Part shown: piece after piece, positions 1 through 64,000 of the stretch | Layout: every line of letters starts with the position of its first letter | Numbering within the stretch: position 1 is the stretch's first letter | Assembly (NCBI GenBank): GCA_001548435.1 | Contig: AP017308.1 | Coordinates: 2,365,030 to 2,429,029, forward strand | Direction of reading: 5' to 3' | From: Leptolyngbya sp. NIES-3755 | GTDB lineage: Bacteria > Cyanobacteriota > Cyanobacteriia > Leptolyngbyales > Leptolyngbyaceae | DNA length: 64,000 nt | Notes under the pieces: generated by a model | The model's database searches: none | What the model saw: the letters and a program-made list of their open reading frames with translations, nothing else | What the model was told of the DNA's origin: nothing | Position numbers and translations under genes: made by a program

Positions 1-124
1 CCGCAGTGGGAACGTAGTAGAACGCGATCAGAATTCCAGAGGTCACTCCCACAAATGTAAGAGTGAGAATCGAAACGGCGAGAACGGTCGATAGCCGTCG
101 CAGGAAAAAGGCAGGATTCAGCAT
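1..124 (-). CDS. Cytochrome-b-like membrane protein, N-terminal fragment
   Basis: An open frame runs leftward from an ATG at 124 off the window edge (41 codons). It starts MLNPAFFLRRLSTVLAV, continues as one hydrophobic helix, and reaches FYYVPTA at the edge. An RRLST-type start followed by a first helix ending in (A)FYYxPTA is how cytochrome b/b6-like N-terminal domains look, and this is the basis for the call. The haem-binding histidines would lie outside the window, so the family is tentative. It is divergent from pdxJ, with about 210 bases between the two starts, which must hold both promoters. Confidence 0.5.
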   Translation of the reverse strand, partial: MLNPAFFLRRLSTVLAVSILTLTFVGVTSGILIAFYYVPTA

Positions 125-334
125 GACGAGGCTCGATAATGAATAGTTTTGTGAATTTCTGTTAAGTGGATTTTAACGAAATTCTAGAGTGCGAGAAATG
201 ATTCTTAATTTTTCTGACTACGAACTGCAATCTTCCTCAGAATACGAATTCTCGATCGAACCTTCACTCTGTCTAAACGCAGAACCTCAAACGAACGCGA
301 TAAAATAAGTCCCTGAAGCTTTGGGGACAAAACC

Positions 335-1057
335 TTGCCTACTCTTGGTGTCAACATTGACCACATTGCAACCATTCGTCAAGCTCGTCGCACCGTCGAA
401 CCTGATCCCGTTGCCGCTGCTGTTCTCGCAGAACTCGCTGGAGCCGATGGAATTACCGTCCACCTGCGCGAAGATCGCCGTCATATTCAAGATCACGATG
501 TTCAACTCCTGCGCCAAACGGTTCGGACACATCTGAATCTAGAAATGGCAGCCACCGATGAAATGGTATCGATCGCGCTTGATCTCAAACCCGATTACGT
601 CACACTCGTTCCCGAAAAACGCGAAGAAGTCACGACTGAGGGCGGACTCGAAATCGCAGGACAACTCGATCGGATGACCGAAGTGGTAAGTACGCTTCAA
701 AATTCGGGCATTCCCGTCAGTCTCTTTATCGATGCCGATCCCGAACAAATCGAAGCCTCGGCTGCCACGGGTGCAAAATTCATCGAACTGCACACCGGAC
801 AATATGCCGGGTCGTATTCCGAAGAAGGACAAGCCAAAGAATTAGAAATCCTGTCTCAAGGTTGTGAAATCGCGATCGCGGCGGGTCTCCGAATCAATGC
901 CGGACACGGATTGACCTATTGGAATGTTCACTCGATCGCACGACTCCCCGGCATGGAAGAATTGAATATTGGACACACGATCATTAGTCGCGCTGTTCTC
1001 GTTGGATTAGAACGAGCGGTGCGAGAAATGAAGCAAGCCATTCGCGGCGAACTCTAA
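335..1057 (+). CDS. pdxJ: Pyridoxine 5'-phosphate synthase
   Basis: PdxJ condenses 1-deoxyxylulose 5-phosphate with 3-amino-2-oxopropyl phosphate to form pyridoxine 5'-phosphate, the last ring-forming step of DXP-dependent vitamin B6 synthesis in the cytosol. The 240-residue length is normal for the family. The N-terminal [15 protein letters not shown] and the internal [22 protein letters not shown] and [11 protein letters not shown] blocks are PdxJ signatures. The start is TTG, read from the conserved N-terminus with GGGGA 9-13 bases upstream; no in-frame ATG fits. ycf54 follows 36 bases downstream on the same strand, so the two may be cotranscribed. Confidence 0.97.
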
Positions 1058-1093
1058 GTTATTCCGGATTTTTTTGAAAAAGGACTGATCAAT

Positions 1094-1420
1094 ATGACGA
1101 CTTACTACTACGTTTTGGCAAGCCAGAAATTTTTGCTGGAAGAAGAACCAATGGATGAGGTTCTGAATGAACGATATCGCGATTACAAAGACAAAGGCAG
1201 AGAAATCGATTTCTGGGTGATCAAAGAACCTGCTTTCCTTGAAGCTCCCGAAATGGCAGAAATCAAAGCCAAATGTCCCCGTCCCTGTGTTGCGATCGTC
1301 TCAACCCACAAACAATTTATTACTTGGCTAAAGCTGCGTCTAGAATATGTCATCACCGGAGAGTACCAGCAATCGGAAACACTCCCGAATCCGCTGGGAT
1401 CTCTAGAACCTGTTTCTTAG
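1094..1420 (+). CDS. ycf54: Ycf54, factor for the Mg-protoporphyrin ester cyclase
   Basis: Ycf54 (DUF2488) is needed for stability or assembly of the aerobic Mg-protoporphyrin IX monomethyl ester cyclase, which makes the fifth ring of chlorophyll. It is a small soluble protein found in cyanobacteria and plastids. The 108-residue product carries the family blocks TTYYYVLASQKFLLEEEP, EIDFWVIKEPAFLEAPE and the C-terminal FITWLKLRLEYV. The family identity rests on this overall match and is firm. The C-terminal tail after EYQQSE is variable and proline-rich. It lies between pdxJ and a secreted protein on the same strand. Confidence 0.93.
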   Translation: MTTYYYVLASQKFLLEEEPMDEVLNERYRDYKDKGREIDFWVIKEPAFLEAPEMAEIKAKCPRPCVAIVSTHKQFITWLKLRLEYVITGEYQQSETLPNPLGSLEPVS

Positions 1421-1435
1421 TCTCTCTAAACTTCT

Positions 1436-2146
1436 ATGCCTCAGACGACGCTTCAATCGGTTTTCACAGGACTCGCAGGAGTCACCCTTGCTTTCAGTGG
1501 AATGCCTCTTGCCCAAGCACAACTCCCGAACTGTCAGGCTCCTCGATCGAATGAATTCCTCTTGCTGATTGTGACCCGCACTCCAGAATCCCAAGCGCGG
1601 GTTCGCAGCGTCGTCTCTCGCACTGCTGATGTCTCAGTCTGCAACTATTTCGGTGAAACGGTCACACGAGTCGGCGGCTACCGAGATGCAGACACGGCAA
1701 ATTCTTGGGCAAATTACCTCAATGACACGGTTCGACTCCGAGCGTTTGTGGCAACTCCTCCTGGTGGAAGTCAGGTCGCCAATCGAGGAGATGTTCCGCC
1801 GGTTCAACCGCAACCTGTTCAACCCTTAGTCGTCCGTCCTCCGGTCGAATCTGCTTCTGGAGGCTACAACCCTCAACGCCTCGGAGAAGGTTTTGCAGTC
1901 ATCGTCAATCACTACAATCGTCCTGAAGTTGCCGTCCAAGTCAAACAAGTTTTGAACCGAAACATTGGACTGGCTTCATTTGAGCAGCGTCCTTATCTGT
2001 TAGCGGTGCAAACCACCGATCGCGGAGTTGCCAACTCGATTTTGCAGACTTTAAGCGATCGAGGATTTGCCGCGAGGTTGGTGAGAAGCGATCGGGTCAC
2101 ATTGCTCACGCCCGTAGTTCAAATCGAACCTGTGGGCGGTCAGTAA
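1436..2146 (+). CDS. Exported protein with two SPOR-like repeats
   Basis: The 236-residue product has a clear signal peptide (about residues 1-28, ending in AQA before QLPNC), so it is probably periplasmic or in the outer envelope. Two segments, roughly residues 38-107 and 155-232, look like diverged copies of one another. Each begins with a hydrophobic strand (FLLLIV, FAVIVN), has a central stretch of about 30 residues, and ends with a remark-worthy RxFVA or ARLVRS strand, as in SPOR-type or other sugar/peptidoglycan-binding folds. A proline/valine-rich linker (about 115-140) joins them. No catalytic motif is visible. The function is unknown; SPOR similarity is inference from pattern only. 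It starts 15 bases after ycf54. Confidence 0.75.
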   Translation: MPQTTLQSVFTGLAGVTLAFSGMPLAQAQLPNCQAPRSNEFLLLIVTRTPESQARVRSVVSRTADVSVCNYFGETVTRVGGYRDADTANSWANYLNDTVRLRAFVATPPGGSQVANRGDVPPVQPQPVQPLVVRPPVESASGGYNPQRLGEGFAVIVNHYNRPEVAVQVKQVLNRNIGLASFEQRPYLLAVQTTDRGVANSILQTLSDRGFAARLVRSDRVTLLTPVVQIEPVGGQ

Positions 2147-2153
2147 GCCTGAT

Positions 2154-2627
2154 ATGAGTGAAACCGTCTATATCGAAACGAGCATTTTGGGTTATCTCAC
2201 TGCCAGGTCAACTGACAATTTAATCCTGGCTGCGAACATGGAGATTACGAAAAACTGGTGGAACTCGCGCCGTACTGCTTTTGCTCTCTATGCTTCGGAA
2301 GCTGTACTAGATGAAGCAGCACAGGGAGACGCAGAAATCGCCGCTCAGCGACTGGAGTTTTTGCGTGATCTCCCCTTATTGGCATTAAACCAAGCCGTAC
2401 AAGACCTAGCAGTACAGTTCTTGACTCGAAGCAGCCTACCACCCAAAGCGAGAGTAGATGCCATCCACATCGCTGCTGCAACCGTTCACGGGATGGATTA
2501 TCTGTTAACGTGGAACTGTAAGCATATCGCCAATGCTCAAATTCAAAGAAAATTGGCTGAAATTAGTCACGATTCCGGTCGTCAATTGCCTATTCTTTGC
2601 ACACCCAACGAACTCATGGGAGATTAG
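2154..2627 (+). CDS. PIN-domain ribonuclease, VapC-like toxin
   Basis: The 157-residue product has the PIN-domain layout: an N-terminal strand with an acidic residue position (VYIETSILGY, here E at position 7 instead of the usual D), an acidic centre (EAVLDEAAQGD), and a C-terminal KARVDAIHIAAA block followed by LLTWNCKHIANA. PIN proteins of this kind cleave RNA with a metal ion and usually act as toxins. A 69-residue gene follows after 3 bases, which fits a toxin-partner pair, but the toxin is first in order, opposite to the usual VapBC arrangement. The activity is inferred from family; the YIET variant is common in this cyanobacterial subgroup. Confidence 0.8.
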   Translation: MSETVYIETSILGYLTARSTDNLILAANMEITKNWWNSRRTAFALYASEAVLDEAAQGDAEIAAQRLEFLRDLPLLALNQAVQDLAVQFLTRSSLPPKARVDAIHIAAATVHGMDYLLTWNCKHIANAQIQRKLAEISHDSGRQLPILCTPNELMGD

Positions 2628-2630
2628 GTT

Positions 2631-2840
2631 ATGTGGACAGATGAGATTGTTGAAGAGATCCACCGAATCCGCGAGGAATACGCAAAGTCTTTGAACGATG
2701 ATTTAGAGGCGATTTTTGCGGATCTACGCAGGAAGGAAGCTCAAAGTGGTCGAAAAGTCGTGGATCTGTCGCAGAAGTCACACAGTAGCGACTCAAAGCA
2801 GGATGTAAAAGATGTTAGCTTCTCAACACAATCATCATAG
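2631..2840 (+). CDS. Small protein, probable partner of the PIN-domain protein
   Basis: A 69-residue polypeptide starting 3 bases after the PIN gene stop, so translation of the two is likely coupled. The first 40 residues are charged and predicted helical (EIVEEIHRIREEYAKSLNDDLEAIFADLRRKE); the last 25 are Ser/Lys/Asp-rich and probably disordered. This composition is typical of antitoxins or partners that wrap around a PIN domain through a disordered tail, and resembles small cyanobacterial proteins encoded beside VapC-like genes. No DNA-binding motif can be seen. The antitoxin role is inferred from position only. Confidence 0.65.
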   Translation: MWTDEIVEEIHRIREEYAKSLNDDLEAIFADLRRKEAQSGRKVVDLSQKSHSSDSKQDVKDVSFSTQSS

Positions 2841-2879
2841 TGTCAATATTTGAGTGGAATTTGCCTGAGATGAAATAAG

Positions 2880-3263
2880 GTGGAAATGGGCGTAATATTG
2901 GTCGATCTTGGACAAGAAGACAGAGATTTGTATGCAAACTGGTGGACTTGGCGACCTGCGATCGAACTAATTAGAAGCTTTGATTTAATCGATGATGAAC
3001 GATTAGAGCGAATGGGATACAGCGGAGTCGGTGCTGAACTGAATGCCGAACAAGCACACATCATTGGGAGACGATTAAAAGAAGAAGTTCTACCGAAGAT
3101 ACAACCCAAAGAGCGTGTACTGCTGGACTTAATCGCTACGGGTGAGCCAGATGACGGAACACTTTACGATGACAATTGGTTTCAGAACTATGGTGCAAGC
3201 CGCGACTGGCTTGAAGAGTTTGCTAATTTCTGTCTCACGTCACAGGGTTTCAGAGTCTCTTGA
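2880..3263 (+). CDS. Conserved hypothetical protein
   Basis: A 127-residue soluble acidic protein with no recognised domain. Tryptophan-rich LYANWWTWRPAIELIRSF near the N-terminus and a C-terminal NYGASRDWLEEFANFCL block look conserved rather than random, and the codon use matches neighbouring genes. I recall similar uncharacterised cyanobacterial proteins but cannot assign a role. The frame can begin at GTG 2880 or ATG 2886; neither has a well-placed ribosome site. It sits between two toxin-type gene pairs. Confidence 0.65.
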   Translation: MEMGVILVDLGQEDRDLYANWWTWRPAIELIRSFDLIDDERLERMGYSGVGAELNAEQAHIIGRRLKEEVLPKIQPKERVLLDLIATGEPDDGTLYDDNWFQNYGASRDWLEEFANFCLTSQGFRVS

Positions 3264-3367
3264 TCCCAACAACAAAAGTGTTTCATCTGGTCATATTGAT
3301 GATCAGACTGAAAGAAAATTAGCATAGGTTAGGGCGATCGAAACTATGGGTGAGCAGCGATCGCGAA

Positions 3368-3658
3368 TCAAATTGCGTCACATCCCACATAGTAATCATA
3401 AGCGCTCAGATCAATTACCTCTGGGATTGCGCGTTGCAGTGGTTCAACCTGAGCAACCGATACCGGATAGCTATCTACCATCAGATTATCGGCAGCTTCT
3501 TGAAACAATCTCTGTAAATCGGGCAGCTCTATTGTATTGAGTACAGTTTCACCGACTAAGCGATCGCCGTTTTTTTCATACCAGCGCAATACTCTGATAA
3601 TTGAGTGAGAGTCAGGGCTTGAAGTCGATCGCGTTTGCACCTTAATTGGGTCAGTCAT
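3368..3658 (-). CDS. Probable immunity protein for the E3-type toxin
   Basis: A 96-residue acidic protein (MTDPIKVQTRSTS start) whose ATG lies 2 bases after the stop of the colicin E3-like toxin gene, the usual toxin-then-immunity order. The middle contains VLRWYEKNGDRLVGETVLN, and the C-terminal half is acidic and leucine-rich. An acidic surface suits binding to a basic rRNase. I cannot align it with the classical colicin E3 immunity protein by eye; it resembles a small family of uncharacterised proteins (DUF7683-type), which is recollection, not proof. The role rests on genomic position. Confidence 0.6.
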   Translation of the reverse strand: MTDPIKVQTRSTSSPDSHSIIRVLRWYEKNGDRLVGETVLNTIELPDLQRLFQEAADNLMVDSYPVSVAQVEPLQRAIPEVIDLSAYDYYVGCDAI

Positions 3659-3660
3659 GA

Positions 3661-3915
3661 TTATGGCTCTACCTCGTAATTAGGATTTGCTGGTTTCAGT
3701 TGTTCGCCTGTAATCGGATCAAACTCACCGAGATGCTTACCCTTCTTATCATATTTCTCGATCGTGCCGTGCCGACTGTCCCACTCGTAAATATTGCTCT
3801 CTTCGTCTTTCCATCGCTTCCTCAATCCGCCGCCCCCTTGAACAGAAGTTTTAGGCTTTACAAGTTTTGCATTAGGGAAAGCCTCCAAAAGTTTAGGAGC
3901 AGGAATATACGGCAT
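3661..3915 (-). CDS. Stand-alone colicin E3-type 16S rRNA ribonuclease toxin
   Basis: The 84-residue product corresponds to the C-terminal cytotoxic domain of colicin E3, which cuts 16S rRNA in the decoding centre. Shared features in order are the glycine-rich QGGGG linker, KRW, IYEWDSRHGTIEKY, KHLGEFDP and TGEQLK. The E3 catalytic Asp510, His513 and Glu517 are present at identical spacing (D, +3 H, +4 E in WDSRHGTIE). The E3 residue Arg545 aligns with Tyr (NPNYE). No translocation or receptor-binding domain precedes it; the gene begins MPYIPAPKLLEAFPNAKLV. It is therefore either an intracellular toxin or a released warhead module. A putative immunity gene follows 2 bases later. Family similarity is direct; activity is inferred. 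Confidence 0.8.
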   Translation of the reverse strand: MPYIPAPKLLEAFPNAKLVKPKTSVQGGGGLRKRWKDEESNIYEWDSRHGTIEKYDKKGKHLGEFDPITGEQLKPANPNYEVEP

Positions 3916-3984
3916 TTATGAACTTTGTAGAGAAGATGGGTTCTAAGCTTACCCTTTCCTCTAGCTACAAGTTTCGCTTGGTCG

Positions 3985-4398
3985 TCAATCATCTGGAAGG
4001 AAAACGTCTTTAATCTCGTTCGGAATTTTTGTGGGTCGGTTGCGGTTAGCATCGAAATAGCACCATTCAGTGAGCGATCGACACATCATTTTCTGATCCG
4101 AAACCCGCATAAATTCAACCTGTCGGAAAAACGTCGATAACGTCCCCCGCTCCACCCAAGTCGTTAATCGAATCATATCCCCGACAAATGCAGGCGCTAG
4201 ATAGTCTACTTCGTGCCGTCGAACAAACCAGATGATTTGGTTTTTCTCATCGAATTCGCGGGTATAGCCCTTAGAACGATAAGCCGCGATCGCAATCTCT
4301 TGAATCCATTGCACGTAAACCACATTGTTCAAGTGATTTTGCACGTCGCAATGCTGCGGTTGCACTTCTCGGTCTTCGGAATAGACGATCGCAGACAT
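3985..4398 (-). CDS. Acyl-CoA thioesterase, 4-HBT hotdog family
   Basis: Members of the 4-hydroxybenzoyl-CoA thioesterase family hydrolyse acyl thioesters. The 137-residue product, starting at ATG 4398 (MSAIVYSEDREVQPQHCDVQNHLNN), has the family's active-site block QHCDVQNHLNNVVYVQW, with Asp in the position of the catalytic acidic residue and the hotdog helix IQEIAIAAYRS. A longer upstream reading (to 4536) exists but overlaps the next gene by some 70 bases and has no family similarity, so I chose the internal start. In cyanobacteria relatives act on 1,4-dihydroxy-2-naphthoyl-CoA in phylloquinone synthesis, but the substrate cannot be fixed here. Confidence 0.85.
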   Translation of the reverse strand: MSAIVYSEDREVQPQHCDVQNHLNNVVYVQWIQEIAIAAYRSKGYTREFDEKNQIIWFVRRHEVDYLAPAFVGDMIRLTTWVERGTLSTFFRQVEFMRVSDQKMMCRSLTEWCYFDANRNRPTKIPNEIKDVFLPDD

Positions 4399-4465
4399 AC
4401 AGAACCTTTCTAAACGCTCTCCTGGTTTTAGCGCAGATTGTTTAATTTCACTTGAGTCTAGAGAG

Positions 4466-4966
4466 TTAGGGAACGCCAGCAATTTGAACGAACAGCGATC
4501 GCCAACTGCCTCCGAGCCACCAATCTCCCACCACACAAACCACGATGCCGAGAAGCGATCCCATGATGACTTGAACGGGAGTATGTCCTAACAGTTCTTT
4601 CAGGCGGGCTTCGTTGAAATGATGATCGCCTGTAAATAATTCATCGACAATTTGGTTCAAGATTTTGGCTTGTTTGCCTGCGGCTTGGCGGACTCCTTGG
4701 GAATCGTACATCACGATAAAAGCCACGATCGTCGCGATCGCGAATTGCGTACTGTCCCAACCGTCGGTTAATCCGACTCCGGTTGCCAGTGCGGTTACGA
4801 GTGCCGAATGAGAGCTTGGCATTCCGCCAGTTTCGACCAGCACTTTGAAATTGACTTTGCGGTGCACGATCAATTCGATGATCAGTTTGGTCGCTTGGGC
4901 AATTAAACAGGCAATGAGGGCTAAGAGCAGCACTCTGTTATCAACAATGTCACCAAAGTCCTGCAT
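4466..4966 (-). CDS. DUF212 / acid phosphatase-related integral membrane protein
   Basis: A 166-residue protein of the divergent PAP2 (phosphatidic acid phosphatase-like, DUF212) family. It begins MQDFGDIVDNRVLLLALIAC at 4966 and has about three membrane segments. The GGMPSSHSALVTALATG block holds the conserved PSSHS motif of PAP2 phosphatases, followed by VMYDSQGVRQAAG. The substrate is unknown. An ORF extension upstream to 5086 is made of the GAGGTGCGAGGTGT repeat and is not coding. It lies 120 bases downstream of crtE on the same strand. Confidence 0.88.
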   Translation of the reverse strand: MQDFGDIVDNRVLLLALIACLIAQATKLIIELIVHRKVNFKVLVETGGMPSSHSALVTALATGVGLTDGWDSTQFAIATIVAFIVMYDSQGVRQAAGKQAKILNQIVDELFTGDHHFNEARLKELLGHTPVQVIMGSLLGIVVCVVGDWWLGGSWRSLFVQIAGVP

Positions 4967-4998
4967 TCGTTTAGGGGGAGAGAGGTAGGGGGGGGGGT

Positions 4999-5080
4999 GA
5001 GGTGCGAGGTGTGAGGTGCGAGGTGTGAGGTGTAGAGTGTAGTAGAGACACAGACCTCCCCGCACCTCACACCTCGCACC
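4999..5080. repeat. Tandem 14-mers inside a perfect 20-bp inverted repeat
   Basis: Between crtE and the DUF212 gene three 14-bp units of GAGGTGCGAGGTGT type lie head to tail (4999-5012, 5013-5026, 5027-5040, the last degenerate). The first part (5001-5020) is perfectly complementary to 5061-5080, so the transcript can form a long hairpin with about 40 bases of loop. The right arm ends 6 bases short of the crtE stop codon. It could stabilise or terminate the crtE message. Confidence 0.9.
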
Positions 5081-5086
5081 CCGCAC

Positions 5087-6010
5087 CTAATTCTTACGAG
5101 CGGTAATGTAATCAGCGATCGCCATTAATGGAGCGGCTTTTTCACCGAATCCAGCGACTTCCGCTTTTGCCTGTTCGACCAGTTGTTCTGCTTGGCGGCG
5201 CGACTCTTCCATTCCAAGTAGACGCGGATAAGTGGCTTTCTCGACATTCATATCTTTACCGATACTCTTGCCGAGTTCTTCTTGCGTGGAGGTGATATCG
5301 AGCAAATCATCGACGATTTGGAACGCTAACCCGATCGCTTGAGCATATCGAGTCAAGTGCTGGATGTCAGAATCGGAACCCCCTGCGAGAATGCCACCGC
5401 TGACGACCGAAGCTTCAAGTAGAGCGGCGGTTTTGTGCGTGTGGATAAAATTCAGCGTGTCGAGGGTGACATCTTTTTTGCCTTCACATTCGAGATCGAC
5501 GACCTGACCGCCGACGAGTCCAGCCGCTCCGACTGCGCGACCGAGACGAGAAACAACTTTGATTAAGCGATCGGCGGGTACATTTTTCGTTTCTTCAACG
5601 ATATGCTCAAACGCATAAGCGAGTAAACCGTCTCCCGCAAGAATCGCGACTGCTTCCCCGTACACTTTGTGATTCGTTAATTTGCCGCGTCGATAATCGT
5701 CGTTATCCATTGCGGGCAAATCGTCGTGAATCAGCGACATCGTATGAATCATTTCGAGAGCGCAGGCGGTTGGCATTGCCATTTCGGGAGTTCCGCCGAG
5801 TAAGTCACAAGTTGCGAGGCACAAGACCGGACGTAATCTTTTTCCGCCTGCGAACAGGGAGTAGCGCATTGCTTTGTAGATTTCATCTGGATAGACGATA
5901 GGAAAAGCTCGATCGAGGGCGGTTTCCACTTGTTGTTGCTTTGCCGCTAAATAGCCTTTCAAATCAAATTGGGAGGCTTGATTTGATTGCGTTTCTCCTG
6001 TCACGACCAT
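5087..6010 (-). CDS. crtE: Geranylgeranyl diphosphate synthase
   Basis: CrtE adds isopentenyl diphosphate units to give C20 geranylgeranyl diphosphate, the precursor of carotenoids, chlorophyll phytol, plastoquinone and tocopherol. The 307 residues contain the first aspartate-rich motif [15 protein letters not shown] (about 95-109), the second FQIVDDLLD (about 230), and GGKRLRP near residue 55. It starts MVVTGETQS at 6010. It has the class II (plant and cyanobacterial) pattern with two residues between the first paired aspartates. folD lies 40 bases upstream on the same strand, so the two are probably one transcript. Confidence 0.96.
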
Positions 6011-6050
6011 TCCGATCTCCTCCGATTCAATGCGCGTATGTAAAGTTCAC

Positions 6051-6926
6051 TTAACGTTGGAAGCGTTGTTGATAGCTCCATACTGTATTGTGCAACAGCA
6101 TGGTCACAGTCATCGCACCAACTCCACCGGGAACGGGTGTAAGATATCCCGCCACGGATTGTACCGCATTGAAATCCACATCTCCGACTAATCGGCTTTT
6201 TCCAGTTTCATCAGTGATTCGATTGATCCCGACATCGACCACGATCGCGCCCGGTTTTACCATGTCAGCAGTGATTAAATTCGGACGACCGACGGCAGCG
6301 ACGAGAATATCGGCTTCACGAGTGACTTCTGAGAGATTTGGAGTGCGGGAATGCGCGATCGTAACAGTCGCATCCGCATCTAACAACATTAATGCGATCG
6401 GCTTTCCGACTAGAATACTCCGTCCGATGACAACTGCCTTTTTCCCACGTGGATCGATCCTGTATTCCTTCAATAGCTGCATCACTCCATAAGGCGTACA
6501 ACTTCTCAATCCTGGTTCAGTTCTGACCAGTCGCCCCAAATTCATCGGGTGCAAACCGTCCGCGTCTTTGTCAGGGTGAATTTGATTTAAGAGGGCAACG
6601 CTATCGAGATGATCGGGGAGCGGTAATTGAACGAGAATGCCATCCACGCGATCGTCTTGATTTAATTCATCAATCACGGCAGCGAGTTCTGCTTGAGTGG
6701 TTTCGGTCGGAAAATGTTTGCCGAATGAAGCGATCCCGACCGAGGCGCAGGCTTTTTCTTTATTGCGGACATAAGCGGCACTGGCTGGATTGTCTCCGAC
6801 CATGAGAACGGCGAGACCGGGGGAGCGACCAAATCGAGCAGTCAGAGAATGGACTTGTTCGGTGAGCGCGGCTTGCATCTTTTGGGCAAGAGCTTTTCCG
6901 TCGAGAAGTTGAGCGATCGAAGACAT
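6051..6926 (-). CDS. folD: Bifunctional methylenetetrahydrofolate dehydrogenase/cyclohydrolase
   Basis: FolD interconverts 5,10-methylene-THF, methenyl-THF and 10-formyl-THF, supplying one-carbon units for purines and formyl-Met. The 291-residue length is typical. The signatures are the [15 protein letters not shown] segment with the catalytic Lys, the [14 protein letters not shown] block, and the C-terminal [16 protein letters not shown]. The [17 protein letters not shown] segment is the NADP-binding site. The start is [14 protein letters not shown] at 6926. Probably cotranscribed with crtE downstream. Confidence 0.97.
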
Positions 6927-7146
6927 AGGAACCTGTGCGATGCAAAAATTCTTACCAAAACTTGTGAAGATCGTTCAAAATGTGAACCAAGATTGCTCAG
7001 ATTTTGATTTTCCCGGTTTTGGATCTGGAACTTTTGCATTTTAAGAATATCGACTTATCTAGTGTCGCAGATTTGCGATCGAGTTAGACGCTGTGGAAAG
7101 GGTTGCTCTCTAGCTGGAATAGTTTAGAGGTAAGGGCAGGTAGAGT

Positions 7147-7518
7147 ATGAGTTTCTCAAGAGTGGGTTTGGTGGTGCTTTGTTTGAGCGCGATCGGATGT
7201 AGTGCGTCCCCGAATTTGCCAGTGGCATCCAGTAATATCATCACTGCATTGCAGCCTGGGGAACGGGTGAAGATTCGGGAGGTCGGATCGAAGCGCGATC
7301 GAGTAGTGCAGGTGGAAGGCAAGATCAAAGGGCAAGCGCCGTTAATGGGCGGACAGCGAGCGTATGAGGTGCAGGACGATACAGGAAGCGTTTGGATTGT
7401 GACGAAGCAGGCAATTCCAGCGACGGGCAGTTCGGTGACGGTTTCAGGTACAGTAAAGCTGCAAAAGATTGATCTTGCAGGTCAGGATCAAAGCACCGTC
7501 TACATCGAGCAGCAATGA
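7147..7518 (+). CDS. Lipoprotein with an OB-fold-like domain
   Basis: A 123-residue protein beginning MSFSRVGLVVLCLSAIGCSAS. The lipobox SAIGC ends at Cys18, so it is likely lipid-anchored in the envelope. The mature part (GERVKIREV...RVVQVEGKIKGQAPLMGG...YEVQDDTGSVWIVT...GSSVTVSGTV) reads like the nucleic-acid-binding OB fold seen in small exported proteins of unknown role. The stop overlaps the next start by 4 bases (ATGA), which suggests coupled translation with the Nudix gene. Function unknown. Confidence 0.8.
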   Translation: MSFSRVGLVVLCLSAIGCSASPNLPVASSNIITALQPGERVKIREVGSKRDRVVQVEGKIKGQAPLMGGQRAYEVQDDTGSVWIVTKQAIPATGSSVTVSGTVKLQKIDLAGQDQSTVYIEQQ

Positions 7519-7937
7519 AGCCAGAAGTTGCAATCGCAATTATCCAAAAACAAGATCAGTTCCTCTTACAACTCCGTGACAATATCCCGAATATTGCTTA
7601 TCCGGGGCATTGGGGGTTATTTGGTGGACATATTGAAGCCGATGAATCTCCAGAAATTGCCTTGGTACGAGAGTTGCAAGAGGAAATTTCTTATTCGCCT
7701 ACTGAAGTGGAGAAGTTTGGGATTTACGAAGACGATCGCGCAACTCGTCATGTATTTGTGGCTCAGTTGACTGTGGGGATCGAGGATCTGACGCTGTTGG
7801 AAGGGTGGGATTTGGGATTATTTACGCGATCGCAAATCGAACAAGGAGAGCGATTTAGCGATCGAGCCAACCAAATTCGACCGCTTGGCGCAATTCATCA
7901 GCGAATTTTGTTAGACTTCATCAAGAAAAACGGCTGA
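7515..7937 (+). CDS. Nudix hydrolase
   Basis: Nudix enzymes cleave nucleoside diphosphates linked to another group. The 140-residue protein carries a Nudix box near residues 35-58 (GGHIEADESPEIALVREL then QEEIS); the REx2EE core is complete, although the usual Gly after EE is Ser. GHWGLFGGHIE and the strand WGLFGGH precede it as in this family. The substrate cannot be told from sequence. It is coupled to the upstream lipoprotein by an ATGA overlap, and recG starts 17 bases after it, so the three may form one unit. Confidence 0.9.
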   Translation: MKPEVAIAIIQKQDQFLLQLRDNIPNIAYPGHWGLFGGHIEADESPEIALVRELQEEISYSPTEVEKFGIYEDDRATRHVFVAQLTVGIEDLTLLEGWDLGLFTRSQIEQGERFSDRANQIRPLGAIHQRILLDFIKKNG

Positions 7938-7954
7938 GATCAGTTGATCTATCT

Positions 7955-10435
7955 ATGGATCTGGTGCGATTGCAAAAGGCGTTATCGGTGGAAGCCGATC
8001 GCGGATTTAATGATCTGGAGGGGAATCAATTTCGCTTCAGTGAGTTTTTGCATCTGAGTTTGAGTGATTCGAGTGCGGAATTGCCCAAGACTGAGCGGGA
8101 AAAATGTCGAGCGATCGCGAATCAATACTCAAAGTATTCCGAACTCGAATTTGCACAACGCCAGCATCTTGTCGCTGAAACTCGCCGTTTTCTCTATCAA
8201 GTTAAAAAAACTGAAGAAAAAGCCGCTTCCGTCAAAGAAAAACCAGCCGAGAAAACGGTTAAAGAAAAGCCTGCTTCGACTCGTAAAATTGCCGCTGCTC
8301 CAGTCGTTCCCGAAACTCCAGCCCGTGATATTCCACTAATTCAGGCGATTACTTATCTTCCTGGCATCGGACCCAAAAGCGCGGAAAAGCTTGCCAAACT
8401 CGGACTCTATTACGTTCGAGATATGTTGTACTACTATCCGCGTGATTACATTGATTACGCTCGACAAGTCAATATTCGCGATCTGGAACCAGGGGAAACC
8501 GTCACGATCGTCGCAACAATCAAAAACTGTAATTGCTTCACGAGTCCGCGTAATAGCAAACTCACAATTCTAGAGTTAACCATCCAAGATTCGAGCGGAC
8601 AGATGAAAATCACCCGATTCTATATGGGCAGTCGGTTCGCCAATCGGGGATGGCAAGAACAACAGAAACGACTTTATCCGAAAGGAGCATCGATCGCAGC
8701 TTCGGGTTTAGTCAAAGAAACCAAATTCGGCGGAGTCAGCCTTGAAGATCCGGATATTGAAGTACTCGATCAAGAAGGCGAATCGCTGAATTCTACAAAT
8801 ATTGGACGGATTGTTCCGGTTTATCCTCTAACTGAAGGGGTTGGAGCGGATTTGGTTCGTCGGGCGGTTTCGGCTTCAATGCCTGCGATCGCGAATTTAC
8901 ACGAGCCGATTCCCAAAGGACTTCTGACGGAATATAAATTGGTCGGAATTCAGGAAGCGATCGCAAACATCCATTTCCCAACCGATTCTGAAGCTCTAGA
9001 ATCTGCCCGTCGTCGCTTAGTGTTCGATGAATTTTTCTATTTGCAATTAGGTCTGCTCAAACGTCGATACGAACAGCGACAAACTCAAGCCAGTGCTGTT
9101 CTTGCACCGACAGGCAAGCTAATTGATGATTTTTACAAGTTGCTCCCGTTCAAGCTTACGAATGCTCAACAGCGAGTCACAAATGATATTTTGAACGATC
9201 TTCAGCGTCCGATTCCGATGAATCGTCTAATTCAAGGCGACGTGGGATCAGGAAAAACCGTTGTTGCGGTACTGACAATTCTGGCAGCGATTCAATCGGG
9301 CTATCAAGCGGCGTTTATGGCTCCGACTGAAGTTCTCGCGGAACAGCACTATCGAAAGTTAGTTGAATGGTTTAATCAGCTTCATTTGCCTGTTGAGTTG
9401 CTCACAGGTTCAACCAAAGCTGCCAAACGTCGAGAGATTCATAACGGGCTGCAAACCGGAGAATTGCCGTTATTGGTTGGAACTCATGCGCTGATTCAAG
9501 ATACGGTGAGCTTCGATCGATTAGGCTTAGTCGTGATTGATGAACAACATCGATTTGGAGTTGAACAACGCGCCCGCCTCCAGCAAAAAGGCGAACATCC
9601 GCATGTTTTAACCATGACTGCAACGCCGATTCCAAGAACGTTGGCATTAACGTTACATGGCGATTTGGATGTGAGTCAGATTGATGAGTTGCCACCGGGA
9701 CGGAAGCCGATTCAAACGACTGCACTGACGGGGCGCGATCGACAACAAGCTTATGATTTGATGAAGCGCGAAATTGCTCAAGGACGGCAGATTTATATTG
9801 TGTTGCCGTTGGTTGAAGAATCTGAGAAATTGGATCTCAAATCAGCGATCGACGAACATCAACATCTCAGCGAAGATATCTTTCCAGATTTTCAGGTGGG
9901 CTTGCTTCACGGTCGAATGACATCAGCCGAAAAAGATGAAGCAATTACTCAATTTCGCGACAACAAAACTCAGATTCTCGTCTCTACAACGGTTGTCGAA
10001 GTCGGGGTCGATGTTCCGAATGCAACGGTGATGATGATCGAACACGCAGAACGGTTTGGATTGTCACAACTTCACCAGCTTCGGGGACGAGTTGGACGGG
10101 GCGGATCACAGTCGTTTTGTTTATTGATGAGTAGTTCTAAGAGCGAAACAGCGCGGCAACGCTTGAAAGTGTTGGAACAATCCCAGGACGGGTTCTTCAT
10201 CTCAGAAATGGATATGCGCTTCCGAGGTCCAGGGGCAGTCTTAGGAACGCGACAATCGGGTTTACCGGATTTTGCTTTGGCGAGTTTAGTTGAAGATCAA
10301 GCAGTGCTAGAGATGGCGCGGGATGCAGCGGAAAGAACAATACAGAAAGATCCCTCGATCGAGAAATGGAACGCGATGAAAGCCGAATTGGAATATCGTT
10401 ATCAGAGATTGATGGGTGGGGCAATTCTGACCTGA
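7955..10435 (+). CDS. recG: ATP-dependent DNA helicase RecG
   Basis: RecG remodels stalled replication forks and Holliday junctions. The protein is 826 residues. After a cyanobacteria-type N-terminal extension with a Lys/Glu-rich stretch (about residues 88-112), the wedge domain begins near AITYLPGIGPKSAEKLA. The helicase core has Walker A GDVGSGKT (about residue 428), DEQHRFGVEQR as motif II, TMTATPIPRTLAL, and the C-terminal motif VVEVGVDVPNATVMMIEHAERFG with QLRGRVGRG. All core motifs are intact. The Lys/Glu-rich extension is longer than in E. coli, as usual in cyanobacteria. Confidence 0.97.
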   Translation: MDLVRLQKALSVEADRGFNDLEGNQFRFSEFLHLSLSDSSAELPKTEREKCRAIANQYSKYSELEFAQRQHLVAETRRFLYQVKKTEEKAASVKEKPAEKTVKEKPASTRKIAAAPVVPETPARDIPLIQAITYLPGIGPKSAEKLAKLGLYYVRDMLYYYPRDYIDYARQVNIRDLEPGETVTIVATIKNCNCFTSPRNSKLTILELTIQDSSGQMKITRFYMGSRFANRGWQEQQKRLYPKGASIAASGLVKETKFGGVSLEDPDIEVLDQEGESLNSTNIGRIVPVYPLTEGVGADLVRRAVSASMPAIANLHEPIPKGLLTEYKLVGIQEAIANIHFPTDSEALESARRRLVFDEFFYLQLGLLKRRYEQRQTQASAVLAPTGKLIDDFYKLLPFKLTNAQQRVTNDILNDLQRPIPMNRLIQGDVGSGKTVVAVLTILAAIQSGYQAAFMAPTEVLAEQHYRKLVEWFNQLHLPVELLTGSTKAAKRREIHNGLQTGELPLLVGTHALIQDTVSFDRLGLVVIDEQHRFGVEQRARLQQKGEHPHVLTMTATPIPRTLALTLHGDLDVSQIDELPPGRKPIQTTALTGRDRQQAYDLMKREIAQGRQIYIVLPLVEESEKLDLKSAIDEHQHLSEDIFPDFQVGLLHGRMTSAEKDEAITQFRDNKTQILVSTTVVEVGVDVPNATVMMIEHAERFGLSQLHQLRGRVGRGGSQSFCLLMSSSKSETARQRLKVLEQSQDGFFISEMDMRFRGPGAVLGTRQSGLPDFALASLVEDQAVLEMARDAAERTIQKDPSIEKWNAMKAELEYRYQRLMGGAILT

Positions 10436-10633
10436 TCAGAAATCTTGCAAACAACACCCTCTTTCTTTTTGCGATGGTATCTCATCAGAACTTTAACCAA
10501 ATCAAAAATCGATGAAGTCAACTATCCATTTCAACACTGTTAAATTGGCATTAGCCAGTTCTTAAAGTTCGTGTGAGACCAATAACGAAGGGATTCTCCT
10601 ATCACCTGTCGTTTTTGATACAACATCACTCAC

Positions 10634-13600
10634 ATGGCGTTCCAACTACAAATCCTGCACGCTTCCGACTTTGAAGCTGGCATTCCGGCACTAACAGATT
10701 CTGTTAACTTCTCAACCGTTATTAATGCCCTCAAAGACGACTACGCAAATACGCTGATTCTTTCCTCTGGTGATAACTATATTCCTGGACCATTCTTCTC
10801 GGCTTCTAGTGATCCAGCCATGCGATCGATTCTCGGTCAAGAAGGAGTCGGACGAGCAGATATCGCCATCCTGAACGAGATTGGATTTCAGGCATCAGCG
10901 TTTGGCAATCATGAATTCGATTTGGGAACCAATACGATCGCGTCCCTGCTGAATGTCGATCGAGCTTATCCCGGTACGAGATTTCCCTATCTCAGCACCA
11001 ATCTCGACTTTGCAAATGATCCTGCTTTACGCGGTTTGGTGGTTCCTGATGGGCAAGCTCCCAGACCTAACAGTATTGCGAAAAGCACAGTGATCACAGT
11101 GGGTGGAGAACGGATCGGACTGATTGGCGCAACGACTCCAACCCTTGCCGCGATTTCTTCTCCAGGTTCAGGCGTTGTGATTACCCCTCAACCCTTTGGA
11201 GGAACGCCTACTCCGGAACAATTGGATGCACTCGCGCAAGTGATTCAAACTGAGGTTAACAATCTTGTTGCTGCTGGAATTAACAAAATTGTAGTGATGG
11301 CGCACATGCAGCAATTGTTTATTGAGCGCGAACTGGCAAAACGATTGTCGAATGTGGATGTGATCATTGCAGGTGGATCACATACATTGTTAGCAGATAG
11401 TAGCGATCGCTTACGTCCAGGTGATACCGCAGGAGATATTTACCCGTTAGTTGAACAATCGCCGACCGGAAACGTTCTCGTGCTCAATACAGCCGCGAAC
11501 TATCGATATGTTGGGCGATTAGTGGCTGAATTTGATGATCAAGGCAGAATGGATCTTTCCAAACTTGATCCGCTGATTAATGGGGCGTATGCGACCGATG
11601 CGGAAAGTGTTTCGGTTCTGACTGCGACGAATCCGGGAACGCCTGATCCAGAAGTTGCAGCGATCGTCCAAACCTTGCGCGATCGTGTGATTGTTCCGAA
11701 AGATGCTGTGATCTTTGGTCGCTCTGATGTGTTTCTCAATGGCACCCGCGACGATGTGCGAACTCAAGAAACCAACTTAGGAAATTTGACCGCTGATGCA
11801 AATCTATTTGTCGCAAGAAGGACTGATCCGAATGTTGTCATTTCGCTGAAAAATGGGGGCGGGATTCGGGACAACATTGGAGTTGTGAGCGGTACGGGGG
11901 GAGCTACGGGAACTGTCGATCGCTTACCAACCGTTGCGAATGAATTGGCGAATAAGCAAGCAGGTGACATTTCTCAGCTTGATATCGAAAATTCGCTGCG
12001 GTTCAATAACTCGCTCACGTTAGTCACTGTCACAGCAGCGCAACTGAAAGACTTAATTGAGCATGGTGTTTCTGGAGTTCGTCCGGGTGCAACACCAGGA
12101 GCATTCCCGCAGATTGGAGGGTTTCAGTTTAGCTTTGATCCAAATCGAACGGCACGAACCACGACTGTTGCAGGCGATCGTGTTCAATCTCTGGCGATTA
12201 CCGATGCGAATGGCAATGCGATCGATGAACTGGTGCGAGGGGGACGAATCATCGGTGATCCGACTCGAACATTCCGCATGGTCACGTTGAGCTTTTTAGT
12301 GGGTGCACCTGGAGCAGCGACAGGCGGAGATGGCTATCCGTTTCCACAGATTGTTGCTGCAAATCCAACTTTGGCGAATCGGGTAGAGTTGCTTGATCCA
12401 AATGCGCCAAGAAGCGGAGATGCGACTTTTGCAGCGAATGGAACAGAACAAGATGCGTTTGCAGAATATCTGAAAGCGATCGGGGATTTCGACACGCCTG
12501 ATGTTGCTCCTACGGAAGATCGGCGAATTCGTAATCTATCGGTTGCACCAGAACCCACTCTCACAGGCTCTAGTGTGCTGAAAAGGCTTGGAACATTTGC
12601 GGGAAATGGTTCGGAAATCTCAGCTTATGATCCTGCAACTAAGCAATTGGTCGTGATCGGCGGTGGGACTTCGGTGCAAGTGTTGGATCTTAGTGATCCA
12701 TCGAATCCAAGATTGACGAAAACATTGGATTTATCAACTTTTGGAAGTGCAACGAACAGTGTCACGATTCGAGATGGCATTGTTGCGATCGCAGTCGATG
12801 GTCTCGATCGAACAGGTTCGGGGCAAGTAGTTTTCTACAATTCCGCTGGCGAATTCCTCAGAGCGGTGCAAGTTGGTGCAGTTCCCGATATGCTGACCTT
12901 TACGCCCGATGGGAAGAAGATTTTAGTTGCAAATGAAGGCGAACCGAGTAGCTATAATCAGGCGAATTCGATTGATCCAGTCGGTTCAGTTAGCATCATT
13001 GATCTATCGAATGGCGTGAACAATGCGATCGTTCAAACCGCAGGATTTGATCAATTTAACGATCGTAAAGCGGAACTCCAAGCCAAAGGAATTCGGATTT
13101 ATGGACCGAATGCAACCGTCGCTCAGGATCTCGAACCGGAGTACATTACTATTTCCGAAGATGGCAAAACCGCATGGGTGACGCTTCAGGAAAATAATGC
13201 GATCGCTGTTGTTGATATCAATACGGCTCAAGTGTTAGATATTCTTCCACTGGGATTGAAAGACCATAGTAAACCTGGAAATGGCATTGATCCGAGCGAT
13301 CGGGATAATGCGATCAACATTCGCAATGTTCCGGTGTTTGGAATGTATCAACCGGATGCGATCGCCTCGTTCCAAGTGGGCGGCAAGACTTATCTGATCA
13401 CCGCAAATGAAGGAGATGCGAGAGACTATCCTGGATTTGCGGAAGAACTGCGCGTGGGGGATAGTCAGTACCAACTTGATCCGACTGTTTTTCCGAATGC
13501 AAGTGAACTGAAACAGAATGCTAATTTGGGACGATTGACTGTTACCAGAGCAACCGGGGATTTGAATGGTGATGGATTGTTCGAGCAAATTCAAGTGCTT

Positions 13601-16600
13601 GGAGGTCGATCGTTCTCGATTTGGGATGAGAGTGGCAAGCTAGTTTTTGATAGCGGTGATCAGTTAGAGCAAATTACGGCAAGAGCATTTCCCGCTAACT
13701 TCAACTCTGATAACAATGCCAATACCTTTGACACTCGGAGCGATAACAAAGGTCCTGAACCAGAGGGAGTTGTGCTTGGAACGGTAGGCGATCGAATCTA
13801 TGCCTTCATTGGTCTAGAACGAATTGGCGGTGTCATGGTCTACGAAGTGACAAATCCGCAAAAGCCCGTATTTGTAGAGTATGTGAACCCGCGCAATTTT
13901 AGCCTTGATCCAACGACAGGTGTAACTGATTCAGGCGTTGAAGGACTAACCTTCATTCCTGGTAACATCAGCCCGAATGGTAAACCGCTGCTTGTTCTCA
14001 CGAATGAGATTAGTAAAACCACTTCGATCTTTGAGTTCACGCCGCCGACTCGGATTAGTGACATTCAGGGAACGGCTCATCGATCGACGCTTGAAGGTCA
14101 AACCGTAAACAATGTTGCTGGTATTGTCACTGCACTTCGCAGCAATGGATTTTACATTCAAGATCCAAACCCAGATAACAATGCAGCAACTTCTGAAGGT
14201 CTATTTATTTTCACGAATACGGCTCCAGTGGTCAAAATTGGCGATGCAGTTCAAGTGAATGGAATTGTAAGTGAATTCCGTCCGGGTGGAGCAAACAGCA
14301 CGAATTTAAGCACGACTCAAATTGGGGGTGCTGGAAGTCCTGCTGCAACCTTTAGAATTCTTTCAAGCAATAATCCTCTACCTGATGCAACTGTGATCGG
14401 AACTGGGGGACGCATTCCACCGAATCAAATCATTAGCAGCGGTGCAGTCAATGGGAGCGTTGAAAATCCAGGATCAGTGTTCAATCCAAACATCAATGGA
14501 ATTGACTTCTATGAAAGCTTGGAAGGAATGCGCGTCAGAGTCAATGATGCAGTTGCAGTCAGTCCAACGAACAATTTCGGTGAGATTGCTGTTCTGTCTG
14601 ACAATGGTGCGAATAGTTCTCTTCGGACTGATCGCGGTGGCATCATCATTCAGCCTGATGACTTTAATCCAGAACGAATCATCATTGATGACGCGATCGT
14701 ATCCAATCCCCCAGACGTAAATGTTGGCGATCGCTTTTCCAGTGTCACGGGCGTAATCGATTACAGCTTCGGTAATTTCAAACTGTTAAACACTGAAGCG
14801 TTACCTGGTGTGACTTCTAGCAATTTAGAGCGCGAGACAACCACTTTAGAAGGGGGAACCAATCAACTCACTGTTGCTACGTTCAATGTTGAAAATCTCA
14901 GTCCATCTAGTGGTGCAGCAAAGTTCAGTGCATTAGCGGATCAGATTGTTCAACGTCTGAAAACTCCGGATGTTTTGAATATTCAAGAAATTCAGGATAA
15001 TAATGGCGCACAGGACAGTGGTGTTGTTGATGCGAATCAGACATATCAGCGATTGATTGATGCGATCGTAGCTGCTGGAGGTCCAAGATACGAATATCGC
15101 CAGATCAATCCAGTGAACAATCAAGACGGCGGACAACCCGGAGGCAATATTCGAGTTGGCTTCTTATTCAATCCAGAACGAGTTAGCTTTGTCGATCGAC
15201 CCGGTGGCGATTCTCTCACCAGTACCACGGTCAGTCGAGATGGGCTTTCTATCAGTCCCGGTCGAATTGATCCAACGAATCCAGCTTTCGATGATTCTCG
15301 CAAACCGCTAGTTGGAGAGTTCCGCTTCAACGGTGGCAATCAAGTGTTTGTCATTAACAATCACTTCAATTCTAAAGGGGGCGATCAGCCGTTATTTGGA
15401 AGATTCCAACCGCCTACATTAACCACCGAAGCTCAGCGAATTGAACAGGCTCAAATTGTTAAAAGCTTTGTCGATCGCTTACTTGCCCAAAATGCGAACG
15501 CCAATGTCATTGTTACAGGCGACCTCAATGATTTTCCATTCTCTGATCCGTTGGATGTTCTTACAGGGGATCAGTCGATCGTCAATCTCTATGACACGCT
15601 TCCTGTGAATCAGCGGTACAACTACAATTTCGAGGGCAATTCGCAAGCACTTGATCACATTCTTGTCAGCCGTAACTTATTGACCAACAGTGATGCGAAA
15701 TTTGATGTTGTTCGGATCAATTCTGAATTCGCAGATCAAGTCAGTGATCATGATCCGCTCGTGTCTCGGTTCACATTTGTTCAACCGGATGGCAAAGGTG
15801 GACGGAAATCTTTTGAGATTCAATCAGGCGATCGCACTACGATCGTGAATTTTGCTGGAGTCGGTCTGGGTTCAAATCCTGATAAAACGACGATCGCAGA
15901 AGTTGATACGTTGAAATTTGTAGGAGCAGATCTGACTGCACGAAATCTTCAACTGAATCAAATTGGAGCCGATCTTGAAATTTCTTTCCTCGCTCCGAAC
16001 AGTCCAAAAGTGATTCTAAAGGATTTCCGCTTAGAGAATCTGGACAACTTACAGCGGCGGACGGGAGCCTCGATCGACATCGGCAATATTCTATTCGACG
16101 GACAGCGATCGACTTCCGATGATTTCGATGTGTTTGATGCGGATATGGTTCGCCGCACTGTTTTCAATCGCAACACTGTGACTTTCCTAAATCAGCTTGA
16201 TAACGTCGTAGATGGCTTTAATGGCTCGAATGACATCATCAATGGTTTAGGGGGCAATGACACGCTGTACGGTCTGAGTGGCGATGACATGCTCCGAGGT
16301 GGAGAGGGTAACGATACGCTATTTGGCGGAATCGGTAACGATCGCTTATTCGGGGATGCAGGTCGCGATACCTTCGTGATTCGTCGGCAGGATGGTTCAG
16401 ATGTGATTGAAGACTTTGAAGTGGGAGTCGATCGAATTGGACTAGCAGGCAATCTGACGTTTGATCAACTCTCGATCGTGGCTGGATCGGGTGGAGCGGC
16501 AAACAATACGCTGATTCGCTTGACTCGAAATGATGAAGTGCTAACCACTCTAATTGGAGTGCAAGCCAATCAATTCACTCGATCGAGCTTCGCATCAGTC

Positions 16601-16603
16601 TAA
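10634..16603 (+). CDS. Giant exported 5'-nucleotidase/endonuclease with RTX repeats
   Basis: A 1989-residue multidomain protein. In order: a calcineurin-like 5'-nucleotidase domain (about 1-640, with SSGDNY, GNHEFD and NGGGIRDN); a beta-propeller choice-of-anchor I-like domain (about 643-1136); an OB/lamin-tail-like segment (about 1139-1399); an endonuclease/exonuclease/phosphatase domain of ExeM/NucH type (about 1412-1716, with ATFNVENLS, NIQEIQDNNG, VTGDLNDFP and SDHDPL); and RTX repeats (about 1852-1932, GGNDTLYG and GGIGNDRLFG) near the C-terminus. No signal peptide is seen, so export is probably by a type I system through the RTX end. Such proteins scavenge phosphate from external DNA and nucleotides. 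The first metal motif reads DFE rather than DxH. No phosphate-regulon box was identified upstream. Confidence 0.93.
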   Translation: MAFQLQILHASDFEAGIPALTDSVNFSTVINALKDDYANTLILSSGDNYIPGPFFSASSDPAMRSILGQEGVGRADIAILNEIGFQASAFGNHEFDLGTNTIASLLNVDRAYPGTRFPYLSTNLDFANDPALRGLVVPDGQAPRPNSIAKSTVITVGGERIGLIGATTPTLAAISSPGSGVVITPQPFGGTPTPEQLDALAQVIQTEVNNLVAAGINKIVVMAHMQQLFIERELAKRLSNVDVIIAGGSHTLLADSSDRLRPGDTAGDIYPLVEQSPTGNVLVLNTAANYRYVGRLVAEFDDQGRMDLSKLDPLINGAYATDAESVSVLTATNPGTPDPEVAAIVQTLRDRVIVPKDAVIFGRSDVFLNGTRDDVRTQETNLGNLTADANLFVARRTDPNVVISLKNGGGIRDNIGVVSGTGGATGTVDRLPTVANELANKQAGDISQLDIENSLRFNNSLTLVTVTAAQLKDLIEHGVSGVRPGATPGAFPQIGGFQFSFDPNRTARTTTVAGDRVQSLAITDANGNAIDELVRGGRIIGDPTRTFRMVTLSFLVGAPGAATGGDGYPFPQIVAANPTLANRVELLDPNAPRSGDATFAANGTEQDAFAEYLKAIGDFDTPDVAPTEDRRIRNLSVAPEPTLTGSSVLKRLGTFAGNGSEISAYDPATKQLVVIGGGTSVQVLDLSDPSNPRLTKTLDLSTFGSATNSVTIRDGIVAIAVDGLDRTGSGQVVFYNSAGEFLRAVQVGAVPDMLTFTPDGKKILVANEGEPSSYNQANSIDPVGSVSIIDLSNGVNNAIVQTAGFDQFNDRKAELQAKGIRIYGPNATVAQDLEPEYITISEDGKTAWVTLQENNAIAVVDINTAQVLDILPLGLKDHSKPGNGIDPSDRDNAINIRNVPVFGMYQPDAIASFQVGGKTYLITANEGDARDYPGFAEELRVGDSQYQLDPTVFPNASELKQNANLGRLTVTRATGDLNGDGLFEQIQVLGGRSFSIWDESGKLVFDSGDQLEQITARAFPANFNSDNNANTFDTRSDNKGPEPEGVVLGTVGDRIYAFIGLERIGGVMVYEVTNPQKPVFVEYVNPRNFSLDPTTGVTDSGVEGLTFIPGNISPNGKPLLVLTNEISKTTSIFEFTPPTRISDIQGTAHRSTLEGQTVNNVAGIVTALRSNGFYIQDPNPDNNAATSEGLFIFTNTAPVVKIGDAVQVNGIVSEFRPGGANSTNLSTTQIGGAGSPAATFRILSSNNPLPDATVIGTGGRIPPNQIISSGAVNGSVENPGSVFNPNINGIDFYESLEGMRVRVNDAVAVSPTNNFGEIAVLSDNGANSSLRTDRGGIIIQPDDFNPERIIIDDAIVSNPPDVNVGDRFSSVTGVIDYSFGNFKLLNTEALPGVTSSNLERETTTLEGGTNQLTVATFNVENLSPSSGAAKFSALADQIVQRLKTPDVLNIQEIQDNNGAQDSGVVDANQTYQRLIDAIVAAGGPRYEYRQINPVNNQDGGQPGGNIRVGFLFNPERVSFVDRPGGDSLTSTTVSRDGLSISPGRIDPTNPAFDDSRKPLVGEFRFNGGNQVFVINNHFNSKGGDQPLFGRFQPPTLTTEAQRIEQAQIVKSFVDRLLAQNANANVIVTGDLNDFPFSDPLDVLTGDQSIVNLYDTLPVNQRYNYNFEGNSQALDHILVSRNLLTNSDAKFDVVRINSEFADQVSDHDPLVSRFTFVQPDGKGGRKSFEIQSGDRTTIVNFAGVGLGSNPDKTTIAEVDTLKFVGADLTARNLQLNQIGADLEISFLAPNSPKVILKDFRLENLDNLQRRTGASIDIGNILFDGQRSTSDDFDVFDADMVRRTVFNRNTVTFLNQLDNVVDGFNGSNDIINGLGGNDTLYGLSGDDMLRGGEGNDTLFGGIGNDRLFGDAGRDTFVIRRQDGSDVIEDFEVGVDRIGLAGNLTFDQLSIVAGSGGAANNTLIRLTRNDEVLTTLIGVQANQFTRSSFASV

Positions 16604-16624
16604 TTAATTTACTGAGTATTTATA

Positions 16625-16659
16625 CGGATGTCGTGAGTGATTGCGGCATCCGGTTTTTT
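16625..16659 (+). terminator. Rho-independent terminator of the nuclease gene
   Basis: A 9-bp stem (16625-16633 with 16644-16652, one G-U pair) and a 10-base loop, followed by GTTTTTT. It lies 22 bases past the stop codon of the giant nuclease gene. Confidence 0.9.
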
Positions 16660-16882
16660 GTTTCTATGCGTGTATCCATCTTGTGATAGAACTTGGAACT
16701 TTTAACTCAATTAGAAAATCAACTAGAAGAAATAACAAAATTTCAGCAAAAGTACTTAAAATTTGTTGTATCTTGATAAAACTTATAAATGTCGCTCTAT
16801 CCTGAAGAAATAGAACGAAAAGTTTGACACGTCATGTTCGGCGTATTATTCTACACCAACCTAGTTTTCTCTACATTTGGCT

Positions 16883-17026
16883 ATGGCAACTTTTGTTTTA
16901 CTCAAATTTATTGCGATCGCATCGTTGGGTTATTTCCTTTTCCTCAGTCTCTTAGCAGGAACTCTGGATAGTCCATTCACCTTTATCGATGCTGGGTTAC
17001 TTTGGATCGTTGGCAAGAAAATGTAA
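16883..17026 (+). CDS. Small membrane protein (47 aa)
   Basis: ATG 16883 opens a 47-codon frame ending at TAA 17024-17026: MATFVLLKFIAIASLGYF then FLSLLAGTL, a hydrophilic turn, and a C-terminal GLLWIVGKKM. It contains one strong hydrophobic helix and a short second one, as in small membrane proteins. No convincing ribosome site is seen, and the whole frame could be chance. It occupies the middle of the otherwise gene-free 507-base gap between the nuclease terminator and the kinase; the rest of that gap shows nothing but AT-rich sequence. Confidence 0.4.
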   Translation: MATFVLLKFIAIASLGYFLFLSLLAGTLDSPFTFIDAGLLWIVGKKM

Positions 17027-17110
17027 CGCAGTTTCGACCGGAGTAGTGCATCAGTGACGATCGCAAATTCCTAAAGAGATAATGGTGTCACCCAGTGAAC
17101 GAGAGGCATC

Positions 17111-18496
17111 ATGGATCAACTCATTGGAAAAACGCTGCACGATCGTTATCAGATTCAATCGCTGCTAGGTCGGCAAACCGGGCGCAGAACTTTTTTGGCA
17201 AAAGACCGACAAACTGGCTCATCAGTTGTGGTCAAACTTTTGCTGTTTGCGCCTGATTTTACTTGGGACGATTTGAAATTGTTTGAACGTGAGGCGGCAG
17301 TTCTCCGATCGCTGAACCATTCTGCAATTCCTCAATACCTCGATGATTTTGAAGTCGAAACGGAACTGGGAAAAGGATTCGCGCTCGTCCAAACTTACAT
17401 CGAAGCTCGATCGTTACAAGACTGGATACAATCTGGGCGAACCTTTAGCGAAGAAGAACTGAGAGCGATCGCGAAAGATTTACTTGCAATCCTGAACTAT
17501 CTACACAGTCGTCAGCCTCCGGTCGTCCATCGCGATTTGAAACCGAGCAATATTCTTTTAGGAAATCGCACCGGAAATCATCCTGGACAGATTTATTTAA
17601 TTGATTTTGGTTCTGTCCAAACTGCGCTTCACTATGGCACTCGAACGATTGTTGGAACTTACGGGTATATGCCGCCAGAACAATTCGGAGGTCAAACCGT
17701 TCCAGCATCGGATCTCTATGCTTTGGGTGCGACTCTAATCTGCCTTGCAACCGGGCAAAATCCCGATCAACTTCCTCAGCGGGAAATGCGGATTTTATTT
17801 GATCAGCATGTCACTCTCAGTCCGGATTTGATTGATTGGCTCAAGTGGCTGACAGAACCCAGTTTGGATTTACGATCGCAATCTGCTAAACAAGCTCTAG
17901 AAGCCCTAGAAGCCCCTCGATCGTTAGTGAAAGGGCAACCTGCTGGAAGCAAGATTAAACTCACCCAAACTCGCCAAACGTTAGAGATTATGATTCCGCC
18001 GCGAGGCTTTCATTTGGGATTGATTCCGACGATCGGATTCGCGATCGCATGGAATTCCTTTCTCGTGATGTGGTACGGACTTGCATTGATGAGTTGGAGT
18101 TCTGGCGGTTGGTTTATGGGACTATTCGCGATCGGGCACTTGAGCGCAGGACTGTGGATGATCTGGGGCATTCTGTCTGATCTCTTCGGACAAGTCAGAT
18201 TAAAAATCACAGAATCCGAAATTTTTCGCGCAACTGAACTATTCGGCATCAGAATTTTCCCGCTAACTGCAAATCGCCGCGACATCAATCGAATTGACCT
18301 GACGCACGATACTTACACCCGCGATTCAGAAGGGGGACATTTAAGAATCCCAGCACATATCCGCATCTGGGCAGGAACCAAGCAATTTACTTTAGGCGGC
18401 GGCAGAGGTAACACTGAATCTCTAACACTGCCAGAGGTAGATTGGTTAGGGGAACAACTGAGTCAATGGCTGAATTTACCCCTCGATCGTAAATAG
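17111..18496 (+). CDS. Membrane-anchored Ser/Thr protein kinase
   Basis: A 461-residue Hanks-type kinase. The N-terminal kinase domain (about 1-285) has the ATP-site lysine in VVVKLLLF, the catalytic loop VHRDLKPSNILL (about residue 140), DFG in LIDFGSVQ (about 165), and the GTYGYMPPEQF activation segment. Two hydrophobic segments at about 303-350 anchor it, and the C-terminal about 100 residues form a small domain likely outside the membrane. This is the common cyanobacterial layout for sensor kinases. The substrates are unknown. GAGAGGC precedes ATG 17111. The stop codon abuts that of the next gene on the other strand. Confidence 0.93.
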   Translation: MDQLIGKTLHDRYQIQSLLGRQTGRRTFLAKDRQTGSSVVVKLLLFAPDFTWDDLKLFEREAAVLRSLNHSAIPQYLDDFEVETELGKGFALVQTYIEARSLQDWIQSGRTFSEEELRAIAKDLLAILNYLHSRQPPVVHRDLKPSNILLGNRTGNHPGQIYLIDFGSVQTALHYGTRTIVGTYGYMPPEQFGGQTVPASDLYALGATLICLATGQNPDQLPQREMRILFDQHVTLSPDLIDWLKWLTEPSLDLRSQSAKQALEALEAPRSLVKGQPAGSKIKLTQTRQTLEIMIPPRGFHLGLIPTIGFAIAWNSFLVMWYGLALMSWSSGGWFMGLFAIGHLSAGLWMIWGILSDLFGQVRLKITESEIFRATELFGIRIFPLTANRRDINRIDLTHDTYTRDSEGGHLRIPAHIRIWAGTKQFTLGGGRGNTESLTLPEVDWLGEQLSQWLNLPLDRK

Positions 18497-19036
18497 CTAC
18501 TGTCTGAGAAACAATTGCGTAATGTAGTAGGTATTGCCCGTTTTCCACACTCCAATTCCAGTTTCCGCATAGATCGGGCGTAAGATATTTTCCCGATGTC
18601 CCGGACTATTCATCCAGCCTTCTACTGCACTATCAACTGGGTCTGGAATATTAGTCCCGGTATATAAATTCTCACCGACGATTTGAAAAGTAATTTGCGC
18701 TGCTTCAACCCGCTGAGCAACATTTGAACCATCCGCGCCTGTATGACTAAAGAAGTCCTTCTCTGCCATTTGCTGACTGTATCTGCGAGCGACTTCAGCT
18801 AATTGATCGTTCTGTTTCAGTGCCTTTAATCCATCTTGTTGTCGCACTTGATTGATTTGTTGACGAACGGCGGCTTCAATCTGGGCGGCTGTCGGGGATT
18901 GGGCAGGCTTGGGGGGCAGTGGTTCAGGACGCTCGAACGTGGGTAATTCGGGAAACTGTTCTCTGATCTCTTTGCATCCGGTTATTGCCAAGATCAGCAT
19001 CAGACAACCGATGATTTTGAGCTTGTGGTGTGGCAT
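18497..19036 (-). CDS. CAP-domain lipoprotein
   Basis: A 179-residue exported protein. Residues 1-20 (MPHHKLKIIGCLMLILAITGC) end in a lipobox, so it is probably lipid-anchored. A proline-rich spacer (about 27-45) is followed by a CAP/SCP/PR-1 domain: HTGADGSNVAQRVEAA, GENLYTG, AVEGWMNSPGHRENIL and ETGIGVWKTGNTYYITQLF. His in FFSHT, the Glu of GENLY and the His of PGHR are the CAP-cavity residues. CAP proteins of bacteria have no single known function. It converges with the kinase gene with no gap between stop codons. Confidence 0.9.
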   Translation of the reverse strand: MPHHKLKIIGCLMLILAITGCKEIREQFPELPTFERPEPLPPKPAQSPTAAQIEAAVRQQINQVRQQDGLKALKQNDQLAEVARRYSQQMAEKDFFSHTGADGSNVAQRVEAAQITFQIVGENLYTGTNIPDPVDSAVEGWMNSPGHRENILRPIYAETGIGVWKTGNTYYITQLFLRQ

Positions 19037-19146
19037 AAAAGAGAAGCGATCGCGAATTGATGAAACTCAGTTCTATTATGGCGAGATTTTTGCAAGTTTA
19101 GGTCGATCGACGTATGCTGTGAAACAGGTGATCTCGGACTCGATCG

Positions 19147-20649
19147 ATGACTCAAAAAGTTGTAATTGTCGGTGCAGGTTGGGCTGGCTTAGGAGCGGCT
19201 TACCATTTGGCTCAACAAGGATATGCGGTCACGCTATTGGAGGCGGGTGGCTATCCGGGTGGACTGGTGGCAGGCTGGAAAACGGCACAAGGAAGATCGG
19301 TCGAAGCGGGAATTCATGGCTTTTGGTATCCGTATCGGAATATTTTTGGATTAATCGATCGATTAGGCATCAAACCGTTCACGGATTGGACTCGCTCTTC
19401 GCAATATTCGCCCGCAGGCTTGGAAGTCGAATCGCCAATTTTTCAGCAAGAACCTCGTCTGCCCACGCCTTTAGGGACTTTCCTCTACACTCGATTTAAG
19501 CGGCTTCCACTCAGCGATCGACTTTCTGCGTTACCGTTGCTCTATGCGGTCGTGGACTTTGATAATTCAGATGAAGCATGGCGAAGATACGATTCAGTCA
19601 CCGCCCGTGAACTATTTAAACAGTTCGGAGTATCAGCACGACTGTACAAAGATTCGTTTGAACCAATGTTGTTAGTGGGATTGTTCGCACCCGGTGAACA
19701 ATGTTCTGCTGCGGCTGCATTGGGAATGTTGTATTACTTCATTCTGGCGCATCAACCGGATTTTGATGTGGTTTGGTGTCGGGGAACAGTTGGAGAGCAA
19801 ATCTTTCGTCCGTGGGTGGAGCAGATTGAACAAGCAGGGGGACGAGTTCTAACACAGCGGCGTGTGAGTGATGTGATTTTGCAAGAGGGAATCGTTCCTA
19901 AGATCACCGGGGTTGTTTGTGGCGATGAAGTGTTTGAAGCGGATTCGGTGATCTTTGCGGTGGGTGTGACGGGAATGCAGAAAATTGTTTCTCAAAGCGC
20001 CACCCTCCGGCAGTTTCCGGAGTTTTGTAACTTGATGAACTTGAATGCGATCGACGTTTTAGCAACGCGATTATGGTTCGATCGTAAAGTTAATGTTCCA
20101 TTACCCTCGAATGCTTGCTTTGGATTTGACAATACAACGGGTTGGACATTCTTTGATCTTAATGCGTTACATGATGAATTTAGAAATGAACCGGGAAGCG
20201 TGATTGAAGCGGACTTTTATCATGCGAATCAATTGTTGCCGATGGATGATGCAGATATCATTGCGAAAGTTCAGCGAGATTTAGCAACTTGTGTTCCTGA
20301 GTTTCGCACTGCCAAAGTGATTGATAGTAGTGTGATACGACTTCCGAGAGCAGTAACTCATTTCTCACCAGGTAGCTATCAATCGATGTTATCAGGCACG
20401 ACAAGCATTGCTAATCTGTTTATGAGTGGGGATTGGATTATTACTCGTCATGGATCTTGGTCACAGGAGAAAGCTTATGTGACTGGGCTAGAGGCTGCAA
20501 ATCGAGTAATTCAGCAATTTGGTACGGGTACGCCTGCTCAGATTATCCCAGTCGAAGCGGATGAGCCTCATATTGCGATCGCTCGGAATGCGAATCGGAC
20601 TATCAGAGATTTGACGAGTAGCTTTCTACCGTCGATCTGGTTGCCTTAG
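19147..20649 (+). CDS. FAD-dependent amine-oxidase/carotenoid-desaturase-like protein
   Basis: A 500-residue flavoprotein. The N-terminal VVIVGAGWAGLGAAYHLAQQG (about 5-25) is the dinucleotide-binding GxGxxG motif, followed by the acidic residue LLEAGGYPGGL. GIHGFWYPYRN and a C-terminal FMSGDWIITRHGSWSQEKAYVTG (the FAD-binding GD motif and tail) match phytoene/zeta-carotene desaturase relatives. Which carotenoid or other substrate it acts on cannot be told. No membrane helix is present. A tail-to-tail arrangement with the DUF3037 gene leaves only 8 bases between stops. Confidence 0.88.
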   Translation: MTQKVVIVGAGWAGLGAAYHLAQQGYAVTLLEAGGYPGGLVAGWKTAQGRSVEAGIHGFWYPYRNIFGLIDRLGIKPFTDWTRSSQYSPAGLEVESPIFQQEPRLPTPLGTFLYTRFKRLPLSDRLSALPLLYAVVDFDNSDEAWRRYDSVTARELFKQFGVSARLYKDSFEPMLLVGLFAPGEQCSAAAALGMLYYFILAHQPDFDVVWCRGTVGEQIFRPWVEQIEQAGGRVLTQRRVSDVILQEGIVPKITGVVCGDEVFEADSVIFAVGVTGMQKIVSQSATLRQFPEFCNLMNLNAIDVLATRLWFDRKVNVPLPSNACFGFDNTTGWTFFDLNALHDEFRNEPGSVIEADFYHANQLLPMDDADIIAKVQRDLATCVPEFRTAKVIDSSVIRLPRAVTHFSPGSYQSMLSGTTSIANLFMSGDWIITRHGSWSQEKAYVTGLEAANRVIQQFGTGTPAQIIPVEADEPHIAIARNANRTIRDLTSSFLPSIWLP

Positions 20650-20657
20650 TTCGTCGA

Positions 20658-21041
20658 TCAACGAACCATTTTATTCAACAGATGTTCCAACACAGCCGCT
20701 AAGTCATCACATAGTCCTGTATGCACTCTTGAAGTCTGAATAATCGTACTGCGAGGAGCCACTAACCAATGGAATCGTTCTCGTTGAGGAAGTTGCCCGA
20801 TCGCGCCTGCGGGTTTGCCTCCTGCACAGATAATCGGAATCGCTGCCAAATGCTGATGAACCATTGCGAGATCGATCGTTGAATCGATCGCCGTTAATCG
20901 CCCTTCATCCACTTCAATCCGAGCTTCGAGAAATCTGCGGGCAGCACAAGACACAATCACGCCAACATTGACGAATTCTTCGCGCTCAACCCTGGGAACG
21001 ACGCGAACGATCGCATAATCATACGTTGAGGGTTCGGGCAC
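20658..21041 (-). CDS. DUF3037 protein, partner of a HipA-like kinase
   Basis: A 127-residue protein with the DUF3037 pattern: the N-terminal YDYAIVRVVPRVEREEFVNVGVIV and the C-terminal LQTSRVHTGLC-type block (here IIQTSRVHTGLCDDL). DUF3037 proteins are often encoded beside HipA-like kinases, and here the two overlap by 23 bases on the same strand. The role is unknown; the pairing suggests a two-component toxin-like or regulatory module. It ends 8 bases from the flavoprotein gene. Confidence 0.85.
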   Translation of the reverse strand: MPEPSTYDYAIVRVVPRVEREEFVNVGVIVSCAARRFLEARIEVDEGRLTAIDSTIDLAMVHQHLAAIPIICAGGKPAGAIGQLPQRERFHWLVAPRSTIIQTSRVHTGLCDDLAAVLEHLLNKMVR

Positions 21042-21801
21042 GAATCGCTTCCTCCAAAAACACGTGCGGTTGCTCTAAGCGGGATAACAAATACTCAATA
21101 TACGCTGTTCGATGTCGATCGCTGTTCTCGAACGGTGTATTTGTCACGAGCCAACTTTCAGGAATCAAGTTCACAATTTGTTCGATCGTGTCCTGAGAAA
21201 GTTTCCCGATCATATTTGTATCAACAGCTTCTAACTCGGTTGCGAATCTCAGTAAGACATGATCTTTAATTGCTGGAAAGCAATCGCGGCTTCGCTGAAG
21301 ATAGTTCGCCCAAGTATGATGAAAGTACAAAGCAGCACCATGATCAATCAGCCAGAGATTGCGATGCCACATCAGTAAGTTTGCATTTCTGGCAGTACGA
21401 TCGACATTCGTAATCAACGCATCAAACCAAACAATTCGAGAAGCTAGTTCCGCATCGACGGTTCCTGCAATTGGATCAAACGTGACTGAACTCGGTAGAT
21501 AGTCTAAAGCTAAATTCAATCCAGCACTGGCACGAATCAGATCTTGAATTTCTGGATCAGGTTCAGTTCGAGCTAAATCTGGATTAAGTTCGACAAAGAC
21601 AATTTCTGGAACAGGTAGCCCTAAAACTCGTGCAACCTCACCGCCAATTAGTTCCGCAATCAGAGACTTTTCTCCTTGACCTGCTCCGCGAAATTTCAGC
21701 ACATACATGCCGTCATCATCCGCTTCCACGATCGCAGGCAGTGATCCGCCCTCGCGTAACGGCGTAACATAGCGCGTGGCAGTGACAGTTCGCAAATTCA
21801 T
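21019..21801 (-). CDS. HipA-like Ser/Thr kinase
   Basis: A 260-residue protein starting at MNLRTVTATRYVTPL (ATG 21801); an extension to 21885 exists but lacks family similarity. It resembles the HipA-type kinases that phosphorylate tRNA synthetases or other targets. Recognisable blocks are MYVLKFRGAGQGEKSLIAEL (ATP lysine), then DALITNVDRTARNANLL (catalytic Asp and Asn) and LWLIDHGAAL (metal-binding Asp). It is compact, without the N-terminal HipA subdomain, and has no HipB-type DNA-binding partner nearby. The partner here is the overlapping DUF3037 gene. Phosphorylation target unknown. Confidence 0.85.
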   Translation of the reverse strand: MNLRTVTATRYVTPLREGGSLPAIVEADDDGMYVLKFRGAGQGEKSLIAELIGGEVARVLGLPVPEIVFVELNPDLARTEPDPEIQDLIRASAGLNLALDYLPSSVTFDPIAGTVDAELASRIVWFDALITNVDRTARNANLLMWHRNLWLIDHGAALYFHHTWANYLQRSRDCFPAIKDHVLLRFATELEAVDTNMIGKLSQDTIEQIVNLIPESWLVTNTPFENSDRHRTAYIEYLLSRLEQPHVFLEEAIRARTLNV

Positions 21802-21917
21802 ACAGAGGTGCGATCGAGAGTTCTTTCCCATCTTAGACCCCAATTCTTTTGAGTCCGAATCGATATTTTCGCGATCTGGGCACATTAAGCGGGTTCTGAA
21901 GAAAGATGGAGGACTCT

Positions 21918-24467
21918 ATGCAACGCGCCCTTTTCTGTGTGGGATTGAGTACGGTTTTGGTTTGTAGTAGCGCTTCAGCACAAGTGACTAGCGATCGCTC
22001 GATCGGAACGAGTGTCACCCCTCTACCTGGTAACAATTTCGTCATCACGGGAGGACGCGCCGAGGGGAGCAATCTTTTCCATAGTTTTGGTAGTTTCTCC
22101 ATTCCAACAGGTGGATCAGCGACCTTCAATCTTTTGGGAACTCAGAACGCTTCTACGATCTTCAGTCGCGTCACAGGTGGAACCGTCTCGAATATTGATG
22201 GACGCATCTTCGCGACTTTGGATGGACGCACTCCTGCGCCTGTGAATCTCTTTCTAATGAATCCGAGCGGCGTTGTATTTGGGGCAAATGCTCAATTGAT
22301 TATCGGAGGTTCGTTCGTGGGAACGACAGCTTCGAGTATTCGATTTGCGGATGGTTTCGAGTTTGCAGCTACCAATACCACACCACCCTTATTAACGGTG
22401 AGCGCTCCGATCGGGTTGCAGTTTGGACAGAATTCGAGCGCAATTCAAGTGCAGGGCGGCGGTCACACCTTATCGAGTCAAAATCCACTCTTAGCCCCAT
22501 ACCTTCCAACCCGTTTCTCGCTGGCGGGATTGCGGGTCGCACCAGGACGCACCCTTGCTTTAGTCGGCGGAGAAGTTGCACTGAATGGCGGAATTGTGGC
22601 GGCGGCAGGAGGACGAGTTGAGATTGGGAGCGTGGGAGCAGGACAAGTTGGAATTACGACGACATCCCAAGGCTTTGAACTCGATTATTCTGGAGCGTCG
22701 AGCTTGCGAAACATTCAAATGAGTCAGCGATCGCTCATTGATGTCGGCTGGCTCTTGGATCAGTCGCGCAGTGCTGGCTCAATTCAAATTCAAGGAAACA
22801 ACATTCGTTTAAGCGATGGCTCGGTTGTATTAAGTCAAAATCGCGGTTCGCTTCGGGCAGGTGAGATTACGGTCAGAGCGGCGGAACGATTAGAACTTGT
22901 CGGAACCAATCCAGCGGAAACGATTTCCAGCGGTCTTGTGAGTGAAACTTCTGGACTTGGCAGTAACAGTGATCTAAATGTGAGTGCAAAAGAATTGGTG
23001 ATGCAAAACGGCGGCATCATTCAAAGTCGAACATTTAGTCCAGCACCCGGTGGAGCCGTGACTGTGAGCGCGACTGATTTTATCGAGATGAGCGGACTTT
23101 CACCGAGCAATTTGTTTAACACGATCGGATCGACCACCTTCGCTACCTCGCTGTTGGTGAGTCCGTCTGCACCACCGATTACAACTGGAATCGCAGGCGA
23201 TGTCACAATTTCGACTCAGCGGCTTTCAATGCGCGATGGTTCAACGATCGCGGCTCTCTCGCTTGGAGATAGTGCAGGAGGTAATATTCGGGTGACTTCA
23301 GACGTGACCGAACTTAGCGGCATCATTCGCAATGTACCAGAACCCATTTTCACGATGCCGACTTCACTACTGAGTGTGAGTTATCGACGCGGTAATTCTG
23401 GCACGATTAATCTCAACACCCGCACGTTAAACCTTCGGGATGGAGCGACGATTTCAACGACCAATTTAGCGATCGGGAATTCAGGTAGCGTTCAGATCAA
23501 TGCTTCAGAATCGATTCAAATGGTGAGCCAACCCGGTACAGTCAGCAACATTACTTCCACAGTAGGAGGGTTAAATGAGTTTGCTCGATCAATCCTGATT
23601 GAAGGTAAACCGACTGGCAATGCGGGTGCTATCACAATTAATACGCCTTCATTACAACTGAATCGCTCAGTGATCGGGGTTGGAAACTATGGGATTGGAT
23701 CGGCAGGAATGCTCAAAATCAATGCAAATGCAGTGAGAGTCAGCAATATCAGCGGCATTTCTGCTGAAACTCTCTCTGGAGAAGGCGGCAATATCGATAT
23801 AAAGGCGCAAACGCTAGTGATGCGTGACCTCGGTTTTATTGTGACGAACGCAGGCGGGACGGGAAACGGGGGCAACATTACGATCGACACGCCGCTGATT
23901 GTTGGACTTGGAAATAGTAACATCATTGCAAACGCGATCGAGGGTCGAGGTGGAAACATCCGAATTACGACTCAAGGAATTTTTGGCTTGGCGTTTCGAG
24001 ATTTGCAAGATCCACAGAATGTTCCAACGAATGACATTACTGCAAGTTCTGAAATCAGCGCAAACGGAACGGTGGAAATTACGACACCCGGAGTTGATCC
24101 GAATTCGGGATTGATTGAGCTATCTGAAGATTTGATTGATTCGAGTCAACAAGTCGCAAAAGGCTGTTCAAGTGCTCCAGGGAGTAGCTTTGTTGTGACT
24201 GGGCGAGGTGGAATTCCAATCAATCCTCAGCAAGAAGTGTTTCATGCCCCGACTGTGTGGAGCGATTTGCGGGAGATAGGTCGATCGACCTCTGCAATCC
24301 AACCCTCGAATCCATCTACTCCACTCGTTGAAGCAAGTACTTGGCAGCGAGATCCGAAGACCGGAAAAGTAGAATTGATCGCAGCAAAACCGATGCACTT
24401 AATGTCGATCGAGACTTGTGCTACATCAAATTCATTGGATCAACATCGATCGTTAAGCTCACGGTAG
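21918..24467 (+). CDS. Filamentous-haemagglutinin-like exoprotein (TpsA)
   Basis: An 849-residue secreted protein. Signal peptide (about 1-20, MQRALFCVGLSTVLVCSSASA), then the TPS secretion domain with FHSFGSFSIP, NIDGRIFAT and NLFLMNPSGVVFG, followed by a beta-helix region with repeated GG..I.I.T and N(L)RDGATI motifs. The start at 21918 is preferred over 21906: the GGAGGA at 21908-21913 lies 4 bases before ATG 21918, while the first ATG has no ribosome site. TpsA proteins are exported by a TpsB pore and act in adhesion. No pore gene is next to it; a TpsB lies at 31040-32752. The 3' end overlaps priA by 47 bases, tail to tail. Confidence 0.92.
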   Translation: MQRALFCVGLSTVLVCSSASAQVTSDRSIGTSVTPLPGNNFVITGGRAEGSNLFHSFGSFSIPTGGSATFNLLGTQNASTIFSRVTGGTVSNIDGRIFATLDGRTPAPVNLFLMNPSGVVFGANAQLIIGGSFVGTTASSIRFADGFEFAATNTTPPLLTVSAPIGLQFGQNSSAIQVQGGGHTLSSQNPLLAPYLPTRFSLAGLRVAPGRTLALVGGEVALNGGIVAAAGGRVEIGSVGAGQVGITTTSQGFELDYSGASSLRNIQMSQRSLIDVGWLLDQSRSAGSIQIQGNNIRLSDGSVVLSQNRGSLRAGEITVRAAERLELVGTNPAETISSGLVSETSGLGSNSDLNVSAKELVMQNGGIIQSRTFSPAPGGAVTVSATDFIEMSGLSPSNLFNTIGSTTFATSLLVSPSAPPITTGIAGDVTISTQRLSMRDGSTIAALSLGDSAGGNIRVTSDVTELSGIIRNVPEPIFTMPTSLLSVSYRRGNSGTINLNTRTLNLRDGATISTTNLAIGNSGSVQINASESIQMVSQPGTVSNITSTVGGLNEFARSILIEGKPTGNAGAITINTPSLQLNRSVIGVGNYGIGSAGMLKINANAVRVSNISGISAETLSGEGGNIDIKAQTLVMRDLGFIVTNAGGTGNGGNITIDTPLIVGLGNSNIIANAIEGRGGNIRITTQGIFGLAFRDLQDPQNVPTNDITASSEISANGTVEITTPGVDPNSGLIELSEDLIDSSQQVAKGCSSAPGSSFVVTGRGGIPINPQQEVFHAPTVWSDLREIGRSTSAIQPSNPSTPLVEASTWQRDPKTGKVELIAAKPMHLMSIETCATSNSLDQHRSLSSR

Positions 24468-26832
24468 ACGGACAGTGCGATCGCAGTTCGGTTAAATCTG
24501 GAATGCGATCTTCGTCCATCTTCAGTAGAATCTGCCATCTGTATCTTTGAGCAATTCTGAGAATCGTTGCGGGTGCGGGACCGAGAACTTGATACTGTTC
24601 AGATTGGAGGAGCAAATCCGCGATCGTTTCGGCGGTACTTTGAACCGTGTGGGGATTGAGTCCGCTGAATCGTAAGAGAACTAAACGACCGTAAGGCGGA
24701 TACGTTAACGTCGATCGTTGTTCTAATTCCTTCTCAACGAACGGTTCATACTGCTGCTGTTTAACGGCTTGAATGACTGGATTTTCTGGCGCATAAGTTT
24801 GGAGAATGACTCGTCCGGGTTCAGTTCCGCGTCCTGCTCGTCCCGCAACTTGGACTAAAGTTTGGAATGCTCTCTCACTGGCTCGAAAGTCTGCTAAGTT
24901 TAACAATCCATCGGCTGAAATAATGCCAACTAAAGTAACTTGTGGCAAATCAATCCCTTTTGTTAGCATCTGTGTTCCAACTAACAGATCAGCATCACCA
25001 TGAGCAAACTGATCTAACAGTGCCCGATGTGCGCCTTTTGCACGAGTCGTATCACTATCAAACCGGATCGTTTTTAGTTCTGGAAACAGTCTGGATAGTT
25101 CTTGTACGACTCGCTGAGTTCCACTTCCAAAGTTCTTGAAGTATGAGGAACCACAGGACGGACAACGCTGCGGTTGATGTTGTGTATGGTTACAGTAGTG
25201 GCATCTCAGTAACGGTTGAGCATTTTCGTGAACTTGGTGATAGGACAGTGAAACATCACAGTTTGGACAGTCCATCACATAGCCACAACTGCGACAAGAC
25301 ACAAAGGTGCTATGTCCACGACGATGGATAAAGAGCAAGCCTTTTTGATTGTTCTCTTTGAGTTTCTTGAGTCCAGCTTGCAGCGATCGACTAAAGATCG
25401 AACGATTGCGATCGTGCAATTCTTTCCGCATATCAATCACATCAATGCGCGGTAAAGGTCGATCGAGAATTCGCTTCGGCAACGATAGATACGTCGATCG
25501 CTCTAACCAGGTTTCTAAAGATGGAGTTGCAGATCCCAGAATTAAAGGACAATCTTCGAGTTCCGCCCGCCATTGAGCGACTGATCGAGCATGGTAACAA
25601 GGTGCAGGCTGATCTTGTTTGAAGCTCGAATCATGCTCTTCATCGAGAACAATCAAACCTAAGTTTGGTAAAGGTGCGAAAATTGCCGATCGTGTTCCAA
25701 TGACAACTTGAGGCGATCCAGTTAGCATCTGTCGCCAAGTATCAAAACGTTCACCATCGGATAAAGCACTGTGATACACACACACTCGATCGCCAAATCT
25801 CGCTTTGAATCGATCGGTTAATTGTGGCGTTAATCCGATTTCAGGAACAAGAACTAGAGCAGATTGTCCTTGTTCGAGAATCGGTGCGATCGCTTGTAAA
25901 TAAACTTCGGTTTTACCTGAGCCAGTTACACCATGCAGCAGAATTTTATCGAATCCTGTTACGGCATGAATTCGCTCTAAAACTTGTGCCTGATCCGATG
26001 TCAGCGATTTGGCTGAATCTATGTTTATCTCTGGACCTTGTTCACTCCGCAACACTTCCCGACCTTGAAGAATCACACAGCCTTCTTCTTGTAATCGTTT
26101 GACTGTCGGCGAACTCGTGCGGCAATGCTGCAATAAATCGGTGAGCCACATTTCGCCGCCATTGCGCTTAAGAACTTCTAAAATTTCGCGTTGTCGTCCT
26201 CGCAATTCACCCTGCATTGACACCAGAATCACCGCTTGCCGCAATTGGGGGCGAATGGTTGCAGGGGGTTCTAAATAGCTCTCAACCCAATTGAACCTCA
26301 ATAAATCTTGAAGTCCTCGGTGCGCTCCTTTTACCTGTCGCTGAATGAACTGCCAGGAATAATCTTTGGTTTTGCTGGATTGGAGTAACTTCAGGATTTG
26401 CTGAGCAGCAGGATTGAGAAACACCTCATTCGCAGCAGGATCGATCAATCGAATTCGTCTTTGCGATCGCACGAGCAATCCGGGCGGTAATGCCACTCGA
26501 ACCACTTGCATCAGAGAAGTTTGGTAATATCGCGCCACTCGATCGAGCAATGCCCAGAACGAAGCTGGAAAAAATCCCGCACTCACGATCGAATCAATCG
26601 ATCGAATCTGCTCCAAATCCGGTGATTCATTCAGCAAGCGAACCGCGATCCCGCCCACCTGTTGTACCCCAAATGGCACACTCAGAATATCACCCGGTGC
26701 CACGCGCAATCCCGACGGTACGGAATACGTAAATACGCCTTGCGCTCCCGGACAATCGACCAGCACCTCAACCCACAGAGGAACAGTTCGATATTCCGCC
26801 CTCGATTCCGCTACAGACTGCAATTCAGACAT
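24421..26832 (-). CDS. priA: Primosomal replication factor PriA helicase
   Basis: PriA recognises stalled forks and reloads the replicative helicase. The 803-residue protein has the N-terminal wing domain, Walker A GVTGSGKT (about residue 300), motif II VLDEEHDSSFKQ, and GSATPSLET. Two Zn-binding cysteine clusters follow (CRSCGYVMDCPNC and CHYCNHTQHQPQRCPSC). GRAGRGTEPGRVILQT lies near the C-terminal helicase half. Start MSELQSVAE at 26832. It faces the TpsA gene tail to tail and diverges from the sigma factor gene across a 559-base gap. Confidence 0.97.
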   Translation of the reverse strand: MSELQSVAESRAEYRTVPLWVEVLVDCPGAQGVFTYSVPSGLRVAPGDILSVPFGVQQVGGIAVRLLNESPDLEQIRSIDSIVSAGFFPASFWALLDRVARYYQTSLMQVVRVALPPGLLVRSQRRIRLIDPAANEVFLNPAAQQILKLLQSSKTKDYSWQFIQRQVKGAHRGLQDLLRFNWVESYLEPPATIRPQLRQAVILVSMQGELRGRQREILEVLKRNGGEMWLTDLLQHCRTSSPTVKRLQEEGCVILQGREVLRSEQGPEINIDSAKSLTSDQAQVLERIHAVTGFDKILLHGVTGSGKTEVYLQAIAPILEQGQSALVLVPEIGLTPQLTDRFKARFGDRVCVYHSALSDGERFDTWRQMLTGSPQVVIGTRSAIFAPLPNLGLIVLDEEHDSSFKQDQPAPCYHARSVAQWRAELEDCPLILGSATPSLETWLERSTYLSLPKRILDRPLPRIDVIDMRKELHDRNRSIFSRSLQAGLKKLKENNQKGLLFIHRRGHSTFVSCRSCGYVMDCPNCDVSLSYHQVHENAQPLLRCHYCNHTQHQPQRCPSCGSSYFKNFGSGTQRVVQELSRLFPELKTIRFDSDTTRAKGAHRALLDQFAHGDADLLVGTQMLTKGIDLPQVTLVGIISADGLLNLADFRASERAFQTLVQVAGRAGRGTEPGRVILQTYAPENPVIQAVKQQQYEPFVEKELEQRSTLTYPPYGRLVLLRFSGLNPHTVQSTAETIADLLLQSEQYQVLGPAPATILRIAQRYRWQILLKMDEDRIPDLTELRSHCPSTVSLTIDVDPMNLM

Positions 26833-27065
26833 ATCCTCAAATGAAGAGAAAAACTTAAGAAAATCGGTGAAAAAGGAAATCTACGGTATGTAATTACCAG
26901 GGAATCGAGGGGGCATTCAGTTCAAATGAACCACTCCAATATACTAACGTGTGATTGAGTTTACCGGATCGATCGTGTCTTAGTGCGATGATTTGTCTAA
27001 AGATAGATTGAAACAAACACCACTTGCTTTTCTCACCATTGGTAGAGATGTAAAACGGAGTGGGT

Positions 27066-27212
27066 ATGAGAGTCTGTTATAGCAGTGACCCGGAGATTTG
27101 GAGTTTGTCTATGGGCAAAAATCCTAGATCGAATGGGGCACAGCAACACGGGAACGCGCCGAAGCTGAAACGCATCTCCAGGATTTTTCCCGATTCAGAG
27201 CGGCGATTTTAG
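27066..27212 (+). CDS. Possible 48-residue ORF upstream of the sigma factor
   Basis: ATG 27066 opens a frame of 48 codons ending in TAG 27210-27212, with GGAG five bases before the start. The product is basic and polar (MRVCYSSDPEIWSLSMG start, KRISRIFPDSERRF end) with no membrane segment and no family recognised. The frame covers the strong hairpin at 27113-27191, so the apparent ORF may be a by-product of an RNA structure. The sigma gene begins 233 bases downstream, so it could be an upstream leader peptide. Confidence 0.3.
   Translation: MRVCYSSDPEIWSLSMGKNPRSNGAQQHGNAPKLKRISRIFPDSERRF
27113..27191 (+). ncRNA. Strong structured RNA element upstream of the sigma factor
   Basis: GGGcAAAAATCCT (27113-27125) pairs with AGGATTTTTCCC (27180-27191) across a bulged C, and AGAT/ATCT and CAGC/GCTG stems continue inward, leaving a rod of about 79 bases. 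It may be a small RNA, an attenuator or part of the sigma-factor 5' leader. No match to 6S RNA, tmRNA, RNase P or SRP signatures could be made by eye. The strand is assumed from the downstream gene. Confidence 0.45.
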
Positions 27213-27445
27213 CGGGGTTCTATTGAAGGATTCATTTCTAAAAGTTTCCGAAAAAAATTCCACAAATACGCAAATTCGTCATAGGTTCAGGAGGAGTTCT
27301 CAAGCTATAGATTCACAATTTGAACAAGAAAGATTCAGATTAAAAGTTCTCACTGCTGGCTTAAGTTTTCGATTGATTCTGATGACTTAACTTGGCAACT
27401 CTCTCACAATCACGATCGCGTAAAACTACCTCATATAACATCACT

Positions 27446-28651
27446 ATGAACGAACAAAGCAACAGTTCTCACACAGAAGCCCTCTCTAGTGATATGGACT
27501 TTGCAATGGACGTTGCTGAGTTAGATTCAGTGGACTCTTTGCAATTAGAAGCCGATTTCGCAGATAGCACTCCCATCGAAATTGAACCCGATTTACTCGA
27601 ATTGACCTCGGTTGCCGCTGATATTGAAGAATCTAGCGTGACTGACGAAACTGAGATCGACCAAATGGCATCGGCTCGATCGTCGGGGTATAACAAAACC
27701 GTGGCGGATGATGCTGTAGGCGCATTCTTCAAGGAAATGGCACGTTATCCGCTGCTCAAAGCTGATGAAGAAGTCGAATTGGCTCGACGAGTTCAATACT
27801 TAGTCGAAGTCGATGAGACACAGCGAAAACTGTATAGTGAACTCGGTCGAGTACCAACTAGAGCAGAACTCGCTGAGCGCTTAGGCTTAACCGAACGACA
27901 ATTAGAGCATCGATTACACCGGAGCCGTGTGGCAAAACGGAAGATGATTCGATCGAATCTCCGATTAGTGGTGTCGATCGCGAAACGATATTTAAATCGC
28001 GGTGTCCCTTTCCTAGATTTGATTCAGGAAGGAGCGTTGGGATTAAACCGTGCAACTGAAAAGTTTGATCCCGACAAAGGGTATAAGTTTTCAACGTATG
28101 CGTACTGGTGGATTCGGCAGGGGATCACGAGAACGATCGCGAATGATGCTCGGACAATCCGTTTGCCCATTCATATTGTCGAGAAGCTCAATAAGCTGAA
28201 AAAAGCGCATCGCGAACTAAAGCGCGAATTGGGACGGAATCCGACAGAAGCGGAATTGGCTCAATCGCTTGAACTCACTGTGGAGCAGTTACAGCATCTC
28301 CAACAGGTTCGCCGTCAATCGTTGTCGCTGAATCACCGAGTCGGGAAAGGCGAAGATACGGAACTGATGGATCTATTGGAAGATGGCGATACGCAATCTC
28401 CGGAGTCTCAGATGAGCGAAACGATGCTGCGTCAAGAGATTTGGGATGTGTTGGGGAATGTGCTGACCGAGCGCGAGAAGGATATTATCTCGTTACGGTA
28501 CGGGTTGACGACGAGTAAGCCTTGTACGCTTGAAGAAGTCGGCGGTATGTTCAATTTGTCACGGGAACGGGTGCGGCAGATTCAAAGTAAGGCGATGCGG
28601 AAGTTGAGAAGACCTCAGATCGCGGAACGATTGAAGGGTTGGTTGGGATAA
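27446..28651 (+). CDS. sigC: Group 2 RNA polymerase sigma-70 factor (SigC-like)
   Basis: A 401-residue sigma factor; an alternative TTG start at 27392 would add 18 residues. Sigma-70 regions appear in order: 1.2 (DDAVGAFFKEMARYPLL), 2 (IRSNLRLVVSIAKRYLNRG, LIQEGALGL, FSTYAYWWIRQGITR), 3 (IRLPIHIVEKLNKL) and 4 (LTEREKDIISLRYGL, LEEVGGMFNLSRERVRQI). The helix-turn-helix of region 4.2 is intact. The acidic, Ser-rich N-terminal 80 residues are variable. The ISLRYGLTTSKPCTLEEVGGMF block resembles cyanobacterial SigC, so I call that group with less certainty than the sigma-70 family itself. Such factors respond to carbon, nitrogen or heat status. A long leader precedes it. Confidence 0.88.
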   Translation: MNEQSNSSHTEALSSDMDFAMDVAELDSVDSLQLEADFADSTPIEIEPDLLELTSVAADIEESSVTDETEIDQMASARSSGYNKTVADDAVGAFFKEMARYPLLKADEEVELARRVQYLVEVDETQRKLYSELGRVPTRAELAERLGLTERQLEHRLHRSRVAKRKMIRSNLRLVVSIAKRYLNRGVPFLDLIQEGALGLNRATEKFDPDKGYKFSTYAYWWIRQGITRTIANDARTIRLPIHIVEKLNKLKKAHRELKRELGRNPTEAELAQSLELTVEQLQHLQQVRRQSLSLNHRVGKGEDTELMDLLEDGDTQSPESQMSETMLRQEIWDVLGNVLTEREKDIISLRYGLTTSKPCTLEEVGGMFNLSRERVRQIQSKAMRKLRRPQIAERLKGWLG

Positions 28652-28690
28652 TCGATCGTAGGGTTATTTGCTACGTTTGGGTCGGTTTAT

Positions 28691-28797
28691 GCCCCCTAAA
28701 TCCCCCAAATTTGGGGGAACTTTGAAGCTTGAGAACTCATCGAATTTGAGAACTCTTTCTTGCTCAAAGTCCCCCAGAATGGGGGATTTAGGGGGCT
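28691..28797. repeat. Large inverted repeat downstream of the sigma factor
   Basis: GCCCCCTAAATCCCCCAAAT and following bases (28691-28723) pair with 28766-28797 to give arms of about 32 bases with a 40-base spacer; each arm also contains its own small C5/G5 palindrome. This is a repeat type often seen between cyanobacterial genes. It begins 40 bases past the sigma stop codon and separates it from the convergent rarD remnant. It may end transcription from both sides. Confidence 0.85.
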
Positions 28798-28855
28798 AAC
28801 CCCGAAGAATTCGTCTCTCGAAGAATCCATCGAATTTATGGTATGAGAAATCCAA

Positions 28856-29784
28856 TCACGAAGCTTTCCATCGTCCGTTTCGCACAGATGCGATCGAATA
28901 AATTGCGATCGCGCTCCATATCAACAAAAATGTCACCGCATGAATCGCTGTAAACGGTTCTCGATACCCAATTACACCAATCAAAAGCTGAAGACTCGGT
29001 GCAAGATACTGGAAGAATCCCAAAGTCGAAAGCTGTAATTTTTTTCAGCAGTATTGAACCAGAGCAATGGAAGTGCAGTAACAATTCCACAGCCAATTAG
29101 CAGTAAGTTAACTTGCAAACTGGTTCCAAAGCTGCCAGTTCCAGTCAAACCCACATAACTGATGTAAAGAAGCGCGATCGGAGTTGCTAGTAAAGTTTCG
29201 ACCGTTAAACCTACGATCGGAGTCACTTTAATCAATTTCCGAAACAGTCCGTACAATGCGAACGAGAATGCAAGCGCGATCGCAATCCAGGGAACTTGTC
29301 CGAAATGCCAGATGAAGTTGAGAACCGCGATCGCAGCTAACAAAACGGCGATCTTCTTGGGAAAATTCAGTCTTTCTTTCAGAATCACAGAACCGAGCAG
29401 CACTGTCACTAGAGGATTAATGTAATACCCTAAGCTTGTTTCAACAATGTGACCTGTGTTCACCCCATAGATATAGATGCACCAGTTTCCAGCGATCAAA
29501 GTTGTGGTGAGAAATAGAGACGCGATCGCTTTCCGAGATTTCCAAAGCTGGAGAAATTCACCAATTCGATGTTGTGCAAAGAGCAATCCCATCAGCAACA
29601 CCATCGACCAAACAATACGATGGCAGACTAATTCCACAGCGGGAACTTGAGTGAGAAATTTCCAGTAGATTGGAAACAATCCCCATGCGGAGTAAGCCAA
29701 TACTGCGTAGATTGCTCCAGATTTCGAGGCGGAATGTTCTTTCAAAACAATGATGCAATGAACAATAGGCTGAAATTCTAACAA
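28856..29784 (-). pseudogene. RarD/EamA-type permease, frameshifted near the C-terminus
   Basis: The frame from 29784 reads as a RarD-like 10-helix drug/metabolite transporter (YAVLAYSAWGLFPIYWKFL, SLGYYINPLVTVLLGSVIL) up to PLLWFNTAEK, then leaves the family pattern and stops at 28981. One base later in phase the expected C-terminus appears (KLQLSTLGFFQYLAPSLQLL, GYREPFTAIHAVTF) and ends at TGA 28856-28858. The shift is at a run of seven A (coding strand; 29039-29045). With eight A the two halves join perfectly. RarD is thought to export metabolites. It could be a true mutation, slippery decoding or a sequencing error. The start may also be TTG 29745. Confidence 0.85.
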
Positions 29785-29830
29785 TCGATTTCAGAACGCT
29801 CCAGATACAGTTAAGTCACAATCTAACCGA

Positions 29831-31015
29831 TCAAAGTTTTTCCTTCGGGGGCGGTGTCACATTGGTTTTGATTAAGCCTTCTTCGATCTCTTTCAATAGT
29901 TCAAAATCCTCATCGGGTAAAGTCCGAGTTCCATTCTTTTCCAGAAAGCTAAATGCGGCTCGAAACTCCTGAGAATCCGCCTCGATCGGGGCATCCAAAT
30001 GACAAGGAATAATCCGCTGAAAGTCCCAGCTAGAAACCTTTTCCGCCCAATCGATCACAATCTGCGGCTCCCGATTCAAAATTAATCGCTGCAAGATCGG
30101 AGCCACAATCAATTGATGTTTCCGCAACGCTTCAAACGATCGCTGCCAACCCACTTTCCACCGAAACGGATACCATCCGAAGAACGCTTTTTTTGATCGA
30201 TCGAATGCTTTTCTAATTTCCCGAAGTGACGGAATCAAATCGGCAATATCTAAGCCGCTTGGACGAAAGTAAAAGGTAAATAATGCAACTCGTTGCCAAC
30301 CTTTGCGGCGATTTTCTTCGGTATCTTCAATCTTTTCGAGTCCATTTTCACGGGCATGAAACAGCAATGGATACGGATCGATTTGAATAATTTCTGGGGC
30401 AACTTCTGGAACTGAAAGAACAGAATCCGTAACGAGCAGCGTTTTAGACCGTCGATCGAACAATGCAATTTCTTCAAAAGGTCCCAGTCCCAACCGAATT
30501 GGACCCAGTTTCGCATAGTCAAACTGATTGCCAAAAGGAATCGATCGACCATCGAGCAAATGTGTTCGATCTTTCGGAAATCCTAACCACGACAACGGTA
30601 AATTAACTGGATAGCTCCATTGATCCGGTGCAATGTAAATTTGAGCATTCGGAAACCTTCGAGCAAACGGCGGTACGAATGCTTTATGTTCCAATCCAGA
30701 AGTAGTTGGGAGAATAATGTATTGAACATCTCCATGAATGGAAACGATTTCATTTAGCAAACGGATACATTCAACCGTTGGAGCTACAGGCGCATACACT
30801 AAAAGCCCGCCTGCATCAAGCTTTACAGCCGTCATCCGAATCGGTGTGACAACGTAGAAAATACCTTGAAGCTGCTCAAAGACCCAAACCGAATCTTTGA
30901 CCACTTCTCGTCGAATCGTGCGGCGCTCGCTATACGGATAAATTGGAACCGTAAACCAATAAAACCACGATCGCTCTTTTCGATTGTCTTGCACCATTTC
31001 CCAACTCTTTGCCAA
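29831..31015 (-). CDS. DUF4336 protein, metallo-hydrolase-like
   Basis: A 394-residue soluble protein of the DUF4336 family, which has a metallo-beta-lactamase-like outline. LDAGGLLVYAPVAPTVECIRLLN near residue 67 and VQYIILPTTSGLEHKAFVPPFARRFP near 97-120 match it. Later DRRSKTLLVTDSVLSV and RIIPCHLDAPI are typical. The classical HxHxDH metal site is not complete (GLEHKAF gives one His), so catalytic activity is doubtful. The N-terminal WFTVPIYPYSERRT is shared by cyanobacterial members. Function unknown. Confidence 0.85.
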   Translation of the reverse strand: MAKSWEMVQDNRKERSWFYWFTVPIYPYSERRTIRREVVKDSVWVFEQLQGIFYVVTPIRMTAVKLDAGGLLVYAPVAPTVECIRLLNEIVSIHGDVQYIILPTTSGLEHKAFVPPFARRFPNAQIYIAPDQWSYPVNLPLSWLGFPKDRTHLLDGRSIPFGNQFDYAKLGPIRLGLGPFEEIALFDRRSKTLLVTDSVLSVPEVAPEIIQIDPYPLLFHARENGLEKIEDTEENRRKGWQRVALFTFYFRPSGLDIADLIPSLREIRKAFDRSKKAFFGWYPFRWKVGWQRSFEALRKHQLIVAPILQRLILNREPQIVIDWAEKVSSWDFQRIIPCHLDAPIEADSQEFRAAFSFLEKNGTRTLPDEDFELLKEIEEGLIKTNVTPPPKEKL

Positions 31016-31039
31016 ATCTGATCTAGTGTCGCACCAAAC

Positions 31040-32752
31040 CTAGAACGATGGACTATAGCGGATTGAGAAATAAATTCCTTTTTCCTGTAAGCTCCGTCTT
31101 TCGCCCTCGATCGAGATCAGCGGAAAGCCAAAATCAATCCGGGCTGAGAAGTCATCACCCTGCCGCCACAGAAAGCCGAATCCCGCTCCCAGTAACGTGT
31201 TTCTAGCTGGATTTTCACCGCTGCGATTCCAACCCGTTCCCAAATCGATAAACGGAGTCACTTGAACGATCGCCCGACTCGATCGCAAAATTGGCAACCG
31301 CGCCTCAGTTGAAAATAGAAACCCGTTATCGGTTAACAGTGCATCTTGCCGATAGCCGCGAACCGTTTCTTGTCCACCGATGCCAATCTGTTCAAGCGGG
31401 ACTAAAGTTCGATCGACAAGCTGCAAATCTCCTCGCACTAATAACAATGAATCTCGCGCTAAAAGTCTTGTCCACTGAGCTTGTCCGCGCCACGCAAAGA
31501 ACTGACTATCAGGTGCTTGATCATTGATCGTGGCATCGAACAGTCCTAAGCCGACACTAAACTGCGATCGAGCCGCAAACACTTGTCGATCGCTCCGTTG
31601 TACATATTCTTGAAAAAACCGCAAAGCCGAAATTCTCGTGCGTCCTTGCTCATCGGCTCCCGGAGACAATCGAAACGGACCGATATTATCAATGCCTAAT
31701 TCTGTCTCGCTTTCCTGACGCGAAAACGTTAGCCCTAAAGTAAATTCATTGGTCGGACGTTGGACGATCGGCTGTCGAAACGTCAATTCGTAATAGCGCG
31801 ATCGAGCCTTAATATCCAACACATCAAACGGCTCTTCGATCACCCGACTCCGAGTACTACCATACGCAAATCGTACCGTTCCATTTCTAGGATTCAACGG
31901 AACCGAATAGCTCAAATCAAGCCCATTACTGCCATCCGTATTCGTGTATCCGACTCTCAATCCATCTCCTAACCCAAGCAAATTCGCCTGTGCCAGTTCA
32001 AGCTGACGGCGAAATGTTCCAACACTGGGCGATCGAGCATTATCGAGTGAGGGCGTGATTGAAAACGTTTTTGCTTCCGCGATCGTCACTTCTAAAACGC
32101 TGGTTCCTGGACGAGTTCCCGCCTGCAAATCGGCTGAAATTGAAGCAATCAATGGATCGAGTTGCAGCAATCTTAAGCCTTCAAGTAACCGATTCACATT
32201 GAGCGGCGCTTGAACGGATAGCCCGATTCGACTCCGAATATAAGCGGGATTCAGCCGACGAGTTCCAATCACGTTAATTTGCTCGATCGATCCTTCGATC
32301 ACTTGAATCTTAACGACTCCGCCCGTAAGAACTTGAGGAGGCAACACTGCCGCAGACGTGACATAACCATTTTTGATATAAAGTTCAGCGATCGCAGATC
32401 TCAACTGCAACAATTCCGCAAACGACACATTCCGATTCAAATACGGCTTAGTAATCGGCTCAAAATCTTTCGCACTAAAAACCGTACTGCCCACCACATC
32501 AAACTGTTTAACCTGAATCGTATCGGGAACATTACCCGGAGTATCAGGCGTGGGAGGTGGCGTAATCGGTTGTGGTAATAACTGATCTGGAGGCGGTAGC
32601 GGAGTTGGAATTTGAGGCTCTGGAGCAGGTTCTGGGGGCGTTGGACGGGGAATATCTTGAGGAGGAATCGGAACAACCGACTGAGCAACCCCAGGAACCG
32701 GAACAAAGAGACCGAACAACAGAGCCGTTTGGATGAGCGATCGAAAAGTCAT
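31040..32752 (-). CDS. Two-partner secretion transporter TpsB (ShlB/FhaC family)
   Basis: A 570-residue outer-membrane protein. Signal peptide (about 1-24), a proline-rich segment (about 28-72), then POTRA domains (TIQVKQFDVVGSTVFSAKDF, GGVVKIQVIEGSIEQINVIG) and a C-terminal beta-barrel with GGQETVRGYRQDALL (the conserved VRGY tetrad motif) and a final GIYFSIRYSPSF ending in Phe, the usual barrel signature. TpsB exports TpsA exoproteins. The candidate partner is the TpsA at 21918-24467, on the other strand and 6.6 kb away. It lies 24 bases downstream of nothing on its own strand and 25 bases upstream of the DUF4336 gene, so the two may be cotranscribed. Confidence 0.95.
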   Translation of the reverse strand: MTFRSLIQTALLFGLFVPVPGVAQSVVPIPPQDIPRPTPPEPAPEPQIPTPLPPPDQLLPQPITPPPTPDTPGNVPDTIQVKQFDVVGSTVFSAKDFEPITKPYLNRNVSFAELLQLRSAIAELYIKNGYVTSAAVLPPQVLTGGVVKIQVIEGSIEQINVIGTRRLNPAYIRSRIGLSVQAPLNVNRLLEGLRLLQLDPLIASISADLQAGTRPGTSVLEVTIAEAKTFSITPSLDNARSPSVGTFRRQLELAQANLLGLGDGLRVGYTNTDGSNGLDLSYSVPLNPRNGTVRFAYGSTRSRVIEEPFDVLDIKARSRYYELTFRQPIVQRPTNEFTLGLTFSRQESETELGIDNIGPFRLSPGADEQGRTRISALRFFQEYVQRSDRQVFAARSQFSVGLGLFDATINDQAPDSQFFAWRGQAQWTRLLARDSLLLVRGDLQLVDRTLVPLEQIGIGGQETVRGYRQDALLTDNGFLFSTEARLPILRSSRAIVQVTPFIDLGTGWNRSGENPARNTLLGAGFGFLWRQGDDFSARIDFGFPLISIEGERRSLQEKGIYFSIRYSPSF

Positions 32753-32836
32753 GTTAAAGTATCGCCTTCAAAACAGGTGACGAATTATCATTCTTGTACA
32801 CCTTAATCCCATCGCAGGCAAGAAAGCGCAAAATCA

Positions 32837-33874
32837 TTAAATCCGCATCCAAAATGCTATCGGTAAAGTTTGACCCCTCAATCGCTGATTCAAATTAACT
32901 GCTGTCGCCATTCCCGCTTGAAACGCCTGTTCAACCCGATTGCCCCCACACCAATCCCCAGTGCAAATCAAAGGATTAACAGTGGTTGCAACTAGGTACT
33001 TCTCCGTAATCGGATTGATCGGAAACGCATATCGCCAGCGGTGAACTTGTAACACTTCAGGATGAGTAAACCACGGCTCTGTCACTTCTGCCGCTCGTTT
33101 CAAGAGAGATTCCCCAACTTGCTGCAAGTCAGAATCTTCTAAATGCCGAGTTGCAAAATTAGCATTGCTTTGAATCACGATCGCAGGTTGTACCGGATTC
33201 AATTGCTTCGTACTATCAATGCCAATCCAACCCAAATCCGGGTCATCCAAACACACGATCGCTTTCCAATCCAATCGTTCTACATCAGCCTGTCGCTCGA
33301 TCGGATAAACCGCGATCGCACTAATACAAGGCGAATAGTCGATCGACTTTAATTTCTCAATGAATGATCCACACAAAACTGCCGCCTGTGGAGCCGGAAT
33401 CGCCACAATCACCGCATTTGCAGAAATTACTTCTCCCGATTCACAGTAGAGTTTCCAACCGTCCTGTTCCTCAATTCGTTCGACTCGGTGATTCAGTCGC
33501 AGGGTTAAACCGATCGACAAAAATTTCGCGATCGAGGTAATTCCATTCGGTGCGGCATAACACGGAGCTTGCTTGGAAGGTGGTTGAATCTTGCCTTGGT
33601 TCAATTCATGAATCGTCTCTGTCCAAACTCGCAGAACTTTACGATCGACTAATTGATCCAACAAGCTCTGAAACTCAGAAGATTTCGGTTTGAGATAGCA
33701 CACTCCATGATCCGCATGAGTTCCCTGCAATCGGCGCGTTGCCATTCGTCCCCCCAAACCACGGGACTTATCAATCAGCACTACTTTATAGCCTGCTTGG
33801 TGAAGGATTTGAGCACAAGTCAAACCTGCCATTCCAGCACCCACGATCGCGATATCAAACTGAGAATCGAGCAT
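32837..33874 (-). CDS. Renalase-like FAD/NAD(P)-binding oxidoreductase
   Basis: A 345-residue flavoprotein. It starts MLDSQFDIAIVGAGMAGLTCAQILHQAG with the GxGxxG dinucleotide motif, followed by VVLIDKSRGLGGRMATRRLQG, the KSRGLGGRMATRR block that marks the renalase-like family. Later LICTGDWCGGNRVEQAFQAG is the FAD-binding C-terminal motif. Natural substrate unknown. The 3' end overlaps nothing; the divergent YaaW-like gene starts 91 bases away. Confidence 0.9.
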   Translation of the reverse strand: MLDSQFDIAIVGAGMAGLTCAQILHQAGYKVVLIDKSRGLGGRMATRRLQGTHADHGVCYLKPKSSEFQSLLDQLVDRKVLRVWTETIHELNQGKIQPPSKQAPCYAAPNGITSIAKFLSIGLTLRLNHRVERIEEQDGWKLYCESGEVISANAVIVAIPAPQAAVLCGSFIEKLKSIDYSPCISAIAVYPIERQADVERLDWKAIVCLDDPDLGWIGIDSTKQLNPVQPAIVIQSNANFATRHLEDSDLQQVGESLLKRAAEVTEPWFTHPEVLQVHRWRYAFPINPITEKYLVATTVNPLICTGDWCGGNRVEQAFQAGMATAVNLNQRLRGQTLPIAFWMRI

Positions 33875-33964
33875 ATTCTTAAAGAAATCTGAAACAGTAC
33901 TATCCGATGTGTCGTCTTGCTTAGGTAGAATGAATTGGACGCTGCATCGGGAGGAAGACCACCA

Positions 33965-34807
33965 GTGGATGAGTTTAGAGCCGCATTGGAATTGGCGACG
34001 GATGATGAACTGCGCGAACTGACAGACATTTTGTTTCGTCCAAAGTTCAACCCGCTGGATTATGTCAATGCTCCTGACCCGATCGACCTACAAAGCCAAG
34101 ATCGCGAAGATTGGCTCGATGCGATCGACGACCGATTTCGCTTTCTCGCAGCCGATGGTATCACAGTCCTCCGCCGTAAGACTGAACAAGTGACGTACCG
34201 CCAAGTGCTGATCCAGGTGTGCCGATACATGAAATTGCCTTATTCAGCATCAATGTCTACGACAGATCTGGAAGCAGAAATCTTTCTCAGTCTATTAAAC
34301 CGCGCTTGGAAGCAACTTCCCGTATCGGAACAGACTGCTTTAACCCAACGGGTACAAAATTCGCTGCTCGAAACCAGTTTTGCCGAAGAATTGCCGCTAT
34401 CTTTGCAAAAAAATCCAATGTCGCTTGTGGTCAAAGGTGGGAGTGCATTGGCAGTTAATACTGTCATGCAGCCTCTTTTGCTGGAACACGTTGCGAGACA
34501 GTTTGCGCTCCATTTTGCTCGTTACCAAATGGCACAACAAGCGATCGCTCAAGGTGGAATTGCCGCTGCGACTCAGCTTCAAACTCAAGTGTCGATGCAG
34601 TTGGCAAAACGAGGAATGACACTGGCAACGGCGCGGTATGGGGCGACTCGTGCGGCATTTGCCTTTGTGGGTTCGGCACTCTGGGCTTGGTTTTTGGCAG
34701 ATTTGGGTTGGAGAGCGATCGCAACGAATTACGGTCGTGTGATTCCGACGATTTTCGCTTTGGCTCAGATTCGGTTAACGCGATCAGACTATTTTGAACC
34801 CGCTTAG
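33965..34807 (+). CDS. YaaW-like membrane-associated protein
   Basis: A 280-residue protein. The N-terminal half (VDEFRAALELATDDELRELTDILFRPKFNPLDY) is acidic and helical; the C-terminal half has hydrophobic segments (FAFVGSALWAWFLADLG and VIPTIFALAQIRL) that may be membrane-embedded. The layout resembles the YaaW/DUF3944-type family, whose role is unknown. I chose GTG 33965 because GGGAGGA (33949-33955) lies 9 bases before it; a TTG at 33935 would add 10 residues. The stop TAG is directly followed by the ATG of the O-antigen-ligase gene. Confidence 0.75.
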   Translation: MDEFRAALELATDDELRELTDILFRPKFNPLDYVNAPDPIDLQSQDREDWLDAIDDRFRFLAADGITVLRRKTEQVTYRQVLIQVCRYMKLPYSASMSTTDLEAEIFLSLLNRAWKQLPVSEQTALTQRVQNSLLETSFAEELPLSLQKNPMSLVVKGGSALAVNTVMQPLLLEHVARQFALHFARYQMAQQAIAQGGIAAATQLQTQVSMQLAKRGMTLATARYGATRAAFAFVGSALWAWFLADLGWRAIATNYGRVIPTIFALAQIRLTRSDYFEPA

Positions 34808-36037
34808 ATGAAAACGCTGCGCCTTCAATCTCATCCTGATCCCGCTCTACAACGCCCCTGGCTTCTGGTTCAAATTGGATTATTTCTACTGCCGTTTAGT
34901 GCATTTCTCGGCTGCACTCCGGTTTTGGTAGCGGCAATAGATGTTTTGCGAAAAAGATTTTCTAGCTTGAGCCGCGACCCTGTGAATCGAGGGTTTGCAG
35001 TTTTGGCATTGATCATGATTGTGGCAGCGGGATTTGCTCTTGATCGAGGAAACGCCTTTCTCGGTTTATTCAATTTTCTGCCGTTCTTTGTTGCGTTTGC
35101 AGGATTGAGCGAACTGATTCGATCGCCTAAACAATTCACTCAAATCGCTTGGATCTGGGTGCTCACGTCGATTCCAGTAACGCTGATCGGATTGATACAG
35201 TTATTTCTCAACATTGGGGGATCGCCTTCGATTCTGTGGGGCTTGATCGAATTGACGATCGCACCCGGTGGTGAACCGTTGGGGCGAATGTCTTCAGTGT
35301 TCACTTACGCGAATGTATTAGCCAGCTATTACGCGATCGTATTCATTCTCAATTTGGGCTTATGGATTGAGACACGTCAGCGGATTTTAGGTGCAATCTT
35401 TTTCCTCAATGCGATCGCGCTCATCCTCACCAATTCTCGAAATGTTTGGGCGATTTCACTGCTTGCCTGTTTAGCATTTGCGCTCTATCACGGGTGGAAA
35501 AAAATCGTTGCCGGAGTGAGCGCGATCGCACTTCTAATGTTAGGAGCCGCATTTGCCCCAGAACCAGTCGCCTCTCCACTTCGAGTGATTGTGCCGCGAT
35601 TTTTCTGGGCGCGGTTAAACGATCAGATGTTTCTCGATCGACCTGTGAATCAACTGCGATCGACTCAATGGAGATTTGCCTGGTCGATGACCGAACAACG
35701 ACCGCTCACAGGCTGGGGATTACGCAGCTTTTCCAAACTGTACACTGAGCAAATGCAGCTTTGGATGGGACACCCACACAATCTCTTTTTCATGCTGTCG
35801 TCTGAAACGGGCTTGCCTGCAACGTTGCTGCTATACGGATTAGTCGGTTGGGTTCTGGCTCAAAGCGTGTTCACTTGGCGCAAATTACAGCCACAAAATC
35901 AGCAAATTTATTTCACCTTTTCGATCGCATTCATTGCTTGTGCGCTGTTCAGCTTTCTCGATGTGCCCCTATTTGATGCCCGAATCAATTTGATGGGCTG
36001 GACGCTGCTGGCTGCAATTTGGAAAATGCAAGATTAA
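34808..36037 (+). CDS. O-antigen ligase family membrane protein
   Basis: A 409-residue integral membrane protein with about ten helices. The Wzy_C-type block is around residues 150-330, with the conserved long periplasmic loop GRMSSVFTYANVLASYYAI then RPLTGWGLRSFSKLYTEQ, and MGHPHNLFFMLSSETGLPATLLLYG, the HNLF... signature of the family. These proteins join or polymerise surface glycans. The start abuts the stop of the YaaW-like gene, so they are probably one operon and likely translationally coupled. Its 3' end overlaps the next gene on the other strand by 4 bases. Substrate unknown. Confidence 0.9.
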   Translation: MKTLRLQSHPDPALQRPWLLVQIGLFLLPFSAFLGCTPVLVAAIDVLRKRFSSLSRDPVNRGFAVLALIMIVAAGFALDRGNAFLGLFNFLPFFVAFAGLSELIRSPKQFTQIAWIWVLTSIPVTLIGLIQLFLNIGGSPSILWGLIELTIAPGGEPLGRMSSVFTYANVLASYYAIVFILNLGLWIETRQRILGAIFFLNAIALILTNSRNVWAISLLACLAFALYHGWKKIVAGVSAIALLMLGAAFAPEPVASPLRVIVPRFFWARLNDQMFLDRPVNQLRSTQWRFAWSMTEQRPLTGWGLRSFSKLYTEQMQLWMGHPHNLFFMLSSETGLPATLLLYGLVGWVLAQSVFTWRKLQPQNQQIYFTFSIAFIACALFSFLDVPLFDARINLMGWTLLAAIWKMQD

Positions 36038-36492
36038 TCCTGATTCTGAGACTTCACTTGAGACATCAGAATTTCTAACTGTTTCTTCTCGCTTTTCAGT
36101 TCTTCTTCCAATTCCTGAATCTGTTCGCGACGTGCCTCAAGCTCGATCGTTCTTCTTGCCAATTCTTGACTTTCAAGCGTATTCGACTGCCGCCACTGTT
36201 CCGCCCGTTCAATCTCCTGCTGCAACGAACCCGGCGAAATTCCATAACTTAGATACTGTTGTACCAGATCCATCACCCAATCTTTCGCTTCTCGAATCTC
36301 TAAAATCTGATTGCTGCTAGAGATTTCGACCAGCACGAGCAAGCCATCGCTGTAAGCATTCGCCTCAGCCGAAAGCACCGTTTCTTCTTCTGGAAGTCTT
36401 GTCCAAACGTGCTCTGACTTTTGAGCAGCCAGTAAGCGCAATCCTGCCTTGCCTAGATAGCCTTTTTTTTGAACTTGCGCCAAGTGCAGCAT
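36034..36492 (-). CDS. Coiled-coil protein of unknown function
   Basis: A 152-residue soluble protein. The first 60 residues form a compact domain (LHLAQVQKKGYLGKAGLRLLAAQKSEHVWTRLPEEE). Residues 95-150 are charged and heptad-like (RRTIELEARREQIQELEEELKSEKKQLEILMSQV), so the end is a coiled coil. No family recognised. Its 3' end overlaps the O-antigen-ligase stop by 4 bases, tail to tail. The 5' gap to 36751 is about 260 bases with nothing recognised other than AT/GC-mixed sequence. Confidence 0.75.
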   Translation of the reverse strand: MLHLAQVQKKGYLGKAGLRLLAAQKSEHVWTRLPEEETVLSAEANAYSDGLLVLVEISSSNQILEIREAKDWVMDLVQQYLSYGISPGSLQQEIERAEQWRQSNTLESQELARRTIELEARREQIQELEEELKSEKKQLEILMSQVKSQNQD

Positions 36493-36751
36493 TAATGTTT
36501 TCTCTCGATGTCGTCTCGGTGGGAACGATGATCAGGGGGTTTACAAGACAGTTTGGGTATTCTGTCCCACAGTTTTGACAACATATATCGTTGTATCCCT
36601 GTTCTATCGCCCGTAGATACACTGACCTGATCGGCACGAAGGTGGAGCGGCTTAGGGTTTTCCCCGGTTGCGCCCATTGTACGTACCTATCAAGACAGTA
36701 TAGCCTCTTCGTTTTCTATCGGAATCATTGAGGTGTGTCCCTCATAGAATC

Positions 36752-36783
36752 ACAAAAATAGAGATGCCAATATTCAGCATCTC
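36752..36783 (-). terminator. Rho-independent terminator of valS
   Basis: GAGATGC (36761-36767) pairs with GCATCTC (36777-36783), and on the minus strand the stem is followed by TATTTTTG. It lies 28 bases past the valS stop. The remaining 36493-36751 stretch shows no other feature. Confidence 0.75.
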
Positions 36784-36810
36784 CGATGGAAAAATTAAGA
36801 ATTGATAAAC

Positions 36811-39800
36811 TTACAGGCGATCGAGCTTGGCTCTAAGAATTTCTGCCTGTTTTTCTGCCTCAGATAGAGCGTCCCGCGTCGATTGCACCACTTCGGGCGG
36901 CGCTTTATCGACAAATTTGGGATTATTCAATCGACCGCTAAGCGACTGAATTTCTGCTTCGACTTTCTTCAAATCCCGTTCAGTCTTAGCTTTCAGTGCT
37001 TCAAGATCGATCAATCCTGCCAACGGAATCGAAATTCTAACGGTTCCAGTCACACCCACGATCGTTTGAGCATCATCGACAGGTTCCGCTTGAACGGGAG
37101 TAATGACAGGTGGTTTCGGTTCTCCAATCACTTCGGTCTTGAATTGATTCACCTGCTTGAAGAAGGTTTGTCGATCGCGGGTTCCCCAAAGCCGCGTTTT
37201 CGTAAACCAAACCGTATAGCCGATTCCCACAATTTCGAGCAGCGGTGCGAGTAGCGGAACTTCGTGAACCGTTTCGAGTGCAGCAGAAGCGACATGGAAG
37301 GCAAACAGAATCGCGCCAATGAGCAGCAGCGAGAGCAGAATCTTCTGATGTTTATCGATGAAGGTTCCAACGGTGTCGAGTGCCGTGACTAGAACTGGCG
37401 CGTCAGAATCGGAGGATTTCGGCACGACAGTTTCGGGTGTTCCAGCGATCGATAACGTTTCAACCCGCGCCATGTCCTTAATATAAGACTGACCTCGAAT
37501 CAGGGTTTGCTTTTCCTGTTCGTCTTCAGTCGAGAGCGCGACCGTAATCCTTGCACCGGGTTTGATTTCGGCACTAGCTCTGAGATTCCGAATCGTCCGA
37601 ATCGAGTTGAGAATGAGTTCAAATTGTTGCTCTAGTTTCGGATCGATCAGGTTTGTATCAGAGACTGGATAGGTTTGAAGCGCTAGAGAATTGTGATCGG
37701 TTTCGGGAGTTTGTGTCAGAGTGTGCCAAATCTCCTCAGTAATATGCGGCATGAAAGGGTGTAGAAGTTTGAGCGTTCCATCCAGCACATGAGCGAGGGT
37801 TTGCTGAGCCGCCAAACGAGTTGGAGCATTCGGATCTTGCAGACGCGATTTGACTAGCTCAATATATTGATCGCAGAAATCACCCCAGATGAATTCGTAC
37901 AGGCTCTTTGAGGCTTCCCCGAATCCATAGTTGTCGAGATAACTCCGGACATCTTGAGCAAGTCGATTGAACTTGGAGAGAATCCAGCGATCGCTCAATT
38001 CCAAGTTTTTCGGCTCTCCTAATTGAGCAGGCGTTTTCCCATCCAAATTCAGCATCACAAACCGCGACGCATTCCAAAGTTTATTGGTGAAATTGCGCGA
38101 GGCTTCAACGGTTTCGGATTCATCGGTTTTGCGATCGTAGGCAATGCGAATGTCCTGACCCGCTCCAGTGACTTCTCTCACTAAGGTATATCTCAGCGCG
38201 TCCGTTCCATATTTATCAATCAAAATCAGCGGATCGATCCCATTATTCGCTGATTTCGACATCTTTTTATTGTTTTCATCCCGCACCAATCCGTGAATGT
38301 AGACATCTTTGAATGGCATTTGTCCGGTAAAGTGTCCTGCCATCATCGTCATCCGGGCAACCCAGAAAAAGATAATGTCGAATCCAGTCACGAGCGTGGC
38401 AGTGGGATAGTAGCGCTTGTAATCTTCGGCTTCTGTGTCTGACCAACCTAAAGTGGAAAAGGGCCACAATCCCGATGAGAACCAAGTATCGAGAACATCA
38501 GGATCTTGCTCGATTTGGACAGTTTCGCCAAATTGCTCGATCGCTTTTTTCTGCGCTTCTTCTTGCGATCGCGCCACAACAAACGGCGTGTAATCCGTAA
38601 TCTCGCCATTCGTCTCACTGGTCGCATACCAAGCGGGAATCTGATGTCCCCACCATAATTGGCGCGAGATACACCAATCTTTTAGACTGACGAGCCAATC
38701 GCGATATACCTTCGTCCAGCGTTCCGGTACGAATTGTGGAGAAGCTTGATCATCTAAAGAAGCGAGTGCGAAATCAGAAAGCGGTTTGATTTTGACGAAC
38801 CATTGAGTCGAGAGCAGCGGCTCGATCGGAACTTTTCCGCGATCGCTATAAGGCACAGTATGTTTATAAGGCTCAATCTTCACCAGGCAGCCTTCTTCTT
38901 CCAACTTCTTGACAACATTCTTCCGCGCCACAAAGCGATCTTGCCCCTGGAATTCTCCAGCGTTCTCGTTCATCGTGCCGTCTTTGTTCATCACATTGAT
39001 CGACGGCAATTTATGACGCTGCCCCATCTCGAAATCGTTCAAATCGTGTGCGGGTGTGACTTTGACGCAACCTGTTCCAAAACTCGGATCAACGTGCTCG
39101 TCCCCGATAATCGGAATTTCACGGTAAACGAGCGGCAATAACAGGGTTTTACCAATCAAATGTTTGTAGCGATCGTCATTCGGATTCACCGCAACCGCCG
39201 TATCGCCTAGCATCGTCTCCGGTCGAGTCGTGGCGACCACTAACTCACCTTCCCCTTCCGCGATCGGATACTTGAAATACCAAAGATTTCCGTCAACTTC
39301 TTTATTTTCAACTTCGAGATCCGACACAGCAGATTGACTTGCTGGACACCAGTTGACCAAATAATTGCCGCGATAAATCAGCCCTTCATCGTGCAGTTTG
39401 ACAAAGGCATCTAACACCGCTGCGGACAGTCCTTCATCCATCGTGAACCGTTCACGCGACCAATCCACCGACACCCCTAATCGTCGGAGTTGATTCACGA
39501 TCGTGCCCCCCGATTCCGCTTTCCATTTCCAGGCACGTTCCAAAAACTGTTCGCGTCCTAAATCATCGCGAGTTTTCCCTTCCGCTTTCAGTTGCCGGTC
39601 CAAAATCGTTTGAACTGCAATACTGGCGTGATCCGTTCCTGGCAACCACAGCGTATTCTTCCCTAACATCCGCTGATATCGAATCAACACATCGATCAGT
39701 GAACTCTCAAAAGCGTGACCCATGTGCAAACTACCCGTCACATTCGGCGGCGGAATCACCACACAATATGGCTCACCGGGTTGACTGGGATCAGCCTTAA

Positions 39801-39882
39801 AGACCTGATTCTCCTCCCAAAACTTTTGCCATTTCGCTTCAGTGGTCGCAGCATTGTATTGAGTTGGAAGAGTGGCAGTCAT
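36811..39882 (-). CDS. valS: Valyl-tRNA synthetase with CAAD membrane domain
   Basis: ValRS charges tRNA-Val. From [17 protein letters not shown] (ATG 39882; a further ATG at 39906 lacks family support) it is 1023 residues. HIGH-type motif [15 protein letters not shown] is near residue 53 and KMSKS ([12 protein letters not shown]) near residue 555. An insertion at about 841-922 (37117-37362) holds a hydrophobic pair of helices ([16 protein letters not shown] and [17 protein letters not shown]). This is the CAAD domain, found only in cyanobacterial and plastid aminoacyl-tRNA synthetases, which can bind them to thylakoid membranes. It precedes the usual C-terminal coiled coil. Confidence 0.97.
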
Positions 39883-40000
39883 GAGAATTGAAGAGATTGG
39901 GGACATTTAGCTTATGATAAACGGTTCTCTGCGTGTGATGCCGATAAAAATGGGTACTCCTTTTCAGAAGCACCCACCGACTCAGATTCAATTGAAAGTT

Positions 40001-40738
40001 CTAGTCGATGAAGCCCATCAAGGTTGCAGGATCATCGATATCGTTCGTGAAAATTGGTCGATCGCCCGGTAATTTCTCAGCATTCATCAACCCGGATGCA
40101 CTTGCCATCACTGGTCGATCGCCTGCCAGAGTCAAAGCCGAAACGGGGTGAAAATCGCTGTAGAAGATGGGACGATTTCCAGGCAGCATTTCCGCGACTT
40201 TCAAATCGCTTGCCAGGATCGGACGACCGTTGAGAATAGTTCCGAAGACTGCGAGATGACTGGCTTCGATCGGGCGCTCACCGGATGACGTGATTGAGCC
40301 AACAAATTCCACGTCACTCGGCATCACTGGACGATTCCAGATCGAGAGGCTTGGAACATCGCTACGGATCTCGATCGCGTTTCCTTCACCTTCTGCGGGA
40401 GTTGCCGTTGCTTCGATCACTTCTGAATGACTCATAGGAGATTCCTCTGGGGTTGATTCTGTGGATACGGTGGGAGGGTCAGGTTCTGAAACGGGATCAG
40501 GCTGTTTCGCCTTTAAAACAGGCAGCGGTTCAGGTGCATGAGCAACTTCGGGTTCGCTGGCTTCTGAAGTTGGAGCTTCTTGAGTCGGAACTTCAGAAAT
40601 CGGAGCTTCCGCTGTAGATTCTTCCGCTGTGGGTTCTGTCGTTGTTGGAGTTGCGCTCTCTGGTGTTTCTGTCACCTTGGCAGCAGTGCGCCGATTATTT
40701 GTCCTACGACTGGACGGATTTCCACGGCTGGTTGCCAT
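40001..40738 (-). CDS. Repeat protein with low-complexity N-terminus
   Basis: A 245-residue protein. The first 120 residues are Pro/Glu/Ser/Thr/Ala-rich and probably disordered, starting MATSRGNPSSRRTNNRR. The rest is built from five to six degenerate ~20-residue units, each with a G(D/N/E)RPI core and a following S-D or A-S pair: SSGERPIEASHL, LNGRPILASDL, LPGNRPIFYSDF, LAGDRPVMASAS, LPGDRPIFTNDI. The unit reads as a small beta-strand/turn module, possibly a binding repeat. No membrane segment or signal peptide is seen. The function is unknown. It lies 95 bases upstream of valS on the same strand. Confidence 0.75.
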   Translation of the reverse strand: MATSRGNPSSRRTNNRRTAAKVTETPESATPTTTEPTAEESTAEAPISEVPTQEAPTSEASEPEVAHAPEPLPVLKAKQPDPVSEPDPPTVSTESTPEESPMSHSEVIEATATPAEGEGNAIEIRSDVPSLSIWNRPVMPSDVEFVGSITSSGERPIEASHLAVFGTILNGRPILASDLKVAEMLPGNRPIFYSDFHPVSALTLAGDRPVMASASGLMNAEKLPGDRPIFTNDIDDPATLMGFID

Positions 40739-40924
40739 TGCGTCATCACCTCAACGAGTTTACAGAGTTACAGTTTGCGAACCACCGGAAGAATTCACTC
40801 AGGGGCTTTATGCAGTATGTTAAATGGCTGATTCTTAAGAGAACATTATAAGTGATACCGGGGTCGGTAATATCGGTTGATCCCAAGCAGAATTAATCCG
40901 ATCGATTGGGGGAACTAATCGATC

Positions 40925-40972
40925 AAAAAAGGAGGCACGACAGCTTCGCTACACGAAACGTGTTCGCCTCCC
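40925..40972 (-). terminator. Rho-independent terminator of prk
   Basis: On the minus strand, GGGAGGCGAACACG pairs with CGTGCCTCC, with a loop of about 19 bases, followed by TTTTTT (40925-40930). It sits just after the prk stop codon. Confidence 0.8.
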
Positions 40973-40994
40973 TTCAATCCTTGACAATTCGGAT

Positions 40995-42005
40995 CTAGAC
41001 GTTTGCAGGAACCTTAGTTGCACCCGCTTTATTGGTCAAGCGCTCATAAGTTGCCCGCATCTTCAGACCGGTCAACACTTGGAACAAGCCCGTTCCATTG
41101 CTAGAACCTGGATACTCGCGGTGTTGCAGCAACAATTCAGTCACTTCACCGTTATATTTCGCTGAAGTCTTGCTCAAGTGCTGCTCAATGTAGATCACTT
41201 CTTCGAGCTTGTCGAATTGTCCATCCACTTCGAGTACCGAAACACCGTGTTTGTAGTACACATCCGGTCCATAGTGCATTCTGATTCCCGGATACGAACA
41301 GGTCAACTTACGACCGCAAGGAGTCCAATCGATCGTAGAACCTTCGTCAAACAGGTAAACCGGATCGTAGCCTTCGATGCCATCGCGCTGAATCATTTGA
41401 ACACGCAGCACTTTCCGCTCTTTATCGTCCTTGATCAACTGCGTCGGCAGCACTTGGATCACCACATCTGCAAACTCTTTTTGCGGATCGATGTACGCAT
41501 CAAAGTCCGGTTTACGCGAATTGATTTGCGCCAAGACATCTTCGTAGCTGTGACCACGTTCTGCCATGTCACGCTGAATCTTCCAGGCGATCTTGACTTC
41601 ATCGCTGATGTCGAGATAAACGCTGAAATCGATCAAATCGCGTACACGCTGGTCATAGAGCGGATGCAAGCCTTCGATCACGATGATGTGATTTGGTTCC
41701 ACCTTTTCGGGCGGATCGATCATTCCGGTTTCGTGGTTGTAGATCGGCTTATCGATCGTTTCTCCGCTCTTGAGCGCTTTGATTTGCTCATACATCAGGT
41801 CGAAATTATTCGCCTTCGGATTGAGTGCGGTGATGCCCGTTTCTTTGCGCTGTTTCCGATCCAGACTGTGGTAATCATCCAGGCAGATCACGGTGACGAA
41901 ATCTTCCCCAAACAGATCTGTGATTCGGCGCAGAAACGTGGATTTTCCGCATCCGGAGTCTCCGGCAACGCCAATCAGAACCACGCGGTCTGGCTTACTG
42001 GTCAT
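40995..42005 (-). CDS. prk: Phosphoribulokinase
   Basis: Prk phosphorylates ribulose 5-phosphate to the Rubisco substrate, a Calvin-cycle step. The 336-residue protein has the P-loop GVAGDSGCGKSTFLRR (about 12-27). Cys19 (in the P-loop) and Cys41 (VICLDDYHS) are the redox pair reduced by thioredoxin; a second pair lies in CGRKLTCSY (about 233-240), which in cyanobacteria contributes to the GAPDH/CP12/PRK complex. The start is MTSKPDRVVLIGV. A strong terminator follows. It diverges from petH across a 497-base intergenic region, which probably contains light-regulated promoters for both. Confidence 0.98.
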   Translation of the reverse strand: MTSKPDRVVLIGVAGDSGCGKSTFLRRITDLFGEDFVTVICLDDYHSLDRKQRKETGITALNPKANNFDLMYEQIKALKSGETIDKPIYNHETGMIDPPEKVEPNHIIVIEGLHPLYDQRVRDLIDFSVYLDISDEVKIAWKIQRDMAERGHSYEDVLAQINSRKPDFDAYIDPQKEFADVVIQVLPTQLIKDDKERKVLRVQMIQRDGIEGYDPVYLFDEGSTIDWTPCGRKLTCSYPGIRMHYGPDVYYKHGVSVLEVDGQFDKLEEVIYIEQHLSKTSAKYNGEVTELLLQHREYPGSSNGTGLFQVLTGLKMRATYERLTNKAGATKVPANV

Positions 42006-43741
<1,736 letters not shown>

Positions 43742-43763
43742 TTTCAATTAGCGAACCCAATGA

Positions 43764-43799
43764 AAGCCGGGAGGATTGCAAGATTCTTCCGGTTTTTTC
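43764..43799 (+). terminator. Rho-independent terminator of petH
   Basis: CCGGGAGGA (about 43767) pairs with TCTTCCGG with two G-U pairs and an 8-base loop, followed by TTTTTT. It is 22 bases past the petH stop. Confidence 0.8.
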
Positions 43800-43835
43800 G
43801 TGCGATATGATTTGAGGATAGATTGAGGCTGAACC

Positions 43836-44498
43836 ATGACGTTAGCGATCGATGCCAGTGCTTTGTCGTTGAATGATGTTCACCGGATGCTGAATTTGCA
43901 GCGGCGGATTGAGCGGTTTATCGATCGACCTCTCTCATTAGAACCTTTAACTGAATCAGAACAGCAAACGTTAGAAAAGCTGAGAACAAGTTTTGAAGTT
44001 TACTTTGACGAGGGCAAGATTCTTGAAGGGCAGATTCAGTACTTGTTTCTCTCTCCGCTGATGTGGCTTGCTGGTTTTCATACTCCAAGAATTAAGACCA
44101 GCTTGGAGGTTGGAATCGCCAGCATTGAAGTCGAGGACGAGGATACGCTAATCAAGGGGCGGATGGATATTCTTGCTGCGAAACGAATGCAAAATCAGCA
44201 AGAAGTCAATGTGTTTTGGGTGCTGATTGTGGAGGCGAAAAATAGTAGCCTTGAACCTTCAGAGGGTCTACCGCAGCTTTTGACTTATGCCTATACAGGA
44301 TTGGAGCAACAGCAATCAGTTTGGGGATTGACGACGAATGGATTGAATTATCAATTTGTGCGGATTGAGCAGGGCGATCCACCGACTTACACTGTATTTC
44401 CACCTTTGAACATGCTTTATCTCGATCAAGCCGAACAATTGTTACAGGTGATGAAAGCGATTTGTAATGAAACGCGATCGCTCCCAATTGAACCGTAA
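43836..44498 (+). CDS. Restriction-subunit-R-like nuclease-fold protein
   Basis: A 220-residue protein of the type seen in cyanobacteria as a stand-alone HsdR N-terminal-like domain. The PD-(D/E)xK pattern is present: IEVEDEDTLIKGRMDILAAKR with Asp in GRMD, then WVLIVEAKNSS with the E-A-K. No helicase or methylase partner lies next to it, and the type I machinery is absent. The C-terminal VWGLTTNGLNYQFVRI matches family members. It is followed 1 base later by a convergent gene for an XRE-type regulator. Whether it cleaves DNA is unknown. Confidence 0.75.
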   Translation: MTLAIDASALSLNDVHRMLNLQRRIERFIDRPLSLEPLTESEQQTLEKLRTSFEVYFDEGKILEGQIQYLFLSPLMWLAGFHTPRIKTSLEVGIASIEVEDEDTLIKGRMDILAAKRMQNQQEVNVFWVLIVEAKNSSLEPSEGLPQLLTYAYTGLEQQQSVWGLTTNGLNYQFVRIEQGDPPTYTVFPPLNMLYLDQAEQLLQVMKAICNETRSLPIEP

Positions 44499-44499
44499 T

Positions 44500-44754
44500 T
44501 CATTCCTCAACATCCGGTACATATTGAATCAAGTCCGCAGGTGTGCAATTCAGCGCATCACAAAGTTTTGCAAGTGTTTCACCGCCGATCGCTGGCATAT
44601 CATCCGCATTCTTCAACTTTGAGATACTCACCGGGTTCATAGTCATGATTTGAGCCAGTGTCTTATTGGTCATTTTTCGATCTGCCATGACCACCCGTAA
44701 TCGCCAACGAATCTTTCCCACAAATTCACATTGCTCAAAAATGAAGGTTTCCAA
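44500..44754 (-). CDS. XRE-family transcriptional regulator
   Basis: An 84-residue helix-turn-helix protein. LRVVMADRKMTNKTLAQIMTMNPVSISKLKNADD is the Cro/C1-type HTH, with the recognition helix in MNPVSISKLKN. ETLAKLCDALNCTPADLIQYVPD is the typical C-terminal portion of XRE regulators. It lies tail to tail with the restriction-like gene. The target operator is not known. Confidence 0.9.
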   Translation of the reverse strand: METFIFEQCEFVGKIRWRLRVVMADRKMTNKTLAQIMTMNPVSISKLKNADDMPAIGGETLAKLCDALNCTPADLIQYVPDVEE

Positions 44755-44888
44755 ACTTTCTTTGGGTTGAACCTTGAATCATCACTCATAGCCTGATAAG
44801 CTATTTAAATGAATTAAGAGTTGATGCGCGATCGCTAACCCTGCCAAGAGATCTCGATCGCGTCACCCCAAATTGAGGTAAATAAATC

Positions 44889-45119
44889 ATGCCATACAAC
44901 GCTGAGTTTGATGATTCTGCGGCGGATAATCGTGTGCGATCGTATCAAGAGCGTTTTTTAACGAATTGGGCGATCGTTTGTCTTCTCCCTGATATGCAGC
45001 GCGTGATTGTTGGACGATTTCGCACTCGCACCGATGCCGATGGTCATTTACGAGTATTGCGCCAGATGATGCCGAGGCGGGAATTTATTGTAATGTTCGA
45101 TCGTCAAATAAATGAGTAA
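44889..45119 (+). CDS. Small hypothetical protein
   Basis: A 76-residue protein, MPYNAEFDDSAADNRVRSYQE start, then a strand-helix segment (WAIVCLLPDMQRVIVGRFRT) and a basic C-terminus (MMPRREFIVMFDRQINE). It looks like a conserved cyanobacterial protein of unknown function rather than a shadow. Start ATG 44889. It is on the same strand as the degraded toxin system that follows. Confidence 0.55.
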   Translation: MPYNAEFDDSAADNRVRSYQERFLTNWAIVCLLPDMQRVIVGRFRTRTDADGHLRVLRQMMPRREFIVMFDRQINE

Positions 45120-45150
45120 TAATACAGCTACGAAAGTGTAGAAGGCTCCT

Positions 45151-45372
45151 ATGACGACTCGATTAGAAGTTCAAACTGCAATTCAGCAATTACCAGAAGA
45201 TGAAATTCGCGACCTTGCGAAGTGGATTCAGGATTATCTTGATGAACGGTGGGATCGACAGATTGAGAGCGATTTCGCCACGGGAAAGCTCGATCGGTTA
45301 ATTGCAAAAGCCGAGTCGGATATTGCAACAGGCAAAGTGAGGGATCTAGATGAAGTCCTTCGCGACGGCTGA
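45151..45372 (+). CDS. Antitoxin of a degraded RelE-type system
   Basis: A 73-residue protein, MTTRLEVQTAIQQLPEDEIRDLAKW then WDRQIESDFATGKLDRLIAKAESDIATGKVRDLDEVLRDG. The C-terminal DFATGKLDRLIAKAESDIATGKVRDLDEVL pattern matches the tail of cyanobacterial antitoxins paired with RelE-like toxins. The overlap with the downstream frame (45350 onwards) is the usual antitoxin/toxin coupling. It looks intact, whereas its toxin is broken. Confidence 0.7.
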   Translation: MTTRLEVQTAIQQLPEDEIRDLAKWIQDYLDERWDRQIESDFATGKLDRLIAKAESDIATGKVRDLDEVLRDG

Positions 45373-45606
45373 TTTTTGGCAAGCCTATGCTGAATTGTCA
45401 CCCGATATGAAAATACAGGCACGAAAAGCCTACAAGCTTTGGAAGGAGGATTCTCTGCATCCTTCTCTGCACTTCAAGAAAGTCGGCAAAAAACTCTGGT
45501 CTGCTCGTGTTAGCGGTGCATATCGAGCATTGGCTTGAAACAAGGTGACGATTATTACTGGTTCTGGAATGGCGATCATAATGAATATAAGCGTCTTCTA
45601 AATTGA
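45350..45606 (+). pseudogene. RelE/ParE-type toxin, frameshifted
   Basis: The frame from ATG 45350 (MKSFATADFWQAYAELS, LHFKKVGKKLWSARVSG) stops after AYRALA at 45538. The remaining family pattern, KQGDDYYWFWNGDHNEYKRLLN, continues one base out of phase and ends at TGA 45604-45606. Adding one base at about 45536-45538 joins the two. Without the C-terminal strands the toxin should not fold. The upstream antitoxin is intact, a common result of toxin decay. Confidence 0.8.
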
Positions 45607-45755
45607 TTTGGAACACTGGCTTTCCGCTGCATCTACAGTTCAAGGATGCAGGACAAATCTGAACAACGATTTTAGTCTGTGAAACATACTGTTACATTTG
45701 CTGCGACGAAACGGTAAAATGACCGAGCTACATATCGTTTCGCTAAAAGAATTAC

Positions 45756-46820
45756 GTGCAAGTTTACCCGAACCCGTCTAGCTCCCCGGTTGCAGACGTT
45801 TATATCCGTGAGGATCTACCCTTTACGCTCAAAGATGTTCGATCAGCAATTCCCGATCGCTGTTTTGAACCGTCCACTGCTCGATCGCTCTTTTATTTCT
45901 TCCTGGATATCAGCATCATTGCAGGACTGATCGCGATCGCGGCTTATCTCGATTCCTGGTTGTTTTTTCCGATTTTCTGGTTTGCTCAGGGCACAATGTT
46001 CTGGGCATTATTTGTGGTTGGACATGACTGCGGACATGGTTCGTTTTCCAAACACAAATGGTTGAATAATTTGATTGGTCATTTGTCGCATTCTCCGATT
46101 CTGGTTCCGTTTCATGGTTGGAGAATTAGCCATCGGACACACCACGCCAACACAGGCAATATTGATACAGATGAAAGCTGGTATCCGGTGACAGAAGCGC
46201 AGTATGCAGGAATGGGATTTTTGGAAAAGCTGATGCGGTTCTATTTGCCGCTGATTGCTTATCCACTGTATCTGTTTCGTCGATCGCCCGGTAAACAAGG
46301 CTCTCACTTTATGCCGAGTAGCCCCTTGTTTAAGCCATCTGAGCGCAATGACATCATTGTAAGTACCGTTTGCTGGTTAGCAATGATTGGATTTCTTGCA
46401 GCATTAACAGTCTCATTCGGATTTCTGTTTTTGCTCAAGTACTATCTCGGTGGTTATGTTGTATTCGTAATTTGGTTAGATTTGGTCACGTTCTTGCACC
46501 ATACCGAAGATGACATTCCTTGGTATCGCGGTGAAGATTGGTACTTCTTGAAAGGAGCACTGTCTACTATCGATCGAGATTACGGTATCTTCAATCCGAT
46601 TCACCACGACATTGGAACTCACGTTGCACATCACATTTTCTCGAACATGCCGCACTATCGTTTGAGAGAAGCGACAGAAGCGATTAAGCCCGTGTTGGGC
46701 GGTTACTATCGGAAGTCGAGTGAGCCGATCTGGAAGAGCTTCTTTAAGTCCTATTTCGCTTGTCATTTTGTGGCAGACAAGGGATCAAAGATTTACTATC
46801 AATCGCCTCACGTTCGTTAA
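45756..46820 (+). CDS. desB: Omega-3 acyl-lipid desaturase
   Basis: DesB puts a double bond at the omega-3 position of membrane acyl lipids; the enzymes use ferredoxin and act in thylakoid and plasma membranes. The 354-residue protein has four or so membrane helices and the three histidine boxes: HDCGH (90-94), HRTHH (126-130) and, near the C-terminus, HVAHHIF. It begins with GTG 45756 (MQVYPNPSSS). The WGIFN-like phrase DYGIFNPIHHDIGTH is typical of DesB. Cold responsiveness is usual for the family, but I saw no regulatory site. Confidence 0.9.
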   Translation: MQVYPNPSSSPVADVYIREDLPFTLKDVRSAIPDRCFEPSTARSLFYFFLDISIIAGLIAIAAYLDSWLFFPIFWFAQGTMFWALFVVGHDCGHGSFSKHKWLNNLIGHLSHSPILVPFHGWRISHRTHHANTGNIDTDESWYPVTEAQYAGMGFLEKLMRFYLPLIAYPLYLFRRSPGKQGSHFMPSSPLFKPSERNDIIVSTVCWLAMIGFLAALTVSFGFLFLLKYYLGGYVVFVIWLDLVTFLHHTEDDIPWYRGEDWYFLKGALSTIDRDYGIFNPIHHDIGTHVAHHIFSNMPHYRLREATEAIKPVLGGYYRKSSEPIWKSFFKSYFACHFVADKGSKIYYQSPHVR

Positions 46821-46833
46821 TGTTCAGAGGGAC

Positions 46834-47145
46834 TCATTCTTCTGTGGGTTCCTCGTTCATCTCGATTAAGCCTTCTTCTACGGCTGTTTCGAGCAAGAAA
46901 CGTTTCGCAAGTCGATCGTAGACTCCCGCACCCACAAACTGTGGAAATTTATGCGATCGACTATAAACCCAAACTAGATTCCCTTTCTCGAAAATCCGCA
47001 CATCCTGAAACCATTTGCACTGAGGCATGAGGGACTTCGCAAATTCGAGGGCATCAATCCAGCGATCGAATTCTCGATCGACCTCACGAGTTACAACCTT
47101 AAACACAGTTCTATCTTTGTCAACGCTACTTCTAGAATAAAGCAA
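46834..47145 (-). CDS. Conserved hypothetical protein
   Basis: A 103-residue soluble protein, MLYSRSSVDKDRTVFKV start, with WIDALEFAKSLMPQCKWFQDVRIFEKGNLVWVYSRSHKFP. The strand-rich layout reads as a small DNA- or RNA-related or stress protein, but no domain is recognisable. It converges with desB and diverges from the MnmD-like gene over 16 bases. Function unknown. Confidence 0.6.
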   Translation of the reverse strand: MLYSRSSVDKDRTVFKVVTREVDREFDRWIDALEFAKSLMPQCKWFQDVRIFEKGNLVWVYSRSHKFPQFVGAGVYDRLAKRFLLETAVEEGLIEMNEEPTEE

Positions 47146-47161
47146 GCGTTAAAAAGTATGT

Positions 47162-48025
47162 ATGACAGATTGGATTCCACAATTGACTCAGGATGGGTCT
47201 TATACGTTTTTTTCTGAAGAATTTGGAGAAGCATTCCACAGCTATCAAGGCGCGAAAACAGAAGCCTTTCAGAAATTTTCTGATGCGATCGACCTAGAGC
47301 AAAGAGCAAAACAATCTGAAATCAAATTACTAGATGTTTGCTATGGATTGGGATATAACACCGCAGCAGCGATCGAGGTGATCCGAAAAGTCAATCCAAT
47401 CTGCAACATTGAAATCTATGGTTTAGAGCTTGATCCAACCGTTCCAATTGGAGCCGCACCACTTCTACAACATTGGTCAACTGATGTTCAAATAGTTCTA
47501 GAATCACTCGCGAAACAGCATTTCTATCAAGATGATCATCTCAAAGCACAACTATTGATCGGAGATGCAAGACAAACCATCCAACAGTTGAATCAATTTC
47601 AAGCAGACGCTATCTTTTTCGATCCATTCTCACCGCGTCGTTGTCCTCAGCTTTGGACGATAGAATTTTTTCAATTAGTTGCTCAATGTCTTGCACCGGA
47701 TGGCAAGCTTGCAACTTATTCTCGATCGGCATCGGTTCGGACTGCATTGATTGAAGCAGGATTGAAAATTGGAACGATTCCGCTCGGAGAATTGCATCTA
47801 CCGCATGATTGGGCGCAAGGTACGATCGCGACTTGGAACTCTGAAACCTTGCATCCTTTATCTCAAATGGAACAAGAGCATTTAAACACTCGTGCAGCAA
47901 TTCCTTATCGCGATCGTACACTCCACGATTCAGCCGAGGAAATTTTAAAACGACATGAACAAGAACAGCGATCGAGCAAGGTAGAATCAACCTCAAGTTG
48001 GCGCAGAAGGTGGAACATCAAATGA
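47162..48025 (+). CDS. MnmD-like tRNA wobble-uridine methyltransferase
   Basis: A 287-residue methyltransferase. The start, WIPQLTQDGSYTFFSEEFGEAFHSYQGAKTEA, is the characteristic DGSYTFFSEEF segment of the methyltransferase part of MnmC/MnmD. SAM-binding LLDVCYGLGYNTAAA and the DxFSP-type FFDPFSPRRCPQLW are typical. It lacks the MnmC oxidase half, so it is like MnmD. MnmD converts nm5(s2)U to mnm5(s2)U in tRNA. Its stop overlaps the start of a 38-residue ORF (ATGA). Confidence 0.85.
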   Translation: MTDWIPQLTQDGSYTFFSEEFGEAFHSYQGAKTEAFQKFSDAIDLEQRAKQSEIKLLDVCYGLGYNTAAAIEVIRKVNPICNIEIYGLELDPTVPIGAAPLLQHWSTDVQIVLESLAKQHFYQDDHLKAQLLIGDARQTIQQLNQFQADAIFFDPFSPRRCPQLWTIEFFQLVAQCLAPDGKLATYSRSASVRTALIEAGLKIGTIPLGELHLPHDWAQGTIATWNSETLHPLSQMEQEHLNTRAAIPYRDRTLHDSAEEILKRHEQEQRSSKVESTSSWRRRWNIK

Positions 48026-48138
48026 ATGATCACGTTGGATTTTTGCAAAACTGGCAAGATGCACTCGTATTCTGGAGCTTTGTTGCCGCGACCGTCTTTG
48101 TGACGTGGCGAATTTTAGTCAGCAAACCCAAAGAATAG
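48022..48138 (+). CDS. Small membrane protein (38 aa)
   Basis: ATG 48022 overlaps the stop of the MnmD-like gene by 4 bases (ATGA), a sign of coupled translation. The 38 residues are MNDHVGFLQNWQDALVFW then SFVAATVFVTWRILVSKPKE, with one membrane helix and a basic tail. It ends at TAG 48136-48138. Probably a genuine small membrane protein; the function is unknown. Confidence 0.55.
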   Translation: MNDHVGFLQNWQDALVFWSFVAATVFVTWRILVSKPKE

Positions 48139-48265
48139 ACAATCCTTTACCAATAGTGTCGTAACAAATTATTTAGCGATTCTGGAAAATACGTAGAATC
48201 TTCTAAAGAAAAGAAGAGAAACGTGCCTACAATCTAGAGTGCTATTAGCGCATGGGTGAAATCTT

Positions 48266-49586
48266 ATGAATCTCAATACCATTGCTTCGGGAACTGCGAT
48301 CGTCTCCTTAACCACCGCTCGGAATAATCAAAGCTTAGTCAGAGAACTTCAACAACGATTAACCACTTTAGGATTTCAACCGGGTCCGATCGATGGTATT
48401 TGGGGCAACCGCACTCAAAGCGCCTTTACTGCATTCATCACCCGCAATCAACTCAAAGCAAACGAAATAAGCCCCCGTACAGCCCAATTATTGCTAGGGA
48501 TTCAACCTCGTCCCGCAACTCCCACGCCCGCCCCACGCCCCACGCCCGCCCCAACCCCAACTAATCCAGCCATTCTCCAACCGAGCCATTCTCCAACCGC
48601 CTACAACCTCAACGCCGACTCCCGCGCCGACCCCTCGACCGCCCGCAACTTCAACGCCGACCCCAGCACCCACACCGACTCCTACACCAGTCCCATCCCC
48701 TGCTCCAACTGGACCTCGATTTGCTCCACCGACCCAAGCCATCCCAACAGGACTGCGCGCGATCGCTTCAGAGGTTTTCACCTGGCAAATGAGCCGAATC
48801 AGTGCAGATCAGCGTTTGACTCGTCAAATTCAGCAAGGACTAGATGCAATGGGACACAATCCAGGTCCGATCGATGGACTCTGGGGCGGTAGAACACAAG
48901 CAGGCTATGTGGCGTTTTCGAGAGCCTATGGCTTTAACTCGAATGAGCTTTCACCGCTCGCAGCATTAATGTTGTTAGAGCCTGCAATTCCTCGGATTTC
49001 GGTCGTCCGTCCGCCGCGATCGCTCACTTCTCAAGATTTTCAGAATGTCGCTCGATCGATTGGTTGTGAAGTGGCAGCAGTCCGAGCAGTGGTCGATGTC
49101 GAGGCAGCCGGATCAGGGTTTCTACGCGATGGTAGACCGAAAATCTTATTTGAAGCACACTGGTTTTCAGAGTTCACCGATGGGCGGTTTGACGATAGCA
49201 ATGATGATATTTCCAGTGCTGTTTGGAATCGTGCCCTCTATATTGGGGGTGCTGGCGAATGGGATCGAATCTATCGCGCCGTAAACTTAAACCGAGAAGC
49301 AGCGTTGAAATCCGCCTCTTGGGGTTTGGGTCAGATTATGGGTTTTAATCACCCTGCTGCGGGCTATCGGGACGTAGAATCGTTTGTGCGAGAGATGCAC
49401 GAGAGCGAAGGGAAACAATTAACGGCAATGTTCAATTTCATCAAGAGCAATCGGCTCGATCGCTTCTTGATTAACCGCGATTGGGCAGGATTCGCGCTGC
49501 GATACAACGGAGAAAGCTACCGGGTGAATCGCTATGATGAAAAACTGGCGGATGCTTATAACTATTGGCGCAACAATGTAGCTTAG
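48266..49586 (+). pseudogene. N-acetylmuramidase with two peptidoglycan-binding domains, frame broken by duplication
   Basis: The first frame (48266 onwards) gives a peptidoglycan-binding domain (QRLTTLGFQPGPIDGIWGNRTQSAFTAF) and a Pro/Thr linker, then loses sense and stops at 48892. The second frame, active from ATG 48789, gives a second peptidoglycan-binding domain (QQGLDAMGHNPGPIDGLWGGRTQ) and a muramidase domain (VEAAGSGFLRDGRPKILFEAHWF, WGLGQIMGF). The shift comes from a perfect 16-bp duplication at 48568-48599. Removing one copy makes a continuous frame (ILQPPTTSTPTPAPTPRPP). The muramidase catalytic Glu is probably the E of VEAAGSG. It is a phage-type lytic enzyme family (DUF3380). No signal peptide is evident. 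Confidence 0.9.
48568..48599 (+). repeat. Perfect 16-bp tandem duplication
   Basis: AGCCATTCTCCAACCG occurs twice in tandem (48568-48583, 48584-48599). 16 is not divisible by three, so it shifts the frame of the muramidase gene. Confidence 0.97.
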
Positions 49587-50581
49587 GATTGGTCGGTCGC
49601 ATTGCTCAGCCAGGTTTCGAGATCTTCGACGGTATTGAAATCGAGTAATGCGATCGCTAAACTTTCGAGTTGATCCAAACTGAGGACGTTAATGCGATCG
49701 TGCAAAGATTCAGATAAGGCTCCAACTTTACGATCGAGCAATCGGATAACAAACGATCGGCGTTCTTGTTGGATGCCTTCTTGAATTCCTTGTTGGATGC
49801 CTTCTTGAATTCCTTGTTGGATGCCTTCTTGAATTCCTTGTTGGATGCCTTCTTGAATTCCTTGTTGGATTGCACGACGTTCAGTTTCTAGTTTCCAGTC
49901 CAGATAAGCTTGTGAAAGTTGTGCCATAAGTTCCGGTTCCTCCTGTCGCTGAAATTCGAGACTGACTTCCAGACTAATTTTCCAGTTTGATAATAATTCT
50001 AGAACAATATCTCTCCGTTGGTCATCAGGCGGTAGTGCTAATGTTTCGGTAATTGCTCTTCGCTGAGTCCGTCCGCGTCCTAGAAGACGAATCCAAAGTG
50101 TATCAGGCGTTTCTGGTAATTCGTTAATCGCAATAATCGCAGTATTGAAAATGTCCCCTAGAAAATAGATGCCTCGAAGCCAATCGGCTTGGGGATATGC
50201 CGGAAATTTGCCTAAAAACTCAGCGGAGGCAGAAGGAGCTAGAACCCAGAGCCAAGGAAGGGCTTCATCAGAAAATCGTCTATCGTCTCTTCTTGCTTGT
50301 CGCTGTAAGTCTGCTTGCACTAAAAAAAGCTTAGTCAGACAGCTTTTCGCTTCCATCGGTGCGGGTGGATTGCGAAAGGCTTCGATCAAGCAGTCCGTTC
50401 TCGCTAGTCTTCCAAGTAACCCCAAGGAGGCAAACTCGGTGGATCGTGCAGATGGAATAAACCGAATATCAATGAACCGCGATTCTCCTGCAACTTCTTG
50501 ATTGATTCGGACTTCACCGAAAGGCGAAAGTAGCTCTTCGAGAAATTGCTTGCTGAAACTGTCGAAAGGAGTGCGGCTCAT
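49583..50581 (-). CDS. DUF4351 / Rpn-like PD-(D/E)xK protein with internal tandem repeat
   Basis: A 332-residue protein. The first about 210 residues are the Rpn/transposase-like PD-(D/E)xK-type region. Residues of about 239-275 are built from tandem IQQGIQEG units, coded by four exact copies of a 24-bp repeat. The C-terminal RRSFVIRLLDRKVGALSESLHDRINVLSLDQLESLAIALLDFNTVEDLETWL is the DUF4351 domain. Proteins of this sort are frequent and variable in cyanobacteria, and function is unknown. Starts MSRTPFDSFSKQFLEEL. Confidence 0.85.
   Translation of the reverse strand: MSRTPFDSFSKQFLEELLSPFGEVRINQEVAGESRFIDIRFIPSARSTEFASLGLLGRLARTDCLIEAFRNPPAPMEAKSCLTKLFLVQADLQRQARRDDRRFSDEALPWLWVLAPSASAEFLGKFPAYPQADWLRGIYFLGDIFNTAIIAINELPETPDTLWIRLLGRGRTQRRAITETLALPPDDQRRDIVLELLSNWKISLEVSLEFQRQEEPELMAQLSQAYLDWKLETERRAIQQGIQEGIQQGIQEGIQQGIQEGIQQGIQEGIQQERRSFVIRLLDRKVGALSESLHDRINVLSLDQLESLAIALLDFNTVEDLETWLSNATDQS
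49771..49866. repeat. Four exact 24-bp tandem repeats in the DUF4351 gene
   Basis: GGATGCCTTCTTGAATTCCT plus TGTT repeats four times (49771, 49795, 49819, 49843). Because the unit is 24 bp it changes only the number of IQQGIQEG octapeptides and keeps the frame. Such repeats are prone to length change. Confidence 0.97.
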
Positions 50582-50607
50582 GATTCATTTGAATTAGTTT
50601 TATCATC

Positions 50608-52233
50608 TTACATTGCGATCGCACATCCATCTGCTCTCGATTCTGAGCCTGCAATTAGCACATTGTTATTCTTCAGAATGATTTGACCTCGACCAAATGC
50701 ACTCGGTTCTGCGGTGAGTTGAATGTTGTGATGACGATCGGAAAGTGCGATCGCAATGTCAGAGGAAACCGTTTGCTCTAGTAGTACCTGATTGTTTGCA
50801 GACCATCGCCAGCGAGGAGCATCTAAAGCAGTTTGAGGATTCATTTCATAGTCAACGAGATTGACAACCATCTGTAAATGTCCTTGAGGCTGCATGAATC
50901 CGCCCATCACACCAAAAGCGCCGATCGGCTGATCTTCAATGCTTAGAAATCCCGGAATAATCGTGTGATAAGGACGTTTACTCGGTGCAACTTGATTGGG
51001 ATGTCCTGCTTCAGTTGAGAATCCACTTGCACGATTTTGTAATGCAATACCCGTACCGGGAATCAGGATACCACTACCAAAGCCAGCATAGTTTGATTGG
51101 ATGAAGGACACCATTAAAGCTTGGTCTGCTGCTGCTAGATAGACTGTTCCACCTTTGGGAAGTCCTGAGCTAATCGAAGACAAGGCAGTATCTGTGATTA
51201 ACTGTCGTCTTTCGGCTGCGTAAGCTTTATCGAGTAAATCGGTGTGAGAAACTAACATTGAGAGTGGATCACCGACGTGTCGATCGACTTCCACAAATGC
51301 TAATTTCATCGCCTCAATTTGCAGATGAAAGCTTTCTACAGAATCACGTGGATATTTTGATAGTTCAAAGCCTTCTAGAATGTTCAATGCGATCAAAGTC
51401 GCAATTCCATGTGTGTTGGGTGGCGTTTCCCAAACCGTTACGCCTCGATAGTTCGTTGAAATTGGATCAACCCAGTTACATTGATGATTTGCGAGATCAG
51501 CACGATCGATAAATCCTCCAGTCTGTTCTGCAAATTCTGCGATCGCATCTGCAAGCTCTCCTCGATAGAAAGATTCGCCGTTTGATTGAGCGATCGATCG
51601 AAGTGTTTTCGCATGATTCAGACTATTCCAAACTTCTCCCGCACGAGGAGCGCGACCTGTGGGAAAAAACACAGATTGAAACGGCTCGAATTCTGCTCCA
51701 GTAAGTTTAGTAAAAACCTGTTCCGCTCTTTTCCAAGCTCTTGCTGTTTCAGGAGAGACCGGAAAGCCTTCTTCTGCATAGTGGATTGCAGGCTCAAACA
51801 ATCGCTCAAAAGGAAGCTTACCCCAACGATCGGATAATGCTCTCCAAGCTGATACTGCCCCCGGAACAGTCACAGTTCCCCAGCCTAAATCTGGCATTTT
51901 AGGTAGCTCTAGAAAGCTTTGAGTTGGAAGATGTTGAGGACTTCGACCGGAGGCGTTCAGGCTACGGAGTTGACCATCCCAGACGAGCGCAAACGCATCA
52001 GAGCCAATTCCATTGGAGGTCGGTTCGACAACCGTAAGCGCGATCGCAGTGGCAATAGCGGCATCGATCGCGTTTCCACCTGCCAGTAACATTTGTATTC
52101 CAGCTAACGTTGCCAAAGGTTGGCTCGTTGCGACTGCTCCTCTGTTTCCCATTACGACGCGACGATGAGATCCATAAGGGTAACGGTCAATCTGTTTTAC
52201 GGTAGAAAATCCTTCTCTAGAATTAGTCTTCAA
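50608..52233 (-). CDS. Gamma-glutamyltransferase family protein
   Basis: A 541-residue Ntn-hydrolase of the gamma-glutamyltransferase family, which cleaves glutathione and other gamma-glutamyl bonds. Motifs in order are GNRGAVATSQPLATLAGIQMLLAGGNAIDAAIA, SNGIGSDAFALVWDG, and SGLPKGGTVYLAAADQALMVSF, in which the Thr of GGTVYL is the probable autocleavage nucleophile. Most family residues are present. Signal peptide is absent, so it may be cytosolic, as in many cyanobacterial homologues. It diverges from the mys operon across 269 bases with nothing recognised in between. Confidence 0.88.
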   Translation of the reverse strand: MKTNSREGFSTVKQIDRYPYGSHRRVVMGNRGAVATSQPLATLAGIQMLLAGGNAIDAAIATAIALTVVEPTSNGIGSDAFALVWDGQLRSLNASGRSPQHLPTQSFLELPKMPDLGWGTVTVPGAVSAWRALSDRWGKLPFERLFEPAIHYAEEGFPVSPETARAWKRAEQVFTKLTGAEFEPFQSVFFPTGRAPRAGEVWNSLNHAKTLRSIAQSNGESFYRGELADAIAEFAEQTGGFIDRADLANHQCNWVDPISTNYRGVTVWETPPNTHGIATLIALNILEGFELSKYPRDSVESFHLQIEAMKLAFVEVDRHVGDPLSMLVSHTDLLDKAYAAERRQLITDTALSSISSGLPKGGTVYLAAADQALMVSFIQSNYAGFGSGILIPGTGIALQNRASGFSTEAGHPNQVAPSKRPYHTIIPGFLSIEDQPIGAFGVMGGFMQPQGHLQMVVNLVDYEMNPQTALDAPRWRWSANNQVLLEQTVSSDIAIALSDRHHNIQLTAEPSAFGRGQIILKNNNVLIAGSESRADGCAIAM

Positions 52234-52502
52234 GACGTACTCCTTTCTACTCCTTTAGGCACTGTTAAGCGATCGAGCAGATTATTACTCTACTGATAGT
52301 TTACGGTGCGGCTAATACATGATTCAAATTATCAGGCACTTCATGTTTTGGGAGTCCGCCAAGTCGGTTCGGTTGATCTTATTTAGTCAGTTGCGATTTC
52401 TAACACAAACCTAAATGTTTCTTAATTCATCATTCAAAATTCGTAATTCAATTTACGAGCAGGTCTGTGTTGGCAATTTAGACAATTTACGGAAAGAAAT
52501 CT

Positions 52503-53732
52503 ATGAGTTCTGTTGAGGCAAGAGTTGAAGCAACTGATCAATCGTTCCATTTGGAAGGATACGAAAAGATCGAGTTTAATTTGGATCTGATTGAGGGTTT
52601 GTTTGAGGTTGGTCATTCAGCCTTGGCGGATAACTATCGCGATTTGGGTCGGTGTCTAGCGGTGGTCGATCATAATGTCGATCGACTCTACGGCGACCAG
52701 TTGCGATCGTATTTTGAGTACTATGAAATCGATTTAACGGTTTTTGCGATCGAGATTACTGAACCTGCAAAAACGATCGATACTTTTCTCAAAATTACTG
52801 ATGCTTTTTGTGACTTCAATTTGAAGCGTAAAGAGCCTGTTCTAGTCATCGGTGGCGGGCTGGTTTTGGATGTTGCAGGATTCGCTTGCTCTGCGTATCG
52901 GAGAAGTACGAATTACATCCGAGTGCCGTCTACTTTGATTGGTTTGATCGATGCAGGTGTCGCGATCAAAGTTGCAGTGAATCACGGTAAATTGAAGAAC
53001 CGTCTGGGCGCGTATCATCCACCGAAACAGGTGATTTTAGACTTTTCATTCTTGAAAACATTGCCTGTGGATCAGATCCGAAATGGAATGGCGGAGTTGG
53101 TGAAAATTGCTGTTGTTTCTAATGAGGAAGTGTTCAATCTATTAGAACAACATGGCGAGGAGTTGCTATACAATCACTTCGGATTTGTAGGGAATGATGA
53201 TCACCTGAAGCAAATTGGGCATCGAGTGAACTATGAATCAATCAAAACGATGTTGGAGTTGGAAGCACCTAACTTACACGAATTGATGCTCGATCGAGTG
53301 ATTGCTTACGGTCATACTTGGAGTCCGACGCTCGAACTTGCTCCCCAAATTCCTTTGCTGCATGGTCATGCCGTGAATATTGATATGGCGATCTCAGCTA
53401 CGATCGCTAAAAAACGCGGGTACATTTCTGCAACAGATCGCGATCGTATTCTCGGTTTGATGAGTCGTCTTGGGCTTGCCTTAGATCATCCGTTGATGGA
53501 AATTGATCTGATGTGGAAAGCAACCCAATCGATCATGCTCACTCGTGATGGATTGTTAAGAGCCGCAATGCCTCGACCGATTGGAACTTGCCACTTCGTG
53601 AATGATCTGACTCGTGAAGAATTGGAAAGTGCGATCGCAGATCATAAACGCTTGTGTGCAGACTATCCACGTGCTGGTGCGGGCATTGATGCGTATGTTG
53701 GTAGCAGTGAATTGATCGGGAGTGCAAACTAG
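52503..53732 (+). CDS. mysA: Demethyl-4-deoxygadusol synthase (MysA)
   Basis: MysA is a sugar-phosphate cyclase that converts sedoheptulose 7-phosphate to demethyl-4-deoxygadusol, the first step of mycosporine sunscreens. The 409-residue protein has the dehydroquinate-synthase-like fold; the NAD-binding [20 protein letters not shown], the metal ligands in [21 protein letters not shown] and [12 protein letters not shown], and the typical C-terminal [20 protein letters not shown]. It begins ATG 52503. The stop codon directly abuts the start of mysB (53733). UV-responsive expression is usual but no element was seen. Confidence 0.95.
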
Positions 53733-54545
53733 ATGACCACAATTACACCGATTGCGGCTCGTCCAGTTACGCCTCTTGGGATTCTAACGGCTCATTTGCA
53801 AACCGCGATCGAACAACTTCAAAGCTCAGAAGATGCGACTGAATCAGTGCAGAAAGCGTTAGATTTAGCGATCGGGCTGGAAGAGTATGTGAATGCTTGT
53901 ACAACGCCTGAATCAAAAGATTTGAAAGCGATCGCACAAAAGACGCAGCTTGAACCTTGGAATCAGCGATTTTCAGATGGTGAAACTGTGCGCCATTTAG
54001 AACAAGAAATGCTTTCCGGTCATGTTGAAGGACAGTTCTTGAAGATGTTGGTTCACATGACTCGCGCCCGTCGCATTCTGGATATCGGAATGTTTACCGG
54101 ATATTCTGCGTTAGCAATGGCGGAAGCGTTGCCGAATGATGGAATTCTGGTTGCTTGCGAGGTCGATGACTATGTAGCGAACTTTGCTCAGAATCTATTT
54201 GATCAATCAGCACATGGTTCCAAGATTCAGATCAAACTAGCTCCAGCGATCGACACGCTTAAGCAACTCGCTGATCAAGGTGAATCATTCGATTTCGTGT
54301 TCATTGATGCCGATAAGCGGGAGTATGTTCAGTACTTTCAGATGTTGCTGGATGAGGGATTATTGGCACCGGATGGTTTTATCTGTGTGGATAATACTTT
54401 GCTCCAGGGACAGCCTTATCTGAAGGAACGATCGACGAATGGAAATGCGATCGCGCAGTTTAATCAAACGGTTGCTGAAGATGAACGAGTGGAACAGGTT
54501 CTAGTTCCATTGCGCGATGGTGTGACCTTGATTCGACGGGTTTAA
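53733..54545 (+). CDS. mysB: O-methyltransferase making 4-deoxygadusol (MysB)
   Basis: MysB methylates demethyl-4-deoxygadusol to 4-deoxygadusol with SAM. The 270-residue protein has the CCoAOMT-type motifs ARRILDIGMFTGYSALAMAEALP and FDFVFIDADKREY, followed by DGFICVDNTLLQG. Its ATG directly follows the TAG of mysA, so translation is coupled. It precedes mysC with a 57-base spacer containing a small palindrome. Confidence 0.95.
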   Translation: MTTITPIAARPVTPLGILTAHLQTAIEQLQSSEDATESVQKALDLAIGLEEYVNACTTPESKDLKAIAQKTQLEPWNQRFSDGETVRHLEQEMLSGHVEGQFLKMLVHMTRARRILDIGMFTGYSALAMAEALPNDGILVACEVDDYVANFAQNLFDQSAHGSKIQIKLAPAIDTLKQLADQGESFDFVFIDADKREYVQYFQMLLDEGLLAPDGFICVDNTLLQGQPYLKERSTNGNAIAQFNQTVAEDERVEQVLVPLRDGVTLIRRV

Positions 54546-54558
54546 GCCCTCACCCCAA

Positions 54559-54579
54559 CCCTCTCCCAGCGGGAGAGGG
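54559..54579. repeat. Perfect 9-bp palindrome between mysB and mysC
   Basis: CCCTCTCCC (54559-54567) and GGGAGAGGG (54571-54579) with loop AGC. It is a common intergenic hairpin of cyanobacteria. Inside the mys operon, it may set the relative amounts of upstream and downstream message. Confidence 0.9.
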
Positions 54580-54602
54580 AGCAAGATTATTGTTGTTTAC
54601 TT

Positions 54603-55922
54603 ATGCTGAATAAATTAATTGCAGCGTTACAGAATCTACTTACACTCACAGCATTATTGATTACACTACCGATTAATTTAGCGATCGTGCTCATCGCCTC
54701 TTTGATCGGTCTATTTCAACGAGAAACAATCCCACAATCTAACTCCCCGAAGCGAATTCTAATCACAGGCGGCAAAATGACCAAAGCGTTGCAGCTTGCT
54801 CGATCGTTTCATGCTGCGGGGCATTTTGTTGTCTTGGTTGAAACTCAGAAATATTGGCTCACTGGGCACCAATTCTCGAATGCAGTCGATCGCTTTTACA
54901 CAGTTCCCGCACCGAAGCAAGACTCAGAAGCATTTATTCAAGCTTTGGTTGATATTGTGCAGCGGGAAAACATTGATTTCTTTGTCCCGGTAACAAGTCC
55001 AATTGAAAGTTATTATTGTTCATTAGCGAAACCTGAACTATCGAAGTACTGTGAAGTGCTCCACTTTGATGTGGGGATTACACAGCTATTAGATGATAAG
55101 TTTGAACTGAGTGAAAAAGCTCGATCGCTAAATCTCACAGCACCAAAAACCTATCGAATTACTGATCCGCAGCAAGTTCTAGATTTCGAGTTTGACTCCA
55201 GCCAATACATTCTCAAAAGCATTGCTTACAATTCGGTGCACCGGTTGGATATGACGAAGTATCCATTGGAATCAAAAGCAGCAATGAAAGCTCATCTGGC
55301 AACCTTGCCAATTAGTGAAGACAATCCTTGGATATTGCAAGAGTTCATTTCTGGGCAAGAGTATTGCACTCATAGCACTGTGCGGGATGGTAAAGTGCGA
55401 CTGCATTGTTGTGCAAAATCTTCTGCATTTCAGGTGAACTATGAGCAAGTAGAAAATTCTGAAATTCAGGCTTGGGTCACAACGTTTGTAAAAGCATTGA
55501 ACTTATCTGGACAGATTTCATTTGATTTTATCGAGAGTTCTAGCGGCGAAGTTTACGCGATCGAATGTAATCCCAGAACTCATTCTGCAATCACAATGTT
55601 CTACAATCATCCCGACGTGGCTAAAGCTTACTTGGGTGAACCGCTCACAGTAGAACCGATTCAACCGCTTCCGACTAGCAAGCCGACTTACTGGACTTAT
55701 CACGAAGTTTGGAGATTGATCACAGGCGATCGACCTTTGTATCGTCTACAAACCATTCTGCACGGAAAAGATGCCATTCTGCAAACCTCTGATCCGATCC
55801 CTTTTCTGATGGTGCATCACTGGCAAATCCCATTGCTGTTACTCAACAACTTACGTCACCTTAAAGGTTGGGTACGCATCGATTTCAATATTGGTAAACT
55901 TGTCGAATTAGGCGGCGACTAA
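54603..55922 (+). CDS. mysC: ATP-grasp ligase making mycosporine-glycine (MysC)
   Basis: MysC joins 4-deoxygadusol to glycine with ATP. The 439-residue protein has an N-terminal hydrophobic stretch (about 1-37), then the ATP-grasp core: ILKSIAYNSVHRLDM, NPWILQEFISGQEYCTHS, and YAIECNPRTHSAITMF with the metal-binding E and N. All core residues are intact. No mysD or mysE follows; the next gene encodes an SH3-type protein, so this operon alone should produce mycosporine-glycine. The N-terminal hydrophobic region may dock it to the membrane. Confidence 0.95.
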   Translation: MLNKLIAALQNLLTLTALLITLPINLAIVLIASLIGLFQRETIPQSNSPKRILITGGKMTKALQLARSFHAAGHFVVLVETQKYWLTGHQFSNAVDRFYTVPAPKQDSEAFIQALVDIVQRENIDFFVPVTSPIESYYCSLAKPELSKYCEVLHFDVGITQLLDDKFELSEKARSLNLTAPKTYRITDPQQVLDFEFDSSQYILKSIAYNSVHRLDMTKYPLESKAAMKAHLATLPISEDNPWILQEFISGQEYCTHSTVRDGKVRLHCCAKSSAFQVNYEQVENSEIQAWVTTFVKALNLSGQISFDFIESSSGEVYAIECNPRTHSAITMFYNHPDVAKAYLGEPLTVEPIQPLPTSKPTYWTYHEVWRLITGDRPLYRLQTILHGKDAILQTSDPIPFLMVHHWQIPLLLLNNLRHLKGWVRIDFNIGKLVELGGD

Positions 55923-56051
55923 TGAATCTAAAGTAGCCACGAAATCGGGCTGTCAAACCGTCTGCAATTCCACTATCCGTCCGGAAAACTCCAGCTCATG
56001 AGTGGATCTATTTCATAAGAGGACATTGCCTAATTCGTCTCAGTCCAGGCA

Positions 56052-56885
56052 ATGACGTATATGAAAACGAACGCTTTGATTTTGTCTGGAGTCGTCGGCT
56101 TGACCGCTGCTGTAAGTTCTACGATCGCTGCTGTCACCTATTTTCGTCCTGCACCCCAACCTGATCAGCCAAAGGTCGAACAGCCAACAGTTTCAACTCC
56201 ACCTGCCACTACCGAAAAGCTTAATCCTCCGGTCGCAGTTTCCCCGACTCCAGTGGGAGTGCCGATCGCATTAGTAGACGAATCGGTTCAATCTCCAGAA
56301 TTCGCGAAATTCCTCGATCGTACAAAGCAAGCGGTTCGCGATCGAGATGCAAAATATATCCGCAGCATTGTCACTCCACAAACTAAATTCAGCTTCGGAG
56401 CACAACGCACGATCGACTATCTCAACCCCGAAAATCCCAAGTCCTCGTTCTGGACATCCCTCGAAAAAGCACTAGCTTTAGGCTGTTCCAAAGAACAAAG
56501 CGGCTATTCTTGCCCGACTGTATTTCAACAATTTCAAAGTGTATTAAAACCAGGTTCTTCTGATCTCGATGCCTTTTCTGCGATCGTGGTCGTCGGTCAA
56601 AACGTGAATGTTCGATCAAAACCCGATGTGAATTCACCTGCGATCGCAACCTTAACCAACGAGATTGTGAAATATGATGTCATGACCTTTCAGAATGCTT
56701 CTGAGCAAGAGAAATCAGAAACTTTCCGCCTCGACAATCCGAACGGTTGGACCCCTGTGATTCTGTCAGATAGCCGCCGTGGATTTGTCTCTAGTCAGTA
56801 TGCTTACAGTCCAGTCGGTTATCGAGTCTTGTTTGGCAAAGAAGGCAGCGAATGGAAAATGCAAGCCTTTGTCACTGGAGACTAA
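56052..56885 (+). CDS. SH3-domain exported protein
   Basis: A 277-residue protein. The N-terminal about 25 residues form one hydrophobic segment (MKTNALILSGVVGLTAAVSS; start at 56052 or at 56061). A proline/threonine-rich linker follows (about 28-68), then a globular region, and an SH3b-like module (about 172-205) with AIVVVGQNVNVRSKPDVNSPAIATL. No catalytic domain is seen. It probably lies in the cell envelope. It is 129 bases downstream of mysC, and its 3' end overlaps the pentapeptide gene by 4 bases, tail to tail. Confidence 0.8.
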   Translation: MTYMKTNALILSGVVGLTAAVSSTIAAVTYFRPAPQPDQPKVEQPTVSTPPATTEKLNPPVAVSPTPVGVPIALVDESVQSPEFAKFLDRTKQAVRDRDAKYIRSIVTPQTKFSFGAQRTIDYLNPENPKSSFWTSLEKALALGCSKEQSGYSCPTVFQQFQSVLKPGSSDLDAFSAIVVVGQNVNVRSKPDVNSPAIATLTNEIVKYDVMTFQNASEQEKSETFRLDNPNGWTPVILSDSRRGFVSSQYAYSPVGYRVLFGKEGSEWKMQAFVTGD

Positions 56886-57415
56886 TCACCCTGGCGATGT
56901 CCGTCGGGGTAGATCGTGAACGCATCGACGATCACACCTGTTAAATCGAGATCAATCGCTCGCGTTAAATTTGCCCCGCTTAGATTTGCACCATTCAGTT
57001 TCGCCTGTCGAAAGTTCACATGAGTGAGATCCGCGTTGCTCAAATCTGCGTTGCTCAAATCTGCGTTGACCAAACTAGCCCCACTCAGGTTTGCGCCATT
57101 CAAATTCGCACCGCTGAAATCCGCCAAACTCAAATCGGCTCTCAGCAACGATGCCCGTTCTAAATTGGCATTGGTAAAATTTGCCTGATGCAGTTGAGTA
57201 TCACTCAGTTCAGCGGCTTCTAGCTGAGTCGCAGTAAGATTAGCTTGTCTTAAATTGGCATAAGGCAAATAAGCTCGATTTAAGCAACTTTGAGCTAAGT
57301 TAATCTGAGCTAACATTGCTTCAAAAAAATCCGCTTGTTCTAGGTTACAGTTTTCAAAATCCCGTTCTCCCTGGCTATATCTTGCGATCAGAGTTTTCGC
57401 TGCGATCGTGTCCAT
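56882..57415 (-). CDS. Pentapeptide-repeat protein
   Basis: A 177-residue protein starting MDTIAAKTLIARYSQGERDFENCNLE (ATG 57415; AGGA lies 6 bases before it). From about residue 20 it is made of A(D/N)LXX repeats, for example ANLRQANLTATQL, ADLSLADFSGANLNGANL, ADLSNADLSNADL. This forms a right-handed four-sided beta-helix. Cyanobacteria have many such proteins; functions are generally unknown. No signal peptide is visible. Confidence 0.95.
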   Translation of the reverse strand: MDTIAAKTLIARYSQGERDFENCNLEQADFFEAMLAQINLAQSCLNRAYLPYANLRQANLTATQLEAAELSDTQLHQANFTNANLERASLLRADLSLADFSGANLNGANLSGASLVNADLSNADLSNADLTHVNFRQAKLNGANLSGANLTRAIDLDLTGVIVDAFTIYPDGHRQGD

Positions 57416-57655
57416 CGTTGTCCTAGAATCCGTCTGTCTCACACTTCACTATGTAAAACGTAAAAAATAATGGCGAAAAATTAAGAATACTTAACATTTT
57501 CTTTAGGGATCAGAGGAAAAACTCCTGATCTAGATGGAAACCCCCTCGACCCCTATCAAGTCTGCTCTATTGCTGGAAAAATGTCTTCTAGATGTCTAGC
57601 CTCCAGTCCATTCTCATGTCAAGATCAAAAATAGTACGCAGTCTAAAGAAGAATT

Positions 57656-59173
57656 ATGCCGGACTTGCAAGTGTCGATCGCTGAACACTATCACGAACGC
57701 ACCAAATACGACCCGGAAACGATTCATGCCAAGAGCCAAGCGCTGAACTGGGAAGAGCAACCGATCCCATTCAAGTCGTACAAGTTCGGCACGTCGATCG
57801 ATCTCAAACCGTACCTCAGCGAAGATGCGAACCTGGATGATGGGTGGCAACGTCTTTCTAAGCTGTTGGTGTGTAGCTACGGGCTAACGGGTGCAATTCC
57901 AACGAATGGAGAGCCACATTATTTACGGTCGTCTCCTTCTGCGGGCGGACTCTATCCGGCTGAGGTCTATCTAATTTCACGCGGCACTCTGGAGCTTCCT
58001 GCTGGATTGTATAACTATCAAGCAAGAACGCATACGCTGTTACATTTCTGGGAGTCCGATGTCTGGACAGCTTTACAATCCGCCTGTTTCTGGAATCCAG
58101 TTTTAGACAATACACAACTCGCGATCGTGGTTTCGGCTGTCTTTTTCCGGTCTGCATGGCGCTACCAAGATCGAGCCTATCGCCGCATTTTCCTCGACAC
58201 TGGGCATTTGATCGGAAACATTGAGCTTGCCTGTTCGATGACCGATTTTCGCCCGCATCTGATTGGTGGATTTGCAGATGAAGCCCTCAATCAATTGCTT
58301 TACTTCGACTCAGAGCAAGAAGGCGCGATCGCAGTTTTACCGATCGCAGATTTGACCCAAATCAAAGAAAATCTCCCTTTAGCTCGAACGGCTTTGCCCA
58401 CAACTCCGAAGCTCGACTATCCCAGAATTCCAGATGGCGGACTGTTGAGCTATTTCCATCAAGCAACCCAAATTCCGCACAATCCGAATGCAACAGTAAA
58501 TTGGAAAGCTCCTGAAACCACAGAACATTCCGATAAGTACAATTTTCCGTTTTGCCTCAAAGTTCCGACTGATTGTGATCCAATCGATTGGGAACAAGAT
58601 CTACACGGGTTAGAGCAAACGATGATTCATCGTCGATCGACTCGTGCGTTTAGCGGTGAACCTTTATCGATCGATGAACTCAAAGCCATCCTAGATTTCG
58701 CTTATCAGCCGCAGCACTATATCGAGCAAAATCTCGATCGTTCTCCCGATTATTTCGACTTGAACTTAGTTGAAACCTTTGTCGCTGTTTCAGGTGTGAC
58801 GGATCTCGAAGATGGTTGCTACTACTATGCTCCGAAGTCTCAAGAATTACGCCAAATTCGATTTAAGAACTTCAGACGAGAGCTACATTTTCTGTGTTTA
58901 GGACAAGATATAGGGCGTGATGCGAGTGCGATCGTGTTTCATACCGCAGATTTGAGAACTGCGATCGAACAATATGGCGATCGTGTTTACCGCTATCTGC
59001 ACATGGATGCTGGACACTTAGGACAGCGAATGAATTTAGCCGCAATTCATCTGGGATTAGGTGCGAGTGGAATTGGTGGATTTTTTGATGATCAAGTCAA
59101 TGAAGTCCTGGGAATTCCGCAGGATGAAGCGGTTTTGTACATTACGGCATTAGGTCGCTCTAGACAGCGGTAG
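57656..59173 (+). CDS. SagB/ThcOx-family nitroreductase-like oxidoreductase
   Basis: A 505-residue FMN-type oxidoreductase. It has two nitroreductase-like halves: the first around residues 60-215 with SSPSAGGLYPAEVYL, the second from about 325 with IHRRSTRAFSGEPLSIDELKAIL and HMDAGHLGQRMNLAAIHLG. Relatives oxidise azolines to azoles in peptides (SagB-type), but in cyanobacteria many stand alone with no cyclase or precursor. No cyclodehydratase or precursor peptide is visible nearby. The function is therefore open. It follows a 240-base gap after the pentapeptide gene, in which nothing was recognised. Confidence 0.85.
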   Translation: MPDLQVSIAEHYHERTKYDPETIHAKSQALNWEEQPIPFKSYKFGTSIDLKPYLSEDANLDDGWQRLSKLLVCSYGLTGAIPTNGEPHYLRSSPSAGGLYPAEVYLISRGTLELPAGLYNYQARTHTLLHFWESDVWTALQSACFWNPVLDNTQLAIVVSAVFFRSAWRYQDRAYRRIFLDTGHLIGNIELACSMTDFRPHLIGGFADEALNQLLYFDSEQEGAIAVLPIADLTQIKENLPLARTALPTTPKLDYPRIPDGGLLSYFHQATQIPHNPNATVNWKAPETTEHSDKYNFPFCLKVPTDCDPIDWEQDLHGLEQTMIHRRSTRAFSGEPLSIDELKAILDFAYQPQHYIEQNLDRSPDYFDLNLVETFVAVSGVTDLEDGCYYYAPKSQELRQIRFKNFRRELHFLCLGQDIGRDASAIVFHTADLRTAIEQYGDRVYRYLHMDAGHLGQRMNLAAIHLGLGASGIGGFFDDQVNEVLGIPQDEAVLYITALGRSRQR

Positions 59174-59245
59174 TACTTACCTACAAGAACAATTTACTGT
59201 TCAGAGATGATAAACTCTAGAACAGATAAACTATAGCGTTCCTGA

Positions 59246-60148
59246 ATGACCGAGCAAAACACCGAAAACACAGACTACGATAATCCGTGGAAAACATTCA
59301 TCGAACTGTACTTCCGAGACTTTTTAACATTCTTCTTTCCTGGCATCGAAACTGATATTGATTGGTCTCAGCCCGTTCGATTTCTGGATAAGGAATTGCA
59401 GAAGATTGTTCGAGATGCCGAAATCCCAAAACGCTACGCGGATAAATTAGTCGAAGTACATCGATCGAATGGACAGAAAACATTAGTGATTTGTCACATC
59501 GAAGTGCAAAGTCAGGAAGAGGGCAACTTTGCAGCCATAATGTACAGCTACAACTATCGATTACGCGATCGCTATAATTGCCCCGTCGTCAGCCTAGCTA
59601 TTCTTGGAGACGATCGAGCATCTTGGCGACCCAACAGATTTCGTGAAGAACTTTGGGGCTGTTCAATTCAGTTTGAATTCCCGATCGTCAAACTCTCAGA
59701 CTATCAATCTAAATGGTCTGATTTAGAAGCCAGTCGCAATCCATTCGCGATCGTCGTAATGGCTCATCTGAAGACTAAAGAGACGCACAATCAACCGATC
59801 GAGCGCAAGCGATGGCGCTATTACCTGACAACCATGCTCTACGATCGCGGTTATAGCGAGCAGGATATACTGGAGCTACAGTACTTCCTAGACTGGTTGA
59901 TGAATTTGCCTGAGGACTTAGAAAATCAACTTCAGATCGAATTAAAGACTTTTGAGGAGGCTAGACGGATGAAATACGTTGCAGGATGGGAACGTAGGGC
60001 GAAAGCAGAAGGAAGACTAGAGGAAAAGCAAACGATCGTGCTTAACATGCTACGAGAGAAATTCTCGCTGGAGCAAATTTCGCGTGTAACTGGATTGACG
60101 ATCGCAGAAATTCAAGCCCTCCAATCTCAGCAGCAAGAACAGACATAA
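59246..60148 (+). CDS. Rpn-like PD-(D/E)xK nuclease protein
   Basis: A 300-residue protein of the Rpn/transposase-like nuclease family. DYDNPWKTFIELYFRDFLTFFFPG is the characteristic N-terminus; ADKLVEVHRSNGQKTLVICHIEVQSQ carries the D...E-x-Q pattern of the nuclease fold. C-terminal ERRAKAEGRLEEKQTIVLNMLREKFSLEQISRVTGLTIAEIQAL is a helical tail common in this family. It is 300 residues long, usual for this group. Biological role is unknown; related proteins promote recombination in E. coli. The next gene starts 8 bases later. Confidence 0.85.
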   Translation: MTEQNTENTDYDNPWKTFIELYFRDFLTFFFPGIETDIDWSQPVRFLDKELQKIVRDAEIPKRYADKLVEVHRSNGQKTLVICHIEVQSQEEGNFAAIMYSYNYRLRDRYNCPVVSLAILGDDRASWRPNRFREELWGCSIQFEFPIVKLSDYQSKWSDLEASRNPFAIVVMAHLKTKETHNQPIERKRWRYYLTTMLYDRGYSEQDILELQYFLDWLMNLPEDLENQLQIELKTFEEARRMKYVAGWERRAKAEGRLEEKQTIVLNMLREKFSLEQISRVTGLTIAEIQALQSQQQEQT

Positions 60149-60155
60149 AACTCTG

Positions 60156-60761
60156 ATGACCCATTTTGTAGCTTTAGTTCTCCTATCCTCAGATACGATT
60201 GATATCTCAAGTGCAGTCAAAGAAATTCTTAGACCCTACTATTCAGAACTCGAAGTCGAGCCTTATAAAGAGTATCTAGACCAAGGCAAGCTTGTAGAAG
60301 AAATTAGACAGCTATCGGAATTGCCGATCAGTGTGACTACACAGCTTAAGACAATGTGGGAGGTAGACAATTTAAAAGAACTAGCAAAGTTGAAGCTAGA
60401 TTGGGATGATGAAATTGATGGTTGTGACGAGCGAGGGGAATACCGAATTACAACGATTAACCCTAAAGGAAAATGGGATTCTTTTATTCTCATTGAACAG
60501 GAGCATCTAGAGGGGTTTCCATCCGTTCAGTATCCTTGTGTCGTTGAAAATCTACCTGACATTATTCCTTATGCTCTCGTGACTCCTGACGGTCGCTGGA
60601 TTGAGGCAGGTGATGAAATTGGAATGCAAGCTTTTATCAGGGAAAGACTGAATCAAGAGATTCCAATTTCCGAAGATGAAATCGCCTGGGATTTAACAGT
60701 TCGAGAAGTATTCAAACAGTACTCAGATCATCTCGCTGTTGCATTAAATTGCCACATATAA
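60156..60761 (+). CDS. Hypothetical protein downstream of Rpn-like gene
   Basis: A 201-residue soluble protein. It begins MTHFVALVLLSSDTIDISSAVKEILRPYYSELEVEPYKE and contains LDWDDEIDGCDERGEYRITTINPKGKWDSFILIE, which reads like a small alpha/beta domain. No family recognised. It starts 8 bases after the Rpn-like gene, so the two probably form one transcript. The final ATATAA lies next to the ndh terminator. Confidence 0.65.
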   Translation: MTHFVALVLLSSDTIDISSAVKEILRPYYSELEVEPYKEYLDQGKLVEEIRQLSELPISVTTQLKTMWEVDNLKELAKLKLDWDDEIDGCDERGEYRITTINPKGKWDSFILIEQEHLEGFPSVQYPCVVENLPDIIPYALVTPDGRWIEAGDEIGMQAFIRERLNQEIPISEDEIAWDLTVREVFKQYSDHLAVALNCHI

Positions 60762-60792
60762 AAATATAGGGGCACAACCTAAATTGCACCCC
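60757..60792 (-). terminator. Terminator of the ndhAIGE operon
   Basis: On the minus strand GGGGTGCAA (from 60792) pairs with TTGTGCCCC (to 60769) with two G-U pairs and a six-base loop, followed by TATATTTTTATA. It lies 32 bases after the ndhE stop. Confidence 0.75.
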
Positions 60793-60824
60793 CTGAACAT
60801 AATGTCGAGACCGTAGCTCGAACC

Positions 60825-61130
60825 TTACCATTTGAGTAGATTGAACTGCTCCATATCCACAGTGTCGCGGTTCCGGTAGATCGCAAGCACGATCGCTAAA
60901 CCAACCGCCGCTTCCGCAGCCGCGATCGTAATCACGAATACGGTGAAAATTTGCCCTTTAATCTCTTGCGGATCGAGATAGTTAGAAAACGCCATCAAAT
61001 TGAGATTCACAGCATTTAACATTAGCTCGATCGACATTAGTACTCGCACTGCGTTCCGACTTGTCACCAAGCCATAAATGCCAATGCAGAATAACGCTGC
61101 CGCAATTAGTAAGAAATATTGAAGTTGCAT
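60825..61130 (-). CDS. ndhE: NDH-1 subunit 4L
   Basis: NdhE (NuoK) is a membrane subunit of NDH-1, which oxidises ferredoxin/NADPH and pumps protons for respiration and cyclic electron flow. The 101-residue protein has three helices and the conserved [29 protein letters not shown] and [25 protein letters not shown] (with the functional Glu). It is the last gene of the ndhA-I-G-E operon, 12 bases after ndhG. Confidence 0.97.
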
Positions 61131-61142
61131 CGGGATTCGTCC

Positions 61143-61748
61143 TTAAGATTCAAGATTGCTTTGACCTGCGGGGGTCAGTTCACGCGGACGCTCCGGTAAG
61201 GTCAGCGCAGTAGTTCCAGCTTCTTCGTCGGCTTCGGGAATAAATTCGCGACGTGCGAGTACGATCGCGCCAACAAGTGCCATCAACAACAAGACCGATG
61301 CCAACTCAAACGGCAAGAGGAAATCGCTGAAGAAGTGAAGCCCGATCGTAATAATCGAACTTTCGACTGGAACAGCCGTCGAGATTGCCCAAGGAGTCGT
61401 CACAACCATTGCACTCAAGAGCGCGAAAATTCCCGCACACACAAGCGCAGTCGCCGCCCGACGAATCCAGGATTTCGGCATTGCCACAAATGCCTCACGC
61501 TTGTTCACCAGCATGATTGCAAACAAAATCAGAACGTTGACCGCTCCGACATAAATCAGCACTTGAGCCGCTGCAACGAAGTCTGCATTTAACAGCAAAT
61601 ACAAGCCAGCAATGCTGATGAATACACCACCGAGTAAGAAGGCGGAGTAAACCACATTTTCGAGCAATACAACACCGATCGCAGATCCGAGCATCATCGC
61701 TGCCAGGATTCCAAACGATACAATTTGAACACCTTCCGCTAAATTCAC
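61143..61748 (-). CDS. ndhG: NDH-1 subunit 6
   Basis: NdhG (NuoJ) is a membrane subunit of NDH-1. The 201-residue protein has five helices: VSFGILAAMMLGSAIGVVLLENVVYSAFLLGGVF, YLLLNADFVAAAQVLIYVGAVNVLILFAIML, and later VLLLMALVGAIVLARREF. Its lumenal or cytoplasmic C-terminus is variable. It lies between ndhI and ndhE in the operon. Confidence 0.97.
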   Translation of the reverse strand: MNLAEGVQIVSFGILAAMMLGSAIGVVLLENVVYSAFLLGGVFISIAGLYLLLNADFVAAAQVLIYVGAVNVLILFAIMLVNKREAFVAMPKSWIRRAATALVCAGIFALLSAMVVTTPWAISTAVPVESSIITIGLHFFSDFLLPFELASVLLLMALVGAIVLARREFIPEADEEAGTTALTLPERPRELTPAGQSNLES

Positions 61749-61806
61749 GGTTCTCTCTCCTAAATATCGAACCAGAGACGCAATTGCTCACGTCTCTTCA
61801 AATCCA

Positions 61807-62388
61807 CTACGATCCTTTTTCTACGATTTCTTCTGGGCGCAATCCAGCCCGACGCGATCCAGCCGGAAGATCGTGCGGTTCAGTTACACCCTTCGGCAAG
61901 TACGCAAACTCGCGAAGCGGAGTCACCATCGGGTCTTCCGTGACCTTGTATGGGAGACGACCGAGCGCGACACTATCGTAGTTGAGTTCGTGTCGATCGT
62001 AAGTAGACATCTCGTATTCTTCAGTCATCGATAAACAGTTCGTGGGGCAATATTCCACGCAGTTACCGCAGAAGATACAAACGCCGAAATCGATGCTGTA
62101 GTGATTCAGCTTCTTCTTCTTCGTTTCTTTGTTGAATTCCCAATCGACGACCGGAAGGTTAATCGGGCAAACTCGAACGCAGACTTCGCAAGCAATACAC
62201 TTGTCGAATTCAAAGTGAATCCGTCCCCGGAAGCGCTCTGAGAGAATCAGCTTTTCGTAAGGATATTGAACAGTAATCGGGCGGCGGCGCATGTGGTCAA
62301 AGGTCACAGACAAGCCTTGACCGATATATTTGCCCGCTTGGATGGCCTCTTTCGTATAGTCACCGACTTGTTTGAGAAATTTCAGCAT
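61807..62388 (-). CDS. ndhI: NDH-1 iron-sulphur subunit I
   Basis: NdhI carries two [4Fe-4S] clusters in NDH-1. The 193-residue protein has [12 protein letters not shown] (first cluster) and [12 protein letters not shown] (second cluster), with [21 protein letters not shown] at the N-terminus and [14 protein letters not shown] after the second. Both CxxCxxCxxxCP motifs are complete. It follows ndhA by 26 bases and precedes ndhG by 58. Confidence 0.98.
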
Positions 62389-62413
62389 GAGGTGTTCTCC
62401 ACTGGTTCAGAGG

Positions 62414-63532
62414 TTAGCCGCCAAATGCGACTGGGAACGCGAGCTTTAAACCTGCCGTCACCAGCAAGTTTACAAGCGAGACAGGTAGTAAGAATTTCCA
62501 GCCGAGGTCGAGGAGTTGGTCAATCCGCACACGGGGCACAGTCCAACGCATCAAGATCGCTAAGAAGATCAGGAAGTAAGCTTTGAGAATCGTGGTTCCA
62601 ATCCCGATCGCGGCAAAAATCAGTTGCAGCCAAGGGGTACTTTCAGAAACACCAATCAGCCCCGAAACCACACCTAACGGCACTGGAAATTCCCATCCTC
62701 CCAGGTATAGCACCGCAAACAGGAGGGCTGACAACGTGAGGTTAACGTAAGACCCCAAGTAAAAGAGCGCAAACTTCATTCCGGAGTATTCGGTTTGATA
62801 GCCTGCGACGAGTTCTTCTTCTGCTTCAGGTAAGTCGAAGGGAATCCGCTCACATTCTGCCAGTGCTGAGATCCAGAAGATGATAAATCCGACGGGTTGC
62901 CGCCAAATATTCCAGCCTAAAACGCCATACCCAGCTTGCTGATTCACAATGTCTACAGTGCTGAGCGAGTTCGACATCATGACGATCGCTAACACAGAAA
63001 GCGCCAGTGGCAGTTCATAACTAATCGACTGTGCAGCGGCACGAAGACCACCGAGCAGCGAGTATTTATTATTCGAGGCATAGCCCGACATCAAAAGCCC
63101 GATCGGGACAACGCTCGATAAGGCAATCCACAAAAAGATGCCCAAACTGACATCAGTGATTTGTAGATTCTGTCCAAACGGCAGAATGAGATAGGACAAG
63201 AAAACGGGAATTACAACGATCGCGGGACCCAGCGTAAACAGTAATTTATCTGCTTTCGCGGGAACCACATCTTCTTTGAGTACCAGTTTCAATCCGTCTG
63301 CCAGCGGTGCAAGGACACCGAGGGGTCCGATAAATTCAGGACCGATCCGCTGTTGAGCGGCGGCTGAGATTTTGCGCTCTAGCCACACCACGACCAAGAC
63401 ACTGACCGTTGCTGCAACCAGCATGATCAGCATTGGCAATGGCATCCAGAGGGCTTTGGCTGCCCCGGCAGGAATGCCAAGGCTCTGCACAGTTTCAATA
63501 AAGGTTCCTTGAAGGTCAATTCCTGGATTCAT
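62414..63532 (-). CDS. ndhA: NDH-1 subunit 1
   Basis: NdhA (NuoH) is the membrane subunit at the base of the quinone channel. The 372-residue protein begins [19 protein letters not shown] at 63532; a longer reading to 63580 has no family similarity. Characteristic blocks are [59 protein letters not shown], and [28 protein letters not shown]. It has about eight helices. First gene of ndhA-I-G-E. Confidence 0.98.
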
Positions 63533-63831
63533 GGTTCCCGACTCGTAGGAAGGCAGTTGGGCTGATCGCTCTCCACACATGAAGATTTATCAATGTACCC
63601 AACGTCTTTCAGTATAGCGGTCTCGATGAAGCCGAAACTTATCCAATTACTGAATTTTCGCGTGTTTGAGTCATCAAAGTATCCAATGTGGTGGATTGAG
63701 TGGATCAAATGTTTAAACGGGGTTCGATGACGATTTTTCTATTGATCGGGCAGTGGGAGTTTGTCGATCAATAGAAAATTGGGTCAGGAGTCTCCAATCC
63801 TTCAATTCCTAAAATTCGCTCGATTTTCGTT
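63533..63831. other. Upstream region of ndhA
   Basis: About 300 bases containing the promoter region of ndhA. It is AT-rich, with nothing recognisable beyond CGATCG-type sites. Confidence 0.5.
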
Positions 63832-63868
63832 CCAACAAAGAAACCCTCAGAAGCAAGATTCCTGAGGG
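63832..63868 (-). terminator. Probable terminator of an upstream minus-strand gene
   Basis: CCCTCAG (63844-63850) and CTGAGGG (63862-63868) form a 7-bp stem, with TTTCTTTGTT after it on the minus strand. It would end transcription of the gene whose tail is at 63896-64000. Confidence 0.6.
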
Positions 63869-63895
63869 CTGGAGTTCCTGAAAATCGTCACGTGA

Positions 63896-64000
63896 CTATA
63901 CTTGCAAGGGATCGAGGAAATCACAAGGGGGGTCTAACCCATCATCCCCGCTAATGAAATCTTCATTCTCGTTTCTCAATGGGAATGTAAGGCGAATTGT
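63896..64000 (-). CDS. Possible C-terminal fragment of a gene off the right edge
   Basis: A stop-free frame of 34 codons enters from the edge and ends at TAG 63896-63898 (TIRLTFPLRNENEDFISG... DFLDPLQV). A terminator-like hairpin follows. The composition looks like an acidic protein tail, but the piece is too short to name. Confidence 0.4.
   Translation of the reverse strand, partial: TIRLTFPLRNENEDFISGDDGLDPPCDFLDPLQV

Follow-up and report, generated by a model that had tools for sequence, protein, structure and literature searches.

The E3 rRNases are textbook examples of delivered weapons, and the locus described here raises the question of what such an enzyme does as a free-standing protein of 84 residues on the chromosome of a cyanobacterium. 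The DNA analysed (the window) is a stretch of 64,000 nucleotides from Leptolyngbya sp. NIES-3755, and its relevant features are collected in Table 1. An earlier note had read the 84-residue ORF as a colicin E3 catalytic domain with the catalytic D, H and E at the E3 spacing, a Tyr in the place of Arg545 and no receptor or translocation domain, followed 2 bases later by a small acidic gene, and had proposed a toxin/immunity-like pair. Each of these points is borne out below, the last of them by the profile match, the colicin E3 match, the predicted Im3 fold of the partner and the conserved pairing. The reading that we favour, with a probability of roughly two in three, is that the pair is a two-gene toxin–antitoxin-like module, a bare E3 rRNase with an Im3-fold blocker, acting in the cell that produces it.

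Table 1. Features at and around the toxin–partner pair, in window positions
Feature	Position	Strand	Basis
Variable slot holding the pair	2147..3983	.	Flank alignments to congeners
PIN-like ORF, neighbour in the slot, not part of the pair	2154..2627	+	19.6 bits against a Pfam cut-off of 23.6
69-aa ORF following the PIN-like gene	2631..2840	+	ORF list
127-aa ORF in the slot	2880-3263		Unmatched in Pfam, NCBIfam, PADLOC and PHROG at the thresholds used
96-aa DUF7683 partner (immunity/antitoxin) with predicted Im3 fold	3368..3658	-	Pfam; predicted structure
Free-standing E3-type rRNase toxin, 84 aa (PF09000)	3661..3915	-	Pfam full-profile match; colicin E3 alignment; catalytic columns
Thioesterase-like gene, slot flank, ending 69 bases upstream of the toxin	3985..4536	-	Pfam; congener alignment

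The toxin ORF matches the Pfam family PF09000 ('Cytotoxic') at 129.9 bits (E 4.6e-38; curated cut-off 22 bits), its residues 4-83 covering positions 1-80 of the 80 in the profile, and it is the sole PF09000 match in the organism's own genome (6.76 Mb). Its best match in the PDB by phmmer is colicin E3 (1e44_B, E 4.1e-17), aligned to E3 residues 464-546, and these E-values rule out a chance similarity to PF09000 or colicin E3. A TAA lies in frame directly 5' of the toxin ATG, so the ORF does not continue a longer gene from upstream. The 84 residues are nearly all cytotoxic domain, with none of the receptor-binding or translocation domains of colicins (Pfam, ORF check) and none of the N-terminal trafficking domains of multidomain polymorphic toxins (Pfam, upstream-stop check); inspection by eye shows no signal peptide, and the computed pI is 7.9. 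The NCBIfam search gave no match above a cut-off, and searches of PADLOC and PHROG placed the toxin/partner pair in no known defence or phage family.

Counted along the phmmer alignment, D46, H49, E53 and H61 of the toxin correspond to D510, H513, E517 and H526 of colicin E3, and R32, R34, T51 and Y80 to R495, R497, E515 and R545. The equivalents of D510, H513, E517 and H526 are kept in all 15 free-standing cyanobacterial toxins, and those of R495 and of R497 are each Arg in 14 of the 15; the E515 position, Thr in the window toxin, is varied across the family. The second conserved His singled out under other numbering in the accessible text of PMC3482391 is taken to be H526. At the R545 column Arg is found in 88 of the 94 domains compared (a set from which eight duplicate scan loci were dropped and the fragments of G403 and G405 left out) and Tyr in three, namely two of the 15 free-standing copies (the window and G463) and one fused Streptomyces toxin. 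Because mutation of R545 costs colicin E3 much of its activity, with E515 also named (PMC4905994, in the portion available), Tyr80 bears on the strength of the window toxin, and it counts against a functional toxin–antitoxin reading; we treat R545 as an activity-enhancing residue and not as one that defines the E3 rRNase family. The catalytic His is itself replaced by Lys in the fused cyanobacterial toxins of G042 and G599, a variant noted for the family (PMC3482391, available text).

The partner lies downstream on the same strand after a gap of 2 bases, is acidic (computed pI 4.4) and scores 73.1 bits against DUF7683 (PF24731; curated cut-off 27), a family name not found in the literature searched. 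Its predicted fold is the Im3 fold, the model matching Im3 in a VIA-align comparison as would be expected of a colicin E3 immunity protein. A six-row partner profile matches Im3 weakly (E 0.023, with unrelated calmodulins at 0.047), so the Im3 assignment is carried by the predicted fold. The partner differs from the colicin-type immunity proteins in being a DUF7683 protein remote from Im3 (21% identity), and an S6-type immunity protein scores 16.5 bits against DUF7683, below the cut-off, with an hhalign probability of 25. No DNA-binding Pfam domain, a part common to antitoxins and not universal among them, was matched in the partner, the first 20 residues of which are modelled with low confidence. 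The DUF7683 partners in G469 (L126 6058-6744) and G545 (L127 6875-7543) have a C-terminal extension of about 115 aa, which in G545, read from the duplicate L048, has no Pfam match above a cut-off. As separate observations, DUF7683 is fused behind a DUF6265 domain at L020 2083-2745, in a genome with 7% contamination, and DUF7683 genes without an E3 toxin lie 3' of a 190-aa ORF at L018 7654-7905 and L019 7779-8030, this ORF matching Zeta_toxin at 50 bits in L018.

Homologous pairs in other cyanobacteria, which the earlier note had named as support for its reading, were found in two overlapping genome sets. Among 386 genomes of the phylum, PF09000 and DUF7683 each occur at seven places in six genomes and are neighbours at four; among 388 genomes of the order of G127, PF09000 occurs at 19 places (18 genomes) and DUF7683 at 20 (19 genomes), the two adjoin at 15 places, and in 13 of these the toxin is free-standing. 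Elsewhere in the order set the E3 domain stands without DUF7683 (G042, G078, G440, G614), and five of the 20 DUF7683 places are without PF09000 (G145, G187, G433, G526, G588). Together with the window and Anabaena lutea (L038), the 13 bring the free-standing toxins to 15 (76-84 aa, eight family codes). All 14 copies examined start just before the domain and have a stop in frame 3-14 codons ahead of the domain match. Few genomes carry PF09000 in any build (18 of 388, 6 of 386), which is a point against the toxin–antitoxin reading.

In a genome scan, the best 80 of 223 relatives all had a downstream ORF of 74-222 aa starting between -47 and +82 bases from the toxin stop; short ORFs are common, so the pairing claim rests on DUF7683 and not on this count. 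From other phyla, all ten partner proteins sent to Pfam match DUF7683, nine of them above the cut-off. Among the same best 80 of 223, the toxin ORF is 100 aa or less in eight of nine cyanobacterial loci (two of the nine being of one genome) versus 6 of 71 others (Fisher p 8.6e-7); of these six, L056 starts too near the end of its locus to judge, and L068, L071 and L082 lie near S-pyocin- or Rhs-type ORFs (by eye). Fused E3 domains also end larger cyanobacterial proteins, in G127 (contig 27), G042 and G599. As a separate observation, a 3212-aa protein at L015 7031-16669 combines RHS-like repeats (by eye) with a terminal E3 domain whose catalytic His is Lys.

Both genes of the pair appear to be maintained. 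For the toxin, pN is below pS in 91 of 91 pairs, and dN/dS is below 1 in all 43 toxin pairs and all 42 partner pairs with dS below 1.5, with values of 0.13-0.48 in the 16 closest toxin pairs; judged by these ratios, purifying selection acts on the free-standing copies. Distances among the toxins correlate with those among the partners (Mantel r 0.62, p 0.0025, n=14), both analyses being based on 14 copies without that of Anabaena lutea, the partner of which was scored with a profile built in this analysis (150 bits) and not by Pfam. A quickly searched tree of 92 rows and 84 columns, without L082 and the fused G614 toxin (domain under 60 aa), clusters the 15 free-standing toxins with the short G078 and G440 sequences (SH-aLRT 86) and places the fused G127a, G042 and G599 domains outside this cluster; with so few columns and a long-branch warning (G078 with G440), it is indicative only.

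The history of the window locus was followed in seven congeners. The flanks align at 79-81% identity up to window position 2146 (G404) or 2123 (G405) and resume at 3984, and between them both genomes hold about 0.6 kb of other sequence encoding a 164-aa AAA_33 P-loop ORF (L195 3085-3579). G408 has both flanks and is missing almost the whole thioesterase gene together with the pair, and G403 has the neighbourhood from window position 4473 on (86% identity) with a 90-base scrap of the toxin and no partner; the match of G402 to the window ends at a PAP2 gene, and the contigs of G406 and G407 end near that gene or the slot. Elsewhere in the G405 genome a toxin frame is broken by stops and the adjoining DUF7683 gene is intact. 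These comparisons indicate that the slot is variable, and that at least once a toxin broke and its partner stayed. The G403 scrap and the broken G405 toxin with its intact partner are also predicted by orphan-immunity models, and count to that extent against the toxin–antitoxin reading. Within the slot, the 69-aa ORF is perhaps the antitoxin of the PIN-like gene, judged by its position.

To describe the surroundings of the pairs, the flanks of 14 copies were scanned, 96 of about 134 listed ORFs being covered (84 in one Pfam batch, with 25 of 160 families among the matches listed, and 12 larger ORFs singly) and motif searches by script added. Most of the flanking ORFs that were identified are housekeeping genes and some are transposases, and no polymorphic-toxin, large toxin or toxin-secretion gene was seen at the 14 loci among the matches listed for these 96 ORFs, nor any carrier-like neighbour common to the loci. 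Toxin–antitoxin-type genes lie within 4.5 kb in five of the 14 loci: the PIN-like ORF of the window (below the cut-off), PIN in G127 and G534, MazE with PemK/MazF in G424 and a HigBA-like pair in G577. Some copies, such as those in G469 and G607, are near transposases, which makes selfish persistence possible. On the 5' side of the toxin, six copies (G070, G469, G568, G577, G607, G613) have a common sequence that includes, by eye, a box like GATAAT or AATAAT about 30 bases before the start, where there may be a promoter belonging to the unit itself; no such box was seen by eye in the window copy, which follows the thioesterase-like gene on the same strand. A 1051-aa TIR-CHASE2 protein (L133 231-3386) was noted near the G534 pair.

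Nothing seen delivers the toxin and the neighbours differ between genomes, from which we infer that the producer is its most likely target, and the retention of the same unit in other cyanobacteria suggests a toxin–antitoxin pair acting inside the cell. Two small adjacent genes without a delivery part is also the arrangement of type II toxin–antitoxin systems. The sequence around the E3 target site has three occurrences in the own genome. On the favoured reading the first gene would encode a bare E3-family rRNase that cuts 16S rRNA at the decoding site and so stops translation, and the second an Im3-fold protein that would bind and block it as Im3 does. The toxin would act in its own cell when the partner falls short, as on loss of the module, under stress or in phage takeover. 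The unit itself is found at differing places from genome to genome and decays when not kept. The cut expected is that of the E3 rRNases, between A1493 and G1494 (PMC9990079, available portion).

The toxin gene precedes that of the partner, as polymorphic-toxin cassettes are ordered, and the antitoxin does not come first, which is a point against a toxin–antitoxin module. The pair could accordingly be a spare toxin–immunity cassette of a polymorphic toxin system, silent until recombined onto the 3' end of a large toxin gene: this order and stand-alone cassettes, described there in general, are typical of such systems (PMC3482391, accessible text), and the same E3 domain ends the larger proteins of G127 (contig 27), G042 and G599. 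We consider this unlikely, as no large toxin or toxin-secretion gene appeared among the matches listed for 96 of about 134 flanking ORFs, the own genome has no RHS repeat (the genome-wide search covered RHS and not the CdiA, VgrG and WXG families), and dN/dS below 1 speaks for the free-standing form being in use. A bacteriocin released on lysis or by an unknown export route and entering kin via a carrier, with the partner as immunity protein, would accord with the delivered E3-family toxins of the review PMC9990079 (in the part available) and with the protection of cells shown for an S6-type immunity gene (PMC4905994, likewise); it is rather improbable for a toxin of 84 aa with no apparent signal peptide, receptor or translocation domain and no carrier candidate seen common to the loci. 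That the window toxin is a decaying tail of weakened catalysis, kept only for its immunity gene, draws on Tyr80, on the fragments of G403 and G405 and on the DUF7683 genes without PF09000 (5 of 20 places in the 388-genome set), and is very improbable given a frame intact across the whole domain with the triad and H526 kept, the same Tyr in the G463 copy and a fused Streptomyces toxin, and purifying selection on the free-standing copies. The earlier note had left the choice between a toxin–antitoxin module and a polymorphic-toxin leftover; the 15 cyanobacterial copies, their intact catalytic residues and dN/dS below 1 favour a kept free-standing module, and a leftover is not favoured for the window. 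Leftovers do occur elsewhere: besides the G403 scrap and the stop-broken G405 toxin, three loci in other phyla carry a short E3 end next to ORFs that by eye resemble S-pyocin or Rhs.

The favoured toxin–antitoxin-like module may be set beside known systems. With colicin E3, cloacin DF13 and pyocin S6 it has in common the PF09000 domain, the catalytic residues and a small partner gene directly downstream; unlike them, its toxin is without receptor or translocation domain and lies on a cyanobacterial chromosome. The Tox-ColE3 toxins of polymorphic systems, including CdiA-CT of E. cloacae, have the same domain and the toxin–immunity order, whereas the window pair has no parent toxin seen nearby. 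In the accessible text of PMC3482391, Tox-ColE3 is described with cyanobacteria included and with Imm-Cloacin and Imm45 as immunity proteins, and use as a toxin–antitoxin system is remarked for Tox-RES and Ntox24 and not in the Tox-ColE3 entry. Small intracellular pairs are also found among the type II RNases acting on 16S rRNA (RelS–RelI; RelE1, a MazF), but RelS is folded like RNase T1/RelE and its cut falls in the anti-Shine-Dalgarno end instead of the decoding site, so that its published fold rules out RelS–RelI as an E3-fold system (PMC13284704, as far as available). A search by title or start of abstract, with subscription papers largely outside it, found no report of an E3-fold toxin–antitoxin module. 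The broader proposition, to which we give even odds, is that an E3-fold decoding-site rRNase left interbacterial warfare and in one cyanobacterial lineage is now a self-contained intracellular toxin–antitoxin family whose antitoxin is the Im3-fold DUF7683 and which perhaps serves in phage defence or in holding on to its slot. If true, this would illustrate the passage of a bacteriocin domain to a resident toxin–antitoxin module and would add a decoding-site cutter to the intracellular toxins, and the unnamed Pfam family DUF7683 gains a testable role as an E3 immunity protein.

Beyond the chromosomes, a plasmid copy of the window locus was considered and rejected: window positions 2100-5100 had no near match in 72,556 plasmid records, and the toxin protein matched 881 such records, mostly colicin- or cloacin-like. 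A phage origin was likewise considered and set aside; a phage collection gave four weak matches (49-51 bits), and viral contigs gave 28 relatives that are 48-61% identical. A free-standing pair was also observed outside the cyanobacteria, in a Thiotrichaceae MAG (L037 3255-3500), where an 82-aa E3 ORF has a DUF7683-like partner (80 bits with the profile built in this analysis) and a PIN gene upstream.
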